From assembly GCA_946183145.1 (NCBI GenBank), contig CAMGZM010000008.1, positions 1 to 64,000 of the forward strand: a stretch of DNA of 64,000 nucleotides, written 5' to 3'. Origin of the DNA: an uncultured Fretibacterium sp. GTDB lineage: Bacteria > Synergistota > Synergistia > Synergistales > Aminobacteriaceae. The translations under genes were made by a program, and so were the position numbers. This document shows positions 1 through 64,000 of the stretch, in pieces (the stretch's first letter is position 1; each line of letters starts with the position of its first letter). The notes below the pieces were generated by a model. It did no database searches. It was not told the origin of the DNA and was given only the letters and a program-made list of their open reading frames with translations.

Positions 1-1170
1 GCAAAAGCTGATGTTTTATGTTTCGAGGACATAACAGAAGATAACACTGCAGCGGATGACTCAGCAATAAGTTCCGTCTCTTCACGAATCATAGACACAG
101 ATATTCTTTATGTACTTTTCACTTCAGGTTCTACAGGGATCCCCAAGGGCGTAATCATAAATCACAGGGCAGTAATAGATTTCACAGAATGGGCAGTTGA
201 TACGTTCCATTTTGATGACAGTCAGATAATCGGCAATCAAGCCTCCTTTCACTTTGACATGTCGGTGTTCGATATTTACATAACATTGAAGACAGGAAGC
301 ACAATGCATATTATTCCGCAGAGATGCTTTACGTTTCCGGTGATGCTTATGCGTTACTTCACAGAACACAAAATTAACACGATCATTTTCGTTCCTACAA
401 TGCTGTGCCGTGTCGCTGATATGAAACTGCTGGATAAATTTGAGCTTCCATGTTTGAAAAATATCCTGTTTATCGGTGAAGTTATGCCTGCAAAGTACCT
501 GAATATGTGGATGAAGAAAATGCCCGATTCAAGATTTGCTAATCTTTACGGCCCTACAGAGACAACTATGGCTTCAACGTATTACATCGTGAACAGACAG
601 ATCGATGACACAGAAGCAATCCCAATAGGCAGCCCGTGCGGAAATACTGATATTATCATTCTCAATGAACATAATGAGCCTGTCTCAGACGGAGAAATAG
701 GAGAGCTTTGCATACGAGGATCATCGCTTTCATACGGCTACTACAACAATCCAAAGAAAACCGCTGAAGTGTTTGTACAAAATCCTCTCAATACATCATA
801 TCCCGAACGAATTTACAGAACCGGAGACCTTGCACACTACAACAAATACGGCGAGATAATGTATGATGGTCGCAAAGACTTTCAAGTGAAACACTCCGGG
901 CATCGTATAGAGCTTGGCGAAATTGAGACGGCTGTATCTTCGCTGGACGGTATAGAACAGTGCTGCTGCCTTCATGAACGGACAGAAGATAAACTGATAT
1001 TGTTTTACAGCGGAAGCCTTACATCTGAAAACATACGCATGAAGCTATCTGATATACTGCCCGGCTATATGCTGCCTAATGTGAATGTACGCTTGGATAA
1101 TATGCCGCTGAACCTGAACGGAAAGATTGACAGGGTGCTTCTTTGTGAAAAACTGAAGGAGGTGTTGTAG
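1..1170 (+). CDS. Amino-acid adenylation protein (NRPS/DltA-like), 5' end outside window
   Basis: It should activate an amino acid as aminoacyl-AMP and load it on the carrier protein encoded directly downstream. The frame is open from base 1, so the N-terminus is missing; 389 residues are visible. Adenylation-domain motifs appear in order: the nucleotide loop TSGSTGIPKG (about residues 41-50), the A4 segment HFDMSVFDIY with the Asp that normally holds the substrate amino group, A5 LYGPTETT, A7 YRTGDLA, A8 GHRIELGEIE and A10 NLNGKIDR with its catalytic Lys. There is no fused condensation or thioesterase domain, so it is free-standing like DltA. Codon use is more AT-rich (many ATA, AAT, GAT) than in the genes after 1600, which suggests transfer. 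The substrate cannot be read with confidence. The class is sure; D-Ala activation versus a peptide-like product is open. Confidence 0.9.
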   Translation, partial: AKADVLCFEDITEDNTAADDSAISSVSSRIIDTDILYVLFTSGSTGIPKGVIINHRAVIDFTEWAVDTFHFDDSQIIGNQASFHFDMSVFDIYITLKTGSTMHIIPQRCFTFPVMLMRYFTEHKINTIIFVPTMLCRVADMKLLDKFELPCLKNILFIGEVMPAKYLNMWMKKMPDSRFANLYGPTETTMASTYYIVNRQIDDTEAIPIGSPCGNTDIIILNEHNEPVSDGEIGELCIRGSSLSYGYYNNPKKTAEVFVQNPLNTSYPERIYRTGDLAHYNKYGEIMYDGRKDFQVKHSGHRIELGEIETAVSSLDGIEQCCCLHERTEDKLILFYSGSLTSENIRMKLSDILPGYMLPNVNVRLDNMPLNLNGKIDRVLLCEKLKEVL

Positions 1171-1171
1171 T

Positions 1172-1399
1172 ATGCAGGAAGAAATTATGAGAATGTTGCT
1201 TGAGATAAGACCCGAAATAAATTTCAGGGGCAGTTCAGATTTCATTGAAGACGGATTGCTGGATTCTCTAGATGTAATTTCTCTGGTCAGCAAACTTGAG
1301 GAAAAGTACGGAATAGAGATTGACGGTATGGAAATTGTGCCGGAGAATTTTTGCGGAATAAAGCAGATAGAAAAGCTCGTAATATCACACAAGGCATAA
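1172..1399 (+). CDS. Acyl/peptidyl carrier protein
   Basis: A 75-residue free-standing carrier protein. Ser32 in the GLLDSLD motif is the expected phosphopantetheine attachment site. It starts one base after the stop of the adenylation gene, preceded by AAGGAGG, so the two are translationally coupled and almost certainly work as a pair. Length and layout resemble DltC, but no dltB or dltD homologue lies downstream, because the next feature is a terminator and a tRNA gene. Either the rest of a dlt-like cluster lies upstream outside the window, or the pair serves another pathway. Confidence 0.88.
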   Translation: MQEEIMRMLLEIRPEINFRGSSDFIEDGLLDSLDVISLVSKLEEKYGIEIDGMEIVPENFCGIKQIEKLVISHKA

Positions 1400-1403
1400 A
1401 TTA

Positions 1404-1450
1404 ATTCCCCTTATGTATCAATGCATCGTACACGAGGGGAATATTTGTGT
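1404..1450 (+). terminator. Hairpin terminator after carrier-protein gene
   Basis: Complementary arms ATTCCCCT (1404-1411) and AGGGGAAT (1435-1442) follow the carrier gene by a few bases; the T-run is weak. It uses the C-tract/G-tract stem seen at many gene ends in this window. Confidence 0.5.
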
Positions 1451-1465
1451 TATAATTCCGTGCGT

Positions 1466-1550
1466 GGAAACGTGGCCGAGCGGTCGAAGGCGTGCGCTTG
1501 GAGAGCGTAAGAGGAGAAATCCTCCCAGAGTTCGAATCTCTGCGTTTCCG
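1466..1550 (+). tRNA. tRNA-Ser (anticodon GGA)
   Basis: The acceptor arms GGAAACG and CGTTTCC pair perfectly, the T arm carries GTTCGAATC, and a long variable arm marks it as class II. The anticodon loop reads GGA. No CCA is encoded: the discriminator G is followed by CTTTTTT, which also acts as terminator. A TATAAT -10 box lies at 1451-1456. The gene borders the AT-rich island to its left, so it could mark an integration site, but no integrase is visible. Confidence 0.95.
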
Positions 1551-1574
1551 CTTTTTTGTTACCCTTTCACATTC

Positions 1575-2138
1575 TCACTTCCAGCAGTCATATACAAACG
1601 CAGGCGGTATGTTGAACATCACAAAACGGGTCTTCATGTGTGAAAATTTCTTCTTCAGCACGTGCTTCATGATTGAGGAATATTGATACGCTACAAAATG
1701 CCCGTCAGGCTTCAACGCTTTCAATACTGCGTTAAGGATTCTCACCGTCATTTTTGGAGGAAGAACCGTAAAAGGAAGGCTCGAAATCACAAAATCAAGC
1801 TCCGTTATACCGTTGTCATTCATATACTTCACTAACTCCTGCGCGTCGCTGTGAAGAGTCAGCCCTTTGTGTTCAGGATGTTCATCACGAATCATTTTCT
1901 GCAATGCCGGATCAATCTCAAACACTAAAATTTTTGCGTCAGGCCTCGCGCGTCTCACAATCTCACGCGTAAATACTCCTGTTCCCGCTCCGAGTTCAGC
2001 GATAAATCTCGCTTTCTCCCAGTCAACACGGTCAAGCATCGCACGTGTCAAAAATTTCGAGCTTGGCGCAACACTTCCGATTCGCCGCGGTGATTTCGCA
2101 AAACGTTTCAGGAATGTCATACTCTCTTTTATCTGCAA
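1575..2138 (-). CDS. Class I SAM-dependent methyltransferase, PmtA-like
   Basis: Predicted methyltransferase of about 187 residues, similar in layout to phospholipid N-methyltransferases and KsgA-like enzymes. The SAM-binding motif I is ELGAGTGVFT, followed by an acidic FEIDP strand end and the SSLPFTVLPP segment in the motif-IV position, as in PmtA-type proteins. I choose the TTG at 2138 as start because GGAGG (reverse strand of 2147-2151) lies 8 bases upstream; the ATG at 2120 is the alternative. A longer open frame extends to 2354 but overlaps the divergent sirtuin gene and encodes no recognisable domain. It shares a short promoter region with the divergent sirtuin gene. The substrate (lipid, rRNA or small molecule) is not decided by the sequence. 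Confidence 0.75.
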   Translation of the reverse strand: MQIKESMTFLKRFAKSPRRIGSVAPSSKFLTRAMLDRVDWEKARFIAELGAGTGVFTREIVRRARPDAKILVFEIDPALQKMIRDEHPEHKGLTLHSDAQELVKYMNDNGITELDFVISSLPFTVLPPKMTVRILNAVLKALKPDGHFVAYQYSSIMKHVLKKKFSHMKTRFVMFNIPPAFVYDCWK

Positions 2139-2205
2139 CGTTAATTCCTCCGTATGTGCTATTATTCTCAAATCCACAACAATTATACAGGGGGGAAAAA
2201 GTTTC

Positions 2206-2916
2206 ATGGCCGACAAAAAAAGACTCGTTGTTTTGACAGGCGCAGGCATAAGCGCAGAGAGCGGATTCAAAACTTTCAGGGACTCCGGCGGATTATGGGA
2301 GCAGTATAACGTTGAAGATGTTGCGAGCATTGAAGGATGGTACAGAAATCCCAAACTTATGACGGACTTCTACAACGATTTGCGCGCACAGCTCGAACAC
2401 GCACAGCCCAATGAAGGCCATAAAGTTTTAGCGGAGCTTGAAGAATATTTTGACGTTCGCATAATCACGCAGAATGTCGACAACCTTCACGAAAAGGCCG
2501 GGAGTCATAACGTACTTCATCTTCACGGAGAACTGACGAAATTACGCCCCGTTAATGATGACCGTGAAAGCAAAATTATTGACATCGGTTACAGGGCGAT
2601 GGCTTACGGCGAAAAGAATGCGGACGGAGAATTATTGCGTCCTCATATTGTGTGGTTCGGCGAGGCTGTTCCGGCTATCACGGAGGCTTCAAGGCTCGTA
2701 AGAAGCGCGGATATTTTCGCGGTTGTGGGATCGTCGCTCGTGGTTTATCCGGCTGCGGGACTCGTTCAGGATTTGCGCTCAGGGACAAAAGCATATCTCA
2801 TTGACCCTGCTGAAGTGAGCGTACCGGGGTGGCTGAATTTCAGAGTCATAAAGGAGCCTGCTTCAACAGGAGTCGCAAAGATGAGGGATGAATTATTGAG
2901 GGAGATGAAAGAATGA
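2206..2916 (+). CDS. Sir2-family NAD-dependent deacylase lacking zinc cysteines
   Basis: A 236-residue cytoplasmic sirtuin that should use NAD to remove acyl groups from lysines. The NAD-binding motif GAGISAESG starts near residue 12, TQNVDNLHEKAG is the second signature, and H107 in HLHGEL is the catalytic His. The region after it, which in CobB or human SIRT5 holds four zinc-binding Cys, has none; the protein contains no Cys at all. The adjoining LRPHIVWFGE segment is intact. I recall a similar zinc-free sirtuin branch in Bacteroidetes, so this is probably a natural subclass. Start is ATG 2206 with a strong G-rich ribosome site at 2190-2196; the open frame upstream is the shadow of the divergent gene. 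Its stop overlaps the start of the YefM-like antitoxin. Confidence 0.9.
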   Translation: MADKKRLVVLTGAGISAESGFKTFRDSGGLWEQYNVEDVASIEGWYRNPKLMTDFYNDLRAQLEHAQPNEGHKVLAELEEYFDVRIITQNVDNLHEKAGSHNVLHLHGELTKLRPVNDDRESKIIDIGYRAMAYGEKNADGELLRPHIVWFGEAVPAITEASRLVRSADIFAVVGSSLVVYPAAGLVQDLRSGTKAYLIDPAEVSVPGWLNFRVIKEPASTGVAKMRDELLREMKE

Positions 2917-3167
2917 CAGCAACAACACTCGCAAGGGCGCAGAAAAATTTAGCCGAGCTTGTTTCTGACGTGAACGAAAGCTGCAGGCCCGTAATAATTG
3001 CGAATGATGACGGAAAAAATGCCGTTCTCGTTTCTGAGGAAGACTGGAACTCAATGCAGGAGACTTTATATCTGTACTCGATTCCCGGAATGGTTGAAAG
3101 CATCATTAATGCCAGAATGGAACCGTTATCAGAATGCAAAGTGTATGACCCTAATGAGGAATGGTAA
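2913..3167 (+). CDS. yefM: YefM/Phd-family antitoxin
   Basis: An 84-residue antitoxin. The N-terminal half (TLARAQKNLAELVSDVN, then PVIIANDDGKNAVLVSEEDW) matches the DNA-binding Phd/YefM fold; the C-terminal tail would wrap the toxin. It overlaps the sirtuin stop by 4 bases, and the toxin gene starts at the base after its own stop, so the module is coupled to the sirtuin gene. Such antitoxins normally repress their own promoter, but I see no separate promoter here. Confidence 0.88.
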   Translation: MTATTLARAQKNLAELVSDVNESCRPVIIANDDGKNAVLVSEEDWNSMQETLYLYSIPGMVESIINARMEPLSECKVYDPNEEW

Positions 3168-3458
3168 ATGTATCTCGTAAGATTCAGCAAGCAGGCAGAA
3201 AAAGATATGATACTAGTCAAGAGGGCAGGATTTGAGCTTAAAAACCTTCTAGACATCATCAGGATTAATCCGCTTCAAAGCCCGCCTGAATATGAAAAAT
3301 TGCTGTGGGATTTGCGCGGCTGTTTTTCAAGGCGTATTAATGTTCAGCACAGGCTTGTATATGAGGTGTACGAGAACACAGAAAATCTTTTGTCGCCTGA
3401 TGGTAAACCTTATGACGGAATCATACGGATAATAAGAATGTGGACGCACTACGAGTAA
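3168..3458 (+). CDS. yoeB: YoeB/Txe-family mRNA interferase toxin
   Basis: A 96-residue RelE-fold ribosome-dependent mRNase. The family landmarks are present: a first strand with FSKQAEKD, INPLQSPPEYEKL, the SRRINVQHRLVYEV core containing the conserved Arg and His, and the C-terminal WTHYE, where the terminal His-Tyr take part in catalysis. It looks intact, unlike the other two toxins in this window. It has an insert (about NTENLLSPDGKPYDG) between the last two strands compared with the E. coli protein of about 84 residues. Confidence 0.9.
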   Translation: MYLVRFSKQAEKDMILVKRAGFELKNLLDIIRINPLQSPPEYEKLLWDLRGCFSRRINVQHRLVYEVYENTENLLSPDGKPYDGIIRIIRMWTHYE

Positions 3459-3485
3459 TCACAAAAAGGAGGTTTCATAATCACA

Positions 3486-4895
3486 ATGGCATTCAAAAAA
3501 TGGAAAGATTCACCCGAAATTCAAGACGCTGTATCAAAGCTCACGGAGTCAGCCAAAAAATTTTCCGTGCTTACGGCTGAGAATACGACAGAGAGCAAAT
3601 CACTGGCGATAAAATTATGGTCGTCAATGTCCGCTTCATATTGGGAGATAGTTTTCGCGCTCGTTGAAGCTAACACAAAATCAATGCCCGCGGCTCTCAC
3701 GTTTGACCCGGAAGAAAGATTCTTCATCGATTTGGGATTTTTGCCCGGCGTGATAAACCCCGGCGCAGGTTTTGACGTAAAAGCGTGGCTCGCCTCAAAA
3801 TGTGCCGGAGATATTTTCCCCGTTATGACATTCTCTGACTACATTTCTGAATCATGGGCATCAATCACAGGCAATGAAGCCCCCGTCCCCGCAATCGGTA
3901 TGACTCTCGACGACAGAATCAGCGCATTGACGGACTCACTCTCTGACGCACAGAACAAGCGCGACTCATTCATCAAGGCTATAGCTCCTAAATATCCGTC
4001 AAACCTCAACATTTCGCAGACACTTCAGACGCTCGACGACTCTCTCATTTCAGCGACAAAGGTAAACATGAGAGTCCCCGAATACCGTGAAGGCGATGAA
4101 CCGACAAGGCAGAAATTATCACAGCAGAGAAAAGCATATCTTGACGCGGAAAAAGCTATATTGCTGTTCATATCGTCAGCACAAAAGAATGAAGCTAATC
4201 CCCTTCCGCTTCAGATTGTCGAAAAGTTTACGGCGTTCCACGAGAGGACGAAAATCATCGCAAAAGAGATTCTCTACTCTCAGATTGACGCGGTGAAAAT
4301 CGCACGGCGCAACAAGAAAATCACCGACAATTGCGCACAGATGACCGACGCAATGAAACGCTCCGAACTCAAAGCAATGATCATGAAGAAGCGCGAATAT
4401 TTGACCGTCCCCGCAAAAAATGCCCGCTGTGATACTTCACTCATAGCGCAGCCCGGCTCTGTTCCTCTCGATTACGCAAAAGATTACGAGATTGTACGGG
4501 AGTTTACGGCGATGGATATAGACATGTTCAACGTGCCGAGAGTCAGAATGTACGGTATACCCCGCGTAATTTTCGTGCCCGGGCAGGGACTCGGAACATA
4601 TGACTGGTCGGACCACTCAATAATCATTCCGGCTTTCCCCGTCGGAGGAAATGAGAAATCCATAAGCTACGGGCTTGCGGCTTTCAGGTGGGATTCGGAC
4701 GAGGACAGGAAGCTCAAGACACCCTACGAGCAGCAGATAAAGGAGAACAAGAAGAAATCATTGCTTGCATTGGCGGCATCATTCAGCAAGGACTATTCAC
4801 TGTGGCTGACGAAAGAGAAGCGCGGCTACAGGATATTACCGAGCGAAACGAGAAAAGTTTTCGTAAACATGTTCAGGCCGAAAGCTGAAGAGTAA
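3486..4895 (+). CDS. Hypothetical protein, 469 aa, cytoplasmic
   Basis: I do not recognise this protein. It has no signal peptide and no membrane segment. It is rich in Lys, Ser and Ala. Residues 140-290 look mostly helical with coiled-coil stretches (around SLSDAQNKRDSFIKAI and the EKAILLFISSAQKNE region), and a more beta-rich part with Gly and Pro (YGIPRVIFVPGQGLGTYDW) lies near residues 355-375, followed by a Lys-rich C-terminus. A GGAGG at about 3469-3473 lies 12 bases before the ATG. It sits between the toxin gene and metAA with only three bases before the latter, so it is probably co-transcribed with metAA. It could be a lineage-specific structural or phage-like protein; nothing supports a named function. 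Confidence 0.7.
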   Translation: MAFKKWKDSPEIQDAVSKLTESAKKFSVLTAENTTESKSLAIKLWSSMSASYWEIVFALVEANTKSMPAALTFDPEERFFIDLGFLPGVINPGAGFDVKAWLASKCAGDIFPVMTFSDYISESWASITGNEAPVPAIGMTLDDRISALTDSLSDAQNKRDSFIKAIAPKYPSNLNISQTLQTLDDSLISATKVNMRVPEYREGDEPTRQKLSQQRKAYLDAEKAILLFISSAQKNEANPLPLQIVEKFTAFHERTKIIAKEILYSQIDAVKIARRNKKITDNCAQMTDAMKRSELKAMIMKKREYLTVPAKNARCDTSLIAQPGSVPLDYAKDYEIVREFTAMDIDMFNVPRVRMYGIPRVIFVPGQGLGTYDWSDHSIIIPAFPVGGNEKSISYGLAAFRWDSDEDRKLKTPYEQQIKENKKKSLLALAASFSKDYSLWLTKEKRGYRILPSETRKVFVNMFRPKAEE

Positions 4896-4898
4896 ATC

Positions 4899-5834
4899 AT
4901 GCCCATCAATATCCCCGGCGACCTTCCCGCCGCCGGAGTACTTGAGCGGGAAAATATTTTCGTGATGACCCGCAGGCGTGCAATGACTCAGGACATACGC
5001 CCCCTGCGAATACTCATCCTTAACCTTATGCCGACAAAAATTGTTACTGAGACTCAGTTAGCGCGATTACTCGGAAATACTCCGCTTCAGGTCGAAATAT
5101 ATCTCATGGCCATGAGCGGACGGGAGCACAAGAATACGCCTAAAGAACACATGCTTGCTTTCTACAAAAATTTTGACGCATACAGGGATGAATATTTTGA
5201 CGGAATGATTATCACCGGCGCGCCTGTTGAGCTTCTCCCGTTTGAGTCTGTGGACTACTGGCCGGAGTTGTGCGATATTATGGAGTGGAGCAAGTCCCAC
5301 GTTCACAGCACGTTCCATATCTGCTGGGCGGCTCAGGCGGGACTCTATTATCATTACGGCATTCCCAAAATACATTTGCCGCGCAAGATGTTCGGGGTAT
5401 TCAGGCACAGAGTCACGCATAAAGGCTCGATATTGTTCCGGGGTGCTGATGATGTTTTCATGGTTCCTCATTCACGGCACACAACAATAATGCGCGGGGA
5501 CATTCTGAGGATTCCCGCCCTGAAAATTCTCTCTGAAAGCTACGAGGCCGGAGTCTATGTCGTCTCAACGAACGAGGGAAGGCAGATTTTCATCACCGGG
5601 CATTCTGAATATGACCCTGAGACTCTCGCGCTGGAATATTGGAGGGACAAACGCGCCGGGCTTGCTATTCATGTTCCGTATAACTATTTCCCGAATGATG
5701 ACGATTCGCAGACTCCTGTATGCACGTGGCGTTCAAGCGCAAATCTTCTCTATTCAAACTGGCTGAATTATTTTGTCTACCAGCAGACACCTTACGACAC
5801 TCGTAAAATAAAGGAGCTTGATCTTCAAAACTAA
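4899..5834 (+). CDS. metAA: MetA-family homoserine O-acyltransferase, predicted acetyl-CoA type
   Basis: It acylates homoserine in methionine synthesis. The 311-residue length is normal. Numbering matches the family: the nucleophile is Cys142 (HICWAAQ), with His235 and Glu237 (TGHSEYD) completing the triad. Residue 111 is Glu (GAPVE), the residue that in characterised Bacillus and Thermotoga enzymes selects acetyl-CoA, whereas succinyl-CoA enzymes such as E. coli MetA have Gly there. I therefore predict homoserine O-acetyltransferase despite the common 'succinyltransferase' label. The gene follows the unknown 469-residue gene by three bases. I saw no SAM or methionine riboswitch upstream. Confidence 0.94.
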
Positions 5835-5917
5835 ACAATTGCTTACGAGGAAATTTTTTTTTGAGAGTGCCGGGGAATAATCTGGTACGTCAAAAGCAAC
5901 AAAGGGAGATTTTATTT

Positions 5918-7582
5918 ATGAAGAAATTTACGCTCAAAGCAGTACTCATTATTCTTGCGCTCGCCCCCATGACCCTCGCAGTTATATCAATCGCCCTCAT
6001 CACATCAAATGTAGTTGTCAGAAACCTCAAGCAGGACACGAAAGAAGAACTCATTATCGCCGCAAAAGCCCTCAGAGAATATTACGAGTATGACATAGTG
6101 AACGGCTATGATCTTGTTGACGGATTCATACGTTATGACACAAGTTATATCGACAAAATGAGAGCATCAGGAGTTGATTTGACTCTCTTCCGTGAAAACA
6201 TACGCTTCATGACAACTATCACCGACTCAAACGGAAAACGCATAGAAGGCACTCCAGCTTCTGACTCAGTCTGGAACGCCGCGAAAAACGGAGATGATTA
6301 TTATTCCGACAGCGTGAAGATTAACGGCATTGATTATCACGTCTACTACACTCCGATACAATACGGCACGAAAGTTTACGGCATGGCGTTTTCAGGAAAG
6401 CCCGCGACACAAATTCAGAACGCAATCATGAACATATACATTCTCATTCTGTCGATAAGCGCGGGATTGATATTATTTTTCGGTGCAATCGCTTACGTTG
6501 TCGCAAAAAGAGTCGCAGAACCCTTGAAGGAAGTTACAGCGAGAATTGAGACTCTTCTTGACGTGAATAATGAAGATGAGATTGATACCGTCAGCAAAAT
6601 TCATGAGACATCACAGCTAATCACAGCCGCCGGAAATATCAGCAGCGTAATACGTGAAGCCGTCATGAAGATTCACGACTCTGCGTTCTCACTCACTGAC
6701 ACCGTGAAATCTACTGCGGACATGGCCGAAGAAGCATCAGAGTCAGCGTCCCAAATATCAGAAGCAATGAAGGACATCGCACAGGCATCCGTAAATATCG
6801 CCGGAAGCGTTCACGAAATCAGCACGAATCTTGACGAGATGAACAGCGTAACAGAACAGGCAGTGAAGAATGTTGACACTCTCAGCAACAGCTCGCGCTC
6901 AATGGACACAGCTAACATTTCAGCTCATGAAAGCATTGATGACGCGGCAAAATCTTTCTCCCACGCATCAGAGTCAATCTCAACGATAAGCGAAAAGATT
7001 CACGAGACTCACGACGCAATCGAGAAAATCAATGACGCTGTGAACATAATCTCCGACATTGCATCACAGACAAATCTTCTCTCACTTAATGCGAGCATTG
7101 AGGCGGCAAAAGCAGGGGACGCGGGTAAAGGCTTCGGAGTTGTTGCGGGCGAAATCAAGAAACTTGCGGAACGTTCAAACGAGTCAGCAGAACAAATACA
7201 TGAGATCGTTCTTGAGGTTGAAGGGTTGTCGGCTGAAAGCGTAAATGCCGCGCTTGAGATGAAGAACCTTATCGACAACGAACGCACAAAACTTCTTGCG
7301 GCTCAGGAAAAATTCAAGGCTCTTGACGCTGAAATCAAAATATCGCTTCAGGAAATCACCGAAGTGTCAGAAGTAATATCAAAGCTCGACGGCATAAAGA
7401 ATACTATTCTTGAGGAAGTCAACAATCTTGCGGCAGCGTCAGAAGAAACTTCAGCAACAGACGAGGAAGTAGCAGCATCCGCCGTAACGATTGCGGAGAA
7501 CGTCAAGAAAGTTGCGGATGACACAGAGACAATGAATAAACTTGCTGACGATTTGACAGAAGCCGTAGAATCTTTCAGGTAA
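5918..7582 (+). CDS. Methyl-accepting chemotaxis protein
   Basis: A 554-residue transmembrane chemoreceptor. TM1 covers about residues 6-29 and TM2 about 172-195. The roughly 140-residue periplasmic part between them looks like a single Cache domain ([20 protein letters not shown] is typical of its last strands). A HAMP-like segment follows TM2, then a long coiled-coil signalling domain whose tip is recognisable around 381-421 ([17 protein letters not shown], then [15 protein letters not shown]). The start is ATG 5918 with AAAGGGAGA about 8 bases upstream; the longer frame from 5861 lacks a ribosome site. No other che genes are in the window. The ligand is unknown. Confidence 0.93.
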
Positions 7583-7608
7583 ATTTTTCAGGAAAGGTGT
7601 AATTTCTC

Positions 7609-8244
7609 ATGAAAAAATTTCTCTCATCACTCGCATTATTACTTCTCATTTCATCAAACGCATTTGCCCTCAGCGATTCAGAGTACAAAGAAATGTTGAA
7701 GGACTCAAGTTTTGCTGACTCAGAAAAGGAGCTCGCAAAAGTTTGGGCGGAAGCAAAGAAACTCCCTGCAAAATTCTTTGAGCATCTCCAGAAAGAACAG
7801 CGCGAATGGGTTTCACATGGCCGGGACAAAAGAGCAGAGTCCCTCATGAAGGCCGATAAGACTCTCTCACGCGCCCAGGCATACGCACAGGAAACAGGAT
7901 CAAGAGTCGAAGCCATAAACAGCGCAATAGACGCGGCGAATCTCACAGCCGAAAAATTATCGGACGGGTTCTTCATCAACAATGACAACGGGAAATATAT
8001 CGAGCTGTCAATCACACTTGAAGGCGGAAATCTCACGGCAGAATTTACCGGCAAAAACGGAAATTCTATCTGGAAAGCTGACGGCAAAATCTCCGGGAAC
8101 GTACTCACACTTTCAGGCGAAAAGGGCAGCGCGTCAATAACATTCTGGAATATGAGCTACCCTCTTGTTGTTTGCGACAAGAGCCTCAAAGACAGCGGCG
8201 TTAATGTTGACGGGAATTATCACGAGCGTGTTACGGCATTTTGA
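7609..8244 (+). CDS. Exported protein with LprI-like N-terminal domain (copy A)
   Basis: A 211-residue protein with a clear signal peptide (MKKF, hydrophobic LALLLLISS, cleavage after NAFA). The mature N-terminal half has the pattern of the LprI/DUF1311 domain, including the signature-like EHLQKEQREW followed by a short charged helix; the usual Cys pair is missing. The C-terminal half is a beta-rich region (LTAEFTGKNGNSIWKADGK, ISGNVLTLSGEKGSA). It lies 26 bases after the chemoreceptor gene and is followed at once by a homologous copy, so it arose by tandem duplication. LprI of Mycobacterium inhibits lysozyme, but that role is not shown for this branch. Confidence 0.75.
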   Translation: MKKFLSSLALLLLISSNAFALSDSEYKEMLKDSSFADSEKELAKVWAEAKKLPAKFFEHLQKEQREWVSHGRDKRAESLMKADKTLSRAQAYAQETGSRVEAINSAIDAANLTAEKLSDGFFINNDNGKYIELSITLEGGNLTAEFTGKNGNSIWKADGKISGNVLTLSGEKGSASITFWNMSYPLVVCDKSLKDSGVNVDGNYHERVTAF

Positions 8245-8262
8245 TTCGCAGGAGGGAAAATC

Positions 8263-8919
8263 ATGAAACATTTTGTTACAGCATTTGCGGCTTTATGTCT
8301 GATTTCTTCATCTGCATTTGCCCTCAGCGATTCGGAGTACAAAGAGTTGATGAAGGACTCGAATTTCGCGCAGAAAGAAAAGGAACTCTCGCAGATTTGG
8401 ACAGAAGCAAAAGCAAAACTTTCAGCGGAACATTTCACGTACCTTCAGAAAGAGCAAAAAGAATGGCTCTCAACCTCACGCGACAAAGAAGCCGAAGACT
8501 TTTTGAAGGCAGAAAAAGTTTCACGCGCAAAAGCCTACGCAGATATAGCAGACCAGCGAATCGATGACATAAGGGGCGCAATATGGGCAGCTGAGATTAC
8601 GCCGGAAGACGCTGACGAAAATATATTCACCCGCGACGGCTTTCAGATAGAAATATCGCTCGACAAGAAAACAGGAATCCTCACGGCAAATTTTGATTCT
8701 GACGATGACAAAACAATATGGACAGCAGGCGGAAAACTTTCGGGGAACGTTCTCACAGTCTCAAATGAAAAAGGAAGCGCGGAAATAATGTACCTCGACT
8801 TGAACACCGTAAGGGTAAAATCAGATGAAAAACTCAAGGGCAATGGCGTAAAAATTGACGGTGAATATCAGCAATTTCTGAACGGAGCGCAAATACGGAA
8901 TCAGAAGAAGTACCGCTGA
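8263..8919 (+). CDS. Exported protein with LprI-like N-terminal domain (copy B)
   Basis: A 218-residue paralogue of the preceding gene. Signal peptide and mature start correspond (AFALSDSEYKE in both), as do the YLQKEQKEWLS signature and the C-terminal pattern (ISLDKKTGILTANF, KLSGNVLTVSNEKGSAE). Identity is highest in the first 60 residues and lower after that, so the duplication is not recent. The start is ATG 8263 with GGAGGG about 10 bases upstream. Both copies probably sit in one transcript after the chemoreceptor gene. Confidence 0.75.
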   Translation: MKHFVTAFAALCLISSSAFALSDSEYKELMKDSNFAQKEKELSQIWTEAKAKLSAEHFTYLQKEQKEWLSTSRDKEAEDFLKAEKVSRAKAYADIADQRIDDIRGAIWAAEITPEDADENIFTRDGFQIEISLDKKTGILTANFDSDDDKTIWTAGGKLSGNVLTVSNEKGSAEIMYLDLNTVRVKSDEKLKGNGVKIDGEYQQFLNGAQIRNQKKYR

Positions 8920-8922
8920 AAA

Positions 8923-8952
8923 TTGACAATCGGATAAAAACGCGGTTATAAT
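8923..8952 (+). promoter_or_regulatory. Sigma-70-type promoter for tRNA-Ser(CGA)
   Basis: TTGACA at 8923-8928 and TATAAT at 8947-8952 are both perfect consensus boxes with an 18-base spacer, about 40 bases before the tRNA. This is the clearest promoter in the window. Confidence 0.85.
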
Positions 8953-8992
8953 AACCCGTCAATCCAAATCACACAAACACATCACGAAAAGT

Positions 8993-9082
8993 GGAGACGT
9001 GGCCGAGTGGTCGAAGGCGGTTGACTCGAAATCAACTGAGCGGCTTGCCGTTCCTAGAGTTCGAATCTCTACGTCTCCGCCA
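8993..9082 (+). tRNA. tRNA-Ser (anticodon CGA)
   Basis: Acceptor arms GGAGACG and CGTCTCC pair perfectly. The anticodon stem TTGA/TCAA encloses CGA, a long variable arm follows (GAGCGGCTTGCCGTTC), and the T arm has GTTCGAATC. CCA is encoded at 9080-9082, unlike in the tRNA-Ser at 1466. Confidence 0.95.
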
Positions 9083-9116
9083 TTTTTATATGCAAAGGCA
9101 GGTTTCTCATAACGTC

Positions 9117-10313
9117 ATGAAAATTCTCGTAATCAACTGCGGAAGTTCATCCCTCAAGTATCAGTTATTCGACATGGAAGACGAGTCAGTCTCAGCAAAA
9201 GGACTTGTAGACAGAATCGGTATAGACGGCTCAAATATCACGCACCGCAAGACAGGCGCGGACCCTTTCAAGATTGAGACACCCATTAAAGACCACAAAG
9301 CAGCAATGAAGCTCGTGCTTGAGGCGCTGCTTGATCCTAATCATGGCGTATTGAAATCGCTTGACGAAATCGCCGGGGCAGGACACCGCATAGTTTCGGG
9401 CGGAGATTTGTACAAGGAGTCAGTACTTGTTGACGATAAAGTTATGGACGGACTCAGGCAGTGCATACCGCTTGCGCCGCTTCACAATCCCGGCCACATA
9501 ATGGGCATCGAGGCAATACAGCACGCGTTACCGAAATTGCCGAATGTCGTTGTGTTCGATACGGCGTTTCATCAGACTATGCCGGATTACGCATACATGT
9601 ACGGACTTCCTTGGGAGTTTTACGAGACTCACCGCGTAAGGCGTTACGGCGCGCACGGAACAAGCCATCACTTTGTCGCGTTGAGGACAGCGGAAATTCT
9701 CGGCAAACCGTTAGACAGTCTCAAGATGATTACATGCCATCTCGGTAACGGAAGCTCAATATCAGCCGTCAAAAATGGCAAGTGCATAGATACATCAATG
9801 GGATTAACGCCTCTTGCGGGTGTCTTGATGGGAACTCGCACCGGTGATATGGATCCTGCGTGCGTACCTTTTGTGCAGAACATCACGAAATACACAGCCG
9901 ACGAGATGAACAACTTTATGAACAAGAAGAGCGGCTTGCTAGGCATTTCAGGAGTCAGCAGCGATTTACGCGACGTTGAAGAGGCAGCCGCAAAAGGCAA
10001 TGACCGTGCACGGCTCGCAATCGACATGTTAGAGTACGGCATAGCGAAATACATCGGAGCTTACACGGTAGCTATGGGAGGGCTTGACGTAATAGTCTTC
10101 ACGGCTGGAATCGGCGAAAACAGCGCGGCAACACGTGAGGGAGTCTGCAAGAAGCTCGAATTTATGGGCGTAAAGATTGACCACGAAAAGAACAACATTC
10201 GCGGAAAAGAAGCAACAGTAAGCGCGGATGACTCAAAAGTCCGTGTTATGGTTGTTCCTACAAATGAAGAATTGATGATCGCCCGCGAGACAAAGAGAAT
10301 AGCATTTGCGTAA
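9117..10313 (+). CDS. ackA: Acetate kinase
   Basis: It converts acetyl phosphate and ADP to acetate and ATP, the main substrate-level ATP step of many acetogenic fermentations. The 398-residue length is standard. Signatures include MKILVINCGSSSLKYQLFDM at the N-terminus, GHRIVSGG, VFDTAFHQTMP, RRYGAHGTSHH, CHLGNGSSI, MGLTPLAGVLMGTRTGDMDP and the ASKHA motif FTAGIGENS. The start is ATG 9117; the longer frame from 8991 runs through the tRNA gene. No pta gene is adjacent. Its stop overlaps the start of the yceD gene by 8 bases. Confidence 0.98.
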   Translation: MKILVINCGSSSLKYQLFDMEDESVSAKGLVDRIGIDGSNITHRKTGADPFKIETPIKDHKAAMKLVLEALLDPNHGVLKSLDEIAGAGHRIVSGGDLYKESVLVDDKVMDGLRQCIPLAPLHNPGHIMGIEAIQHALPKLPNVVVFDTAFHQTMPDYAYMYGLPWEFYETHRVRRYGAHGTSHHFVALRTAEILGKPLDSLKMITCHLGNGSSISAVKNGKCIDTSMGLTPLAGVLMGTRTGDMDPACVPFVQNITKYTADEMNNFMNKKSGLLGISGVSSDLRDVEEAAAKGNDRARLAIDMLEYGIAKYIGAYTVAMGGLDVIVFTAGIGENSAATREGVCKKLEFMGVKIDHEKNNIRGKEATVSADDSKVRVMVVPTNEELMIARETKRIAFA

Positions 10314-10857
10314 CTTATTCCACGAATCACAGAAGGCATTATTAACCCTTCCGCCCAAGAATGACACGGAGGCCGAAATTTTTTCAGAATGGGATTTCCC
10401 TGACGGTCTCCTGAATTTTGACGGGCAGGAATTTATTTTCCCCGCAGGTTTTCACGCCTCGGCCATGTCGCGCTGGATTGAAGAAGGACTCTTGCTTGTG
10501 AATATCACCGTGTCGGCAAATGTTGAGGGAGAATGCGCCCGTTGTCTTGCGCCCGCAAATCTTGAAATATCGGGGGAATTGGGGTATCTTTATTGTTCGC
10601 GCAGTGCTGAAGAGCTTGAAGGCTTTGATGACTTTATGCCCGTTGAAGTAAATCATTTCGGCAGGGTTATTGACGTTATGCCGCAGATAAGAGAGAGTAT
10701 ATATACGTTGCTTCCCACGAAAATTTTGTGCCGTGATGACTGCAAAGGATTATGCCCCGTCTGCGGGAAAAATCTCAATGAGGGTTCATGCTCATGTGTG
10801 AATGATGACATTGACCCGCGTCTTGAAGCACTGCGGAATTTCAGCAGCGAACAATAA
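10306..10857 (+). CDS. yceD: YceD family protein (DUF177)
   Basis: A 183-residue member of the YceD/DUF177 family, linked to 23S rRNA accumulation in plants and E. coli and very often encoded directly before rpmF, as here. The family Cys pattern is seen: GECARCLAP in the middle and CRDDCKGLCPVCGKNLN near the C-terminus, probably a zinc ribbon. The start is a TTG inside the end of ackA (8-base overlap); no convincing downstream start precedes the conserved region. Confidence 0.88.
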   Translation: MRNLFHESQKALLTLPPKNDTEAEIFSEWDFPDGLLNFDGQEFIFPAGFHASAMSRWIEEGLLLVNITVSANVEGECARCLAPANLEISGELGYLYCSRSAEELEGFDDFMPVEVNHFGRVIDVMPQIRESIYTLLPTKILCRDDCKGLCPVCGKNLNEGSCSCVNDDIDPRLEALRNFSSEQ

Positions 10858-10879
10858 TTATCACAGGGGGATTCAAATC

Positions 10880-11080
10880 ATGGCAACACCTAAAAGAAAA
10901 GTATCTCATGCCCGCACATCGCAGAGAAAAGCAAACTGGCTCGGAACATTGAGCGCGCCCGTAACAATGGCCTGCCCCAAATGCGGAGAAGCAACGCTCA
11001 AACATCACGCCTGCCCGTCATGCGGTTATTACAGGGGACATCAGGCAGTGAAGTCAAAAACAGAAGAAGCAGCCGGCTAA
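10880..11080 (+). CDS. rpmF: 50S ribosomal protein L32
   Basis: A 66-residue ribosomal protein of the large subunit. It starts MATPKRKVSHARTSQRKANW and carries the zinc-ribbon pairs CPKCG and CPSCGYYRG. The ribosome site CAGGGGG is 8 bases before ATG 10880. The longer frame from 10802 overlaps yceD and is not used. Confidence 0.98.
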   Translation: MATPKRKVSHARTSQRKANWLGTLSAPVTMACPKCGEATLKHHACPSCGYYRGHQAVKSKTEEAAG

Positions 11081-11107
11081 AACCAGCGGACAATGAGAAT
11101 CAGAAGG

Positions 11108-11136
11108 GCCGGGGGTATTGTGCCTCCGGCTTTATG
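11108..11136 (+). terminator. Hairpin between rpmF and htpG
   Basis: GCCGG (11108-11112) pairs with CCGGC (11126-11130), with further G-C pairs inside, followed by a short TTTAT. It probably ends the ackA-yceD-rpmF transcript, perhaps incompletely. Confidence 0.5.
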
Positions 11137-11146
11137 GTAAAAGATT

Positions 11147-13012
11147 ATGAGTGAAGAAAAATTTTATTTCCAGTCTGAAGCCGCCGAGTTATTGCGGATG
11201 ATGATAGACTCGGTTTACTCGAACAAAGATATATTTCTGCGCGAGCTTGTGTCAAACGCTTCTGACGCTCTCGACAAACGGCGGATTGAATGCCTCAAGG
11301 ACACGGAGTTAGCAGAGAATACCAATCCCGAAATCAAGATAGAAATCAATCCTGACGCGAAAACTTTATCAGTAAGCGACAACGGAATCGGAATGTCCCG
11401 CGATGAAATCATAAAATATCTCGGAACAATCGCCAAATCAGGCACGAAAGAATTTCTCAAAGTCGCAAAAGATTCCGACACTCAGCAGGAATTAATAGGC
11501 CAGTTCGGAGTCGGATTCTATTCTGTCTTCATGGCCGCAGAGAAAGTAGAAGTAATCACACGCAGATTAGGCAGCGCAGAGACCTACAAATTCACATCTG
11601 ACGGGGACGGCTCATTCACGGTTGAAGACACTGAACAGCGCGGTGAATGCGGGACAACTGTAACACTTTTCATGAAGCAGCCCGAAGAAGGCGCGAAAAA
11701 TTATCTTGACGAATGGACAATCAGGGACATAATCAGCAAATATTCAGACTTCATATCATGGCCGATATACTATCAGGACAAAATCATTAATTCCCGTAAA
11801 GCGATATGGCAGAGACCCGACAGCGAAATCACAGAGGAAGAATACAAAGAGTTTTACCAGCATTTGACGCACGATTTCACAGAGCCTTTAGCGCACATAA
11901 AAATCAACGCGGAAGGAACAACAAACTTCAAGGGCTTGCTGTTCATACCGTCAAAAGCTCCGTTTGATTTCTTCATCAACCGCGACTCCGGCGGCGTAAG
12001 TCTCTACATTAACCGAGTGTTTATCATGAACGACTGCAAGGAATTAATCCCTGAGTACATGAAGTTCATACGGGGCGTGATTGACTCTGAGGATTTGCCG
12101 CTGAATATTTCCCGTGAAATTCTGCAGGATGAGCCGATAATCCGAATCATAAAACGCAGCACACAGCGCAAGATTTTCACGGAATTACGGAAAATGCTTG
12201 AGAATGACCGCGAGAAATACATAACATTCTGGCAGGAGTTCGGACGAGTCTTCAAGGAAGGAATCGCGATTGACCCGGAGAACGTCAAAACAATACTTTC
12301 ACTTGCGATTTTCAGGACAACGGATAATGACGGATGGACGACTCTCGATGAGTACAAATCACGGATGAAGCCAGATCAAAAGGGTATCTACTGCCTTGCG
12401 GGAAAAGACAACGTTACAGCGTTAAGATCATCACCAAAACTTGAGCCGTTTACGTCAAGAGGCTATGAAGTCTTGCTGATGACAGATCCGTTTGATGAAT
12501 GGCTGCTTGCTCAGGGTGATTTTGTCCTGCCGAAAGATGAAGCCGATTTCCTCAACATTGCGCGGGATGACGTTACGCCGTTTTCAGATGACGAAAAGAA
12601 AGCCAATGACGACAAACTGAAAGAGATTGACGCGGAATATGAGCCTTTGAGGAAACTTGCGCTTGAGATTCTTCCCGACAAGCTGGAAGGGTTGCGGCCA
12701 TCGTTGACTCTCACCGGGACTCCTGCGTGTTTGCGGGATGGTGCCGGGGGAATATCTTTGCAGATGGAAAATCTTATGCGTTCGGCGGGTCGTGTTGTTC
12801 CTCCTCAAAAGAGAGTGCTTGAAGTCAGCGCGAATCATCCGGCTGTCAGAAAGTTAATCGCAATTTCTGAGAATGACAAGGAGAAGGCCGGAAAAATTCT
12901 GCGGGTACTTTATGATGAGGCGTTATTGCTTGAAGGTGTAATGCCTGATAACCCTGCGGAATTTGTGAAGCGTGTTGATGAGATTATGACTGTTGCGCTG
13001 GAGGACGGTTAA
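11147..13012 (+). CDS. htpG: Molecular chaperone HtpG (Hsp90)
   Basis: A 621-residue bacterial Hsp90, full length. The N-terminal GHKL ATPase domain shows ELVSNASDALDK with the catalytic Glu, DNGIGM, and GQFGVGFYS as the lid segment. The middle domain carries NRVFIMNDCKELIPEY and LPLNISREILQ with the conserved Arg. A C-terminal dimerisation domain follows. The next gene begins three bases after its stop, so the acidic repeat protein is likely co-transcribed. Confidence 0.98.
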   Translation: MSEEKFYFQSEAAELLRMMIDSVYSNKDIFLRELVSNASDALDKRRIECLKDTELAENTNPEIKIEINPDAKTLSVSDNGIGMSRDEIIKYLGTIAKSGTKEFLKVAKDSDTQQELIGQFGVGFYSVFMAAEKVEVITRRLGSAETYKFTSDGDGSFTVEDTEQRGECGTTVTLFMKQPEEGAKNYLDEWTIRDIISKYSDFISWPIYYQDKIINSRKAIWQRPDSEITEEEYKEFYQHLTHDFTEPLAHIKINAEGTTNFKGLLFIPSKAPFDFFINRDSGGVSLYINRVFIMNDCKELIPEYMKFIRGVIDSEDLPLNISREILQDEPIIRIIKRSTQRKIFTELRKMLENDREKYITFWQEFGRVFKEGIAIDPENVKTILSLAIFRTTDNDGWTTLDEYKSRMKPDQKGIYCLAGKDNVTALRSSPKLEPFTSRGYEVLLMTDPFDEWLLAQGDFVLPKDEADFLNIARDDVTPFSDDEKKANDDKLKEIDAEYEPLRKLALEILPDKLEGLRPSLTLTGTPACLRDGAGGISLQMENLMRSAGRVVPPQKRVLEVSANHPAVRKLIAISENDKEKAGKILRVLYDEALLLEGVMPDNPAEFVKRVDEIMTVALEDG

Positions 13013-13015
13013 ACT

Positions 13016-14398
13016 ATGCCGTTTTTGCGCGCAGCACGTATCAAGAAAAATCTTCAGCCCGAAATTGAACGGGTTAAAGTTTTGCCGACTCTTGTTGTTG
13101 AAGAAGAGACAGAGCCGGAAGAAGAATTTACTCCGACGCAGATTGAGGATCTTCACAGGCTGATAGACATCAGGACGAAAGAAGCCGAACAAAAAGAGCC
13201 GGAATTTTTGCAGCCTGAAAATGTTATTGTCGTTGTGCCGGAATTTGTCCCGGAAGCTGAGACGATAATTCTTGACGCGGAGTCGGTGCAGGAAATTCCA
13301 GAGTCTGAAGATGAATCTTTTGCGCCGGAAGCTACAACAGAATCGATTGCGCCCGAATCTGAACATGAACATGAAACTGTAACGCCCGAAACTGATACCG
13401 AGCCGGAAATCTCACAGTCTCAAACAGAATTAGCGCAAGAAACTTCACAGCCAGAATTATCACAGGAAGTTACAGCAGAAACTATTACGCCTGAAACTGA
13501 CACCGAGCCGGAAATCTCACAGCCTCAAACAGAGTCAGCGCAAGAAACTTCACAGCCCGATTCATCACAAGAAGTTACAGCAGAAAATCTTACGCCTGAA
13601 TTTGAGCAGGAAATCTCACAGTCTCAAACAGAATTAGCGCAAGAAACTTCACAGCCAGAATTATCACAGGAAGTTACAGCAGAGAATCTTACGCCCGAAT
13701 TTGACACTGAGCCGGAAATCTCAGAAGCCGAATCAGAATCAGAAGCCGGAATTTTGCCGGAAGACTCGAACAACGCAAGCGCAGATTTTGACGAAAATTC
13801 AATCCTCGATGAGCCATCACAAAATGAGACTCCCAATCTTGAAGCCGAAATTTTTACCGAGACTCACGAACCTGAACAGGAAATCATTACCCCTGAAGCT
13901 GAAACAGAATCATCACATGAAGAATCGCACGAACAATCACAGGAAGATTCACAGCCAGCAAAATCGCACAAAGATTACAGCGGATCACAGCTCAATTACG
14001 ATTTCACGTCGGGAGAAAGATACGTTGACAAAGTTTCGACAAAAACAGAGTTCGACAAAATGCTTGATGAGCTTGCAAACATCAGCAAAGAGCTTTTATC
14101 GTGGCAGGCTGACAAGTTTGCGCGGGATTACACCGAAAAATTTCAGGAGGGCGAGTCCTCTCAGGCTGAAGCGCGAAAATATGAGGCGTTCTTAGGCGGT
14201 TATATCACTAACGCGGCCATGATGCTTTACGATAAGGGCTACAGGGAAGCGGCAATCAAACAGCTCGAACAGGCTAAAAGCATTCTTGACGCACGCAAAA
14301 AACTTGAGGACGAAACTTCAGCAATAAAATCACGCGTTGAGGAACAAAATGATTCTGTTGACTTGTCCGACATCTTAGGGCTTTTCGGCGACGGCTAG
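13016..14398 (+). CDS. Acidic repeat protein with helical C-terminal domain
   Basis: A 460-residue protein I cannot name. Residues 1-100 are acidic with a basic first turn (MPFLRAARIKKNL). Residues 100-330 are a low-complexity Glu/Pro/Ser/Gln/Thr linker made of imperfect repeats around EPEISQ, QETSQPELSQEVTAE and TPE. Residues 330-460 form a compact, mostly helical domain (FDKMLDELANISKELLSWQADKFARDY, MMLYDKGYREAAIKQLEQAK) that looks like one or two TPR-like hairpins. There is no signal peptide or membrane segment. It follows htpG by three bases. The SEPEI-type acidic linker resembles the tail of the ParA-like protein at 57948-59336. Confidence 0.75.
   Translation: MPFLRAARIKKNLQPEIERVKVLPTLVVEEETEPEEEFTPTQIEDLHRLIDIRTKEAEQKEPEFLQPENVIVVVPEFVPEAETIILDAESVQEIPESEDESFAPEATTESIAPESEHEHETVTPETDTEPEISQSQTELAQETSQPELSQEVTAETITPETDTEPEISQPQTESAQETSQPDSSQEVTAENLTPEFEQEISQSQTELAQETSQPELSQEVTAENLTPEFDTEPEISEAESESEAGILPEDSNNASADFDENSILDEPSQNETPNLEAEIFTETHEPEQEIITPEAETESSHEESHEQSQEDSQPAKSHKDYSGSQLNYDFTSGERYVDKVSTKTEFDKMLDELANISKELLSWQADKFARDYTEKFQEGESSQAEARKYEAFLGGYITNAAMMLYDKGYREAAIKQLEQAKSILDARKKLEDETSAIKSRVEEQNDSVDLSDILGLFGDG
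13391..13720 (+). repeat. Imperfect tandem repeats inside the acidic protein gene
   Basis: About three units of roughly 100 bases, each coding for a version of EPEISQ-QTE-AQETSQP-SQEVTAE-TPE. The units starting near 13399 and 13609 are almost identical over about 75 bases, close enough for recombination to change copy number without changing the frame. Confidence 0.75.
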
Positions 14399-14425
14399 AG
14401 GACTCATCATGGCAATCACATAATC

Positions 14426-14462
14426 ACAGCTTTCGTAATTAAACGGAGGCTGTTTTTTTTTG
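14426..14462 (+). terminator. Intrinsic terminator after acidic repeat gene
   Basis: ACAGC (14426-14430) pairs with GCTGT (14449-14453) and is followed by an uninterrupted run of T. Confidence 0.65.
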
Positions 14463-14529
14463 CCTTATGTTATAATCCATTCATCCAAAATTTTTTTACA
14501 CAATCAAATACAGCAGGGAGAGATTTATT

Positions 14530-15546
14530 TTGTTCAGCAAGAAATTTGTTGCATCCGTTCTCGTCCTCGTTCTTTGCTTTGCTCCTATGGCAACAGCAGC
14601 AGTTTACGATGGGCAGCGCGTTCGTATCGTCATCGGCTCAACGGCCGTATCAGGAGACAGCTACATGATGGCCGACATCGTGAACCGTTACTTGCAGAAA
14701 TATCTCAAGTGCAGCTCGAAAGTTGACCCGATCGGAGCAAATGAAGCATTCGCCACAATCAAGAGTGCAACGCCTGACGGAATGACATTCATGATCTTCC
14801 ACGACATGACATATTTGGGCGTTCTTTTCGGGAGTTACAGCTCAGAATATGACCTCGAAAATATGGTTATCGGCCCGCGCGTAGGCCAGAACCCCGGCTC
14901 CTGTTTCGCGGCAAAGAAGAATGCTCCCTACAAAGACATGAAGGAGCTTGCGGAATGGCTCAAGGCTGACAGCTCGCGCACCGTAAGACTCTCCGTTGAG
15001 CTTGGGAGCGTCAGCAATCTCGGATTCGTCATCTATTATGTGTGGCTCAAGAACACTTACGGCGAAAACGTTGCGAATCAAATGCGCTTTGTTCTCGGCG
15101 GATCAACTGACACGAAACTCCAGCAGCTTTGGGACAACAACGCAGATGTAATTTTCGGGGACTACAGCTCGTTCCTCCAGTACACAGCAGACGGCGTTGA
15201 CGAGCAGTTAGCGTTGAAGTATGTCGGAATCATGGACAAAGTTCCGGGGCGTGATGACCTTCCTGTTTACGGCGATATGGGAATCACAATGGACGGAACG
15301 CCCGTTTACTTCTCAAAAGATTTCCTCATCTACCTTCCTAAGGGAACGCCTGACGAGGTTGTGAAAGAGCTTGACGAGGCCGTAGCGAAAATGCAGGCTG
15401 ACCCCGATTATCAGAGCGACATGGCAAAAATGACTTACGCCGCGAAAACTCTTCCCAGCAAAGAAGCAAAAGATTTCATCTACGCAAAGCGCGACGCAAT
15501 CAAGAAAGTACTTTCAGAAGCTCCCAACATTGAAGATTTAGAGTAA
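14530..15546 (+). CDS. tctC: TTT transporter solute-binding protein (TctC family), system 1
   Basis: The periplasmic receptor of a tripartite tricarboxylate transporter. It has 338 residues with a signal peptide (MFSKKF, hydrophobic ASVLVLVLCF, cleavage near ATAA). The mature protein starts with the usual RVRIVIGS strand and keeps Bug-family features (DTKLQQLWDNNADVIFGDY, VYFSKDFLIYLPKGTPDEVV). The start is TTG 14530 after CAGGGAGA; no ATG fits. TATAAT at 14468-14473 is a likely -10 box. Neighbouring glucarate and galactarate dehydratases suggest a hexarate substrate, an inference from context only. Confidence 0.88.
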   Translation: MFSKKFVASVLVLVLCFAPMATAAVYDGQRVRIVIGSTAVSGDSYMMADIVNRYLQKYLKCSSKVDPIGANEAFATIKSATPDGMTFMIFHDMTYLGVLFGSYSSEYDLENMVIGPRVGQNPGSCFAAKKNAPYKDMKELAEWLKADSSRTVRLSVELGSVSNLGFVIYYVWLKNTYGENVANQMRFVLGGSTDTKLQQLWDNNADVIFGDYSSFLQYTADGVDEQLALKYVGIMDKVPGRDDLPVYGDMGITMDGTPVYFSKDFLIYLPKGTPDEVVKELDEAVAKMQADPDYQSDMAKMTYAAKTLPSKEAKDFIYAKRDAIKKVLSEAPNIEDLE

Positions 15547-15558
15547 CAAACGCAAAAT

Positions 15559-15587
15559 GCCTCCTCTTTTCATCACGGGGAGGCTTT
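15559..15587 (+). promoter_or_regulatory. Hairpin between tctC and tctB
   Basis: GCCTCC (15559-15564) pairs with GGAGGC (15579-15584), followed by a short TTT. It sits in the only sizeable gap of the operon and may partly stop transcription or protect the 3' end of the tctC mRNA, favouring the binding protein. Confidence 0.5.
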
Positions 15588-15610
15588 CACATCTCAAGGA
15601 GGCGTAAAAA

Positions 15611-16033
15611 TTGCAGCAAATGCTAAGGGAATGGCTGAAGATACGCAACATGCACTTCTTCTTTCCGTATCTTATCGGCTCAATATGCCTGATACTTTTC
15701 GTAATCATACTCATTCAGCGCGCAATCAAGTGCAAAAAGGAAGGTACTCCGTTCGTAAACTTCAAGGGCTATCACTTCTTCCGTGAAAATTATGACAAAG
15801 TGAAATTGTGGGGATCTGTTATTCTCTTCATACTCTACATAATCTGCCTGCCGATTCTCCATTTTGCATGGGCGAGCGTGATATTCATCTTCCTGTTCAA
15901 TGTTCTGTTTGAGATGAAGCCGGGAAAACTTTTCGAGGCAAAAAGCGTATTAATCTCAGCAGTTATAGCTTTCGCAGGGTCTTGGGGAGTCTGGTATCTG
16001 TTCTTCAAGGTCTTCAACATAACATTGCCGTAA
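15611..16033 (+). CDS. tctB: TTT transporter small membrane subunit (TctB family), system 1
   Basis: A 140-residue protein with four predicted membrane helices (around FFPYLIGSICLILFVIILI, VILFILYIICLPILHF, ASVIFIFLFNVLFEM and VLISAVIAFAGSWGVWYLF), the layout of the poorly conserved TctB subunit. The start is TTG 15611 with GGAGG 8 bases upstream. It lies between tctC and tctA as in known TTT operons. Confidence 0.85.
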   Translation: MQQMLREWLKIRNMHFFFPYLIGSICLILFVIILIQRAIKCKKEGTPFVNFKGYHFFRENYDKVKLWGSVILFILYIICLPILHFAWASVIFIFLFNVLFEMKPGKLFEAKSVLISAVIAFAGSWGVWYLFFKVFNITLP

Positions 16034-16051
16034 TGGGAGGGAAAATTTATC

Positions 16052-17530
16052 ATGCTGCTTAATGTTGGTCTTGCGCTTCTCGGAACAGCTGTAGGAATAA
16101 TTTTCGGGGCAATACCGGGAATGACCGCAACAATGGCCGTTGCCGTGTTCCTTCCCATGACTTACGCATTCCAGCTCGTTCCGGCGTTGTATCTTTTGCT
16201 CGGTCTTTATGTCGGCGGAATCTCAGGCGGACTCATCCCCGCGATTCTCATCAACGTACCCGGAACACCGTCGAGCGTCTGCACAGGTTTTGACGGTTAC
16301 CCGATGGCACGGCGCGGAGAGTCTGAACGTGCGCTCAAAATCGGAATCACTGCATCATTCTTCGGCGGGATGATTTCATTGATAGTGCTTGCGTTTTTAA
16401 CTCCTCCTCTCGCAAGAATGGCGATAAAGTTCTCGGCCATCGAAAAATTTTTGATTATCCTCTTCGCAATGACTGTTATCGCGGCATTGTCGAAAGGCTC
16501 AATGACAAAAGGAGTCTTTGCGGGCTTCTTGGGCGTATTGCTGAGTCTTGTTGGCGAGCTCTCAATGAATAACCGCATGAGAATGGTGCCTGACTTCCTG
16601 AAGGACGAATTACGGAGCGGATTCCAGTTACTGCCGTTATTGATCGGGCTTTTTGCGATTGCTCAGATGTTCCAGGAGGCAGAAAAGGGAATGCAGAGCA
16701 ACAATCTTGAAGAGGGCGTTACGGTTGAAGGTGCGCGGAAATTCTCATTCTCAGACTTCAAAGGCCAGTGGGTGAACGTCCTGCGCTCGTCATTGCTCGG
16801 CACATTCATGGGAATATTGCCCGGTGTCGGAGGCAGTGCCGCGTCATTAATCGCATACAGCCAGACAAAGAGCTTCTCAAAACATCCCGAATTGATGGGC
16901 AAAGGTGCGCCTGAAGGACTCATTGCGTCAGAATCATCAAACAACGGCCTCACGGGCGGTGCGTTAGTGCCGTTACTCTCACTCGGAATCCCCGGCGATG
17001 CTACAACGGCGGTGTTGATTGGCGCGTTCCTGTTACAGGGGATTCAGGTCGGGCCGCTCTTCATCGGACAGAACCCGGACATCTGGAATCAGATTTTGCT
17101 TGCTCTCGTTGTCTGCAATGTCTTAATGTTCATCGTTATGTTCTTCCCGATAAAGTTAATATCTCAGGTCGTAAAAGTCAGAAGTGCGAGAATGTACCCC
17201 GTAATACTCTTGATGTGTATTGTCGGAGCTTATGCGACTCGTTCGGGCGTTATGTTTGATGTGTGGTGCTTGCTGCTGTTCGGCGTTATCGGATTCGTGA
17301 TGAACAAGATCGGACTTCCTACAGCACCTTTCCTAATCGGCTTCATTCTCGGCAAAGACTTGGAGAAATATTTTATCGAGGCCGTGAAGGGAAATAATTA
17401 CAACTTGGCAGTGTTCTTCCAGAGACCTATAGCACTCGTGATTTGGGCGTTAATCGTAATATTCTTAGGGTATTCGATTTACGACAACATGAAGGGCGGA
17501 GCTTTGGAGAAAATGGGCGTTAAAGACTAA
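16052..17530 (+). CDS. tctA: TTT transporter large membrane subunit (TctA family), system 1
   Basis: The 492-residue main permease with about 12 membrane helices. It has the duplicated TctA signature: [20 protein letters not shown] near residue 12 and [20 protein letters not shown] near residue 255, plus [20 protein letters not shown] and [18 protein letters not shown]. It couples substrate import to an ion gradient. GGGAGGG precedes the ATG, and gudD follows after 17 bases. Confidence 0.96.
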
Positions 17531-17547
17531 AGGAGGCGCAACACAAA

Positions 17548-18876
17548 ATGATACCGACAATAAAGAAAATGGACGTTTACCCCGTAGCCGGCCATGACTG
17601 CATGGAGCTTAACTTATCGGGCGCGCACGGGCCGTTCTTCACGCGCAACATCGTAATACTTGAGGACTCAGCGGGCAATCTCGGATGCGGTGAAGTCCCC
17701 GGAGGACAGAAAATCACAAAAGCACTTGAGGACATCAAGCACCTTGTTGTAGGCACAAGAATCGCAGACTACAAAGCGACATTGAACAAAGTCCGCAAAT
17801 GGCTCGATGAGAATATCAAGGATGACGTTCGCGGGCTTCAGACGTTCGACTTGCGCACGGGAGTCCATGTTGTTACGGCGGTTGAAGCACCGTTGCTTGA
17901 CTTGATGGGAAAATTCCTTGACGTTCCCGCCGCTGCATTAATGGGCGATGGTGTACAGCGTGAGCGAGTAAGATTCCTCAGCTATCTTTTCTACATCGGA
18001 GACCGCAAGAAGACAGATCTGCCCTACGAGGAAGAACCCGACTCCCCCTGCGACTGGTACAGACTGCGCCACGAGGAAGCATTAACGCCGGAAAAAATCG
18101 TAGCACTCGCAAAAGCAACTCACGAGAAATACGGCTTTGAGGACTTCAAGCTCAAAGGAGGAGTATTACCGCCTAAAGAGGAGCTTAAAGCAGTACAGGC
18201 CATAAAGGCAGCATTCCCGAACGCAAGAGTCGATCTTGACCCTAACGGATGCTGGAGCCTCAAAGAAGCGTTAGAGATTGCCCCGCAGCTGAAAGAGTGT
18301 TTAGCGTACTGTGAAGATCCCTGTGGTGCTGAGGGAGGATTCAGCGGGCGCGAAGTCATGGCCGAGTTCCGTAAAGCCGCGATGATGCCGACAGCTACGA
18401 ACATGATTAATACCGACTGGCGGCAGATGTTCCACGCGTTAATTCTTCAGGCTGTTGACATTCCACTTGCTGACCCGCATTTCTGGACGATGAACGGAAG
18501 CGTGAGAGTCGGTCAGTTATGCTCAGATTTCGGACTCATGTGGGGCTGCCACAGCAACAATCATTTTGACATTTCACTTGCTATGGTCGTACAGTGCGCG
18601 GCGGCAATCCCCGGACGCATGAACGGAATCGACACGCATTGGATCTGGCAGGAAGGACGCGAGAGACTCACCGTTGAGCCTATGCAGATTGTTGACGGGT
18701 GCATTGACCTTCCCAAGAAGCCGGGACTCGGCGTTGATGTCGACATTGAGCAGGTCAAGAAAGCAAACGCGCTCTATCTTGAACACGGACTCGGCGCAAG
18801 AGATGACGCAATCGGAATGCAGTACTTGATACCGGGCTGGAAGTTCGACAACAAAAAGCCCTGTCTCGTTCGCTAA
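17548..18876 (+). CDS. gudD: Glucarate dehydratase (enolase superfamily)
   Basis: It dehydrates D-glucarate (and often idarate) to 5-keto-4-deoxyglucarate. The 442-residue length is normal. Enolase-superfamily elements are in place: FKLKGG with the catalytic Lys, the metal ligands DLDPNG, CEDPCG and the Asn in [13 protein letters not shown] (this Asn is characteristic of glucarate dehydratases), and the catalytic His in CHSNNHFD. It directly follows tctCBA, which supports a hexarate-uptake role for that transporter. The operon ends at the hairpin after 18890. Confidence 0.95.
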
Positions 18877-18889
18877 TCAAGAATTTCAT

Positions 18890-18924
18890 TTCCCCTTGTC
18901 GCTTTGATGAGGGGAATTGTTTTT
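18890..18924 (+). terminator. Intrinsic terminator after gudD
   Basis: TTCCCCTT (18890-18897) pairs with the AGGGGAA ending near 18916, followed by TTGTTTTTA. Confidence 0.75.
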
Positions 18925-18991
18925 AGGCCGTAAAAGTTTTACAAGTAATGTAGCATAAAAGCAGTATAAAAATCATGAAAGAAGGTTTTTT

Positions 18992-19017
18992 AAAGTGCAG
19001 AAAAGTGCAGAAAAGTG
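18992..19017 (+). repeat. 10-bp direct repeat at the start of the Synerg-CTERM gene
   Basis: AAAGTGCAGA is present twice in tandem (18992-19001 and 19002-19011), followed by a partial third copy AAAGTG. It lies between the ATG at 18975 and the signal-peptide code. Copy number sets whether that ATG is in frame; at the present 2.6 copies it is not. Confidence 0.85.
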
Positions 19018-20409
19018 TCATTAGCAGTTAGCCTTCTGATTTTCGTCTTCAGTGTTGCGGGCTTCAATGGAACGGCTTACGGGGCATATTATGACGGAAG
19101 CAACAACGGTGACAGCTGGGAAACTGCGTACATTATAGCTTCTTCGGAAGACTTGCGGCTTATGCGCGACAGAGTGAACAGCGGGGAAGATCCCGGCGGA
19201 AAATATTACAGGCTCAACGCGGATATTGATGTAACAGCCGAAACAGATTGGGAAGGAATAGGAGACGGCAACACATTCACAGGACATTTTGACGGCCAGA
19301 ATCACACCATCAGGCTCAACAGCCAGACAAACAGCGTATATGCGGGGCTGTTCAATTTTGTAGAAACCGCAGAGGGAGAAATCGCTATCAGGAATCTCAA
19401 TGTCTCAGGAACATTCAACGGGAACTGTGTCGGAACAATCGTACACTATCTTATGTCCGGGATAATGGAGAACTGCACTTTTGCCGGAACGATCACCTGT
19501 GATAATGAGAGCAGCATATTCGGAGCAGGCGGACTTATCGCTCATCTTGAGGGCGGAACAGTGAGAAACTGCACAGTCAACGCTGATATTTCCGGGGCTT
19601 CATATGCCGGAGGAATCGCGGGCGAAATGACAGCGGGCTACATTCAGAACTGCACGGCTAATGTGAACCTTCTGAACGGCGACGCAAGAGGCGGCATAGT
19701 CGGAACGGCCAGCAATTCAGAACTCGAATCACAGCTTTCAGGCAATACATGGCCGTCTTCATCTTACCCGCAAATAGGAACAGCAGGAGGCAGCTATACC
19801 CCTTCACCCGTAACATCACAGGAGCTTAACCAGGCAGCAGTCTCCACGGTAGTGTTAAGCGATGAAGTAATTTCCCGGCTTGCTGAGAATATCGGAGTTG
19901 CACCGGGCGCAATAAATCTCCTGACGAGCGCGGATTTTGACCCTTCAGACCCCCCGGAGCCTACAGAGGCAATGATACAGGAAGCAGCGAACCAGAACGG
20001 CACCTTTATGGCAAAAATGAACACAATCAGAGTCAGCAAAGACGGCTGGTATGTCTGCATGGTGACTGTGTCAGATGATCTTGTAGGGCTGCCGGTTGAA
20101 AATCTGAAAGTTTTAACTGCTGATGAGTCAGATTTTGCCGGGGCGTTAAGGGCTTCATTCGGTGTAATGGGATTGGTCAACGGCGTAACAGGAGGGTTTG
20201 AGATAAGCAACTTGCTCGGCGTGAAACTTGATACTGTGCCGAAACAATTTCTCGCTACAATGATGCTTACGGCCGGAAAGAGCCTCACAACATATCTCGT
20301 AAAGATAATATTCATGCTTCTTGCAGGGTGCAATTCGGGAATGGGAATCGGAGTCGCCTTCATTGCCGCCGGATTGATCTCAGTAAAATTCTTCAGGAAA
20401 AAACGCTAG
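19015..20409 (+). CDS. Secreted repeat protein with Synerg-CTERM sorting tail
   Basis: An exported, probably surface-anchored protein of 464 residues from the GTG at 19015. It begins with a hydrophobic signal core (LAVSLLIFVFSVAGF) and cleavage site near AYGA. Residues 30-240 are repeats of a GLUG/beta-helix type (AGLFNFV, GGLIAHLEGGTVRNCT, AGGIAGEMTAGYIQNCT, GGIVGTASNSE). A beta-rich region follows. The C-terminus ends in AGCNSG, a hydrophobic helix and FFRKKR, the Synerg-CTERM pattern. The GTG has no good ribosome site and the n-region lacks charge; the upstream ATG at 18975 would supply MKEGFLKCRKV but is out of frame because of the 10-bp repeat. The true start is therefore unsure, while the body of the gene is intact. 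Confidence 0.82.
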   Translation: MSLAVSLLIFVFSVAGFNGTAYGAYYDGSNNGDSWETAYIIASSEDLRLMRDRVNSGEDPGGKYYRLNADIDVTAETDWEGIGDGNTFTGHFDGQNHTIRLNSQTNSVYAGLFNFVETAEGEIAIRNLNVSGTFNGNCVGTIVHYLMSGIMENCTFAGTITCDNESSIFGAGGLIAHLEGGTVRNCTVNADISGASYAGGIAGEMTAGYIQNCTANVNLLNGDARGGIVGTASNSELESQLSGNTWPSSSYPQIGTAGGSYTPSPVTSQELNQAAVSTVVLSDEVISRLAENIGVAPGAINLLTSADFDPSDPPEPTEAMIQEAANQNGTFMAKMNTIRVSKDGWYVCMVTVSDDLVGLPVENLKVLTADESDFAGALRASFGVMGLVNGVTGGFEISNLLGVKLDTVPKQFLATMMLTAGKSLTTYLVKIIFMLLAGCNSGMGIGVAFIAAGLISVKFFRKKR

Positions 20410-20467
20410 AGTCTTCAGTTCTGAGTCGAAATATTTTTGACAGCATCAGCATATCAAGATTAACATT

Positions 20468-20500
20468 CCGCTTGTCTTTGAGTCAGGCGGGATTTTTTTT
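20468..20500 (+). terminator. Intrinsic terminator after Synerg-CTERM gene
   Basis: CCGCTTG (20468-20474) pairs with CAGGCGG (20484-20490, one G-T pair), followed by a run of eight T. Confidence 0.85.
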
Positions 20501-20547
20501 ACCGCGCAAAAGAAACGAAATCAACATCACGTAAAGGAGAATTAATC

Positions 20548-21858
20548 ATGAAAATCGTAAACGGCGGAACAGTCTCGAAACTTTTAGCCGGAGTCAAAAT
20601 CCCGAAAATGTTTCACGCAAAACAGATTTTCCCCCGCGAGTCTATTAACCCTTCAGACATTCCCGCAAAAATATTCGCAGAGTTATCACACGAGCCGTTC
20701 ATCAGCAAAATCAAGCCCGGCATGAACATCGCAATCACAGCAGGAAGCCGCGGAGTCGCAAACGTCGCAATAATCACAAAAGCCATCGCCGATTTCGTGA
20801 AGTCCCGTAACGCAGTCCCCTTCATCGTTCCTTCAATGGGCAGCCACGGAGGCGCAACCGCTCAAGGTCAGCTTGAAGTCCTTGAAGGCTACGGAATTAC
20901 GCCCGCTTCTATGGGCTGTGAGATCCGCTCAAGCATGGACGTTGTGAATCTCGGACTCTCTGACACCGGGCAGAATGTTTACGTTGACCGCAACGCTTAC
21001 GAGTCAGACGGGATTATTGTGTCATGCAGATTGAAGCCTCATAACGCTTTCAGGGGGAAATATGAGTCCGGCCCGTGCAAAATGCTCGCTGTAGGTCTCG
21101 GAAAACAGAAAGGAGCCGAGCAGGTTCACGGCGCGGGAATGGGTCATATCGCCGAAAATATACCGTCAATCGCAAGAGTCATAATCGACAAAGCACCCGT
21201 ACTTTTCGCCCTGCCATGTATCGAGAATGCTTACGATGAAACTTGCAGGCTTGAAGCAATAGACGCAAAAGACATTATGACACGTGAGCCGGAATTACTG
21301 CGCTTTGCGTTCTCACAGATGCCGAAAATTATTGCGGGTGAATGTGATGTTCTTATCGTTGACGAGACCGGGAAAAATTACAGCGGAACGGGAGTAGATC
21401 CGAATATCACAGGCACATTTTCAACCGAATATGCTACAGGAGGCGTGAAAGTTCAGCGTACATGCTTTTTGCGATTGAGCGATGAGAGTCACGGAAATGC
21501 TTTAGGCGTGGGACTTGCCAGCGTAATCACAAAAAGATTCTATGACGCTATTGACCCTGAAATGATGTACCCTAACTGCATAACGTCAACCGTTTTAGCC
21601 AGCGCGCGAATCCCCTGCGTAGTATCAACCGACAAAGAAGCCGTGCAGATGTGCATACGTACATGTACAGGCATCGACAAAAATCACGTGCGAATAATCC
21701 GAATCCCTAACAGCCTTCACATTGGGCATATCATGATGAGCGAGTCATATTATGATTCAGTCATGGCCGGAAAATTCGGGGGATTAACCGCAGAGAGTCA
21801 GCCGGAAGAATTAATGTTTGATGATAATGGGAGTCTTGTTACGCCGATTATAGGGTAA
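20548..21858 (+). CDS. LarA-like protein (lactate racemase N-terminal domain, DUF2088)
   Basis: A 436-residue cytoplasmic protein related to nickel-pincer lactate racemase. LarA-type features include a GSHGGATAQGQ loop in the place of the first conserved His motif, and LKPHNAFRGKYESGPCKML, where the His and the Lys correspond to the LarA residues that bind the substrate and the pincer cofactor. The C-terminal part (HIGHIMMSESYY) is less familiar. GGAGA lies before ATG 20548. Its place just before garD suggests epimerisation or racemisation of a hydroxy-acid or hexarate intermediate, but this is inference. No larB/larC/larE cofactor genes are in the window. Confidence 0.78.
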   Translation: MKIVNGGTVSKLLAGVKIPKMFHAKQIFPRESINPSDIPAKIFAELSHEPFISKIKPGMNIAITAGSRGVANVAIITKAIADFVKSRNAVPFIVPSMGSHGGATAQGQLEVLEGYGITPASMGCEIRSSMDVVNLGLSDTGQNVYVDRNAYESDGIIVSCRLKPHNAFRGKYESGPCKMLAVGLGKQKGAEQVHGAGMGHIAENIPSIARVIIDKAPVLFALPCIENAYDETCRLEAIDAKDIMTREPELLRFAFSQMPKIIAGECDVLIVDETGKNYSGTGVDPNITGTFSTEYATGGVKVQRTCFLRLSDESHGNALGVGLASVITKRFYDAIDPEMMYPNCITSTVLASARIPCVVSTDKEAVQMCIRTCTGIDKNHVRIIRIPNSLHIGHIMMSESYYDSVMAGKFGGLTAESQPEELMFDDNGSLVTPIIG

Positions 21859-21900
21859 AATATTCGCATTCCACAAAAAATTTCAGAGGAGGGAAAAACT

Positions 21901-23412
21901 TTGCGCGATTACGTGAAATTGACAGAGCGCGACAATGTAGCAGTAGTTACGCACGACACGGAAAAAGGCACTGAGATAATGCCCGGGCTTGTGCTTCTTG
22001 ACGACATACCGCAGGCGCATAAATTCGCGTTGTCCGACATTCCCAAAGACGGCGAAATCATACGTTACGGAGTCGTTCTCGGCTATGCTCTTGACCCGAT
22101 AAAGCGGGGAGCGTGGATTAACGAGCATATGTTACGATTGCCCGTCTCGCCTTCTGTCGACAATATGACATGGGGGAAGAATATTGTTACGGATCTTCCC
22201 GTTGCGCCGCGAAAAACTTTCATGGGCTACAGGAATCCCGATGGATTTTACGCGGGGACTCGGAACATTCTCGGCATTCAGACAACAGTTCAGTGTGTTC
22301 AGGGAGTGCTTGACGTTGCTGTGAACAGAATCAAGAATGAGATTTTGCCCAAGTACCCGAATGTTGATGACGTTGTAGCGGTGAATCATGCTTACGGCTG
22401 CGGTGTTGCGATTAATGCACCGTTCGCGAAATTCCCGATAAGAGCATTACGGAACATTGCGAGGCATCCGAATTTCGGCGGTGAATTAATGGTTGTGTCA
22501 TTAGGCTGCGAGAAACTGACGGTTGATATGCTTGTTGACGCTGAGAACAACACGCCCGAAAATGTGATAGTGCTTCAGGACTGCAAGGGCTATAACGGGA
22601 TGATTAACGCGATAATGAGCATGGCCGAGAAAAAATTACAGGCACTCGACAAGAGACGGCGCGAGGAATTGCCGCTAAGTGATTTGCTTGTGGGAATGCA
22701 GTGCGGGGGAAGCGATGCATTTTCGGGAGTCAGTGCGAATCCTTCTGCGGGTTATGCGGCTGATATGCTTGTTCAGGCAGGGGCAACGGTGATGTTCAGC
22801 GAGGTAACAGAAGTAAGAGACGGCGTTCACTTCATCGCTGAAAGGTGCGTAAGTGAGGAAGTCAAGAACAAACTTGCGGACGAAATGCGGTGGTACGACT
22901 CATATCTTGACGCGGGGAATGTCGACAGGAGCGCGAACCCCACGCCCGGAAACAAGAAGGGCGGACTGAGCAACATAGTAGAGAAAGCAATGGGATCAAT
23001 CGCGAAATCAGGAACGAGTCCGATTGTTGAAGTTCTTTCACCTGCCGAACGTCCCACAAAGCACGGAATGATTTACGCGGCGACTCCTGCGAGTGATATG
23101 GTTTGCGGACCCTGCCAGCTTGCCAGCGGAATCGGATTGCAGGTATTCATGACGGGGCGCGGGACTCCTTACGGTTTGGCGGCTGCACCTGTGATAAAAG
23201 TCTGCTCACGCAATGAGATGAAAGAGCAATGGCCGGATGTTATCGACATAAGCGCGGGTGCTGTTGTTACTGGTGAGAAAACTATTGCTGAGGTTGGTAC
23301 GGAGCTGTTCAACTTTATCGTTGACGTTGCCAGCGGTGAAAAGAAACCGTATACAGAACAGTACGGGCTTCATAACTTCCTGTGCATATTCAACCCTGCC
23401 CCGATTACGTAA
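21901..23412 (+). CDS. garD: UxaA-family dehydratase, probable galactarate dehydratase
   Basis: A 503-residue protein covering both UxaA-type domains: an N-terminal SAF-like domain (DNVAVVTHDTEKGTEI to about residue 90) and the large C-terminal hydrolase domain (GYRNPDGFYAGTRNILGI, AVNHAYGCGVAI, SLGCEKLT, LVGMQCGGSDAFSGVSANP, TPASDMVCGPCQLASGIG). GarD is about this length and makes the same 5-keto-4-deoxyglucarate as GudD; altronate dehydratase is the main alternative. The start is TTG 21901 after GAGGAGGG. It probably forms one transcript with the LarA-like gene 42 bases upstream. Confidence 0.85.
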   Translation: MRDYVKLTERDNVAVVTHDTEKGTEIMPGLVLLDDIPQAHKFALSDIPKDGEIIRYGVVLGYALDPIKRGAWINEHMLRLPVSPSVDNMTWGKNIVTDLPVAPRKTFMGYRNPDGFYAGTRNILGIQTTVQCVQGVLDVAVNRIKNEILPKYPNVDDVVAVNHAYGCGVAINAPFAKFPIRALRNIARHPNFGGELMVVSLGCEKLTVDMLVDAENNTPENVIVLQDCKGYNGMINAIMSMAEKKLQALDKRRREELPLSDLLVGMQCGGSDAFSGVSANPSAGYAADMLVQAGATVMFSEVTEVRDGVHFIAERCVSEEVKNKLADEMRWYDSYLDAGNVDRSANPTPGNKKGGLSNIVEKAMGSIAKSGTSPIVEVLSPAERPTKHGMIYAATPASDMVCGPCQLASGIGLQVFMTGRGTPYGLAAAPVIKVCSRNEMKEQWPDVIDISAGAVVTGEKTIAEVGTELFNFIVDVASGEKKPYTEQYGLHNFLCIFNPAPIT

Positions 23413-23427
23413 GCTATAATGATTTAT

Positions 23428-23458
23428 CCCCCTTGCTCTATTGTGAGGGGGCAGTTTC
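23428..23458 (+). terminator. Intrinsic terminator after garD
   Basis: CCCCCT (23428-23433) pairs with AGGGGG (23446-23451). The tail is a weak AGTTTCAT. Confidence 0.65.
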
Positions 23459-23481
23459 ATATCATAAGGAGATGACAGAAT

Positions 23482-25185
23482 TTGACAGAGTTGAACAGGA
23501 AATGCGGAGGCTTTATATCTGAAATAGTATTCAATAACTCTGAAAGCCTCAATATCAATGAAAATGACATCGTAATATTTGTGGGGCCTAATAACGCAGG
23601 AAAAAGCCAAGCTCTTAAGGATATACATCGTTTATGTTCCCAAAAAGAAAAGGGGACAGTGATCTCTGCTATTACGATAAACTGTACAGCCTCAAAGCAT
23701 GAAATGGAAAAATTTTTAGCGTCAATTTCTGCAGTTTCAAAAAGCGGTTCACTCACAGAGTATCAAGGCTTCGGTTACCATTTTAATAGTTACGCTGTAA
23801 TGCCGTCAGGTGTTTTTGAGAACTGGGGAGTTCTGACAGATATATTTGTGTCATATTTAGGGACACAAGAGAGGTTATCTATATGCAATCCGCCTCAAAG
23901 TAAAAACAGAGATGCTCCCGCACGTCATCCCATACACATGGTCGCTGACAAGTCCGAGTACAGGGAAAAAATCAGCAGTTATTTCATGAAGGCTTTCGGC
24001 AAAAAACTTATTCCTGATATTTGTTTTGGTGCGAGCGTTCCTATGCGTATGTACGATGATGCATTAAAGACGGATTATTCTGATAAAGACAAAGATGAAT
24101 ATTCCCATGTTGAAAAAATAATCAAAGAGATGGACAAATTTCCCCAAATAGATGAACAAGGAGACGGCATAAGGAGTTTTACAGGTATACTTCTGAACAT
24201 GATTATAGATTACCGTAAAACTTTTTTGATTGATGAACCAGAGTCTTTTCTTCACCCGCCGCAGGCAAAAATTATAGGACACACTATAGGTGAAATGCTT
24301 TCAAATGATCAGCAGGCTTTTATCTCGACGCACAGCCCCGAAATTCTTGAAGGTCTGCTTGAAGTATGCCCTGAACGTATAAAAATAGTCCGAATCACAA
24401 GGGAAGGTAATATCAATCATTTTTCTGTGCTGAATAATGACGAGTTCAATAACATCTGGAAAGATTCATTGCTTAGGCACTCAAATATAATGTCAGGAAT
24501 TTTTCATAAGAATGTTGTGTTATGCGAGAGCGATTCGGACTGCAGATTATATTCTGTGATTTATTCTTGCATGAAAGAAGAACAAGGAGAATATCCTGAA
24601 GCACTGTTTATTCATTGCGGCGGGAAACAAAGAATGAAAAGGGTAGTATCAGCATTAAGATCCTTAAGCATTCCGCTGTGGGTAATACCTGACATAGATA
24701 TTCTAGACAAAACTGATACGTTGAAAGAACTTTTTATCAGCGCAGGCGGGAATTGGGATATTCTGTCTCAAAAGGTGAGCAGCTTTCAGGCATTCATGAG
24801 GACAGAAAAAAGTTTCATTAACAGAAAGAAATTTACCGATGATGTGCTGAGTACATTAAACTCTTCGCAGGATAAAAATCTCAGTGCAAAAGAAATTGAG
24901 GAGATAAAGTCAATGCTTAAGACTGAAACAAAATGGTCTCAGCTAAAAAGAGGCGGCGAAGCTAATATACCTCCTGGAGAACCCTTCAATACATATGACG
25001 CTATTGAAAAGGAACTAAAGAAGCTGAGGATCTTTATTGTACCTGTCGGAGAGCTTGAAGGTTTCATAAAAACTGTAAGCGGACACGGGCCTGATTGGGT
25101 CAATAATGTTTTAGAGCAATATCCAGACTTCTCTGATCATGTTTACGATGCATTGAGAAATTTTATAACGTCATGGAGTTTGTAA
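23482..25185 (+). CDS. OLD-like AAA/ABC ATPase with TOPRIM domain
   Basis: A 567-residue protein with an ABC-type ATPase followed by a TOPRIM nuclease-like domain, the architecture of OLD-family endonucleases and some defence proteins. Walker A GPNNAGKS is at residues 35-42, Walker B FLIDEPESFLH near 248-258, and the switch His STHSPE near 282. The TOPRIM part has the acidic VVLCESDSD (about 344-352), a conserved-looking HCGGKQRM, and the DID triad in WVIPDIDIL (about 400-408). The start is TTG 23482, 10 bases after AAGGAG. It stands alone between garD and the ruvX operon, with a hairpin on each side and a more AT-rich codon use, so it looks acquired. No GajB-like helicase or other partner is adjacent. 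Anti-phage function is plausible but unproven. Confidence 0.82.
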   Translation: MTELNRKCGGFISEIVFNNSESLNINENDIVIFVGPNNAGKSQALKDIHRLCSQKEKGTVISAITINCTASKHEMEKFLASISAVSKSGSLTEYQGFGYHFNSYAVMPSGVFENWGVLTDIFVSYLGTQERLSICNPPQSKNRDAPARHPIHMVADKSEYREKISSYFMKAFGKKLIPDICFGASVPMRMYDDALKTDYSDKDKDEYSHVEKIIKEMDKFPQIDEQGDGIRSFTGILLNMIIDYRKTFLIDEPESFLHPPQAKIIGHTIGEMLSNDQQAFISTHSPEILEGLLEVCPERIKIVRITREGNINHFSVLNNDEFNNIWKDSLLRHSNIMSGIFHKNVVLCESDSDCRLYSVIYSCMKEEQGEYPEALFIHCGGKQRMKRVVSALRSLSIPLWVIPDIDILDKTDTLKELFISAGGNWDILSQKVSSFQAFMRTEKSFINRKKFTDDVLSTLNSSQDKNLSAKEIEEIKSMLKTETKWSQLKRGGEANIPPGEPFNTYDAIEKELKKLRIFIVPVGELEGFIKTVSGHGPDWVNNVLEQYPDFSDHVYDALRNFITSWSL

Positions 25186-25194
25186 ACTGATAAA

Positions 25195-25227
25195 TAATCC
25201 CCTCTCTTTACACAAGAAAGGGGATTG
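25195..25227. terminator. Bidirectional terminator between the OLD-like gene and ruvX
   Basis: AATCCCCT pairs with AGGGGATT (ending about 25226), with A/T-rich flanks on both sides. It lies between convergent genes. Confidence 0.7.
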
Positions 25228-25232
25228 TCTGT

Positions 25233-25649
25233 TTACTGCCTGTGAGACTCTAGCCAGTCTTCAAGAATTATCACAGCCGCTACTTTGTCGACATTCTTTT
25301 TTCGCTTTCTGCGTGAAATATCTGCCTCAATCATGGCCCGCTGTGCTATCACCGTCGTGAATCTCTCATCCTGAAACACGAACTCGCGACCGGGATATTC
25401 ATTCCTCAATGCCTCAATGATTCCTGAGATTCTCATTGCTGCCTCGCTTTTTTTCCCGTCAGTTCTCAGAGGCAGGCCGGCCACAATGATTTTCGGGTCA
25501 TACTTCTTTATTGCATCGTCAAAATTTTTTCGCCATTCGTCATTTTCAGCGTTCCAGACTCCGAGGCCCTGAGCGGTTATTCCGAGTGAGTCAGAAATTG
25601 CAGCTCCGATTCTCACTGTCCCAATATCAAGCGCAAGTACACGGCTCAT
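25233..25649 (-). CDS. ruvX: RuvX/YqgF family pre-16S rRNA nuclease or Holliday-junction resolvase
   Basis: A 138-residue RNase H-fold protein. LALDIGTVRIGAAISD carries the first catalytic Asp, AGLPLRTDGK is the family loop, and QDERFTTVIA and VDKVAAVIILEDWLE supply the remaining acidic residues. In E. coli YqgF processes the 5' end of 16S rRNA. It overlaps the end of alaS by 4 bases and is the last gene of the dnaJ-acpS-SPFH-alaS-ruvX operon; alaS-ruvX neighbourhoods are common. Confidence 0.95.
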   Translation of the reverse strand: MSRVLALDIGTVRIGAAISDSLGITAQGLGVWNAENDEWRKNFDDAIKKYDPKIIVAGLPLRTDGKKSEAAMRISGIIEALRNEYPGREFVFQDERFTTVIAQRAMIEADISRRKRKKNVDKVAAVIILEDWLESHRQ

Positions 25650-28282
25650 TTTCCAGTTTGCGACTTCACAAGCTCACGAATACGCGCTAATGCCTCGTCA
25701 AGTTTTGAGCCTTCACGCCCTCCGCCCTGTGCGAGATTCTTTCTTCCGCCGCCTTTGCCGCCTAAAATTTTGCACGCTTCCTTCACGAGATCGCCCGCAT
25801 TGACTCCCATGTTCACGGACTTTTCATCGGCCATGACTACGAGCTGGCACGACTCATCACTTCCGACTGACGCGAGAATCACAGCGTTTGCTTCAGGTAT
25901 TGCCCGCGCTTTGTCGCCAATATCACGCAGCATATTCGCAGGGATTTCCGGGAATCTCCCAATCTGCAATAAGACTCCGTTAATCTCTTCACGCTCTAGG
26001 AATCTTTCGGAGTTTTCGAGAAGCTCGCGCAATTTCGCCGCCTGTATCTGTGATTTCATAGTCTTCACTTCATCAACGAGTGCCTTTGCTTTGTCGGCGA
26101 GTCCGTCCTCGTCTGTCGATAATAGAGCGGTCATTGAGTTTCTCAGCGCAAATAATTTCTGCAAAAGCTCAATAACATTCATTCCCGTTACGGCAAAAAT
26201 TCTCCGGGTGCCTGAGCCTATGCTTTCCTCGCGCAAAATCTTGAAGCTCCCAATATCGCCCGTTCGTGAGACGTGAAGCCCCCCGCATAACTCCATCGAG
26301 AATCCCGGAACGTCAACGACCCTCACAATATCGCCGTATTTCTCATCAAAGAGTGCTTTTGCTCCGAGTGATTGCGCCTCGTCTTTCGTATGCTCAGAGA
26401 TATTCACTTCAATGTTCGCTAAAATTTCGGCGTTTACGAGTCTTTCTGCCTCAGCAATTTCGGAGTCTGTTACGGCTGAATGATGGGTGAAATCGAAACG
26501 CAAAAATTTCTCCGTCACCAAAGATCCCGCCTGCCTGACATGCCGTCCCAACACGCGCCCTAATGCCTCGTGCAATAAGTGAGTCGCTGTGTGATTCCTG
26601 CGTATTGCGGAGCGTCTCTCATCGTCAGCAAAACTCATCACTTCATCACCGACATGAATCACGCCGGGAGTCTCAGATTTCACGGTGTGTACTGTGATTT
26701 TCCCGTGAGGAATCGTGTTGAGGACTCGCAGTGTCAAGCCGCTGACTTTCATTGTGCCTATGTCGCCGATTTCACCGCCTCTTTCAGCGTAGAAAGGAGT
26801 CGTATCAAGAACAGTCTCAAATTCTGCCGGACATTTTACGGAGTCGACTCTTCCTTCAGGCGTAACGATTGCGATAATTTTTCCTGTGTCGGCTGATTTA
26901 GTGTAGCCCGTGAAATTCGTTGCTCCGTTCTCGTTCTCAATTTCGAGATATACATCACCTGAAAGTGCGCTTTTCTTCTGTTTGCTTGAGGCTCTTGCGC
27001 GTTCTTTCTGCTCATTCATGGCCGATTTGAATCCGTCATCATCAACCGTGAAGCCCAATTCCCCGGCCATTTCGCGGGTCAGTTCCGGCGGGAATCCGTA
27101 AGTATCATACAGCGTAAATATCACATCTCCGGGAATTTCCGTAGCTCCCTGTGATTTAAGGCGTGATGTTTCTGCGTCAAATAATTCTGTTCCCTGCTTG
27201 AGAGTCTTGTTGAATTTCTCCTCTTCAAGCGTGATTATCTGCTCGATTACGGGTCTTTGCGTTATGAGTTCGCGGTAAGGATTGCCCATAATATCAATCA
27301 GAATCGGCATGTACTCATTCAGGAAGAGTCCATCAAAGCCGAGAAGTTTACCGAATCTCACAGCACGGCGCAACAATCTCCGCAATACATATCCCGGCCC
27401 ATCGTTTGAGGGCAGTACACCGTCAGCAAGCATGAAGGCAACACTGCGAACATGATCGGCGATGACTCTTGCGGCCATGTCATCACGCGGATGAATCCCG
27501 TAAGCTATTCCGGCGCGCTTGCACGTATGCTCGATTAACGGCGTGAACAAATCAGTCTCGTAATCCGTATCGACTCCCTGAATCACTGACGCTAAACGTT
27601 CGAGTCCCATTCCCGTATCAATATTCTTGTGAGGCAATAAGGGCAATGAGCCGTCCTTCTGCCTGTCGAACTGTGTAAAGACGAGATTCCATATTTCCAT
27701 GTAACGGTCGCAATCACAGCCGACTCCGCATGTTGGTTTTCTGCATGAATACTTTTCGCCGCGGTCGTAATATATCTCGCTGCACGGTCCGCAAGGCCCT
27801 GTATCACCCATGAACCAATAATTATCGTCCTGCCCGAAACGGTAAATTTTGCTCTCAGGGAGGAATTTCCGCCACGCATTGAAGGCTTCCTCATCGTCAA
27901 GATAGATTGTCGCGTACAGTCTCTCAGGGTCAAGGCCGACTCTTTCCGTCAAAAATTCCCACGCCCATGTTATAGCCTCGTTCTTGAAGTAGCTTCCCCA
28001 TGTGAAATTTCCGAGCATCTCAAAAAATGTATGATGCCTCGCAGTACGTCCAACATTCTCAATGTCATTCGTTCGCACACACTTCTGGCACGTAACAACA
28101 CGGGGGTATTCAGGCTCCTTTATGCCGAGATAATACGGCTTGAGGGGAACCATTCCGGCAATCGTGAAGAGCAATGAAGGATCTTCAGGGACGAGGGAAA
28201 AACTTTCGAGGTGTTTTGCTCCTTTCTCCTCCCAGAATTTTATGAACATCTCGCGGAGTTCGCTTGCTTTTCGGTACTGCAT
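25646..28282 (-). CDS. alaS: Alanyl-tRNA synthetase
   Basis: It charges tRNA-Ala and edits mischarged Ser and Gly. The 878-residue length is typical. The class II core shows RTARHHTFFEMLGNFTWGSYF; MLADGVLPSNDGPGYVLRRLLRRAVRFG continues it. The editing domain holds the zinc HxxxH in NHTATHLLHEAL with CGGLHVSRTGDIG. The C-terminal C-Ala domain ends GGKGGGRKNLAQGGG, the usual glycine-rich signature. It overlaps SPFH by one base and ruvX by four. Confidence 0.98.
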   Translation of the reverse strand: MQYRKASELREMFIKFWEEKGAKHLESFSLVPEDPSLLFTIAGMVPLKPYYLGIKEPEYPRVVTCQKCVRTNDIENVGRTARHHTFFEMLGNFTWGSYFKNEAITWAWEFLTERVGLDPERLYATIYLDDEEAFNAWRKFLPESKIYRFGQDDNYWFMGDTGPCGPCSEIYYDRGEKYSCRKPTCGVGCDCDRYMEIWNLVFTQFDRQKDGSLPLLPHKNIDTGMGLERLASVIQGVDTDYETDLFTPLIEHTCKRAGIAYGIHPRDDMAARVIADHVRSVAFMLADGVLPSNDGPGYVLRRLLRRAVRFGKLLGFDGLFLNEYMPILIDIMGNPYRELITQRPVIEQIITLEEEKFNKTLKQGTELFDAETSRLKSQGATEIPGDVIFTLYDTYGFPPELTREMAGELGFTVDDDGFKSAMNEQKERARASSKQKKSALSGDVYLEIENENGATNFTGYTKSADTGKIIAIVTPEGRVDSVKCPAEFETVLDTTPFYAERGGEIGDIGTMKVSGLTLRVLNTIPHGKITVHTVKSETPGVIHVGDEVMSFADDERRSAIRRNHTATHLLHEALGRVLGRHVRQAGSLVTEKFLRFDFTHHSAVTDSEIAEAERLVNAEILANIEVNISEHTKDEAQSLGAKALFDEKYGDIVRVVDVPGFSMELCGGLHVSRTGDIGSFKILREESIGSGTRRIFAVTGMNVIELLQKLFALRNSMTALLSTDEDGLADKAKALVDEVKTMKSQIQAAKLRELLENSERFLEREEINGVLLQIGRFPEIPANMLRDIGDKARAIPEANAVILASVGSDESCQLVVMADEKSVNMGVNAGDLVKEACKILGGKGGGRKNLAQGGGREGSKLDEALARIRELVKSQTGK

Positions 28283-29085
28283 TACGCTTTTTCCCCCTTT
28301 TGCGTGATTCTGTCAATGAACGGCTGAATGAGGTCGACAGGAATCGGAAAAAATGTTGTTGTGTTACGTTCGCCTGAAATTTCGCGTATCGTCTGCAAGT
28401 AACGGAGCTGTAATGTTACGGGTGATGACTCCATCTTGTGGGCTGCCTCTGAAAGTTTTTCCGCCGCCTGCAGCTCGCCTTCTGCCGCAATGATTTTCGC
28501 CCTGCGTTCTCTTTCTGCTTCTGCCTGACGCGCCATAGCCCGCTTCATTCCTTCAGGTAATTCAAGCTCTTTCACTTCAACCGCGCTTACTTTGATTCCC
28601 CATGGGTCTGTACGTTCGTCAATGATGTTCTGCAACTCCTGATTGATTTTCTCCCTCGATGACAATACCTCGTCAAGCTCAACTGCTCCCACAACTGAAC
28701 GCAAAGTAGTCTGCGCTAACTGGCTTGTAGCAACGATATAATTCTCAACCTCGACAACCGATTTCGCCGGGTCAAGTACGCGGAAATACACGACAGCATT
28801 AACTTTGATTGCTACGTTGTCCTTTGTGATTACTTCCTGAACAGGTACATCAAGAGTCAGAATCCTCAAGTCAACCGTAACAGCCTTGTCGATGAACGGA
28901 ACAATGAAGACGATACCCGGCCCCCTGCTTCCTACGAGCCTTCCGAGTCTGAACAAAACGATTCTCCGATATTCGGGAATGATCTTGATTGCTGACGAGA
29001 GAATCAGCAGGAGAACGAATCCCGCTACAAAAATGCTTCCTATGTTTGACAGTATGCTTCCTGCGCCGCTTATGTCAATTACCAT
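28282..29085 (-). CDS. SPFH-domain membrane protein (stomatin/slipin type)
   Basis: A 267-residue membrane-anchored scaffold protein. One N-terminal membrane segment ([19 protein letters not shown], about residues 18-36) is followed by the SPFH/Band-7 core: [48 protein letters not shown] and [21 protein letters not shown] Lys/Arg/Glu-rich coiled coil ([20 protein letters not shown]) ends the core. Length and sequence fit slipin-2-type proteins (YbbK/QmcA-like). NfeD partners are common, but none is adjacent. It sits inside the dnaJ-alaS operon. Confidence 0.92.
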
Positions 29086-29088
29086 ATG

Positions 29089-29457
29089 TTAATCTCCTTC
29101 CTTTTTGTCGATTACTACGAATGCCAATGCGTAATCTTTCTCATGAGTTATTGATACGAAAATTTTTGCTGACGGAATCACAAGCCCGCCCGTTAATCGT
29201 ATGCTTGGTACTCCGTCCGTGTGAATTAGCGCGAAATTCCCCCCGAACATCACAGAATGAAGCGGTTTCCCGGAAGCCTTGCAGAAAGCCTCACGCGCCG
29301 CAAATCCTCCCGCGTAACTCTCGTAACGATGAACACCTTTTGATTCGCAGTAAGATATTTCCTCCGTGCTGAAAATTTTATCCCTGAAGTGCTGGGACGT
29401 TAAAGCCCGTTTCATTCTCTCAATGCTGCAGAGGTCCGCGCCTATTCCTGAAACCAT
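29089..29457 (-). CDS. acpS: Holo-[acyl-carrier-protein] synthase
   Basis: It transfers phosphopantetheine from CoA to apo-ACP. The 122-residue length is standard. The Mg-binding Asp is in [12 protein letters not shown], and the Glu in [31 protein letters not shown] is the C-terminal signature. It overlaps dnaJ by 16 bases upstream and lies 3 bases before the SPFH gene. It could also modify the carrier protein at 1172-1399. Confidence 0.96.
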
Positions 29458-30569
29458 TTCTTGAATTTCCCGAATATGCCCGAATCATCATTGCTTACTG
29501 GTGCTTTCATCTCATCAGCAAGGGATTTGATTAACTCGCGCTGTTTGTCCGTTAATTTCTTGGGTATCTCGATGCCTACATGAATGTACAAATCTCCGAC
29601 AGACTTAGAATTTACGCGTGGCATTCCCTTTCCTTTGACTTTGAGAGTCTGCCCGTGCTGAGTCCCTGAAGGCACAGTGATAATTTCCTCCGAGCCGTCA
29701 AGAGTCTTGATTTTCGCCTCAGTCCCTAAGACCGCCTGCGGGTACGTCAAAATCAGCGATGTGTGAAGGTCTGCTCCGTCCCTCTCGAAATCCGAATGAA
29801 CTTCAACGTCAATAATCAGCTTCAAATCTCCTGCCGGGCCTCCGTTGAGTCCTGCTTCGCCCGCATTGGGTATCTTTATGATGTTGTTAGTTACGACTCC
29901 GGGGGGGATTTTGACTTCAATCGTGTGTTTCTTGCGTACATGGCCGGAGCCTTGGCACTCGCCGCATTTTTCGCGGATGATTTTTCCCGTTCCATGACAT
30001 TCGGGACATGTTGTGATTGTCATGAACTGCCCGAAAAGACTCTGCTGACTCTGCCTGATTTGCCCCTGGCCATGACAGCGCGGACAAGTTTCGGGCTTAG
30101 TGCCTGGTTTCGCGCCTGAACCGCTGCAGTGCTGGCAAGTCTCGTACTTCATGAAGGTTATATCACGTGTTACTCCCTTCATTGCCTCAAGAAGCGTTAT
30201 GTGAATGACCTGCTCTATGTCATCGCCCTGCATGGGAATATTTGACGAACGAGTCCGGGAGCTGAAATTGAATCCCCCGCCGAAAGCCTGAGCGAAAATA
30301 TCACCCAGATCCGTGAAATCAAAGCCGCCCATGCCGCCGAAAGAACCCGAATTTGCTCCCCTCGTGCCGAACTGGTCATAGCGCGCGCGTTTTTCCGAAT
30401 CACTCAGCACAGAGTAAGCAGCGTTAATCTTCTTGAATTTCTCTTCTGCTTCTTTGTCGCCGGGATGTGAGTCGGGGTGATACTGATGCACTAATCTGCG
30501 GTAAGCCTTCTTGATGTCTGCCGGGCTTGCGTCTCTTGGGACTTCAAGAATCTCGTATAAATCCTCCAA
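29442..30569 (-). CDS. dnaJ: Chaperone protein DnaJ
   Basis: Full-length DnaJ of 375 residues. The J domain has HPD at about 31-33 (HQYHPDSHP). A G/F-rich linker follows (about 75-105). The zinc domain has four CxxCxGxG-type repeats ([36 protein letters not shown]), then the substrate-binding domains. It is the first gene of the minus-strand operon and stimulates DnaK. Neither dnaK nor grpE is in the window. Confidence 0.98.
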
Positions 30570-30593
30570 ACGTTAATTGCCTCCCTAAAATTT

Positions 30594-30625
30594 TACCCCC
30601 CGCATTAACACGAGGGGCAATGATT
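30594..30625 (-). terminator. Terminator after the coiled-coil gene (upstream of dnaJ)
   Basis: On the minus strand GCCCCTC pairs with a G-tract (GCGGGGGG), followed by TAAAATTTTA. It separates the coiled-coil gene from the dnaJ operon. Confidence 0.6.
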
Positions 30626-30635
30626 TTCCTTGTGT

Positions 30636-31910
30636 TTAGCGTGAACGCCTGTTCCTTGATTCAAGCCTGCGTTTTAATTCCTGCGCCGGACGGTAATCCG
30701 CGTTAATCTCAAGCGCACGGTTCGCCCACTCTAAAGCCTCGTCGCGACGGTTGCGGAGTCTCTCAGCAGCAAGCCCCGCCCAATATGCCGCAAGATAATT
30801 CACTGTCGGTTCTGCCTCAAATGCCGCTGTGTAGCTCTCTAATGCCTGCGTGATTCTGTTTGAGCTGTAACGGCTGTATGCTTCTCTCTGCATTGCGATT
30901 AATTCCCGGCGTTTCTGTGCTGGTATCTTGTACGTGAGAATCATGGCCGCTTCTGTTGAGCTGTTCGGGTCAAATGCCGGAAGCTCCTTTATGAGTGTCT
31001 CAAGCTCATTGATGTCGGCGGCTTTCTTTGCTGACTCTGCCTCGCGTTTCATCAGGGCTGAATCTCTCTCGCCTAATGACTTTGTAGCGTCCGTTAATTT
31101 CTTGTTGCTGTCGTCAAGTGCCTTTTCTCTTGCGCTGAGGTCTGACTCTTTCTTTGCGAGTTCTGACTCGTGAGCGTTGATTTTCTCTGTTGACTCGGCT
31201 AATTTCTTCTCGCTTTCGTTTACGGCTGACTCTCTTCCTGCTACAGCCTCTTCACGTTTCTTGAGTTCCTCATCTCTTGCGTTAAGGTCTGACTCTAATG
31301 CGCTGAGCCTCGCTCCTGTTGCTTCTCTTGCGGTCAAATCTGCCTCGCGTTTTACGAGTTCTGCCTCGCGTGCTGTAAGTTTGTCGGCCTCTTCTTTTGC
31401 TGAGATTTTAGCGTTGAGTTCTGCCTCTCTTGCCGCAAGGTCTGACTCGCGTTTGGCTATGTCTGCTTCACGTCCTGCAAGCGCGGATGATGCCTCCGTA
31501 AATTTCTGGCTTTCCTCTGCAAATTTCATCTCCCTGCGTGCTAATTCTGCTTCACGTGCTTTGAGGTCAAGCTCGCGTTTCGTCATTTGATTCTCGCGCC
31601 CTAAAAGTGAGGTGCTTATCCCGGAAATTTTTCGGGCTTCTGCGTTCGTCCTTCTTGCTGTTGCGGCTGAATCTTTTTCCTGCTGAATGAGTTTCGCTTC
31701 CCTCTCGGCCAAATCATTCGCTAATGCTTCAAGCTCTGCTGCTTTCTGATTAACGGCATTTTCGCGGAGAGTCATTTCATCGGGCTTTTCGTCCTGTGAT
31801 ACTGCGGGTGCTTCTGCGGGTTCTGCGGAAATTGCTTCGTTCTCATCTGCCCATGCTGAAGGCGCAAGAAACATCACCAACAACATAAACAGTGCTGTCT
31901 TCCTGAACAT
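30636..31910 (-). CDS. Exported long coiled-coil protein with C-terminal TPR-like part
   Basis: A 424-residue exported protein. The signal peptide is MFRKTALFMLLVMFLAPSAWA. Residues 45-300 form one long coiled coil of short repeats in the style of REAELAKREADLAAREAEL, with very regular Ala, Arg, Glu, Lys and Leu. Residues 320-424 look globular and helical, with a TPR-like pair (YSSNRITQALESYTAAFEAEPTVNYLAAYWAGLAAE, DEALEWANRALEINADY). It is probably periplasmic or envelope-spanning, perhaps a spacer or surface scaffold. I know no named family. Other open frames inside it are mirror images of the repeats. Confidence 0.82.
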   Translation of the reverse strand: MFRKTALFMLLVMFLAPSAWADENEAISAEPAEAPAVSQDEKPDEMTLRENAVNQKAAELEALANDLAEREAKLIQQEKDSAATARRTNAEARKISGISTSLLGRENQMTKRELDLKAREAELARREMKFAEESQKFTEASSALAGREADIAKRESDLAAREAELNAKISAKEEADKLTAREAELVKREADLTAREATGARLSALESDLNARDEELKKREEAVAGRESAVNESEKKLAESTEKINAHESELAKKESDLSAREKALDDSNKKLTDATKSLGERDSALMKREAESAKKAADINELETLIKELPAFDPNSSTEAAMILTYKIPAQKRRELIAMQREAYSRYSSNRITQALESYTAAFEAEPTVNYLAAYWAGLAAERLRNRRDEALEWANRALEINADYRPAQELKRRLESRNRRSR

Positions 31911-32049
31911 ACTAATATCCTCCCTGTGAATGGATTTTTATCATGATAATTCTATAATAAGCGCAAATTTTTCACAAACAGCCTCAATTTTTCAGTGTAT
32001 AATATTTTCACCGCAAAAAATTTTTTACAATGAAAGGGGACATCACTGC

Positions 32050-32940
32050 ATGTTCAAGCCGAAGGGTATCGTTATACCTGTCGTTACTCCTATTGATGAC
32101 AACGGGAAATTCAAGGATGACGAGTACAAAAAGTTATTGCAGTATTTCATCGACAACGGGATTCACGGTGTATTTCCTTTTGGGACATCGGGAGAATTTT
32201 ACGCATTCGACAACGGATTTTACCGCCATGTTCTTGAAGTAACGTGTGAATATGCGCGGGGAAAAATAGACATTTACGCCGGAGCGAATCACATCACGCC
32301 TCAGGGAGCAATCGAACTCGCAAAAATCGCCGAGGAGTGCAAAGTTGACGCATTGAGCGTATTAACGCCTATGTTCGTCAGCCAGACTCAGGCCGAGCTT
32401 GAGATCTACTACAGGAAGATTGCAGACGCTACAAGCCTTCCGATAGTCATCTACAACAACAAGCCTAAGACAAACGTAACCGTAACACCCGAAACGATTC
32501 AGAAGCTCGCAAAAGTCAAGAACATCATAGCCGTGAAAGACTCAACGGGCGACATGACGAACAGCGAGGAATATATCAGACTTACGCGCGACAACCCGGA
32601 GTTCTGCGTTTTGATGGGACGTGATACGCTGATATACGCGGCGTTGTGGTACGGTGCCGCCGGGGCTATAACGTCATGCGGGAACATTGCGCCGAGAATC
32701 GCTGTCGATATTTACGAGAACTTCAAGGCCGGGAAATATGACGAGGCATTAGAGGCACAATTCAAGCTGAGTGAATTACGCATAGCCACGAACATGGGCA
32801 GCTTCCCTGTCGTAATCAAAGAGGCTCTGAACATGATCGGCTACAACGTAGGGAAATGCGCCGAACCGATTCAGCCTCTCACAGCCGAACAGCACGCAAA
32901 ACTTGAAGTCGTGATGAAGAATATCGGATTGCTGAAATAA
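32050..32940 (+). CDS. DapA-family (dihydrodipicolinate synthase-like) lyase/dehydratase
   Basis: A 296-residue class I aldolase of the DapA/NanA family. The Schiff-base Lys is in IIAVKDSTGD; the GTSGEF loop replaces the DHDPS GTTGE. The helper Tyr is in IVIYNNKPKT, but the position of the substrate-binding Arg of DapA (YNxPxRT) is Lys here, so it is probably not true DapA. It could split or dehydrate a keto-deoxy sugar acid; family members include 5-keto-4-deoxyglucarate dehydratase, which would complete the hexarate pathway at 14530-23412, but this is inference. The start is ATG 32050 after AAAGGGG; a TATAAT box lies near 31997. It is monocistronic. Confidence 0.85.
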   Translation: MFKPKGIVIPVVTPIDDNGKFKDDEYKKLLQYFIDNGIHGVFPFGTSGEFYAFDNGFYRHVLEVTCEYARGKIDIYAGANHITPQGAIELAKIAEECKVDALSVLTPMFVSQTQAELEIYYRKIADATSLPIVIYNNKPKTNVTVTPETIQKLAKVKNIIAVKDSTGDMTNSEEYIRLTRDNPEFCVLMGRDTLIYAALWYGAAGAITSCGNIAPRIAVDIYENFKAGKYDEALEAQFKLSELRIATNMGSFPVVIKEALNMIGYNVGKCAEPIQPLTAEQHAKLEVVMKNIGLLK

Positions 32941-32959
32941 GAAGTAAGAGATACTACAG

Positions 32960-32991
32960 CCCTCCTCAATCATACGGGGAGGGTTTATTTA
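32960..32991 (+). terminator. Intrinsic terminator after the DapA-family gene
   Basis: CCCTCC (32960-32965) pairs with GGAGGG (32978-32983), followed by TTTATTTATT. Confidence 0.75.
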
Positions 32992-33158
32992 TTCCATTCA
33001 CATAAACAGTACACCCTAACAGTAATTATAAATAACACATCTAAGTAATTATCACTGGCTTTTTACACTGTCTCGTAAAAGCTCATGTTTAATCGCTCAT
33101 AATTTTTACAAAATATTGCATTTATGATATAATATCGCTAAGAAAAGAGGTGAGCGAA

Positions 33159-33806
33159 ATGGAAAGAATGAAAATAATAAACGGGGCAAAGTTTGGAGGT
33201 ATTCTTGAATTACCAATTATCGAGAAACCTTCATCAGTGATTATTCCTAAATTCTTAGTTCCATTCTCAGAGCGCACAAAAATTGATTCCTCACACATAG
33301 CAGTTTGCTTTTATGAGATGGACAAAAATTTTTCTGAAATATTATCAGATCCAGCGAAGTACATCGAAGAACTAAGAAAATATCAGGCAGTCATATCACC
33401 TGACTTCTCCATATATAGGGACGATCCGTTATTTATGCAGATTGAAGCCCTATCCCTAAGTCGGACAATAGGCAGCTTTTGGCAACGCAGAGGATTGAAT
33501 GTGATTCCCAATATTCGCTGGGGCAGCGAGGATACATACACGACTTCAGTACTCCCGGAAAAGATTGCGTTCTCAGGAGTGGCAAAACACAGCATTGTGG
33601 CAATAGGCTCATACGGATGCATAAGGAGAAAGGAAGACAGGTATCACTTTGAGGCAGGACTTGAGGCAATGATGAATGCTATTGAGCCTGAAATAGTGCT
33701 GGTGTACGGTGCAATGCCTGAGAAAGTATTCGGACAATATTTTAGCATGGCAAAATTCGTTCAATATGACAATTGGACAAAAACAAGGCATGAAAGGAGG
33801 TTTTAA
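33159..33806 (+). CDS. DUF4417 family protein
   Basis: A protein of about 215 residues matching DUF4417, a family often found on phages and mobile elements. The typical core is YQAVISPDFSIYRDDPLFMQIE, then RTIGSFWQRRGLNVIPNIRWG and a C-terminal VYGAMPEKVF. The function is unknown. The start is probably ATG 33159, with AGAGGTGA 5-6 bases upstream; GTG 33150 is in the same frame. A TATAAT box precedes it near 33127. The gene and its three downstream neighbours are clearly more AT-rich than the flanking operons. Confidence 0.8.
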   Translation: MERMKIINGAKFGGILELPIIEKPSSVIIPKFLVPFSERTKIDSSHIAVCFYEMDKNFSEILSDPAKYIEELRKYQAVISPDFSIYRDDPLFMQIEALSLSRTIGSFWQRRGLNVIPNIRWGSEDTYTTSVLPEKIAFSGVAKHSIVAIGSYGCIRRKEDRYHFEAGLEAMMNAIEPEIVLVYGAMPEKVFGQYFSMAKFVQYDNWTKTRHERRF

Positions 33807-33808
33807 TA

Positions 33809-33982
33809 ATGGGGTCAGGAAAAAGGAGAAAAGATCCATGCTCAGAAACACGTGGCGGCTCTCAACCATATGCAAAAATATATCATGTTGTATGCGACAT
33901 GCTGAGAAAGGACAAGAAAGATCCTGATATATACCATCCTGCAACTGGATATTTTCATAATCCTTCAGCAATACTATTATGA
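33809..33982 (+). CDS. Small ORF (57 aa), possible front part of an interrupted toxin-like gene
   Basis: ATG 33809 is preceded by a strong AAAGGAGG (33793-33800), two bases after the DUF4417 stop. It encodes a basic 57-residue peptide (MGSGKRRKDPCSETRGG, HVVCDMLRKDKKDPDIYHP) and ends at TGA 33980. The same frame stays open on the far side of this TGA to 34342. The two parts may be one gene broken by a single stop, or two small genes. No known domain is visible. Confidence 0.6.
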   Translation: MGSGKRRKDPCSETRGGSQPYAKIYHVVCDMLRKDKKDPDIYHPATGYFHNPSAILL

Positions 33983-34021
33983 GAAGCAATACGCGGGAAT
34001 AAAATATATCAACGGAACGGT

Positions 34022-34342
34022 GTGGCAGCGCAGGGAGAATTTATGTATGTAATGGATACTTCAGGAAATATTATATTCGGGAAGCGTGAAAATCCTAACA
34101 ACCCAGATAAAAATTCGCCCCATCCTATACTTATAGGTGGCAAAGATCCGCAAGTTCAATGTGCTGGTATAATTGAATTTAGAGATGGTAGAATTTACAA
34201 AATAGATAATCAAAGCGGACATTTCAGGCCCAATATAAAATCTATGCCAAAGGTGGAAGCATTTATGCAAAAGTTGTATGATGAGAATCGATTGCTGTTT
34301 CATAAGAAATCAAAATGGAGGCAAGGTAACAATGGAGAATGA
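34022..34342 (+). CDS. Polymorphic-toxin-like C-terminal domain (SGHF/YxP type)
   Basis: 106 residues from GTG 34022; ATG 34043 with GGGAG 5 bases upstream is the better stand-alone start (99 residues). The sequence FMYVMDTSGNIIFGKR, then HPILIGGKDPQVQCAGIIEFRDGRIYKI and NQSGHFRPN resembles a domain I recall from the C-terminal ends of secreted polymorphic toxins, where the ending is usually SGHYxP. No catalytic residue is assigned. The frame runs on upstream without a stop to TGA 33980. It overlaps the next gene by 11 bases. Confidence 0.6.
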   Translation: MAAQGEFMYVMDTSGNIIFGKRENPNNPDKNSPHPILIGGKDPQVQCAGIIEFRDGRIYKIDNQSGHFRPNIKSMPKVEAFMQKLYDENRLLFHKKSKWRQGNNGE

Positions 34343-34796
34343 CAAATTGCTAACAGAGACAGAATATTTGTTCAGACGCATTTGGGGAGAAGATATATCG
34401 GAAGAAGCGGAAGAAGAATATACTAACAGAGCGGATAATCTCATAAAAGAATACGGATGGCAGGAAGTCTTCAGAGCTTGGAACGAGTACCTGCATACAA
34501 AATGTACAACACCTGAATCCGTTGTGAACTTTGCAAATTTGTACTGGAGCTACTGCGGAGACGAATACCCGATACCTGATCCCCACAAATTCATAGCATA
34601 TTTATACTATATGACAGGCAACAAGCTTCAGCACTATTATAACGGAAACGGAGAAATCATTGAGAACCTTGCAACAAAGATTCTCCGTAAGGCAGGATAC
34701 TCAGAAGCAGACCGGGTACTAAATCCCTACTACATTCCAGACCAAGATCCCAAAATCCTCGCTGAAGTTGAAACTATCAGGCAACATCACGCATAA
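34332..34796 (+). CDS. Hypothetical protein, possible immunity protein of the toxin-like gene
   Basis: A 154-residue acidic, helical, cytoplasmic protein with many Tyr and Trp (FRRIWGEDISEEAEEEYTNRADNL, YWSYCGDEYPIPDPHKFIAYLYYM). I do not recognise a family. The start is ATG 34332, with GGAGG about 10 bases upstream and an 11-base overlap with the toxin-like gene. Small acidic proteins in this position are often immunity proteins; that is the only support for the suggestion. Confidence 0.6.
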   Translation: MENDKLLTETEYLFRRIWGEDISEEAEEEYTNRADNLIKEYGWQEVFRAWNEYLHTKCTTPESVVNFANLYWSYCGDEYPIPDPHKFIAYLYYMTGNKLQHYYNGNGEIIENLATKILRKAGYSEADRVLNPYYIPDQDPKILAEVETIRQHHA

Positions 34797-34806
34797 ATTC
34801 TGACAC

Positions 34807-34840
34807 AAAAAATCCCCCCGCTTCTCTTAGGGGGGAATTT
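34807..34840. terminator. Bidirectional terminator between cassette and liv operon
   Basis: TCCCCCC (34813-34819) pairs with GGGGGGA (34830-34836), with AAAAAA on one side and AATTTT on the other. It serves the plus-strand cassette and the minus-strand liv operon. Confidence 0.85.
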
Positions 34841-34847
34841 TCAATCT

Positions 34848-35558
34848 TTAGCCGCCTAAATAAGCCTTCCTGACTTCCTCCGACGCTAAAAGCTCCTGGC
34901 CTGTTCCAGTTGTAACAATTTTCCCGGTCTCCATGACGTAACCCCGGCTCGCAATGCTCAGAGCCATTTGCGCGTTCTGCTCAACAAGAAGTATTGTCGC
35001 TCCCGTCCTGTGAAGATCGGCGATAATCTCGAAAATCTGCTCAACAAGAATCGGAGCGAGTCCCATTGACGGCTCATCAAGCATCAAGAGTTTAGGACGG
35101 CTCATCAACGCACGCCCCATCGCTAACATTTGCTGCTCGCCGCCTGAAAGAGTCCCGGCTGTCTGAGTCATTCTCTCTTTGAGTCGCGGGAATAATCCGT
35201 AAACTTTCTCAAGGTCTGCTGAAATGTCGTCATTCTGCGTGAATGCTCCCATCTCTAAATTTTCTTGCACGGTCATTTGAGCAAAGACTCTCCGGCCTTC
35301 AGGAACTTGCGCGAGTCCCCTCTCAACGATTTTGTGAGGAGGAATTTTTGACAGCGATTCGCCCAAGAATGACACGCTCCCGGTTGCAGGGTGAAGCAAT
35401 CCCGAAATTGTGTTAAGCGTTGTGGATTTTCCCGCACCATTCGCGCCGATTAACGTTACTATTTCGCCCTCGTAGACTTCAAACGATATTCCCTTGATTG
35501 CGTGAATGCTCCCGTAATAGACATTAATATTTTCTACTTTCAATACAGGGTCAGACAT
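34848..35558 (-). CDS. livF: Branched-chain amino-acid ABC transporter ATPase LivF
   Basis: A 236-residue ABC ATPase of the LivF branch. Walker A is GANGAGKST, the signature TLSGGEQQMLAMGRAL, Walker B LLMLDEPSMGLAP, and the switch His position reads LVEQN as usual for LivF. It pairs with LivG on the cytoplasmic side of the LivH-LivM permease. It is the last gene of livKHMGF, starting 2 bases after the livG stop. Confidence 0.96.
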   Translation of the reverse strand: MSDPVLKVENINVYYGSIHAIKGISFEVYEGEIVTLIGANGAGKSTTLNTISGLLHPATGSVSFLGESLSKIPPHKIVERGLAQVPEGRRVFAQMTVQENLEMGAFTQNDDISADLEKVYGLFPRLKERMTQTAGTLSGGEQQMLAMGRALMSRPKLLMLDEPSMGLAPILVEQIFEIIADLHRTGATILLVEQNAQMALSIASRGYVMETGKIVTTGTGQELLASEEVRKAYLGG

Positions 35559-35560
35559 TT

Positions 35561-36400
35561 TTACGCCTCCTTCTTTCGCCCTAAATACGCCTCAATTACA
35601 GCGGGGTTATTCTGAATCTCATCGGGAGTCCCTTTTGCTATTACATGGCCGAAATTGAGAACGCATATTCCTTCGCAGATGTTCATCACCAAGCTCATAT
35701 CATGCTCAATCAACACGATTGCAATCTGGAACATCTCGTGTACCTTCCTGATATTGTCCATCAAGTCGGCAGTCTCAGAAGGATTCATACCCGCAGCAGG
35801 CTCATCAAGAAGCAACAATGAAGGATTCGTAGCCAATGCCCTCACGATTTCGAGTCGTCTTTGCGCCCCGTAAGGCAGTGAACCCGCAGGAGCGTCGGCC
35901 ATGTGCTGCATGTCGAAAATCGATAACAGCTTCAACGCTCTTCTGTGTGCTGCAACTTCCTCGCGCCTGTAATCCGGAAGTCTCAAAATCGTGCTCAACA
36001 TGTTATAGTGCATTTCGTTGTTCATGGCCGTTTTCACGTTGTCGATAACACTAAGATTGCGGAAGAGTCGTATATTCTGGAATGTGCGTGCGATTCCGGC
36101 TTTGTTGACCTGCCTTGTGTCCATTCCGTGAGTGTCCTGGCCGTTAAGCAGAATTGTTCCTGTCGTTGGCTGATATACTTTCGTCAAAAGGTTGAAGACC
36201 GTAGTTTTTCCCGCGCCGTTAGGGCCGATTAAGCCGACAATTTCCGTGCGTCCTACAGTGAGGTTGAAATCCTCAACAGCCTTAATGCCTCCGAGAGTTA
36301 TACCGAGTTTCACGCATTCGAGAACGGGTGCGCGTCCTGCGTCCCTCTCAGGAAGGATTGTTGTTGACGGGACTGGTACATATTTCGTTTTTGCCTTCAT
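35561..36400 (-). CDS. livG: Branched-chain amino-acid ABC transporter ATPase LivG
   Basis: A 279-residue ABC ATPase. Walker A is GPNGAGKTT, Walker B LLLLDEPAAGMNPSE, and the H-loop IEHDMSLVM. The signature is PYGAQRRLEIVRAL, with YGAQ in place of SGGQ, as is common in LivG. A 20-residue extension precedes the usual start; it has no known role. It overlaps neither neighbour and follows livM by 3 bases. Confidence 0.96.
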   Translation of the reverse strand: MKAKTKYVPVPSTTILPERDAGRAPVLECVKLGITLGGIKAVEDFNLTVGRTEIVGLIGPNGAGKTTVFNLLTKVYQPTTGTILLNGQDTHGMDTRQVNKAGIARTFQNIRLFRNLSVIDNVKTAMNNEMHYNMLSTILRLPDYRREEVAAHRRALKLLSIFDMQHMADAPAGSLPYGAQRRLEIVRALATNPSLLLLDEPAAGMNPSETADLMDNIRKVHEMFQIAIVLIEHDMSLVMNICEGICVLNFGHVIAKGTPDEIQNNPAVIEAYLGRKKEA

Positions 36401-36403
36401 GAT

Positions 36404-37459
36404 TTAAGCCTCCTTGCGCCTGAAAGGGTTTAACCGCGACAGAAATTCTTTTATCTCAGCGTTGTTAGTGGCAAGCATCATCACAATTAGCACAATCGCA
36501 TAAAGTAGCATTCTGTATTCTGAAAAGCTCCGCAATTTTTCCGGCAGTATCGTTAAGACAGCCGCCGCGATAATTCCGCCTAACATATTTCCCTGTCCGC
36601 CCAAAACAACGAACACGAGAATCAATATTGACGTGTTGAAGTCGAATTTGTTTGCGACAATCGTAGAATAGTTCATTGCGAACAGCGCACCAGCCGCACC
36701 CGCTAAAGCCGCCGACATCACGAAAGCCATCATCTTGTACTTTGTTATGTCGAGGCCGATACTTTCAGCCGCGATTCTGTCATCACGTATTGCCATGAAC
36801 GCACGCCCCGAACGGGAGTTCACGAGGTTGAAGACGATCATCAACGCGATTATGAGGAGTATTGCGCCCGCCGGAAATGTCGCTATTTTCTGAATGCCGC
36901 TTATACCCATTGGCCCTCGGATTATGAGCTTGCCTCCCGGTAAAAGCCTCGTTGTGTCTGACAACATGCTCATCTGAATCCCCTGCGAGTCGATCCCCAT
37001 GTAAAAATTGTTGAGAATGCTCTTGATGATTTCTCCGAATGCAAGCGTAACAATAGCAAGATAATCACCCTTCAGACGCAAAACAGGAATCCCGATGATG
37101 AACCCCGCGAACGCCGCGAAAATTGCCGCGACAATCATAGCGATTGCGAGTCTTACTGGCGCGAACGGTATAACACCCTGAAGAAGTATTGCTGTTGCGA
37201 CTCCCGAAAATGCTCCGACGGACATAAATCCCGCGTGGCCTAACGACAATTCGCCGAGAATACCGACAACGAGATTCAGCGACACGGCCATGACCATATA
37301 CGCGCAAATTGGCACTAACATTCCGCGCATTGACGAGCTGAGAAATTTTGTGCTGCTCATCACCTGACACACTATATACGCGACAATCACAACGGCGTAT
37401 GTCAGATAAATTTTCCGTGCTTCGGCGCGCTTTAAGTTTATGAGTCTCCGCATTGTCAT
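36404..37459 (-). CDS. livM: Branched-chain amino-acid ABC permease LivM
   Basis: A 351-residue permease with about ten membrane helices. Family motifs are GILGELSLGHAGFMSVGAF, VLRLKGDYLAIVTLAFGEI, SGRAFMAIRDDRIAAESIGLD and VFVVLGGQGNMLGGIIAAA. It pairs with LivH. Four bases separate it from livH. Confidence 0.96.
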   Translation of the reverse strand: MTMRRLINLKRAEARKIYLTYAVVIVAYIVCQVMSSTKFLSSSMRGMLVPICAYMVMAVSLNLVVGILGELSLGHAGFMSVGAFSGVATAILLQGVIPFAPVRLAIAMIVAAIFAAFAGFIIGIPVLRLKGDYLAIVTLAFGEIIKSILNNFYMGIDSQGIQMSMLSDTTRLLPGGKLIIRGPMGISGIQKIATFPAGAILLIIALMIVFNLVNSRSGRAFMAIRDDRIAAESIGLDITKYKMMAFVMSAALAGAAGALFAMNYSTIVANKFDFNTSILILVFVVLGGQGNMLGGIIAAAVLTILPEKLRSFSEYRMLLYAIVLIVMMLATNNAEIKEFLSRLNPFRRKEA

Positions 37460-37463
37460 TGAT

Positions 37464-38345
37464 TTACACCTTCTCCTGCGTCATTTTTCCGAGCAAGCCT
37501 GCGGGTTTCACGAGCAATACGACAATCAACACTCCGAAAACTACCGCGTCTGATAACTGGCTCGAAATATAAGCCTTTGCGAAAATCTCAATCACTCCGA
37601 GCATAAGCCCTCCCAAAAATGCCCCGGGTATCGATCCGATTCCCCCGAAAACAGCCGCCGTGAATGCCTTAATGCCGGGTAATGATCCCGTTGTGGGCAT
37701 GAGCGTGGGATATGCAGAGCACAATAACGCCCCCGCAACCGCCGCGAGTCCCGAACCTATTGCGAACGTCATCGAGATTGTAGCGTTTACGTTTATTCCC
37801 ATGAGCTGTGCTGCTCCTTTGTCTTCTGAACATGCCCGCATAGCTTTTCCCATTTTTGTTTTGCTGATGAATAGAGTCAAAACGGCCATGATTACGAGAC
37901 ATGCAATTATAGTTAGTGCGGTGATATGTGAGATAGACAATTCTCCGTCAAAGAGCTTGAATGCCCCGCGCCCTACGATTGACGGAAAGACTTTAGGATT
38001 TGACGACCATAATAACAGCGCGGTGTTCTGCAAAAAGTAACTCATTCCGATAGCTGTAATCAATACTGCTAATGATGGTGCCTGCCTCAATGGCTTATAG
38101 GCTAGACGTTCAACAATCATTCCGAGAATCGTACACACTATCATTGCGATTACGACTCCGAGAAACGGATTCAGCTCATAACGCGCAACAGCATAGAAGC
38201 ATACGTAAGCACCAACCATAATTACATCGCCGTGTGCAAAGTTAAGCATTTTAGCTATGCCGTAAACCATCGTATAGCCGAGCGCAATTATCGCGTAAAT
38301 ACTGCCGAGGCTTATACCGCTTATGAAAAAATTTAGGAATGTCAT
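37464..38345 (-). CDS. livH: Branched-chain amino-acid ABC permease LivH
   Basis: A 293-residue permease with about eight membrane helices. Family motifs are GISLGSIYAIIALGYTMVYG, NFAHGDVIMVGAY, GKAMRACSEDKGAAQLMGI and GIKAFTAAVFGGIGSIPGAF. It starts 120 bases after the livK stop; that gap contains a strong hairpin. Confidence 0.96.
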   Translation of the reverse strand: MTFLNFFISGISLGSIYAIIALGYTMVYGIAKMLNFAHGDVIMVGAYVCFYAVARYELNPFLGVVIAMIVCTILGMIVERLAYKPLRQAPSLAVLITAIGMSYFLQNTALLLWSSNPKVFPSIVGRGAFKLFDGELSISHITALTIIACLVIMAVLTLFISKTKMGKAMRACSEDKGAAQLMGINVNATISMTFAIGSGLAAVAGALLCSAYPTLMPTTGSLPGIKAFTAAVFGGIGSIPGAFLGGLMLGVIEIFAKAYISSQLSDAVVFGVLIVVLLVKPAGLLGKMTQEKV

Positions 38346-38374
38346 AAAATTTTATTTCTCCTTATACGAAAAGA

Positions 38375-38415
38375 GCAGCCGGAAATTTTTACTTGTGGCC
38401 GATATTCCCGACTGC
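38375..38415 (-). terminator. Partial terminator between livK and livH
   Basis: On the minus strand an 11-base-pair stem (arms at 38405-38415 and 38375-38385, two G-T pairs) is followed by TCTTTTCG. Because livHMGF has no obvious other promoter, it probably acts as a leaky terminator or mRNA-stabilising hairpin that keeps livK expression high. Confidence 0.7.
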
Positions 38416-38464
38416 CCGAAAAATTTTCAAGTGTTAATCTGTGTGATTGGGATTGTGAGTCTGA

Positions 38465-39586
38465 TTAGTCAAGTCCGACATACGCGCCGTTCTTTATGAC
38501 CATGCCCTTGGGATCTTTCGTTACTTCGCCGTTCTTCATCCATCTGACATTATCGCCCGTAACGCCGTTGAATGTCATTGTCGTGAACTGCTCAATCATT
38601 TTCCCGCAAAGGTCTTCCGCACTCATATCGGGAGTCGCTTTCGCCTGAGTCAGTGCCTGGCAGTAAGCATATACGCAGTCGTAACCGTCAGCAGCAAACT
38701 GATTCGGAATCTCGCCGAATTTCTCCTGATACTTCTTGACGAACTTCTGAGTCTTCTCGTCTTTTGCGTCAGCGTTAAACGGAGTAAGGAGCATAACGCC
38801 TTCTGCTAATGACTTGTCGAATCCTTCCATCGTCAAAATACCGTCCATACCGTCAATGCCGAACCATTTCGGAGCATATCCCATCGCCTGAGCCTGTGCG
38901 AGAATCAAACTTGCGGGCTGATAATACATCGGGAGGAATACGAGTTCCGCGCCTTTGTTCTTTGCGTCAGTGAGCTGAACGGAAAAATCTGTGTCGTTGC
39001 CGTCCGCAAATGCTGTCTCGCTTACGATTTCGAGTCCGTGCTTGCCTGCGTTCTCAACAAACGTATCACGCACTCCCTTTGAGTAGACATCATCATTTTT
39101 CCAGATTACCGCGACTTTCTTGGCTAACTTCTTTTCGCCGATGTACTGTGCTGATGCTGTGCCCTGGTTGGGGTCAACAAAGCACATCTGAAACACGTTG
39201 TCTTTTCCTTCTGTTACTGCTGCTGATGACGCTGACGGAGTGAGGGCGAAAATCCTGTCCGCAAAATTCTCGGCTGCTGTTGCTTCAGCGGGCTTTGATG
39301 TTACGGAGCCTAACGAGATCTGCATTCCCCAATCTTTGAGGGCGTTATAGGCGTTGACGGCCTTCTCTGCGTCGTGGGTATCATCCTCATAACGGAGGTC
39401 AAATTTTACGTCAATGTTCATTGCGTTGATTTCTTCCGCCGCTATCTGTGCTCCCCTCATTGCTGCCGTTCCGTAAATCGCAGCTCCTCCTGTGAGCGGG
39501 CCTGTTCCGCCGATCTTGAACGCCGCGCCGAATGCTGTGGCTGACATTGCGAGGACAAGTAACGCACATACTAATATTTTCTTCAT
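38465..39586 (-). CDS. livK: Branched-chain amino-acid-type ABC transporter binding protein
   Basis: A 373-residue periplasmic binding protein of the type I LivJ/LivK family. The signal peptide is MKKILVCALLVLAMSATAFG. The mature start (FKIGGTGPLTGGAAIYGTAA) and WKNDDVYSKGVRDTF are typical. The start is ATG 39586 with GGAGA about 12 bases upstream; the longer frame to 39646 has no ribosome site. It is the first gene of livKHMGF. The ligand may be Leu/Ile/Val, another amino acid or an amide. Confidence 0.94.
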   Translation of the reverse strand: MKKILVCALLVLAMSATAFGAAFKIGGTGPLTGGAAIYGTAAMRGAQIAAEEINAMNIDVKFDLRYEDDTHDAEKAVNAYNALKDWGMQISLGSVTSKPAEATAAENFADRIFALTPSASSAAVTEGKDNVFQMCFVDPNQGTASAQYIGEKKLAKKVAVIWKNDDVYSKGVRDTFVENAGKHGLEIVSETAFADGNDTDFSVQLTDAKNKGAELVFLPMYYQPASLILAQAQAMGYAPKWFGIDGMDGILTMEGFDKSLAEGVMLLTPFNADAKDEKTQKFVKKYQEKFGEIPNQFAADGYDCVYAYCQALTQAKATPDMSAEDLCGKMIEQFTTMTFNGVTGDNVRWMKNGEVTKDPKGMVIKNGAYVGLD

Positions 39587-39678
39587 CGTATGAATTTCTC
39601 CTTGCCTGTGATTTATGCTTAACCTGAGAATTTCTTTCACGGCCATGTGAGACTCTCAGGGTTAAAGCCTCTGAATAC

Positions 39679-39707
39679 AAAAAAACGGCCTGAATTGAGT
39701 TCAGCCG
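39679..39707 (-). terminator. Terminator of the tRNA-Ser/tRNA-Arg transcript
   Basis: On the minus strand CGGCTGAA pairs with TTCAGGCCG (one bulge), followed by TTTTTTTG. It lies just downstream of tRNA-Arg. Confidence 0.85.
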
Positions 39708-39725
39708 CTTCATCATTCGCAATAT

Positions 39726-39802
39726 TGGCGCGCCAGGCAGGATTCGAACCCACGACCTAAGGCTCCGTAGGCCTTCGCTCTATCCAGCTGAGCTACTGGC
39801 GC
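39726..39802 (-). tRNA. tRNA-Arg (anticodon ACG)
   Basis: Acceptor arms GCGCCAG and CTGGCGC pair perfectly. The anticodon stem AAGGC/GCCTT encloses CTACGGA, so the anticodon is ACG (read as inosine at the first position). The T arm has GTTCGAATC. CCA is encoded at 39726-39728. Confidence 0.96.
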
Positions 39803-39804
39803 AA

Positions 39805-39899
39805 TGGCGGTGGGTGTGAGATTCGAACTCACGATAGAGGTTTTAGCCCCTATACTCACTTAGCAGGCGAGCGCCTTCGACCTACTCGGCCAACCCACC
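39805..39899 (-). tRNA. tRNA-Ser (anticodon GCT)
   Basis: Acceptor arms GGTGGGT and ACCCACC pair. The anticodon stem CTCGC/GTGAG encloses CTGCTAA, so the anticodon is GCT. It has the long variable arm of tRNA-Ser and an encoded CCA (39805-39807). Only two bases separate it from tRNA-Arg, so both share a transcript. Confidence 0.96.
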
Positions 39900-40012
39900 A
39901 TTTACGCAAAACAGGTGATATATTACCCCGCTGATAAATTATTGTCAAATGCAAATCTTCTCACAGTGTATAATTTGACGGACAAAACTTTTTCGGAAGG
40001 AATGAGAAATTT

Positions 40013-40636
40013 TTGGGACTTCTGGGAAAATTCTTCAGCAATGCAGGAAAGCCCGCCGGATTTATGGGGCGCATTATGATTTTTGGGATGAATATCTTTC
40101 ACGCACGTGTAGCGCATTGGGGAATGTCGCGGATGAATATAGATGCTCCGTCAGAGATTGCCGAGCTTGGCTGCGGGGGCGGGAAAAATATCCGGGACTT
40201 GCTGATGAAATATCCTGACTCACATGTTACAGGACTCGACTATTCGCCGCTGTCGCTGAAGAAAGCACGGGAGTACAACGCCGACATGATTACTGCCGGA
40301 CGCTGTGAGATTGTTGCGGGTGATGTGTCTGATTTGCCGTTTGATGATGAGAGATTTGATCTTGCTACGGCGTTTGAGACTATATATTTCTGGCCGGGAC
40401 TCGTGAAATGTTTTGCTGAAGTTAGGCGCGTGCTTAAAACGGGAGGGCATTTTGTGATAGTGAGCGAGTCTGATGGCAAGGACAAGCCGAGTCAATGGTT
40501 CAACAGCATAATTGACGCAATGAATCTTTACACGCCCGGAGAAATTGAGAGCGCGTTAAAGTCTGCGGGGTTCGTGAATATTCACACGGAACATCACGAG
40601 GCTCATTCATGGATTGTGATTATTTCCGAAAAATGA
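40013..40636 (+). CDS. Class I SAM-dependent methyltransferase (Methyltransf_11 type)
   Basis: A 207-residue cytoplasmic methyltransferase. Motif I is ELGCGGGKNIRDLL, the acidic residue after strand 2 is in GLDYSPLSL, and motif II/III is GDVSDLPFDDERFDL with VRRVLKTGGHFVIV. Small-molecule methylation is likely; the substrate is unknown. The start is a TTG at 40013, about 11 bases after CGGAAGG; a TATAAT box lies near 39970. It is monocistronic and ends at a hairpin shared with the convergent kinase gene. Confidence 0.85.
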   Translation: MGLLGKFFSNAGKPAGFMGRIMIFGMNIFHARVAHWGMSRMNIDAPSEIAELGCGGGKNIRDLLMKYPDSHVTGLDYSPLSLKKAREYNADMITAGRCEIVAGDVSDLPFDDERFDLATAFETIYFWPGLVKCFAEVRRVLKTGGHFVIVSESDGKDKPSQWFNSIIDAMNLYTPGEIESALKSAGFVNIHTEHHEAHSWIVIISEK

Positions 40637-40638
40637 AA

Positions 40639-40674
40639 TGTGAGAGGCTGAGTCTTTCAGTCCCTCACACTTTT
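40639..40674 (+). terminator. Terminator between the methyltransferase and the histidine kinase gene
   Basis: GTGAG (40640-40644) pairs with CTCAC (40664-40668), with further pairs inside (GGCTGA with TCAGTCC), followed by ACTTTTAA. It overlaps the last codons of the convergent kinase gene. Confidence 0.65.
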
Positions 40675-42053
40675 AACGACGCTGTAATCTTTGTGCCTTC
40701 ATTCGGTTTAGAGTCAATGTGAAGAGTCCCGCCCATAAGACTCATTCTCTCGGTCATGCTAGCGAGTCCACGATGGCCTTCAACCCTCAAAGTCTCGTGG
40801 TTAATGTGCCGTGAGTCGAATCCTTTCCCGTTGTCGTCAATCTCAAGAATCAACCTGTCATTCTCTTTCGTGAGCTGAATATTTACGTCCGTTGCCTGGC
40901 CATGTCGAACAGCATTTGACACAGCTTCTTGTATTATCCGCAACAGGGATAATATTTTGTCGTTCTCAAGCTCTGCTTTGTCGGTTTCCTCGTCGTAATC
41001 CGTCATTATCACAATGTCGTAAGCCTGTGAAAGCCTCTCTGCAAGCTCCGTTATTGCCTCGTTGAGTCCCAAATCCATCCACGGCGGCGCAAGCTCATCA
41101 CAGAATGCGCGCAATTCCTTCACAACAGCTTTTGCTATTATCTCCGTGCGTTTGAGGCGTGAAGTCTTGTTCTCGTCATCCTCTATCATGTGTATTTGCT
41201 GAAGCAGCGCTGTAACGTCCTGCAATGCCCCGTCATGAATCTCCCTCGCCATGTCCATACGCTCCTGTTCCTGAGCCTGTACTACATCACGTACATAACG
41301 GTTGCGGAGATTATCACGCTCAACTGCTGCCTGTGCATATCTCTGCAAAGCATTGTGCACGCTGGCGATCTCCTGAATCGTTCCTTCGGGGAGTTCTTCC
41401 GGCACGTCTTTTCCGAGAGTCATGCGGTCAATTTTCAGCGCAAGCAAACGAAGAGGAGTCATAACTTTGCTCCAAAGAAGGCGAATCGCAATAAAGCTCA
41501 AGAATGCCATCGCGACAATCAGCGCAGGCCATATTCTTACGACACCAACAAGGCCGCCCAATAATTGAGACCACGAAACAGCCGCGATAACGTAGCCGCC
41601 GCCCGGACGCTTCAGCGGGTAAATCGCAAGTGTGTACTGCGCGCCGCCCTTGTCGGAAACTCTCACAGCATGGCCCATAGGAAGATCATTGCGCCAGATT
41701 GATGTGATTATGTTGACGGAGCCGGGAGATGACACAATGACTCTTCCGTCCTGAGCTACTAACGCAACCCAGCCGGGTATTGACGGCCCCCACGAGAAAA
41801 ATGGAAAACTCGTAAAATCATTCAGCATTGAGAACGTCCACACGTCAGAATCACCGCCGAGATGATAGCTCAGACTTTCGGCCAAATCCTGAACGTATGA
41901 GCTTACTGCCGCTTCCATCGCCTGCTCCTGATTCAGCATTCCCGCAACAGCCACGAACACAACGGCGGCTGAAGGAAGTATTAACGCGCAAAGCAAAAAG
42001 GCCAGGAAGTGAGACCCTGACCCCGCAAATTTCTTCCGAAAGTATGAAATCAT
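40665..42053 (-). CDS. Membrane sensor histidine kinase (HisKA_3, DegS/NarX type)
   Basis: A 462-residue two-component sensor. TM1 covers about residues 16-38, followed by an extracytoplasmic sensor of about 130 residues (WVALVAQDGRVIVSSPGS is Cache/PAS-like) and TM2 near 172-192. A HAMP-like stretch (VMTPLRLLALKIDRMTLG) leads to the HisKA_3 box ERMDMAREIHDGALQDV, with the phospho-accepting His. The HATPase has EAVSNAVRHG (N box), DNGKGF and GLASMTERM. It lies 6 bases after the response-regulator gene, in the order regulator-kinase. Confidence 0.93.
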   Translation of the reverse strand: MISYFRKKFAGSGSHFLAFLLCALILPSAAVVFVAVAGMLNQEQAMEAAVSSYVQDLAESLSYHLGGDSDVWTFSMLNDFTSFPFFSWGPSIPGWVALVAQDGRVIVSSPGSVNIITSIWRNDLPMGHAVRVSDKGGAQYTLAIYPLKRPGGGYVIAAVSWSQLLGGLVGVVRIWPALIVAMAFLSFIAIRLLWSKVMTPLRLLALKIDRMTLGKDVPEELPEGTIQEIASVHNALQRYAQAAVERDNLRNRYVRDVVQAQEQERMDMAREIHDGALQDVTALLQQIHMIEDDENKTSRLKRTEIIAKAVVKELRAFCDELAPPWMDLGLNEAITELAERLSQAYDIVIMTDYDEETDKAELENDKILSLLRIIQEAVSNAVRHGQATDVNIQLTKENDRLILEIDDNGKGFDSRHINHETLRVEGHRGLASMTERMSLMGGTLHIDSKPNEGTKITASLKV

Positions 42054-42059
42054 AAACGG

Positions 42060-42701
42060 CTATTCGTCCTCTAACAGCTCTTCAAGCGTTACGACTCCGT
42101 ATTTCAGCGCAAGCAATAATGCTTCTGTCTTGTTCCGTGAGCCGAGCTTGTCATATATTGACGCTAAATGTGTCTGAACTGTCCGCTCACTGATGAACAA
42201 GTGCTTTGCTACTTCCTTGCTTGAGAGTCCTTTTGCCGCAAGCAGTAATACTTCACGTTCCCTGACGGATAAAGGCTCAGGGATAAAATCCTGCTCGCCC
42301 ATAACTGACGCTACTTCAGGATCAAGATATAGCCCGCCTTTTGCGACCGTGTTAATCGCTGTCGTTAATTCTTTGGGACTCACTGTCTTTAGCACGAATC
42401 CCCTCGCGCCTGCCCTCAGTGAAGCAATAACATACTGCTGTGCGTCGTATGAAGTCAGCATGACGATAGCGGTTTTCATTCCCTCATTCTTGACTTTCTG
42501 CGCAACCGTAACACCGTCATAACCCGGCATACGTATATCGAGCAACGCAACATCAGGGCGCAATTCCTTTATCTTCTCCCATGCGTCAAAACCGTCTTCA
42601 GCTTCCGCAACAAGTTCAAATGCTTCTTCACGCCTCACAAATTCCGCAATTCCTGAACGCGTCAAAGGGTGATCATCAGCAAGCAAAATTCTTACAGCCA
42701 T
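42060..42701 (-). CDS. NarL/FixJ-family response regulator
   Basis: A 213-residue DNA-binding response regulator. The receiver domain has the acidic pair in LLADDHPL, the phospho-acceptor Asp in VALLDIRMPG, the switch Thr in VMLTSYD and the Lys in VLKTVS. The LuxR-type HTH is LSVREREVLLLAAKGLSSKE followed by SERTVQTHLASIYDKLG. It is the partner of the kinase encoded directly downstream. Targets are unknown. Confidence 0.95.
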   Translation of the reverse strand: MAVRILLADDHPLTRSGIAEFVRREEAFELVAEAEDGFDAWEKIKELRPDVALLDIRMPGYDGVTVAQKVKNEGMKTAIVMLTSYDAQQYVIASLRAGARGFVLKTVSPKELTTAINTVAKGGLYLDPEVASVMGEQDFIPEPLSVREREVLLLAAKGLSSKEVAKHLFISERTVQTHLASIYDKLGSRNKTEALLLALKYGVVTLEELLEDE

Positions 42702-42732
42702 AATTACACATCATCTCCAGTGAAAATTTCTT

Positions 42733-43299
42733 CTACATTCCGATTTCTTTCTCAACAGGCCTTAATGCCTTTATCGTCTCATTAATCACATCATCGAGGG
42801 GCATATTCATTTTCTCCGCACCATGCTTTATGATTTCACGGTTCACGCCGCGCGCAAATGCTTTGTCTTTCCATTTCTTTTTGACGGACTTCAATTCGAG
42901 GTCAGAAAGTGATTTTGACGGCCTCACAAGCCCCGCCGTAATGATAAGCCCGGTCAGTTCATCAACCGTAAAGAGTGTGCGCTCAAGATTATTCATTGGC
43001 TCAACGTCCGTGCAGATTCCGAATCCGTGAGACATTACCGCGTGTATTATCTCCTCATCGACTCCGGCGTTCCTCAAAATTTCCGGCGCAACGTGGCAAT
43101 GTGTGTCAGGTTCGGGCGATGTTTCTTCCCAGTCAATATCGTGAAGGATTCCGACAATGCCCCATAAATCTGCGTCCTCATTGTAGATTTCCGCAAAATG
43201 CCTCATGGCCGCTTCTACTGCGTGAGCGTGGTGAATGTGGGACTCTTCTTTGTTGTGCTGCCTGAGAAGGTCATATGCTTGTTCGCGTGTAGGTATCAT
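42733..43299 (-). CDS. HD-domain phosphohydrolase family protein
   Basis: A 188-residue protein with a metal-binding HD domain: an early His in HIHHAHAVEAAMRHF, the HD dyad in GILHDIDWEE, a later His in THCHVAPEIL, and AVMSHG with the final His. Hydrolysis of a phosphate ester or nucleotide is likely. It is probably co-transcribed with the two-component genes downstream (31-base gap), although its own role need not be linked. Confidence 0.88.
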   Translation of the reverse strand: MIPTREQAYDLLRQHNKEESHIHHAHAVEAAMRHFAEIYNEDADLWGIVGILHDIDWEETSPEPDTHCHVAPEILRNAGVDEEIIHAVMSHGFGICTDVEPMNNLERTLFTVDELTGLIITAGLVRPSKSLSDLELKSVKKKWKDKAFARGVNREIIKHGAEKMNMPLDDVINETIKALRPVEKEIGM

Positions 43300-43454
43300 G
43301 ATTTTATCTCCCTGAAAAATTTTCGGCTTAATTATAGCTTGACGGGATTATATTTACGTATCGTATAAGGCTGAATTTTTCCGCAATATTCATTCGTAAA
43401 ACTAAGTGTATAATTTTGGCACATCAAATTTCAAGGAGGTATTTTCTTCCCACA

Positions 43455-44351
43455 ATGCAAAAATTAATCTCAGCTTTTATTCTCGCAGCGTTGATTTTCA
43501 TTCCGTCAATTTCATCCGCAAAAGGCAATCACGAAACAAAGTCGGCCATGCTGATTGTGTCATTCGGGACTTCAGTACCAGAGGCAAGAAAGGCAATCGA
43601 TAATCTTGTTGACGCGGTGAAAAAAGAGTTTCCGGGCGTTGATGTAAGACTCGCGTTCACGTCAAACATAATCCGCCGGAAAATTCTCAAAGAACACGGC
43701 GAATCAATCCCGACTCCGTCTCAGGCACTCGCAAATCTCAATGATGAAGGATTTACTCATGTAACAATTATCCCGACTCACATGATACCCGGCGAGGAAT
43801 TTGACGAAATCATTAACGTTGCTTCAGCTTTTGCGGATATGAGAGGGAAATTCGGCTTTGAGAAAATCTCTATGTGCAGTCCGTTTCTCACGGGCGTAAA
43901 AAGCTGCGAGACTGTAGCAGAAATTCTCATGAAGAGATTCGAGTCTCAGCTCAAAGACAAAGAGACCGGCATAATCTTAATGGGACATGGGACTCCCGAA
44001 CATTTTGCGAACGCGCAATACTTGCAGTTGCAGCTTGCACTGAATCAGAAGGCTTACGGAAGATTCTTTGTCGGAACTGTCGAGTCGTCGCCCTCAATTG
44101 ATGATGTGATTTCTGACTTGAAACGCAATCCGCAAATCAAGAAGCTCATATTATCCCCGTTAATGATAGTAGCAGGAGACCACGCTCAAAATGATTTGGC
44201 GGGAGAAGATGATCCGGAGTCGTGGCTGAACATTCTCAGGAAAAACGGCTATAAGGACATAAGCAAATATCTTGTTGGACTCGGCGAAGATAAGAATATG
44301 GCGCATGAATTATTGAGGAAGATACACGCGCTTGATGAGGCGGACGAGTAA
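43455..44351 (+). CDS. cbiK: Exported CbiK-type cobalt/iron chelatase
   Basis: A 298-residue class II chelatase that inserts Co2+ (or Fe2+) into sirohydrochlorin. The catalytic His residues are in LMGHGTPEHF and VAGDHAQND, as in Salmonella CbiK (H145, H207). It begins with a good signal peptide (MQKLISAFILAALIFIPSISSA), so it is predicted to be periplasmic, like the CbiK-P of Desulfovibrio vulgaris. ATG 43455 is the only sensible start; AAGGAGG is 15 bases upstream, rather far. TATAAT lies near 43409. It overlaps the permease gene by 17 bases. The exported location argues for a role in tetrapyrrole or metal uptake and not in cytoplasmic B12 synthesis. Confidence 0.9.
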   Translation: MQKLISAFILAALIFIPSISSAKGNHETKSAMLIVSFGTSVPEARKAIDNLVDAVKKEFPGVDVRLAFTSNIIRRKILKEHGESIPTPSQALANLNDEGFTHVTIIPTHMIPGEEFDEIINVASAFADMRGKFGFEKISMCSPFLTGVKSCETVAEILMKRFESQLKDKETGIILMGHGTPEHFANAQYLQLQLALNQKAYGRFFVGTVESSPSIDDVISDLKRNPQIKKLILSPLMIVAGDHAQNDLAGEDDPESWLNILRKNGYKDISKYLVGLGEDKNMAHELLRKIHALDEADE

Positions 44352-45279
44352 AATATTTTTCCCCGTAACAATCCTCATAATCATATCATTGTGGCGGATC
44401 TCTTCAGGCGAATGGGACATGAAATTTTCTGAGGTGATCCGCTTTTTGCTGACGGATTCGGATTCTCCCGCGTCAATCGTGATACGTCATGTGAGACTCC
44501 CGCGGCTGATCTGCGCGATATTTGCGGGGGGTATTCTCAGCGTTTCGGGCGTAATATTGCAGGGACTCTTAGCGAATCCATTGGCTGAACCGTACACACT
44601 CGGAATTGCTTCGGGGTCTGCGTTTGGTGCTGCAATTGGGATTTTGTTCGGTGAATTTGCTGTTATGCCCTGTGCGTTTTGCGGTGCAATTTGCGCGTTA
44701 ATTCTCACGGGAATAATTGCGGGCAATGGAGGCCGTGAGCGTCTCATTCTTGCGGGCGTAATCTCAAACGCTGTACTTTCTGCGGGCGTAACGTTCATGA
44801 AGTCGATTGCCGGGGAAAAAATCGGGGCTGTAGTCTTGTGGCTGATGGGAAGTTTTGCGGGGGCTTCATGGCGTGATGTGTGGGCTGTAATTTCGGGGGC
44901 TGTGATTGTGAGTCTTCCTGCTTACGTTATGGGGAATGCGCTCGATGCTATGTCGCTTGGCGGCGAGAGGGCTTCAGTTTTGGGCGTGAACGAAAAATTT
45001 TTGCGTGTGATTCTGCTCGTATGCTCGTCAACAGGCGTTGCATTGTGCGTGAGTTCTTTCGGCGTGATTGGGTTCGTGGGATTGATTGTGCCTCATATTG
45101 CGCGCAGGATTGTCGGTGCGAATCATAGGCGTGTTACGGTGAATGCGTTTGTGATTGGCGCGGTGATTATGACTCTTGCTGACGGAACAGCGCAGAGGCT
45201 CGGCGAGATTCCTGCGGGAGTGATTACGGCATTAACGGGAGGGCCGTTCTTCTATTACGTTCTTGCGGGAAAACACTAA
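44335..45279 (+). CDS. FecCD/BtuC-family ABC transporter permease
   Basis: A permease of about 314 residues for vitamin B12, heme or iron-chelate import. Family motifs are RHVRLPRLICAIFAGGILSVSG, LLANPLAEPYTLGIASGSAFGA, VLWLMGSFAGASW, IGFVGLIVPHIARRIVG and GEIPAGVITALTGGPFFYYVL. It starts inside the end of cbiK (ATG 44335, or TTG 44332). No ATPase or binding-protein gene follows: the next genes are on the other strand, and one overlaps its 3' end. The permease must use subunits encoded elsewhere, or the operon has lost its end. Confidence 0.93.
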   Translation: MRRTSKIFFPVTILIIISLWRISSGEWDMKFSEVIRFLLTDSDSPASIVIRHVRLPRLICAIFAGGILSVSGVILQGLLANPLAEPYTLGIASGSAFGAAIGILFGEFAVMPCAFCGAICALILTGIIAGNGGRERLILAGVISNAVLSAGVTFMKSIAGEKIGAVVLWLMGSFAGASWRDVWAVISGAVIVSLPAYVMGNALDAMSLGGERASVLGVNEKFLRVILLVCSSTGVALCVSSFGVIGFVGLIVPHIARRIVGANHRRVTVNAFVIGAVIMTLADGTAQRLGEIPAGVITALTGGPFFYYVLAGKH

Positions 45280-45504
45280 CTCTTCTGCGTAAGATGATGC
45301 TATGAATTTTCCGCCTATAATGAAAGGTGAGTCGCCGTAATTCTTCCAGCCTTCGAGGTCATATCCTGATTCTTTGAGGGACTTGCGGACTATTTCGCGG
45401 CATAATGATTCGGCCTGCTCGTATGTGTCAAATTCTCCGGCCTTGTAGCGTTCGGATTCGTCCGTGAGGTGAAAATTGTCGTCAACCATCACGATATACT
45501 TCAT
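45232..45504 (-). CDS. Small hypothetical protein (90 aa)
   Basis: A soluble 90-residue protein (MKYIVMVDDNFHLTDESERYKAG, YEQAESLCREIVRKSL, SPFIIGG). I have seen the pattern 'short N-terminal strand, YKAGxFxTYxxAxxxCrxIV, DPFIxGG' in small uncharacterised bacterial proteins, with no function. It overlaps the end of the convergent permease gene by 48 bases and the end of the vapC gene by 4, so it may be the third gene of the vapBC transcript. Confidence 0.7.
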   Translation of the reverse strand: MKYIVMVDDNFHLTDESERYKAGEFDTYEQAESLCREIVRKSLKESGYDLEGWKNYGDSPFIIGGKFIASSYAEELVFSRKNVIEERPSR

Positions 45505-45915
45505 CGCGGCAAAGTCCAGTCTTCATGATTTAGTCCGTCAATCCTGCCGAACTCGCTTATGTTGTTGGTTACTAGTATTCCTTTTCGGGCTAAAACTGTT
45601 GCGGCTATGATTGTGTCATTGTAGCCGATTTTCTGCCCTCTGAGTTCAAGAGAGGCTCTCATTTTTGCGTAAGTCATGAGCATAGAGTTTATCAAACGGA
45701 ATAATCTCATATGGCTTGCAAAACACTTCAACTTCCTCGATATTCTGTTCTGGTTTTGCACTTTTCACAGCTCCCACAAGTAATTCAGCTTTAACGATTG
45801 CGGGTATTTTTATGCGTTTGCGACTGAATGAATTTATTTTGTCAGCGAGACTGCCAAATGGCTTGCACAGGTAGAATATACATATGTTGCTGTCAAGATA
45901 ATATACGCTAGTCAA
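45501..45915 (-). pseudogene. vapC: VapC-family PIN-domain toxin, frameshifted
   Basis: A PIN-domain RNase split over two frames. The first part, from TTG 45915 (GGAGG 9 bases upstream), has VYYLDSNICIFYLC with the first catalytic Asp and AIVKAELLVGAVKS with the Glu, then runs into a premature stop (DLRKNESLS). The second part, in the next frame, carries YAKMRASLELRGQKIGYNDTIIAA and LVTNNISEFGRI, with the remaining acidic residues, and ends at 45501. Removing one base of the AA pair at 45671-45672 (plus strand) joins them as HDYAKMRA and gives a normal VapC of about 137 residues. Either the toxin is dead or the base is a sequence error. Confidence 0.85.
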
Positions 45916-46087
45916 CGTTTGCTTCCTCCATGTCAAGCGCATAACCGTCAGCGGGCCTTACAAAAGTTTCATCAGTTATTGAACCTGCTGTAGCTCTTAC
46001 ATACTCGTTCCAACCTTCGGGCGTATCATAGTCAAACACCTTAATTTTCAGTTTGCGGCCGTTGTAATCAATTTCTTCGTAACGCAT
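45908..46087 (-). CDS. vapB: Antitoxin of the vapBC pair
   Basis: A 59-residue protein (MRYEEIDYNGRKLKIKVFDYD, then ITDETFVRPADGYALDMEEANVD) encoded just before the PIN toxin and overlapping its start by 8 bases. The start is ATG 46087 with AAGGAGG upstream; the longer frame to 46123 has none. It is short, with no clear DNA-binding motif, so I infer the antitoxin role from position and the acidic tail. Confidence 0.65.
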   Translation of the reverse strand: MRYEEIDYNGRKLKIKVFDYDTPEGWNEYVRATAGSITDETFVRPADGYALDMEEANVD

Positions 46088-46122
46088 ATTAATTCCTCCT
46101 TTGGGATATTGAGATTGTAGCA

Positions 46123-46157
46123 CAAAAAAACTCCCTCCATTTTTCAGGAAGGAGTCT
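46123..46157 (-). terminator. Terminator after citF
   Basis: On the minus strand ACTCCTTCC pairs with GGAGGGAGT (two G-T pairs), followed by TTTTTTT. It separates citDEF from vapBC. Confidence 0.85.
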
Positions 46158-46174
46158 CAATCTCAAAGCGTCAG

Positions 46175-47746
46175 TTAAATCTCAAGCGGCTTAATCTTTC
46201 TCACAACGTCGAGAATTGTCCCGTCGCGAGCCTCAAGAATCGCCACTACTTTGTCTTCCCACTCTAAATCATCGGGTCTTCCTACGAGGGAATATGCTTT
46301 CTCCTGAAGCTGTTTGATCGGCACGTGCTTAATTCCGGCTTTGTCGAGTGCCTCAATGATGTCCGTCCTTCTCGGATTGACCGCAGTCCCGAAATCCGTA
46401 ACAACGACATCAACGCAATCTCCCGGAGTCGTAACCGTAACAACATGCTCGCAGATTGTCGCCATTCTTCCGCGTGTGAGAGGCGTAACGATGACGCAGC
46501 ACTTTGCGCCCTCTGCTGTGTCGGGATGTCCGCCCGGCGCACCGCGTAATACTCCGTCTGAGCCTGTTATGACATTGACGTTGAAATCTGTATCAACCTC
46601 AAGAGCCGCAAGAACAACGAAATCAAGTTTGTTGACGAATGCGCCCTTATTGGCGGGGTTTGCATATTCGGAGGCTGTCATCTCAAAGTGATTCGGATTC
46701 GTGCGAATGTCCTCGATTGCTCCCGTGTCGAAATCCTGAACGTCAATAATCTTCCCGACTTTGCCCTTGCGCTGAAGCTCACAGATTGCCGCAGTGATTC
46801 CGCCGATTGCCCACGCCATTTTGATTCCCTTTGCGTCCATTAACGGCTCTAAGAATCTGTTTACAGCGAGTGAAGGCCCGCCCGCGCCTGTCTGGAATGA
46901 AAATCCGTCTTTGAACCAAGGAGTCGCGGCGATAACTTTTGCTGTGTTCTCGGCCATCATCAAATCGCGGGGATTCTGTGTCATTCTTGCGGCGGCTGAA
47001 GCAATTTTCTTCGGGTTGCCAATCTCGTCAACCTTCACAACGTAATCAACATTGACTCCGTGTATGCTCGGCGGGAAATTCGGATAAGGAACAAGCGTAT
47101 CTGTGATAACTACAACTTTATCGGCATATTCTGAGTCGACATAAGCATAGCTGAGGACTCCGCAGTCGCCTTTTCCGCCTAATGCGCGGGCGTTTCCGTA
47201 CTCGTCTGACGTAGGCGCGCCGATAAACGCAACGTCAATATGCACATCGCCTTCCTCGATTGCACGCACACGGCCTCCATGTGAACGGAGTATTGCGGGT
47301 GTCTTGAGCTTGCCATGTGAAACAACATCGCCCATTTTCCCGCGAATTCCTGATGTCTGAATGCCCGTAACGATTCCCTGCTCTATGTATTCTGCTATAG
47401 GATCGTGAGCATCTCCGAGACTTGACGCGGCTATAGTGATGTCCTTTATGCCCAAGTCAACAATTTCCTTCATGACCATGTTCACGATATAGTCGCCGTT
47501 TCTGAAATGGTGATGGAATGAAACTGTCATGCCGTCTTTGATTCCGCATGCGATTACGGCATCACGGATTGAAGGAAGTAATTTGCTTTCCTGCGGGTTC
47601 TCGCAAATTCTCGTTGTAGGGCCGGCCTTCTTGATATATTTTCCGTCCCTGTAGCCTTTTCCCTGATAGGGTTCGTACTTTCTTCCGTTCTTGAGCTGTA
47701 CTGCTAATGCTTCTTCGGGTATCTCTCTTCCTACTGCGTTTTTCAT
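46175..47746 (-). CDS. citF: Citrate lyase alpha subunit (citrate:acetyl-ACP transferase)
   Basis: A 523-residue CoA-transferase-like subunit that exchanges acetyl for citrate on the CitD carrier. Family motifs are VSFHHHFRNGDYIVNMV, SSLGDAHDPIAEYI, VDEIGNPKKIASAAARMTQNP, and GGHPDTAEGAKCCVIVTPLTRGR near the C-terminus. The length is normal. It is the third gene of citDEF, three bases after citE. Confidence 0.97.
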   Translation of the reverse strand: MKNAVGREIPEEALAVQLKNGRKYEPYQGKGYRDGKYIKKAGPTTRICENPQESKLLPSIRDAVIACGIKDGMTVSFHHHFRNGDYIVNMVMKEIVDLGIKDITIAASSLGDAHDPIAEYIEQGIVTGIQTSGIRGKMGDVVSHGKLKTPAILRSHGGRVRAIEEGDVHIDVAFIGAPTSDEYGNARALGGKGDCGVLSYAYVDSEYADKVVVITDTLVPYPNFPPSIHGVNVDYVVKVDEIGNPKKIASAAARMTQNPRDLMMAENTAKVIAATPWFKDGFSFQTGAGGPSLAVNRFLEPLMDAKGIKMAWAIGGITAAICELQRKGKVGKIIDVQDFDTGAIEDIRTNPNHFEMTASEYANPANKGAFVNKLDFVVLAALEVDTDFNVNVITGSDGVLRGAPGGHPDTAEGAKCCVIVTPLTRGRMATICEHVVTVTTPGDCVDVVVTDFGTAVNPRRTDIIEALDKAGIKHVPIKQLQEKAYSLVGRPDDLEWEDKVVAILEARDGTILDVVRKIKPLEI

Positions 47747-47749
47747 GAC

Positions 47750-48667
47750 TTAAAGATCCCCCTCGTAAATTCCGCTGGCTTTTGCTAACTTGATGACTCT
47801 TTCTGCACCAGGTACAAAAGCGATGTCTATCATTTTCCCGTTGTCGAGCGTGAAGACTCCGACTCCCTCTTTCGCGTGCTCACGGAATGCTCGCACTATC
47901 TTTTCTGCCTCGGCAATTTCCTTCTGAGTCGGGGCGAGCATCTCATGGACGATAGGAATCTGCTTCGGGTTGATGAGTGATTTTCCGTCAAATCCCATCT
48001 CTACATTCTGCTTGACTTCAGCCCTGAATCCCTCGTCATCGTTGAGGTTCGTGAAGACTGTATCAAAGCACTGAATCCCCGCAGCCCTCGCCGCATTGAG
48101 CATTAACCCGCGTGCAAAAAGCATCTCTATTCCGCCGGGGATAACTTTCACCTGCATGCACTTGCGGTAATCTCCGCCCGACAAAGCAACGCCGAATAAT
48201 CTCGGTGAAGCCTGGCAAATCTCGTAAGCGTTAAGCACACCTTTGGGACTCTCAAGCGCGGCCATGAGAAGAGTACGCCCGACTTCAACGCCGAACTCTT
48301 TCTCCGCTTCTGTTACTGCTGCGTCAACTGTCTTAACGTCCTGTGCTGACTCGGTCTTTGCGATTCTGATTCCGTCGCAGCCGCCGGCAACGCAGACCCG
48401 TATATCTTCCTTCCAGTGAGGAGTGTCGAGTCCGTTGATACGCACGATAACTTCTGTGTCGCCGTAATCGATCTCCTTTAACGCGTGATAGAGTGAGAAG
48501 CGCGCGCTGTCTTTCTGGTTTTCTGCTACAGCGTCCTCAAGGTCAAGCATGATCGAGTCTGCCCCGTAAATGTATGCGTCCTTGATGAGCCCGGGCTTCT
48601 GTGCGTTCATGAACATCATCGTTCTGCGGAGACGGAATCTCTCCGGCTTCGGTCTCGGTAAACTCAT
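47750..48667 (-). CDS. citE: Citrate lyase beta subunit (citryl-ACP lyase)
   Basis: A 305-residue TIM-barrel lyase that cleaves citryl-ACP to oxaloacetate and acetyl-ACP. SIMLDLEDAV carries the conserved acidic residues, VIVRINGLDTPHW the Arg, and AALESPKGVLNAYEI and LSGGDYRKCM continue the active site. GDGKS-type residues follow in GFDGKSLINPKQIPIV. It overlaps citD by one base. Confidence 0.97.
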   Translation of the reverse strand: MSLPRPKPERFRLRRTMMFMNAQKPGLIKDAYIYGADSIMLDLEDAVAENQKDSARFSLYHALKEIDYGDTEVIVRINGLDTPHWKEDIRVCVAGGCDGIRIAKTESAQDVKTVDAAVTEAEKEFGVEVGRTLLMAALESPKGVLNAYEICQASPRLFGVALSGGDYRKCMQVKVIPGGIEMLFARGLMLNAARAAGIQCFDTVFTNLNDDEGFRAEVKQNVEMGFDGKSLINPKQIPIVHEMLAPTQKEIAEAEKIVRAFREHAKEGVGVFTLDNGKMIDIAFVPGAERVIKLAKASGIYEGDL

Positions 48668-48975
48668 TAGCGAATCACTCCTCCCCAGTCAAATTTGCCG
48701 TCCATGTCAACGCCGCATCCTCTGTAGAACGCGCACTCAACGCGGGCTTTGATTGTGCAGTCCAATGCGCCGTGATCGTTTACGATGACTTTTGCGTTTT
48801 TCACGCCGAGTCTTTCGAGTGAGGCAAGCACTTCCGCTTTTATCTGCCTGCCGTACTGATTGAGAACAGAGCTTTCAAGGGTCAAATCGATTCCGCCGCT
48901 GTCTTTGGGTTCAAGCGTTATCATTATGTCGCTCGACTCAAGAGTCCCGGCAGTGCCAACCGCTTTTAACTCCAT
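48667..48975 (-). CDS. citD: Citrate lyase acyl-carrier (gamma) subunit
   Basis: A 102-residue carrier protein with the unusual phosphoribosyl-dephospho-CoA group; the Ser in GTLESSDIMITLEP is the expected attachment site. The start is ATG 48975, with AGGAGG upstream; the longer frame to 49038 lies upstream of the ribosome site. It is the first gene of citDEF. The activating genes citC, citX and citG are not in the window and must be elsewhere for the enzyme to work. Confidence 0.95.
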   Translation of the reverse strand: MELKAVGTAGTLESSDIMITLEPKDSGGIDLTLESSVLNQYGRQIKAEVLASLERLGVKNAKVIVNDHGALDCTIKARVECAFYRGCGVDMDGKFDWGGVIR

Positions 48976-49235
48976 AAGAAAAAACACCTCCTGCAAAATT
49001 CGTGAATGCCTCCGAAAAAATCCTCCGAAAAGATTCAAAGGACAAACGGACGCAATTAATGTGTAAATGTTAAATTGTCGTGGAAATTATCAGCAAGAAT
49101 TTTATCACAAGCACTTAAAATGAAAATAGAAATATCAATCAGAAAACAAAGTATAATATACACATTACCCAACAGAAAAAAATTTTGCTTCATCTTATGA
49201 GTTCCTTATAAATTTTTGCATAGGAGGCTGTGAAA

Positions 49236-49875
49236 ATGTTTTACGTACGAATGAAGCGCAAAGGAGGATTCACACTTGTTGAGCTTTTGATAGTGATTGT
49301 CGTCATAGGAGTTCTTTCGGCCATGATAATGTTCGCGGCGAATGAATTTATAGAAACCTCAAAGAGCAGCAACTGTAATAAGCAACTTGAAGAATCTGAA
49401 GTCGGCTGTTATGTTCTGGTATGTAGACAACCAAGACAAATTAGTGAAACAGTCTAACAACGGCGCATATCTTGTCAAATATAACGGTTATCAAAGCCCG
49501 GTGCAGGAATTATGGGAAAGCAGGAAAGACAAAAGCTACCGTGACACAAGCGGCTTCAAAACGGAAGTGCTGCGCTACCTCAACAACGCTAAGAATGTCG
49601 GCATAAGCGGCGGGGGATATGCTGCTGAAAACAATAAGAAATCCGCGGCTGTTACAACAGGAGCTTACCGCCTTAATGACAACGATGACAGAGAAACCAG
49701 AGATCAATGGTTCATCGGGTACGTGATTTCAGACGGCAAAGGAAGAAGTAACAGTGCCCTCAAGAGAAAATTTGCGGGGCGTGCAAAATCTCTCGGACTC
49801 CTTCAGACAAACAACAAGAACAGTGCGCCATATACAAATTCTGATGTTGTGTGTATGATGGTGCTTCAGTTTTAA
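49236..49875 (+). pseudogene. Type IV pilin-like protein, frameshifted
   Basis: The N-terminal part (from ATG 49236, TAGGAGG 8 bases upstream) has a class III signal KRKGGFTLVELLIVIVVIGV, with the prepilin peptidase site after Gly and Glu at +5. It ends early at the stop near 49457. The other frame carries the rest (from about 49372): ISNLKNLKSAVMFWYVDNQDK to the stop at 49875, the usual continuation of bacterial pseudopilins. A one-base difference between about 49367 and 49375 (plus strand AGCAGCAACTG) restores a single protein of about 212 residues. It stands alone between citDEF and the second tct operon, with no pilus assembly genes nearby. Confidence 0.8.
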
Positions 49876-49884
49876 GCGCACAAA

Positions 49885-49918
49885 AAATTCCCCCCGTCTT
49901 TGTTTCAGGCGAGGGGAA
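49885..49918. terminator. Bidirectional terminator between pilin-like gene and tctA
   Basis: TTCCCC pairs with GGGGAA (to about 49917), with AAAAAA and AAAAATT flanks. It lies between convergent genes. Confidence 0.75.
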
Positions 49919-49924
49919 AAATTC

Positions 49925-51418
49925 TTAGTCTTTGTTCTTCCTGAAGAGCGATGACAGAATCGGCCACACCAAAAGCACAAGGCTAATCACCATGAGAGTC
50001 CCTGCAACAGGACGCGCAAACATATTCACGAGATTAGCGCGCGAAATCGTGTAAGCTCTGCTGAAATTCCCCTCGCATATTACACCGAGAACGAGTCCGA
50101 GAATTAATGCTGCGCTGTTGAAGTGGCACGCCGAAATTATGAGTCCGATAACGCCAGCGATCGCCATAATTTTCACATCGGCAATGCTCATGTTCGTTGC
50201 GTATGATCCGATTATCGCAAGCATTATTATTATCGGTCCGAGATATGAATACGGCACCGCTAAAATCTGCGCAAACACTTTCGCAATCGCAATCGCAACA
50301 ATGACCATCAATATATTTGTTACGACCATTGACGCAAATGTAGCACTGAGATATTGAGGCTGATTGACGAGTAACAGCGGCCCTAACTGCACGCCCTTAA
50401 GCACAAGCGCGCTCATCATTACGGCGGCGGCGTTTCCTCCGGGGATTCCCAGCGACAATAACGGCACCATTGCTCCGCCCGTTGCGGCATTGTTGGCGGT
50501 CTCTGAGGCGGCTATACCGTCAATGATTCCTGTTCCGAATTTCTCAGGATGCTTTGAGAGTTTCGTCTCGCTTGAGTAACACAAGAATGATGCGATTGTT
50601 GCGCCTGCTCCCGGCAATATTCCGATTATCGTGCCAATGACAGAACACCTAGCGAGAAGCCATTTGATTCCCCACCATTCGCGGAATGAGGGCATCTTTG
50701 TGTTTACGCTGGCTGTTCCTTCGTCGGCTGTAAGTTTGTCGCGCTTCTTCGTCTGCTTCAACACTTCTGTTACGGCAAATATTCCGATTAAGACGGGAAT
50801 CATTTCGAGTCCCGCAATAAGCTCGCCGCTTCCGAATGTGAGCCGCTGTACCGCATACATAGGATCTTGACCGACACACGCAAGCAAGAGTCCCAAGAGT
50901 CCCGAAATCAGAGTCCGCAGAATATTCTTGCTGTCGAGGCACGTAAGAATCGACAGTCCCATGAACGTAATCGCAAAAATATCTGACGGGCTGAATGACA
51001 AAGCCGCCTGTGTCAATTGCGGTGATAATGTCAGCATTGCGAGCGCAGAAACGAGTCCGCCGATTGCTGATGACCCTAACGCGATTCCGAGTGCTTTCCC
51101 CGCCTCGCCTCTTTGCGCCATCGGGTAGCCGTCAAAAGTTGTTGGTGCTGACGAGGGGACTCCGGGAATCTTGAAGAGTATTGCTGTGATGCTTCCGCCC
51201 GTTATCGATGAGCAGTAGACAGCAACAAGAAACACTATCGCCGGAACTGGCTGCATTGAGTATGTGAACGGGAGTCCCAATGCAACAGCCATCGTTGCGC
51301 TGACTCCGGGCAATGCTCCGAATATCGTACCTACAACAATCGCAAACACTACCATCAAGAATGTGTAGGGATCCATCAATACGCTGAAACCGTTTGTGAA
51401 TAATTCCCAAGTTGTCAT
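49925..51418 (-). CDS. tctA: TTT transporter large membrane subunit (TctA family), system 2
   Basis: A 497-residue permease with about 12 membrane helices and the duplicated signatures GALPGVSATMAVALGLPFTY (near residue 33) and GILPGAGATIASFLCYSSET (near 265), plus FKIPGVPSSAPTTFDGYPMA and LSLGIPGGNAAAVMMSAL. It differs clearly from the TctA at 16052, so it is not a recent copy. The closeness of citDEF suggests citrate or a related tricarboxylate as substrate. Confidence 0.96.
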   Translation of the reverse strand: MTTWELFTNGFSVLMDPYTFLMVVFAIVVGTIFGALPGVSATMAVALGLPFTYSMQPVPAIVFLVAVYCSSITGGSITAILFKIPGVPSSAPTTFDGYPMAQRGEAGKALGIALGSSAIGGLVSALAMLTLSPQLTQAALSFSPSDIFAITFMGLSILTCLDSKNILRTLISGLLGLLLACVGQDPMYAVQRLTFGSGELIAGLEMIPVLIGIFAVTEVLKQTKKRDKLTADEGTASVNTKMPSFREWWGIKWLLARCSVIGTIIGILPGAGATIASFLCYSSETKLSKHPEKFGTGIIDGIAASETANNAATGGAMVPLLSLGIPGGNAAAVMMSALVLKGVQLGPLLLVNQPQYLSATFASMVVTNILMVIVAIAIAKVFAQILAVPYSYLGPIIIMLAIIGSYATNMSIADVKIMAIAGVIGLIISACHFNSAALILGLVLGVICEGNFSRAYTISRANLVNMFARPVAGTLMVISLVLLVWPILSSLFRKNKD

Positions 51419-51430
51419 GATTATTCCCTC

Positions 51431-51964
51431 CTACATTCCTAATGCTGACTGCACTGACGCAACAATACCCTCAACGTAAAGAGAGAAATTGCGACATGCT
51501 TCAACCGTTCCGCGAGGCAAATTCACCGACAACAACACGCTGAACACGACATAAAGCACAAACGTAATCACAACAGAAAACACTGCGAGCCTGAAAACGT
51601 GAGTCTGTCCGAGCAATAACCCGTAAAGGAACAGCACAAGGCAGCACGTAGCCATATAGCCGAGGGGTTCAAGGATGAAACTTGCGCCGATGATTATCGC
51701 CATTCCGAGCCAGCGTTTTACGTTGATGTTGAACATTGACGCGAACGAAAAATCCGGGTTGTTCCTGTTCTTGCGGATTATGTTGATGATGTTGATTGCT
51801 ATGCAGATGAGCAGAAGAATGATTATCGCTTTCGGCCATACATCCGGCTTAAGCGTGTAGGGATTGCGGGCTGTTCGGTCGGGTATCGGTGCTTCAAGGA
51901 CGTGGAAGAAGTAAGAATAGAGGAGTCCAAGCCATAATAAAACGTTGCAGATTAATTCAAACAT
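51431..51964 (-). CDS. tctB: TTT transporter small membrane subunit (TctB family), system 2
   Basis: A 177-residue protein with four predicted membrane helices (LICNVLLWLGLLYSYFF, AIIILLLICIAINIINII, MAIIIGASFILEPLGYMATCCLVLFLYGLLLG, LAVFSVVITFVLYVVFSVLL). The start is ATG 51964, with AAGGAG 9-10 bases upstream; the frame extension to 52012 reads through the hairpin after tctC. Confidence 0.88.
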   Translation of the reverse strand: MFELICNVLLWLGLLYSYFFHVLEAPIPDRTARNPYTLKPDVWPKAIIILLLICIAINIINIIRKNRNNPDFSFASMFNINVKRWLGMAIIIGASFILEPLGYMATCCLVLFLYGLLLGQTHVFRLAVFSVVITFVLYVVFSVLLSVNLPRGTVEACRNFSLYVEGIVASVQSALGM

Positions 51965-51982
51965 TGATTGTCTCCTTTGCAC

Positions 51983-52010
51983 AAAAAAACGGGGCATGAC
52001 TTCACCCCGC
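51983..52010 (-). terminator. Hairpin terminator between tctC and tctB, system 2
   Basis: On the minus strand CGGGG pairs with CCCCG, followed by TTTTTTTG. It lies only 14 bases after the tctC stop and before tctB. Because tctBA must also be expressed, it is probably leaky and keeps the binding protein in excess. Confidence 0.75.
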
Positions 52011-52024
52011 AATTTTCACATTTG

Positions 52025-53011
52025 CTATTTGTAGTAATCTTTCTTCAGCACGCCTTCTGATTTGAGATAATCTGAAAGCAGCTTGTAATCTTTCTCGCAG
52101 TCCGCGCCATATTCAGCAGGCCCGGCGAATCCCGGTCTCTCATCATAGCAGCCCTGTACTAAGAACGCCTGCCACTGAGGATCTTTTGACGCTTTCTCAA
52201 TCGCAGCTACAAGAACGTCAATAGCTTCCTGCGGTGTACCCTTCTTCGCGAAAATTCCCCTTGCAGGCCCTAACACTGAATTGATTCCGAGTTCAACGGA
52301 GCATTCGACATCGGGGTAACGCTTCATTCTCTTTTCTGAGAGAGCAAGCAGCGGAACAACATCCCCGGCCGCAATGAGTCCCTCTATTTCGTCAGTGCCT
52401 GTAACCATGATGTCAATATGTCCGCCGACTAACGCAGAGTTCATTTCAGAGCCTGAAGGATACGAAACATCAAGAATATCGAGGCCTTCAAGTGCCTGCT
52501 TCAATGACGCGCCGTCAAGCCCCGTGCTTGTAAGCATTCCTACGCTGACCTCAAACGGATTCTTTTTGACGTACTCAATCATTTCTGAGAATGTCTTGTA
52601 GCCTTTGCGGTCCATTGCTTTTTTCGAGGCCGTTATTACGTTGATTGCGTGAACGAGTCTCGCTACGGGTATAAATTCGTCCTTGAAGTTCATTGACGTA
52701 GTGCCCTGAATGTCCTGCATGAAAAGACTCTGAGTCCCAAGCATGTACGTATAACCGTCCGCCGGCTGTTTGTACACATATTCGACCGCCGTAACGCCAT
52801 TTCCGCCCGTAACATTCACGATTTCAACCTCCTGGCCGAGAATGGGCTTGAGAAGATTCGCCATCGGTCTGAGAGTCGAGTCAGCTCCTCCGCCAACACC
52901 CCAAGGGCAGACGATCGTAACTTTTCGCTCAAACTTCCATTCAGCAGAAGCGAACGCCGCGAACGACAGCACGAGCATTACAGAAAGCAACGCGCATAAA
53001 AATTTTTTCAT
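52025..53011 (-). CDS. tctC: TTT transporter solute-binding protein (TctC family), system 2
   Basis: A 328-residue periplasmic receptor. The signal peptide is MKKFLCALLSVMLVLSFAAFASA. The mature part has RKVTIVCPWGVGGGADSTLRP, the classical substrate loop start, GGNGVTAVEYVYKQPADGYT and VGGHIDIMVTG. It is the first gene of tctCBA on the minus strand. The ligand is unknown; citrate is the best guess from the neighbouring lyase. Confidence 0.93.
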   Translation of the reverse strand: MKKFLCALLSVMLVLSFAAFASAEWKFERKVTIVCPWGVGGGADSTLRPMANLLKPILGQEVEIVNVTGGNGVTAVEYVYKQPADGYTYMLGTQSLFMQDIQGTTSMNFKDEFIPVARLVHAINVITASKKAMDRKGYKTFSEMIEYVKKNPFEVSVGMLTSTGLDGASLKQALEGLDILDVSYPSGSEMNSALVGGHIDIMVTGTDEIEGLIAAGDVVPLLALSEKRMKRYPDVECSVELGINSVLGPARGIFAKKGTPQEAIDVLVAAIEKASKDPQWQAFLVQGCYDERPGFAGPAEYGADCEKDYKLLSDYLKSEGVLKKDYYK

Positions 53012-53164
53012 GAGAATATTACCCTCCCTGAAAATGTAAATTGTGTTTGGAAATTTTGTACGCTGATTTTATCACAGCACTTTAATTGTTACAGCGTGAT
53101 AATTACTTGCGACATGCTAAAATTTTCGCGTGAATATCACTTTTCAGAAGGGAGAAATTTTTTC

Positions 53165-53905
53165 ATGGATTTCATGAGTTTACTCGGCTCACTCGTTCAG
53201 GGAACAACAGCATCATCACCGGCGGCAAGCTCGCGAATGTCAAACGCAAGCGGAGGGATTCAGGACTTGCTTGGCTCATTGCTCGGAGTAGGCCAGAACG
53301 TGAAACAGAGAGTCGGAGGCGACAATCTCGCGGCGGGGGGAATAGGCGCGCTTCTCGGTGCGTTGATGGGAGGCTCAAACAGTACTACGATGAACAGTCT
53401 CGGCGGGGGCATGATGGGATTGCTCGGAATGATGGCGTATAAGGCTCTCAGCGGCTCAATGTCCGGGAAATCGGGCGTAACTTCACAGCCTTCACAGCAG
53501 AATTACGCGCGTGAATACACACAGCCATCACCGCAGCAGCAGAACAGCGACGCAGAGATAATCATCACGGCCATGATTGACGCGGCAAAATGCGACGGCC
53601 AAGTTGACCCGGCAGAACTCAGCAGGATTATGGACACAATGAAGTCATCAGGAATCGGCCAGGAAGGAGTCAACTATGTGATTCAGAAATTGCAGAGGCC
53701 AATGGAGACAGCAAAAATTATCTCAGCCGTAAACGGTAGGCCGGAACTCGCAGCGCAGGTATATTCAGCCTCACTCATGGCTATTGACGTTGACACTGAA
53801 GCCGAAAGACAGTACCTCGCAAAACTCGCGAACGCTATGGGATTAAGCCCGGCAATTGTCCGCAACATTGAGCAGCTCACGAACAATCCCGGGACTCAGT
53901 GCTAA
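53165..53905 (+). CDS. TerB-like/DUF533 family protein
   Basis: A 246-residue protein. Residues 1-120 are Gly/Ser/Met-rich with amphipathic stretches (GGIGALLGALMGG, GGGMMGLLGMMAYKAL) that may touch membranes. The C-terminal 110 residues form a TerB-type helical domain (AEIIITAMIDAAKCDGQVDPAEL, YSASLMAIDVDTEAERQYLAKLA) with acidic, possibly metal-binding positions, as in YebE/DUF533 proteins. The start is ATG 53165, after AGAAGGGAG. It overlaps the end of the convergent XRE gene by 4 bases. Confidence 0.8.
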   Translation: MDFMSLLGSLVQGTTASSPAASSRMSNASGGIQDLLGSLLGVGQNVKQRVGGDNLAAGGIGALLGALMGGSNSTTMNSLGGGMMGLLGMMAYKALSGSMSGKSGVTSQPSQQNYAREYTQPSPQQQNSDAEIIITAMIDAAKCDGQVDPAELSRIMDTMKSSGIGQEGVNYVIQKLQRPMETAKIISAVNGRPELAAQVYSASLMAIDVDTEAERQYLAKLANAMGLSPAIVRNIEQLTNNPGTQC

Positions 53906-54270
53906 GATTTTCTGCGGCTCACGAGATTGTCAACAAGTTTTGAGAAAAGCTCGTAGCCTCTTTCAGTCGGGGGAAGCTCGATCCTTGTGCCTTCCCCTTC
54001 AAATACTAACATTCCGTTTGCCCTCGCGCTTGAAGGAAGCAGAAGCCTCGCGGGACTCGTAATCTCTCTTCCATCACCGCCCGCAACAATATCATCAGGC
54101 ATAACACCGAGTATATTCGCAAGCTCAATGATTCGCGTTCCGTTTGGCGTTGTCTCTCCTGCTTCCCATCGTCTTAATGTCGCGATTGATACCCCGGCTT
54201 TTTCAGCAAGCTCTATCTGCGTTAATTTTGCTTTCTTCCTCAGCATTCTTATATTCGTTGCAATGCTCAT
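53902..54270 (-). CDS. XRE-family transcriptional regulator
   Basis: A 122-residue DNA-binding protein. The HTH is in the first 60 residues (NIRMLRKKAKLTQIELAEKAGVSIATLRRWEAGETTPNG, in part). The C-terminal half (MLVFEGEGTRIELPPTERGYELFSKL) is a small beta-rich region of unknown role, perhaps a ligand or dimer module. I choose ATG 54270 (AAGGAG 12 bases upstream); GTG 54291 is the alternative. The target is unknown. Confidence 0.85.
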   Translation of the reverse strand: MSIATNIRMLRKKAKLTQIELAEKAGVSIATLRRWEAGETTPNGTRIIELANILGVMPDDIVAGGDGREITSPARLLLPSSARANGMLVFEGEGTRIELPPTERGYELFSKLVDNLVSRRKS

Positions 54271-54416
54271 ATCTACGTTATACTCCTTCACAAAAGAATG
54301 AACAGCGGAATTATAAACGTGAAAATATCTTTACTGCAAGAAATCAATAATTGTAAACCTGAGTTGCTGCGAAAAAATTTACAGTCAAAAATTTCTGTGA
54401 TATATATCTCCCTATC

Positions 54417-55403
54417 ATGAGGACAAAAATTTTGCATTCCCTCGAATTAAACCGGGGGAAATTTGTTTCAGGCGAGGAATTAGCCGAATCATTCGGAGTT
54501 ACGCGCGCGGCAATCTGGAAAGCTGTAGAAAGTCTCAGGGAGGAAGGACACAGAATCACAGCCGTAACAAACAAAGGCTACAAGCTGGAAAAATTCAGCG
54601 ACATTCTCACAGCGAAAGGCATAAAATCCCACCTCAAAAATGACTCAAAAGTTACCCGCGTAATCTGTCTCACTGAAACCGACTCAACGAACAATTACGC
54701 AAAAAGACTCGCAGTAAACGGTGAGTCGCACGGTACATTAATCGCGGCGAATCATCAGACATCAGGGCGGGGCAGAAGAGGACATAATTTCGAGTCTCCC
54801 GCCGGAAAAGGCCTGTACATGTCATTGATACTCAGGCCGAATTGTGATGCGGGAAAATTTCAGATGATTACGGTTGCTGATGCTGTAGCTGTCTGTCTTG
54901 CGGTTGAAGATTTGTACCCTGAGTCACGCGGTTCACTCGGAATCAAATGGGTGAATGATGTCTACACGCGCGGGAAAAAAATCAGCGGCATTCTAACGGA
55001 AGCTGTAACAGGATTCGAGAGCGGCGAAATTGAGAGCGTAATAACAGGAATCGGAATCAACGTATCACACTGGGATTTTCCGAAAGAAGCGGGCAATGCT
55101 GGATCAATATTTGAGGACGAAAATATGATGTTCGGGCGTGATGAACTTTGCGCGAGAGTCGCCGATTACGTTATGGCGTTCGCGGAAAATCTTGATGACC
55201 CGCAAATCATCTCAGAATACCGAAAACGCTCAATCTTAACCGGGCGTGAAGTCTCATTCATGAAGGGTGAAAGGAAATGTTACGGCCATGTTGAGGGGAT
55301 TGATGATTCGGGCGGGCTTGTGATTGTGAATGAGTCGGGCGAAAAGGAGATTTTGAGATCAGGAGAAGTATTTATGATAAGAGACGAGGAGAAAATATCA
55401 TGA
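54417..55403 (+). CDS. birA: Bifunctional biotin ligase / biotin operon repressor
   Basis: A 328-residue two-domain BirA. An N-terminal winged HTH (about residues 1-60: GEELAESFGVTRAAIWKAVESL) binds DNA. The central ligase domain has TDSTNNYAKRLA, the biotinyl-AMP loop TSGRGRRGHNF, GLYMSLILRP and KWVNDV with the catalytic Lys, and an SH3-like C-terminal domain ends it. It should biotinylate carboxylase carrier proteins and repress biotin genes, likely including its own operon with bioY. Confidence 0.96.
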   Translation: MRTKILHSLELNRGKFVSGEELAESFGVTRAAIWKAVESLREEGHRITAVTNKGYKLEKFSDILTAKGIKSHLKNDSKVTRVICLTETDSTNNYAKRLAVNGESHGTLIAANHQTSGRGRRGHNFESPAGKGLYMSLILRPNCDAGKFQMITVADAVAVCLAVEDLYPESRGSLGIKWVNDVYTRGKKISGILTEAVTGFESGEIESVITGIGINVSHWDFPKEAGNAGSIFEDENMMFGRDELCARVADYVMAFAENLDDPQIISEYRKRSILTGREVSFMKGERKCYGHVEGIDDSGGLVIVNESGEKEILRSGEVFMIRDEEKIS

Positions 55404-55939
55404 CACGAACGAAACAGATTACACTTTGCGCGTTGTTCGCGGCGTTAATAGCGGTTGGGACTCACATAAAGATTCCGACTCCGTTGTTGCCGCTGACATT
55501 GCAGACTCTTTTTGTGGTATTGTCGGGGCTTGTGCTTGGGAGGAAGTACGGAGCGTTGAGCGTTTGCGTTTACGTTATCGCGGGTCTTGCGGGGCTTCCA
55601 GTGTTTACGGGTTCTGCGCTTAATCCTACATTCGGGTATATTGTCGGGTTCATTCCTGGCGCGTGGATTTCGGGGTATATCGCTGAGAGATTCGCGCCTA
55701 AATTCATGACGTGGTTTCTTGGTGCTGTTGCAGGAATCGCTGTGATTTACGCGGTTGGGATTCCGTATTACTGGCTCATGTCGAAATACTATATCGGGAA
55801 TGAGCTGGGAGCAAAGACTCTGTTAATGTATTTCGTACTTATGCCCATTCCCGGCGATGTGGCGAAAAGTGTTGTTGCTGGATTGATTGTTCAGAGGCTG
55901 GCGGTGTTTTTCCCGGATAATTTCACGTGGAAGAGGTAA
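55400..55939 (+). CDS. bioY: Biotin transporter BioY (ECF S component)
   Basis: A 179-residue membrane protein with about six helices. Family motifs are ALFAALIAVGTHIKIPTPLLP, LQTLFVVLSGLVLGRKYG, YVIAGLAGLPVFTGS and PTFGYIVGFIPGAWISG. It binds biotin, alone or with the ECF ATPases encoded elsewhere. It overlaps birA by 4 bases. No biotin synthesis genes are here, so biotin is probably taken up. Confidence 0.96.
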   Translation: MTRTKQITLCALFAALIAVGTHIKIPTPLLPLTLQTLFVVLSGLVLGRKYGALSVCVYVIAGLAGLPVFTGSALNPTFGYIVGFIPGAWISGYIAERFAPKFMTWFLGAVAGIAVIYAVGIPYYWLMSKYYIGNELGAKTLLMYFVLMPIPGDVAKSVVAGLIVQRLAVFFPDNFTWKR

Positions 55940-55944
55940 GAGCC

Positions 55945-56460
55945 TCAGAAGCTCCAGCGGCTTATTATTCGTTGGAGGAGCTTTGCGATTTTGTTCTCGT
56001 GATTTCTCCTGTAAGTCAGAATGATGGAGTAAATTTTTCCCTCACGAATGAACGCCGTAACTTTTTGTGCGTTCTGTGAGTCTAAGTTATACGTTACTGA
56101 TGATACCCGTATATTTCCGAACTGCAATTCACCCGCCGAGTCTCTGTGTGATAAACCGCCTCTCATTGAACGGGCTATATCAGCTGCAACCTCAGAAGAC
56201 TTTTTTTCGGGCGCGGGCCAGTAAGTGAGAATCGAGAGCGTGTCATTTCCTTCCTGAGCTGAAAGAAGCGAGCGGCAATACACGCCTTGACCGTAAGCAT
56301 TCTCAAGAGCGGGTGAACTTTCTGCTATGACATTCCACGATGAAGGGAGCATTATTGTCCCTGCGGATTCAAGCCGTATTCTTCTCCACGGAATCGGGGC
56401 GGCTGCACAGCAAACAAGAAAAAATACGACAAAAACAACAGCGCGGTAAAATTTTCTCAT
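55945..56460 (-). CDS. Hypothetical secreted protein
   Basis: A 171-residue exported protein. The N-terminal hydrophobic segment AVVFVVFFLVCCAAAPI, with two Cys, could be a signal peptide or lipoprotein-type signal. The rest is a mix of strands and helices (GTIMLPSSWNVIAESS, SILTYWPAPEKKSSEVAADIARSM, VTAFIREGKIYSIILTYRR) reminiscent of small DcrB/PsbP-like surface proteins, but I do not assign a family. It ends 5 bases from the convergent bioY stop. Confidence 0.7.
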   Translation of the reverse strand: MRKFYRAVVFVVFFLVCCAAAPIPWRRIRLESAGTIMLPSSWNVIAESSPALENAYGQGVYCRSLLSAQEGNDTLSILTYWPAPEKKSSEVAADIARSMRGGLSHRDSAGELQFGNIRVSSVTYNLDSQNAQKVTAFIREGKIYSIILTYRRNHENKIAKLLQRIISRWSF

Positions 56461-56569
56461 GGTGCTACGTCTCTCCTTAAGTTGTCAAAAAAATTTGGGG
56501 GAATGAAGTGGATCGGATTATAGCACAGTGAACAGAAATTTATTCCTGCGTGAATTATCAAAAAACGGC

Positions 56570-56931
56570 GTAAGCCCCCTAGCTTTAGCTATCGGGATAT
56601 AAGCCGCAATGTAGTATAATATTTTTTGCGGTTAGTCGTTCCGCATTAACAAAAATGTAGCAACACTATCAAATGCAACATGGGGTAACACTTGCCTCTC
56701 GCCGCAGCGTAGCACTTAGAGATTTTTATCTTCGGACTGAGTGAACTATGACGGGTTCTATGAGAAAAGGTGTAAGAAGCAAATCAAAGTAATGTTGTGT
56801 CCCTTAGGGGGCTATACAGTAGGGGCGGACTGGCCACGCCTTTGAGAATAAGGATGCCTGTATACGCAGGTGGAAACTTAAAGTCAAACTTCTCAAGAAC
56901 CCCCTGCGTTTAGGCTTCGGGAGGCTCAGAG
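56570..56931 (+). mobile_element. Miniature IS200/IS605-type element without transposase or nuclease gene
   Basis: Two similar hairpins in the same orientation bound this stretch, as in the left and right ends of IS200/IS605 elements: 56575-56596 (CCCCCTAGCTTTAGCTATCGGG) and 56900-56924 (CCCCCTGCGTTTAGGC, then TTCGGGAGG). The region between has no open frame of note; it holds a second hairpin GCGG/CCGC (56628-56644), a -10-like TATAAT (56616) and a structured RNA region. It contains no tnpA, tnpB or iscB remnant that I can see. It ends 0-5 bases before the stop codon of the minus-strand ParA gene. No target duplication is expected for this class. Identification is by eye from the end hairpins and not by database match. 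Confidence 0.6.
56650..56931 (+). ncRNA. Omega-RNA-like structured RNA (TnpB/IscB guide-RNA type)
   Basis: Nested complementary pairs define a multibranched RNA: CAACAT (56676-56681) with ATGTTG (56792-56797); inside it ACACTT (56688-56693) with AGGTGT (56768-56773); inside that CACTTAG (56713-56719) with CTGAGTG (56737-56743), capped by AGAT/ATCT, and GAAC (56743-56746) with GTTC (56755-56758). Downstream are CCTG/CAGG (56857-56870) and the terminal C-tract/G-tract hairpin. The T-G pairs are allowed only on the plus strand, which gives the direction. If it is a TnpB-type RNA, the guide would begin right after about 56931. TnpB-type and IscB (HEARO)-type cannot be told apart here. Confidence 0.55.
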
Positions 56932-57864
56932 TTATAGTTTAATTGACTCCAAAAATTCCACGCCCAAATTCTGAAGCTCACCGACTATTTTCCGTGCTGT
57001 AGGCGTGAAAATTTTCGGCCTCGTCAAGACAGCGGGGACTCCTTCTTTCGATGATGGCCCGAACAGTGTCGCGTTGTTCCTCACGAACTGGAAGATGTGA
57101 TAGCCCTTGCTCATGAGTTCAGCTTTGTACTCCTGCTGCGCTGATACAGGCTCATCACCCTTGCGAATTTCCGCCATCATCGGAACGACTCCCAGCATCG
57201 TCAGAAACACAGGGAGATAACGCGAGTCCCTGAGATTGTCGCGGTGATTGTGATATTCATCAAGAAATTCATCAACATTCTTTCTCAGTTCCTCAACACC
57301 AAGCGTTGAAAGATAATCCAGCTTTGCGGGGACAATGTAGTAACCGCTCGCGAGAATTGCATTTTTCACAGCGGCGTTGAAAGTCGGCGGGCAGTCAATG
57401 AGAACGAGATCATATTTATTCTCTAACTCTTCAAGAGAATGTTTCAGGTAGCTGTAAGTTTTGAGGAAAGTTGCGGAGTGCATTGTAGTATTTGAAACGT
57501 TGATAAGCCCGGCAAGTCGTATGTCAATGTCAATGAGTCCCAAGTGCGAGCTTATGAGATCAAGTTTTCCGTCATTGAAGCTGATTACGTTTCCGGGATT
57601 GAGATGTATTACGATGTCAGAAAGTGAAAGTATTTCGTCAGCTCCTTTTATGATTGGGTCAAAATAATTCTTCATGGTCTTTGTGTCTTTGTACTTGTCG
57701 CGCCAGTATTCAGGACTCATGAAGCTGAATGTGAGCTGAGTCTGAGGGTCTAAATCTATCATCAGGACTCTTTTTCCCTGCGACGCTGAATAAGCTCCGA
57801 GATTAGCCGTGAGAGTCGTTTTTCCGACTCCGCCCTTGTAGTTGATGACTGATACGATTTTCAT
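56932..57864 (-). CDS. ParA/Soj-family ATPase (orphan)
   Basis: A 310-residue Walker-type ATPase. The deviant Walker A is KGGVGKTT with the signature Lys (residues 10-17), followed by IDLDPQTQLTFS and LVLIDCPPTFN. The C-terminal half is longer than in Soj and ends LGVEFLESIKL directly at the mobile element; the last residues could have been set by the insertion. It follows the other ParA-type gene by 83 bases, with a terminator between, so it may have its own promoter. No ParB or parS-like site is nearby. It may position a non-chromosomal cargo. Confidence 0.87.
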   Translation of the reverse strand: MKIVSVINYKGGVGKTTLTANLGAYSASQGKRVLMIDLDPQTQLTFSFMSPEYWRDKYKDTKTMKNYFDPIIKGADEILSLSDIVIHLNPGNVISFNDGKLDLISSHLGLIDIDIRLAGLINVSNTTMHSATFLKTYSYLKHSLEELENKYDLVLIDCPPTFNAAVKNAILASGYYIVPAKLDYLSTLGVEELRKNVDEFLDEYHNHRDNLRDSRYLPVFLTMLGVVPMMAEIRKGDEPVSAQQEYKAELMSKGYHIFQFVRNNATLFGPSSKEGVPAVLTRPKIFTPTARKIVGELQNLGVEFLESIKL

Positions 57865-57910
57865 TTATGGTTATGACTCCTTAGTGTGGATTTTGGGATT
57901 ATATCACGCA

Positions 57911-57940
57911 AAAATTTACCCCCAGAAAACTCCGGGGGCA
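57911..57940 (-). terminator. Terminator between the two ParA-type genes
   Basis: On the minus strand CCCCCGGAG and CTGGGGG form a stem (57918-57937), followed by TAAATTTTTG. It separates the second ParA gene from the first in transcription. Confidence 0.75.
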
Positions 57941-57947
57941 TTCGTTT

Positions 57948-59336
57948 CTACATATACACTTCAGCGGCTCCATATTCGTCCCACTTGATGACGCACCTTA
58001 ACGGCTCAATAATCTGATCGGGGTACATTACCGGCCAGAATGTATCAGACTCATCATTCAGAACGTAGAAAGTGTACCTGTCCTTGTCGGAGTCTTCAAA
58101 GTCTTCACGCAATGAGCGCACCTCAATTTCTCCGCGTGAAACGTCATGAACAGATCCGAGAAGCTGAATCCACATCGGTTTTTCCGTCTCAGGAAGCATA
58201 TCTATTACGGCCTGTTTTATGCTCTGCACATAAGGCGGATCAGGCTCAACGACTGGTGAAGAAAGATTGATTGAGGGAAGCTCAGTTTTTGCGGGAACGG
58301 GAGCGGGCGCGGGTTCTGACTCTGACTCTTCCGGGATATTTTCGGGTTCACTCTCATCATCAGCAGAAATGATTTCTTGCGGTGATTCCTCTTCAGGCTC
58401 GGAAATGATTTCGGGTTCAGGCGTTGAAACTGCAATTTCCGGCTCGGACTCTTTCTCTGAAGCTGTAATTTCTGACTCTTGCGGTGTGATTTCGGGTTCG
58501 TTTTCTGTTTTGCCTGACGTGATAATCTTCTGGAGTTTTGCCAGCGGTGTAGACGGTTCACTCTCAGGAATATAGCCATCCTCAAAGCGTTTCAGAAATT
58601 CCTGCGTTACGACCCTGTAGCAGTCCGCGCCTTTTGATTTCGGCTCATACTCAAAGATTGACATTCCCATACTTGACGCTTCAACAATGCTTATGTTCTG
58701 GCGTATGTAGCTCTCAAACAGGAGTCCCCCGAATGATTTTCTCACTTCCTCGTAAATCTGACGGGAAATATACAGCCTCGGATTGTAGTTTGTCATGAGG
58801 ATTCCGCCGATTTCGAGAGAAGGATTCAGCCTTTCGCGGAACGTACCCATTGAGCGATCGAGGAGCCTCAAGCCGAACAAGCTGTAGAATCCTCCGTCCA
58901 TAGGCACAATGATTTTCTGACATGCCGCAAGTACATTCTGCGTGAAGATTCCTAACTGCGGGGGGCTGTCGAGGAGTATATAGTCGTAACGGTCAGCCTT
59001 GACTTTTGCGAGTGCGTCGCGGAGTGCTGTCTTCCTGCTGATTGGCCCGTCCTCGTTCAGTTCGGCCATGACGAGATTCAAAGAGCTTGGCACAATGTCA
59101 ATGCCTTCTTTACGTGTTATGATGTCGTCCCATTCAGCCGCGCCCGACAAGAGATCGAACACCTGCGGATCTGTTGACGATGGACTTATCCCGAAACCCG
59201 CGCTCAAGTTGCTTTGCGGATCCATATCGACAACAGCAATTTTTTTCCCGACTTTTGTCAATGCCGCCGCTATATTCTGGCATGAGGTTGTCTTTCCTAC
59301 ACCGCCCTTAAGATTGCAGAATCCTATTATCATCAT
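57948..59336 (-). CDS. ParA-family ATPase with acidic linker and extra C-terminal domain
   Basis: A 462-residue protein. Residues 1-250 are a ParA ATPase: KGGVGKTTSCQNIAAAL, VVDMDPQSNLSAGFG, YILLDSPPQLG and the C-terminal AKSKGADCYRVVTQEFL-like end (seen here as SKGADCYRVVTQEFLKRF). Residues 270-370 are an acidic Glu/Pro/Ser linker (SEPEI, PEPEIISEPEEES), similar in style to the repeat protein at 13016-14398. Residues 375-462 are a separate small domain (IKQAVIDMLPETEKPMWIQLL, DRYTFYVLNDESDTFWPVMYP) of unknown type. Its start overlaps the TPR gene stop by 4 bases. The fused tail suggests a partner-binding or localisation role. Confidence 0.87.
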   Translation of the reverse strand: MMIIGFCNLKGGVGKTTSCQNIAAALTKVGKKIAVVDMDPQSNLSAGFGISPSSTDPQVFDLLSGAAEWDDIITRKEGIDIVPSSLNLVMAELNEDGPISRKTALRDALAKVKADRYDYILLDSPPQLGIFTQNVLAACQKIIVPMDGGFYSLFGLRLLDRSMGTFRERLNPSLEIGGILMTNYNPRLYISRQIYEEVRKSFGGLLFESYIRQNISIVEASSMGMSIFEYEPKSKGADCYRVVTQEFLKRFEDGYIPESEPSTPLAKLQKIITSGKTENEPEITPQESEITASEKESEPEIAVSTPEPEIISEPEEESPQEIISADDESEPENIPEESESEPAPAPVPAKTELPSINLSSPVVEPDPPYVQSIKQAVIDMLPETEKPMWIQLLGSVHDVSRGEIEVRSLREDFEDSDKDRYTFYVLNDESDTFWPVMYPDQIIEPLRCVIKWDEYGAAEVYM

Positions 59337-61183
59337 TTCCCTGTTCCCTGCCTCCTGATAAATGCTTCTATTTCAGCGTTCTTGTGTGTCTTCAAGCTGT
59401 CGCGGTAAAGCTCTAATGCTTCCTTTGTTTTTCCTGCCTTGAAGAGTGCGTTTGCTTCTGCGATTTGACGGTTTGCGGCGTTTACTGCGTCTCTTTCTTT
59501 GAGTACAGCGTCAAGCCTCGCTACCCATCGTTTCATTTCGTCTGAAGGTGATATGCTCTGTGCTTTCTTGTAGAGCGCGGCGGCCTCATCAATTTCGCCC
59601 TCAGAATATAAGCTGTCAGCCTCCTGAATGATTTTCTGTGCGTCTATCCTCGTTCCGATTCCGAAATCCTCAGGGCCTCGTATCACTGTGTCAGCCGGAA
59701 GTTTCACCCTGCTTAACTGCTGTAATCTCTGCTTCGCCCTGTCAGTAGGCCAGACGTTCATGCTCTCGGTGAATCGCTTCAGGGCTTCCTGATTCTGATT
59801 CCGTCTCATAAGGTCATCGCCCTCGCGGTTCAATGCGTTTGCTTGTCGTTCACGGCGTGAGATTACGCTCTGCAATTCCTCGATGTGCTGCCGTAATGTA
59901 GCGTCGGGGTTGCTCTGAACACTCGCGGCGTAATGATTCAGTGCTTCCTGCAATCTTCCTTCACGTTCGAGCGTGTTTCCTTCTCCGGCGTAACGGTCTG
60001 CGTCTGCGATTAGAGTCAGCCTGTTGCGGATTCGGTTCATTCGGTCTGTTACAGCGTCATTTGACATTACGGCGATACTTTTCGCGTAATATTCCAGTGC
60101 GTCCTCGTACATATTTTCGTTGTCATATGCGCTTGCTGTATCACGTAACCAGTTTGCTTCCTGCTGGCGTTTGCGGAAATTGTCGACTCTCTCTTCAGCG
60201 GCTTTGATTATGCGTTCACCGTCATCAATCGGCCATATGATTTGTGCAATCCGTAAATTTTTCAGAGCGTCATCAAATCTCCCTGATTCCGTGAATGTCT
60301 GTGAGTCCTCGCGCAATTTCTGTGCTTTCGAGTACCGTGCGTAATTCGCGTTCATTGTCCGCAGTCCGTCAGAAATTTCTGTGTCTCTTGGTGAAAGCGT
60401 TACTGCATGGCCCGCAAGCTGTACAGCCTCCGCATAACTTTTCGAGTCCCAAAGGTCTTGTGCTTTCTTCCATGCCTGCCAAGCCTCGCGCTCCATTGAT
60501 GACTCTTCATACGTTGATACAGGGAGGGAAATTGTTACGGTATTTTCACCGCTTCCGAGCCTTATTCCCTGAGCGTTGAAAGCTGTAACTGAAATCTCGC
60601 TTGTTCCTGTGCTGCCTCTGCGTATAAATATGTCGTCATTGTCCTGGCTCATTAATGCCGTAGCCGCGTCTGCGTTCCATGTGAATGAATGTTCACCCCT
60701 GAACGCGGGATTGAGAGAAGCGCGGATTTTCACGGGAGTATTTGCCATGAGAATATCAGGACTCAGGGAATAATTTGCGCGTTTCACCGAGTCCCAAAGC
60801 GTTACAGGCTCGTCAACAACTACAGAAATATTCACCGTAAACTCTTTTGGCGTAACGAGTCTTTCTGACGTTGAGATAATATTTCCGTTCCTGTCTGTGA
60901 ATGAAGCAACGACTCTCACGGGTTCAGTGTCAAGCGGAGTGAATGCGCATTCAAGTCCGCCGTCACGAAGAGAAATACGCGCCGGATTTTTGCCTGTTGT
61001 GGGAGTAACTGACCATTCTATAGAACCGCCCGAAGGAATCTGCGAGGAAGTTACAGACATGACAGTTTGCTCGCCGACATGTGAATCGCCGTTCATGTTT
61101 ATTGACGGAGAAGCGGCAAATGATGAGCCTGCAAATGACAGTAAAAACACAGCCAGACATGCAGGGAAAAATTTTATTCGCAT
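59333..61183 (-). CDS. Exported protein with Ig-like region and TPR repeats
   Basis: A 616-residue exported protein. The signal peptide is MRIKFFPACLAVFLLSFAGSSFA. Residues 25-215 look like one or two beta-sandwich (Ig-like/BIG) domains (GSIEWSVTPTTGKNPARISL, PVRVVASFTDRNGNIISTSERL, EISVTAFNAQGIRLGSG). Residues 225-616 are helical repeats of TPR type with the A-x-x-Y/L-x-x-A pattern (WDSKSYAEAVQLAGHAVTLSPRD, EGRLQEALNHYAASVQSNPDA, EGEIDEAAALYKKAQSISPSD). It is coupled to the ParA gene by a 4-base overlap, pairing an envelope protein with a cytoplasmic positioning ATPase. Confidence 0.85.
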   Translation of the reverse strand: MRIKFFPACLAVFLLSFAGSSFAASPSINMNGDSHVGEQTVMSVTSSQIPSGGSIEWSVTPTTGKNPARISLRDGGLECAFTPLDTEPVRVVASFTDRNGNIISTSERLVTPKEFTVNISVVVDEPVTLWDSVKRANYSLSPDILMANTPVKIRASLNPAFRGEHSFTWNADAATALMSQDNDDIFIRRGSTGTSEISVTAFNAQGIRLGSGENTVTISLPVSTYEESSMEREAWQAWKKAQDLWDSKSYAEAVQLAGHAVTLSPRDTEISDGLRTMNANYARYSKAQKLREDSQTFTESGRFDDALKNLRIAQIIWPIDDGERIIKAAEERVDNFRKRQQEANWLRDTASAYDNENMYEDALEYYAKSIAVMSNDAVTDRMNRIRNRLTLIADADRYAGEGNTLEREGRLQEALNHYAASVQSNPDATLRQHIEELQSVISRRERQANALNREGDDLMRRNQNQEALKRFTESMNVWPTDRAKQRLQQLSRVKLPADTVIRGPEDFGIGTRIDAQKIIQEADSLYSEGEIDEAAALYKKAQSISPSDEMKRWVARLDAVLKERDAVNAANRQIAEANALFKAGKTKEALELYRDSLKTHKNAEIEAFIRRQGTGK

Positions 61184-61379
61184 GAAAATTAATCCTCCTT
61201 CTTTTATGAAAAAAAAAACGTGTGAAAGTTATATTGCCTGTAATTATACATTGAAAGAAAAGAAAACGTTTTCAACATGGCCGTTGTGAAATGAATTGAA
61301 TAAAGCGCGGTTATCACATAAAATTTAAGCACGCAAAAAATTTTCACACAACACAAAAACAAAAGGAGGCATTATTTTT

Positions 61380-63314
61380 ATGGCAGGTAACATTAGGCAT
61401 GGTGTATCACCTATCACCGACTATGACATATTCCTGTTCAAGCAGGGGACTCACTATCATCTTTACGAGAAGATGGGCGCGCAGAAATTCACAGACCCTT
61501 CCGACAACGCAGAGGGAGTCGCGTTCAGTGTGTGGGCGCCTAATGCACAGTCCGTGAGCGTAGTAGGAAACTTCAACGGCTGGAACACGGAATCACATCC
61601 TCTTGCGGCAAGATGGGACGGCTCCGGGATATGGGAAGGATTCGTACCGGGCTTGCAGAAATGGGAGCTGTACAAATTCTGCATAAAGAACGCGCACGGT
61701 GAAATCAAAGAGAAAATGGATCCTTTCTGCCGTGCGTTTGAGCTTCCCCCGAAAACGTCATCGATAACACACTGGCCCGAATACGAATGGGGCGACTCGG
61801 AATGGTTAGCGCACCGCGGCGAGAAAATGAATCTCTCTGCGCCTTTGAGCGTTTACGAGGTTCATATAGGCTCATGGCGGCGGCACTGGAATGACGGACT
61901 CTCGCTCTCGTACCGTGAAATGGCCGATGAACTTCCCGCATACTGTGAGGAGATGGGCTTCAACGCTGTGGAATTTCTGCCGGTTATGGAGCATCCGTTT
62001 TACGGCTCATGGGGTTATCAGACACTCGGATATTTTGCGCCGACAGCACGCTACGGAACGCCGGAAGATCTGATGTACCTCATCGACTCGCTGCACAAGA
62101 AGAACATTGCGGTAATTCTCGACTTTGTTCCGAGTCATTTCCCGACTGATGATTTCGGACTCGCACGCTACGACGGCACCGCGTTATACGAGCATGAAGA
62201 CCCGCGCAAGGGCTATCATCCTGACTGGGGAAGCTACATCTTCAACTACGGCCGCAACGAGGTAAGAAGCTATCTCATCTCATCGGCGGCATTCTGGATT
62301 GACCAGTACCACGCAGACGGACTCAGAATCGACGCTGTAGCCTCAATGTTATACCTTGACTATTCCCGCAAAAATGGCGAATGGATTCCGAACATTTACG
62401 GAGGCCGCGAAAATCTTGAAGCAATCTCATTGTTACGCGACATGAACAGCGAGCTTTTTGGGCGGTTCGGGAACATTCAGACGATAGCGGAAGAGTCAAC
62501 TGACTGGCCTATGGTTACGCGTCCTGTATTCCTCGGCGGACTCGGTTTCGGAATGAAGTGGAATATGGGATGGATGCACGACACGTTAGACTATATGAGC
62601 CTTGAGCCTGTATATCGTTCGTGGCATCAGAATCAATTGACGTTCTCAATATGGTATGCGTTCAGTGAAAACTTCATGCTCCCGTTGTCTCATGACGAGG
62701 TTGTTCACGGAAAAGGCTCGCTCATCAACAAAATGTCGGGCGACTGGTGGCAGAAACGCGCGAACTTGCGACTCCTTTACGGGTATATGTGGGGTCATCC
62801 CGGCAAAAAGTTATTGTTCATGGGCGGAGAATTTGCGCAGGGACTCGAATGGAATCATGACTCGGCGTGTGAATGGCAGCTCCTCCAGAAAGAGGATTTT
62901 CGCGGAATTCAAGATTGGGTGAAAGACCTCAACGCAGCGTACAAGAAATATCCTCCGCTGTATGAGCTTGATTTCAGCCCTGAAGGATTCAGATGGGTAG
63001 ACTGTTCCGACTGGCAGCAGAGCGTAATTGTGTGGCTGAGGAAAGGCAAGAGCGATGACGAGTACATACTCTGCGCCGCGAACTTTACGCCCGTTCCGAG
63101 ATTCGGCTACAGGGTCGGAGTCCCCCGCGCTGGATTCTGGCGTGAGATTCTCAACAGCGACGCGACGAAATACGGCGGTTCAGGACTCGGCAACTGCGGA
63201 GGAATGGAAGCCGAAATGAAAGAATGGGAGAATATGCCCTACTCAATGCCGCTCACGCTTCCGCCTCTTGGGATTGTAATGTTCCACTTCACGACAAAGC
63301 CTGAGCAGGAATAA
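61380..63314 (+). CDS. glgB: 1,4-alpha-glucan branching enzyme
   Basis: A 644-residue GH13 enzyme that makes alpha-1,6 branches in glycogen. An N-terminal CBM48-type domain (GVAFSVWAPNAQSVSVVGNFNGW) comes first. The catalytic barrel has FLPVMEHPFYGSWGYQ, VILDFVPSHF, DGLRIDAVASMLYLDYSR with the nucleophile Asp, TIAEESTDWP with the acid/base Glu, and LPLSHDEVVHGKGSL with the third acidic residue. The start is ATG 61380 after AAAGGAGG. No other glg gene is adjacent; a terminator follows at once. Confidence 0.97.
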   Translation: MAGNIRHGVSPITDYDIFLFKQGTHYHLYEKMGAQKFTDPSDNAEGVAFSVWAPNAQSVSVVGNFNGWNTESHPLAARWDGSGIWEGFVPGLQKWELYKFCIKNAHGEIKEKMDPFCRAFELPPKTSSITHWPEYEWGDSEWLAHRGEKMNLSAPLSVYEVHIGSWRRHWNDGLSLSYREMADELPAYCEEMGFNAVEFLPVMEHPFYGSWGYQTLGYFAPTARYGTPEDLMYLIDSLHKKNIAVILDFVPSHFPTDDFGLARYDGTALYEHEDPRKGYHPDWGSYIFNYGRNEVRSYLISSAAFWIDQYHADGLRIDAVASMLYLDYSRKNGEWIPNIYGGRENLEAISLLRDMNSELFGRFGNIQTIAEESTDWPMVTRPVFLGGLGFGMKWNMGWMHDTLDYMSLEPVYRSWHQNQLTFSIWYAFSENFMLPLSHDEVVHGKGSLINKMSGDWWQKRANLRLLYGYMWGHPGKKLLFMGGEFAQGLEWNHDSACEWQLLQKEDFRGIQDWVKDLNAAYKKYPPLYELDFSPEGFRWVDCSDWQQSVIVWLRKGKSDDEYILCAANFTPVPRFGYRVGVPRAGFWREILNSDATKYGGSGLGNCGGMEAEMKEWENMPYSMPLTLPPLGIVMFHFTTKPEQE

Positions 63315-63328
63315 CGGAGAAAATTTTT

Positions 63329-63363
63329 GCCCCCCTTGCGATTTGTGAGGGGGGAATATTTTT
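63329..63363 (+). terminator. Intrinsic terminator after glgB
   Basis: CCCCCTTGCGATTTGTGAGGGGG forms a short-loop hairpin (63331-63353), followed by AATATTTTT. Almost the same sequence recurs at 63912-63935. Confidence 0.85.
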
Positions 63364-63377
63364 GAGGAGGGAATATT

Positions 63378-63626
63378 ATGGCAGGACTTGAGACGGTTGA
63401 AGAACTGCGCGATGAGCTTAGGCTTACGGTTGACTACTTACCGAAAAACAGATTGAGAGAAGCACTGATTACACTTGAAAATATGCTTGAGTTCAACAAT
63501 GGGACTATTGCGGCGATTGATGACGTTATGAACAACAGGAATCTTTTAGGGCCTTACTATACGCCTGAAGAAATGTTGAAGGCTGTACTTGATGGGGACG
63601 ATGACGAAGATGATGAAAAAATATAA
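63378..63626 (+). CDS. Antitoxin of a YafQ-type module
   Basis: An 82-residue acidic protein ending in a run of Asp and Glu. The segment NRNLLGPYYTPEEMLKAVL resembles the C-terminal half of RelB/DinJ antitoxins (…NLSGPF…EELM). The N-terminus lacks the usual ribbon-helix-helix start, so the exact family is unsure. GGAGG lies just upstream. It overlaps the toxin gene by 14 bases. Confidence 0.65.
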   Translation: MAGLETVEELRDELRLTVDYLPKNRLREALITLENMLEFNNGTIAAIDDVMNNRNLLGPYYTPEEMLKAVLDGDDDEDDEKI

Positions 63627-63905
63627 GTACACAATCGAAATGTCCTCAAGGTACAAAAAAGAGCTGAAGAAAATGCTGAAAAGAGGTGCTGATGAGACCA
63701 AAATACTGGCAGTTGTTGACATACTTGCTTCAGGCGATACACTTCCTCCGCGCTATGAAGATCACCCGCTTCACGGAAATTTTGAGGGGCTGAGAGAATG
63801 CCACATAACGCCTAACTGGATTCTTGTTTACCGAATTGACGGGGACAACCTAATTCTCGCCTTAACCCGTACGGGGACACTCACTCAGACATTTTCGGAA
63901 TGTAG
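63613..63905 (+). pseudogene. YafQ-family toxin, frameshifted near the C-terminus
   Basis: A RelE-fold toxin of YafQ type from ATG 63613: SSRYKKELKKMLKRGAD, DHPLHGNFEGLRECHITPNWILVYRI. The catalytic Asp of YafQ (Asp67, in the family PDW motif) is Asn here (PNW). Near the end the family motif RTGTHSDIF is lost: the reading frame gives RTGTLTQTF and then runs through the terminator to the window end without a stop. Removing two bases in ACACTCACTC (63877-63886) restores TGTHSDIFGM and a stop at 63903. The toxin is probably inactive, unless the shift is a sequencing error. The likely original end is given. Confidence 0.75.
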
Positions 63906-63909
63906 AAAC

Positions 63910-63948
63910 TTATCCCCCTTGCGATTTGTGAGGGGGAATTTTTTTGCG
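63910..63948 (+). terminator. Intrinsic terminator after the YafQ-type gene
   Basis: CCCCCTTGCGATTTGTGAGGGGG (about 63914-63936), followed by AATTTTTTTG. It matches the glgB terminator almost exactly. The frameshifted toxin frame runs through it. Confidence 0.85.
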
Positions 63949-63980
63949 CCGTTAATCTATAATTATTCACAAAACTTTTC

Positions 63981-64000
63981 ACAAGGAGTCGATTCCATGA
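63981..64000 (+). other. Ribosome site and start codon of a gene leaving the window
   Basis: ACAAGGAG at 63981-63988 lies 8 bases before ATG 63997-63999. Only the first codon is in the window, so the product cannot be named. Confidence 0.5.

Follow-up and report, generated by a model that had tools for sequence, protein, structure and literature searches.

The window, 64,000 nucleotides of a contig from an uncultured Fretibacterium sp., contains a stretch with no gene between a gene for a small exported protein (55945-56460, minus strand) and a gene for a ParA-like ATPase (56932-57864, minus strand, AAA_31). The stretch holds a mini-element of 370 bases (56560-56929, plus strand, as are all its parts described below) without genes; its only open reading frame, of ∼ 45 codons, is a TnpB C-terminal remnant. 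A tandem pair of ParA/Soj-like ATPase genes (56932-59336) adjoins the element. A sequence-only reading of this DNA had noticed the non-coding stretch, two similar hairpins in direct orientation and a plus-strand fold, all of which we confirm. It had also placed an ORF-less IS200/IS605-like element at 56570-56931; the element is real, but alignment of eight copies from the same genome puts its boundaries at 56560 and 56929, the left end lying ten bases further out.

BLASTN against the element's own genome gave 20 places, of which seven besides the window cover > 200 bases. The eight aligned copies (window included) are 77-87% identical and have sharp ends and unrelated flanks. Their right ends finish GGGAGGCTCAG, their left ends follow TTATC or a variant. 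In the window this target/TAM-like pentanucleotide occupies 56555-56559; TTAT[CGTA] stands directly 5' of the left end (LE) in most IS605-type copies, and target duplication was not seen. The LE subterminal hairpin (CCCCCTAGCTTTAGCTATCGGG, 56575-56596) is common to a full-length tnpB element (L009) and to Negativicutes minis; the right-end (RE) hairpin (CCCCCTGCGTTTAGGCTTCGGGAGG, 56900-56925) is followed by CTCAG, which closes the element. Both hairpins have the same orientation and are conserved among the copies, as expected for IS200/IS605. In a related species (G028:C39) both neighbouring genes are present and the element is absent from the orthologous site; the gap between the matched parts is 88 bases versus 103 predicted by the element-free query, and the diverged intergenic DNA locates the junction only approximately, not to the exact base. 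The complete window element is thus a mobile, ORF-less member of the IS200/IS605 type, resembling the PATEs. Contig ends at G000:C14:30-102, C14:60277-60344 and G000:C10:1-61 coincide with element copies, which makes it probable that assembly gaps conceal others.

The same genome has, on contig C10, a tnpB gene flanked by counterparts of the left end (q95-147 of the query) and of the mini's last 144 bases, and the IS200/IS605 assignment is borne out by this full element as well as by the copies. Its 436 codons are open, with no internal stop, and the product carries Pfam OrfB_IS605 and a Cas12f1-like TNB domain (phmmer gave no PDB match). This full-length copy carries tnpB only, without a transposase gene; it shares the TTATC and CTCAG boundaries with the mini and reads TTTATC at the left. 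Positions 56786-56929 of the window, made up of the tnpB 3' end and RE, are 91% identical over 144 nt to the C10 element. The tnpB frame that overlaps them (56782-56910) retains 43 codons with 84% identity to residues 392-434 of the C10 TnpB. Judged by this homology, the last ∼ 144 nt of the mini occupy the usual place of a TnpB omega-RNA, with flanking DNA at the guide position. The 20 nt 3' of RE (56930-56949) coincide with the 3' terminus of the neighbouring ParA-like gene, and the flank is unique to each copy; by analogy with TnpB systems they would act as guide. Binding of TnpB by the omega-RNA-like region and directed cleavage are putative for the window element. The idea of a domesticated guide RNA is unsupported, since no two copies share a site or a guide.

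The genome encodes four more TnpB genes with ∼ 54% identity to the C10 TnpB; two of these matches have one stop codon, and additional TnpB-like proteins were found by Pfam. No intact Y1 transposase was found in the genome. Because its only Y1 match is N-terminally truncated (without the first 46 profile positions), the present-day mobility of the element is doubtful. This shortfall concerns present mobility, the ends themselves being IS200/IS605-type; mobilization in trans, which had been proposed, is plausible historically. The TnpBs of L009 (2448-3755, minus strand) and L156 (1002-2234, plus strand) have GYN at the position expected for the canonical RuvC-II catalytic glutamate, and the activity of the nearest TnpBs is therefore uncertain. 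A CxxC zinc finger is not evident in either protein. In both, the catalytic role might instead fall to a glutamate preceding YTSK; relocated glutamates have been reported (PMC10711439).

Upstream of the omega-RNA-like region the mini has its own conserved layout. Hexamer scoring across the elements points to TATAAT (56615-56620) as a candidate -10 box, ∼ 8 nt before a 5' hairpin (UGCGG-UUAGUCGUU-CCGCA, 56627-56645) that is the likely transcript start. The hairpin stem varies with pairing preserved (GCGG/CCGC, GUGG/CCAC, GAGG/CCUC), while the loop UUAGnC is constant. A TTGACA-N16-18-TATAAT match scoring at least 9/12 lies directly upstream in 31 of the 49 elements with a recognisable 5' hairpin, and the promoter-like sequence keeps a steady spacing from the hairpin; many Negativicutes copies have TTGAC- and TAnAAT before it. 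The window copy has a clear TATAAT and a poor -35, and a generic promoter scan found no promoter in it. On the 3' side of the core domain described below follow an omega stem GUGUCCC/GGGGCUAUAC, the stems GGCG/CGCC and UUGAGAA/UUCUCAA, and the RE hairpin (the omega stems were read by eye from the alignment).

Between the 5' hairpin and the omega-RNA-like region lies a pseudoknotted RNA domain (56675-56776), which we refer to as the core and which is missing from the C10 tnpB element. An omega-RNA-like RNA had been suggested for the whole fold; the omega-RNA region indeed adjoins RE, but most of the multibranched fold belongs to this separate domain. The pseudoknot is formed by GGGGU (56682-56686) with GCCUC (56694-56698), and the loop ACACUU (56688-56693) pairs with AGGUGU (56768-56773), ∼ 75 bases downstream. 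Nested stems are enclosed, including CGUAG (56708-56712)/CUAUG and CACUUAG (56713-56719)/CUGAGUG. Two of the pairings drawn beforehand by eye, ACACTT/AGGTGT and CACTTAG/CTGAGTG, covary; the third, CAACAT/ATGTTG, is not conserved, other copies having CAATAC or GAAGTAC.

The evidence for the RNA is covariation. In 24 copies from the genus, 93% of cells are paired under the pseudoknotted model and 31 are double-changed; none of 500 shuffles reaches this. The last pair of the first helix (GGGGN with N'CCUC) varies between A-U, G-C and U-G. With other bacteria included (43 sequences), the count of double-changed cells rises to 119 and double changes affect 19 of the 27 nested pairs, again with 0/500 shuffles (covariance models R1 and R2). 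In one stem the adjacent pairs UA, AU, GC are jointly swapped for CG, GC, AU in 12 to 14 sequences, and the signal is lost when the pairing partners are slid. The core alignments are model-fitted and the shuffle control keeps relatedness in, so that these numbers are biased towards structure; such a covariation pattern in two phyla is nevertheless hard to get otherwise. Folding energy alone is a weak argument (z of -2.0 on the plus strand versus -0.8 on the minus strand), and we judge the RNA real because of the covariation.

Several variants of the core were observed. At L166:365-465 and L138:3316-3411 the apical stem is swapped wholesale with pairing kept (UCCGC/GCGGA, GCGA/UCGC). L199, L200, L201 and L205 form a divergent subtype whose extra hairpin, GGGGUCACCCC or UAGUGGAAG..UCCAC, sits before or inside the ACACU-bearing strand. 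Half-cores (CUUCGGACUGG..GAACUAUGAC) are found in a third setting at L073:2043-2090 and L074:1470-1517 and are followed by AAGCGCAAAAGGCUCACGAGAAGUGAG, a stretch also present in own-genome copy C1; these elements are likely recombinant or decayed.

With the covariance model, 12 of the genus's 43 genomes have the core, against 0/145 for the remaining Synergistota (188 Synergistota genomes in all). Scanning 84,980 species genomes for the pattern added Selenomonadaceae and Veillonellaceae, mostly ruminant-derived, and a refined model matched 24 of 380 genomes of the class Negativicutes. One of these matches (L209, in coding sequence) is probably a false positive, and a further match (L075) is short, chance-like and over a gene start. 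Phages gave no match, viral contigs no pattern match, and in plasmids the matches were limited to the 3' end of a TnpB in Butyrivibrio and an LE-like segment in Helicobacter suis. Wherever it occurs, the core has the left end and promoter on one side and the omega-RNA and right end on the other. The ∼ 72 core loci, which partly overlap one another, contained no intact TnpB gene and at most C-terminal remnants of up to 48 codons; L065 additionally holds the C-terminus of another TnpB, ∼ 700 bases away. Conversely, 12 tnpB-element loci searched with filters off contain no core (best score 11.7 bits, versus at least 33 for members), which rules out a core concealed in tnpB coding sequence. At least two TnpB-like proteins are encoded by 11 of the 12 core-bearing genomes of the genus, while G034, core-bearing and 91% complete, has no TnpB over the cut-off. 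Since TnpB-like proteins exceed the cut-off in 33 of the 43 genomes anyway, this co-occurrence carries little information.

The core is not confined to one transposon family. In three genomes (G010, G003, G022) it is flanked by other ends (L069, L071, L072, L166), and both the LE and RE of these loci are common to L156, L157 and L159, which encode a serine recombinase (PF00239) and TnpB (PF01385). Because their ends match such elements, we assign the four loci to IS607 as mini-IS607; they retain the last ∼ 18 codons of their own tnpB (LIEVCSTPAVYTVK). Core-bearing ORF-less elements thus span several IS605 subfamilies and IS607, in gut bacteria of the Synergistota and Negativicutes. Y1 transposases have no relationship to serine recombinases and act on different ends. 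TnpB and its omega-RNA are all that the two families share, which points away from a role of the core with the transposase and gives the strongest hint that it is tied to the guide RNA and not to transposition.

This recurrence bears directly on one alternative, namely an ordinary non-autonomous PATE that retains its ends and omega remnant because the transposase requires them or because its descent is recent, the core being carried along passively. PATE-like, ends-only IS605 sequences that keep a tnpB 3' remnant have been described (PMC7290912, PMC3119063), and the window element resembles them in lacking an ORF, in its IS605 end hairpins, in keeping the tnpB 3' remnant with RE and in its presumed mobilization in trans. 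Minis without a core also exist (L010:2110-2295, L011:2120-2308, L081, L083, L084); in these the promoter and 5' hairpin abut the omega region, and the core is therefore dispensable for mobility. One of them, in L010, directly precedes an FtsH-like gene and shares its frame. PATEs, however, are ends-only, whereas the window element contains a conserved promoter region, a 5' hairpin and a pseudoknotted RNA domain that recurs across phyla and in IS607 minis. Pairs kept through 119 double-changed cells in two phyla, and the company of two unrelated transposase types, are unexpected of passive cargo; that reading of the core is already disfavoured, and we regard an ordinary PATE as unlikely.

An equally unlikely alternative is a ribozyme role: the core would be an RNA of undescribed type that cleaves or splices itself, and would thereby release a defined 5' end of the guide RNA or, as in IStrons, excise the insert from transcripts. 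IStrons are the one precedent for an RNA module joined to both IS605 and IS607, with ORF-less copies and a member in Selenomonas ruminantium (PMC4227781), and small ribozymes are typically compact nested pseudoknots. The window element, by contrast, has a small pseudoknot in place of a group I intron signature, and its strand order is unlike that of group I. The window copy and many others are intergenic, where splicing is unnecessary, and Rfam gives no group I intron or ribozyme match.

More generally, the core belongs to no Rfam family. Searches of the window, of six relatives and of another eight loci gave no credible match to HEARO, the group I intron, RAGATH-18 or any other Rfam family. 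A group I intron (IStron) is thus unsupported, as is RAGATH-18, whose model matched neither the window nor the mini-IS607 loci; the Pistol ribozyme, suggested by a GUGGUUAG hairpin, has no Rfam match either. The RAGATH-18-derived reRNA of IS607 TnpB is likewise a structured, pseudoknotted guide RNA outside coding sequence in an IS607 setting (PMC11061315); here, in contrast, there is no nuclease gene, and IS605 minis carry the RNA as well. Guide RNAs of either TnpB or IscB had been considered for the window, and only the TnpB-like assignment stands: HEARO/IscB is unsupported, with no Rfam HEARO match up to E 10 and none at the gathering score. ORF-less, omega-RNA-bearing elements exist among HEARO/IscB as they do here, but the relatives of the window element are TnpB and its guide lies on the 3' side. 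A search of open-access papers found no description of the core; we consider it a probably undescribed RNA domain, and an earlier account may exist in subscription papers or preprints.

A decoy or regulator is the least probable alternative; here the mini RNA would titrate TnpB, inhibit it or control full-length elements, and would guide no cleavage. In its favour, the mini and the C10 element have nearly identical scaffolds, and the multiple copies in a genome would vie for TnpB; against it, every mini retains the exact right end and with it the guide position, for which a decoy has no use.

The explanation that we favour, and hold to be reasonably probable, is that the element is the mini-version of a TnpB transposon expressing its own composite guide RNA for TnpB supplied in trans. 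From its sequence, we infer that the mini would transcribe a non-coding RNA of ∼ 300 nt consisting of the 5' hairpin, the pseudoknotted core, the omega-RNA scaffold and a flank-derived guide, and that TnpB encoded elsewhere in the genome would bind the scaffold. Omega-RNA-guided TnpB is thought to retain IS605 elements by cutting chromosomes after their excision; in the same way, TnpB guided by the flank may cut chromosomes that have lost the mini, and repair would restore it. As in TnpB omega-RNAs of the ISDra2 type, the scaffold lies at the tnpB 3' end and RE with the guide 3' of RE; the window element differs in having no tnpB in cis and in the extra 5' core of ∼ 100 nt, which is absent from the tnpB elements scanned. 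In the current view, TnpB guide RNAs are processed in cis from TnpB's own mRNA (PMC10278001). Having no such mRNA to be processed from, the mini would need its own promoter and a free-standing RNA, and the core most likely serves that RNA in 5' stability, folding or loading.

More tentatively, and with somewhat less than even confidence, we speculate that the core represents a new class of RNA domain that makes a TnpB omega-RNA a free-standing, promoter-driven guide. It would have had a single origin and been swapped between IS605 and IS607 minis, and the dispersed nuclease-less elements would form a genome-wide guide set for TnpB acting in trans. That two unrelated transposon families in two phyla carry the core exclusively at loci lacking the nuclease gene suggests such dedicated use as a trans guide. 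If this is true, the layout is reminiscent of an early stage on the way to CRISPR-Cas12, where guide loci are separate, the persistence of parasitic minis would become testable, and nature would provide a model for designing guide RNAs that are compact and separate.
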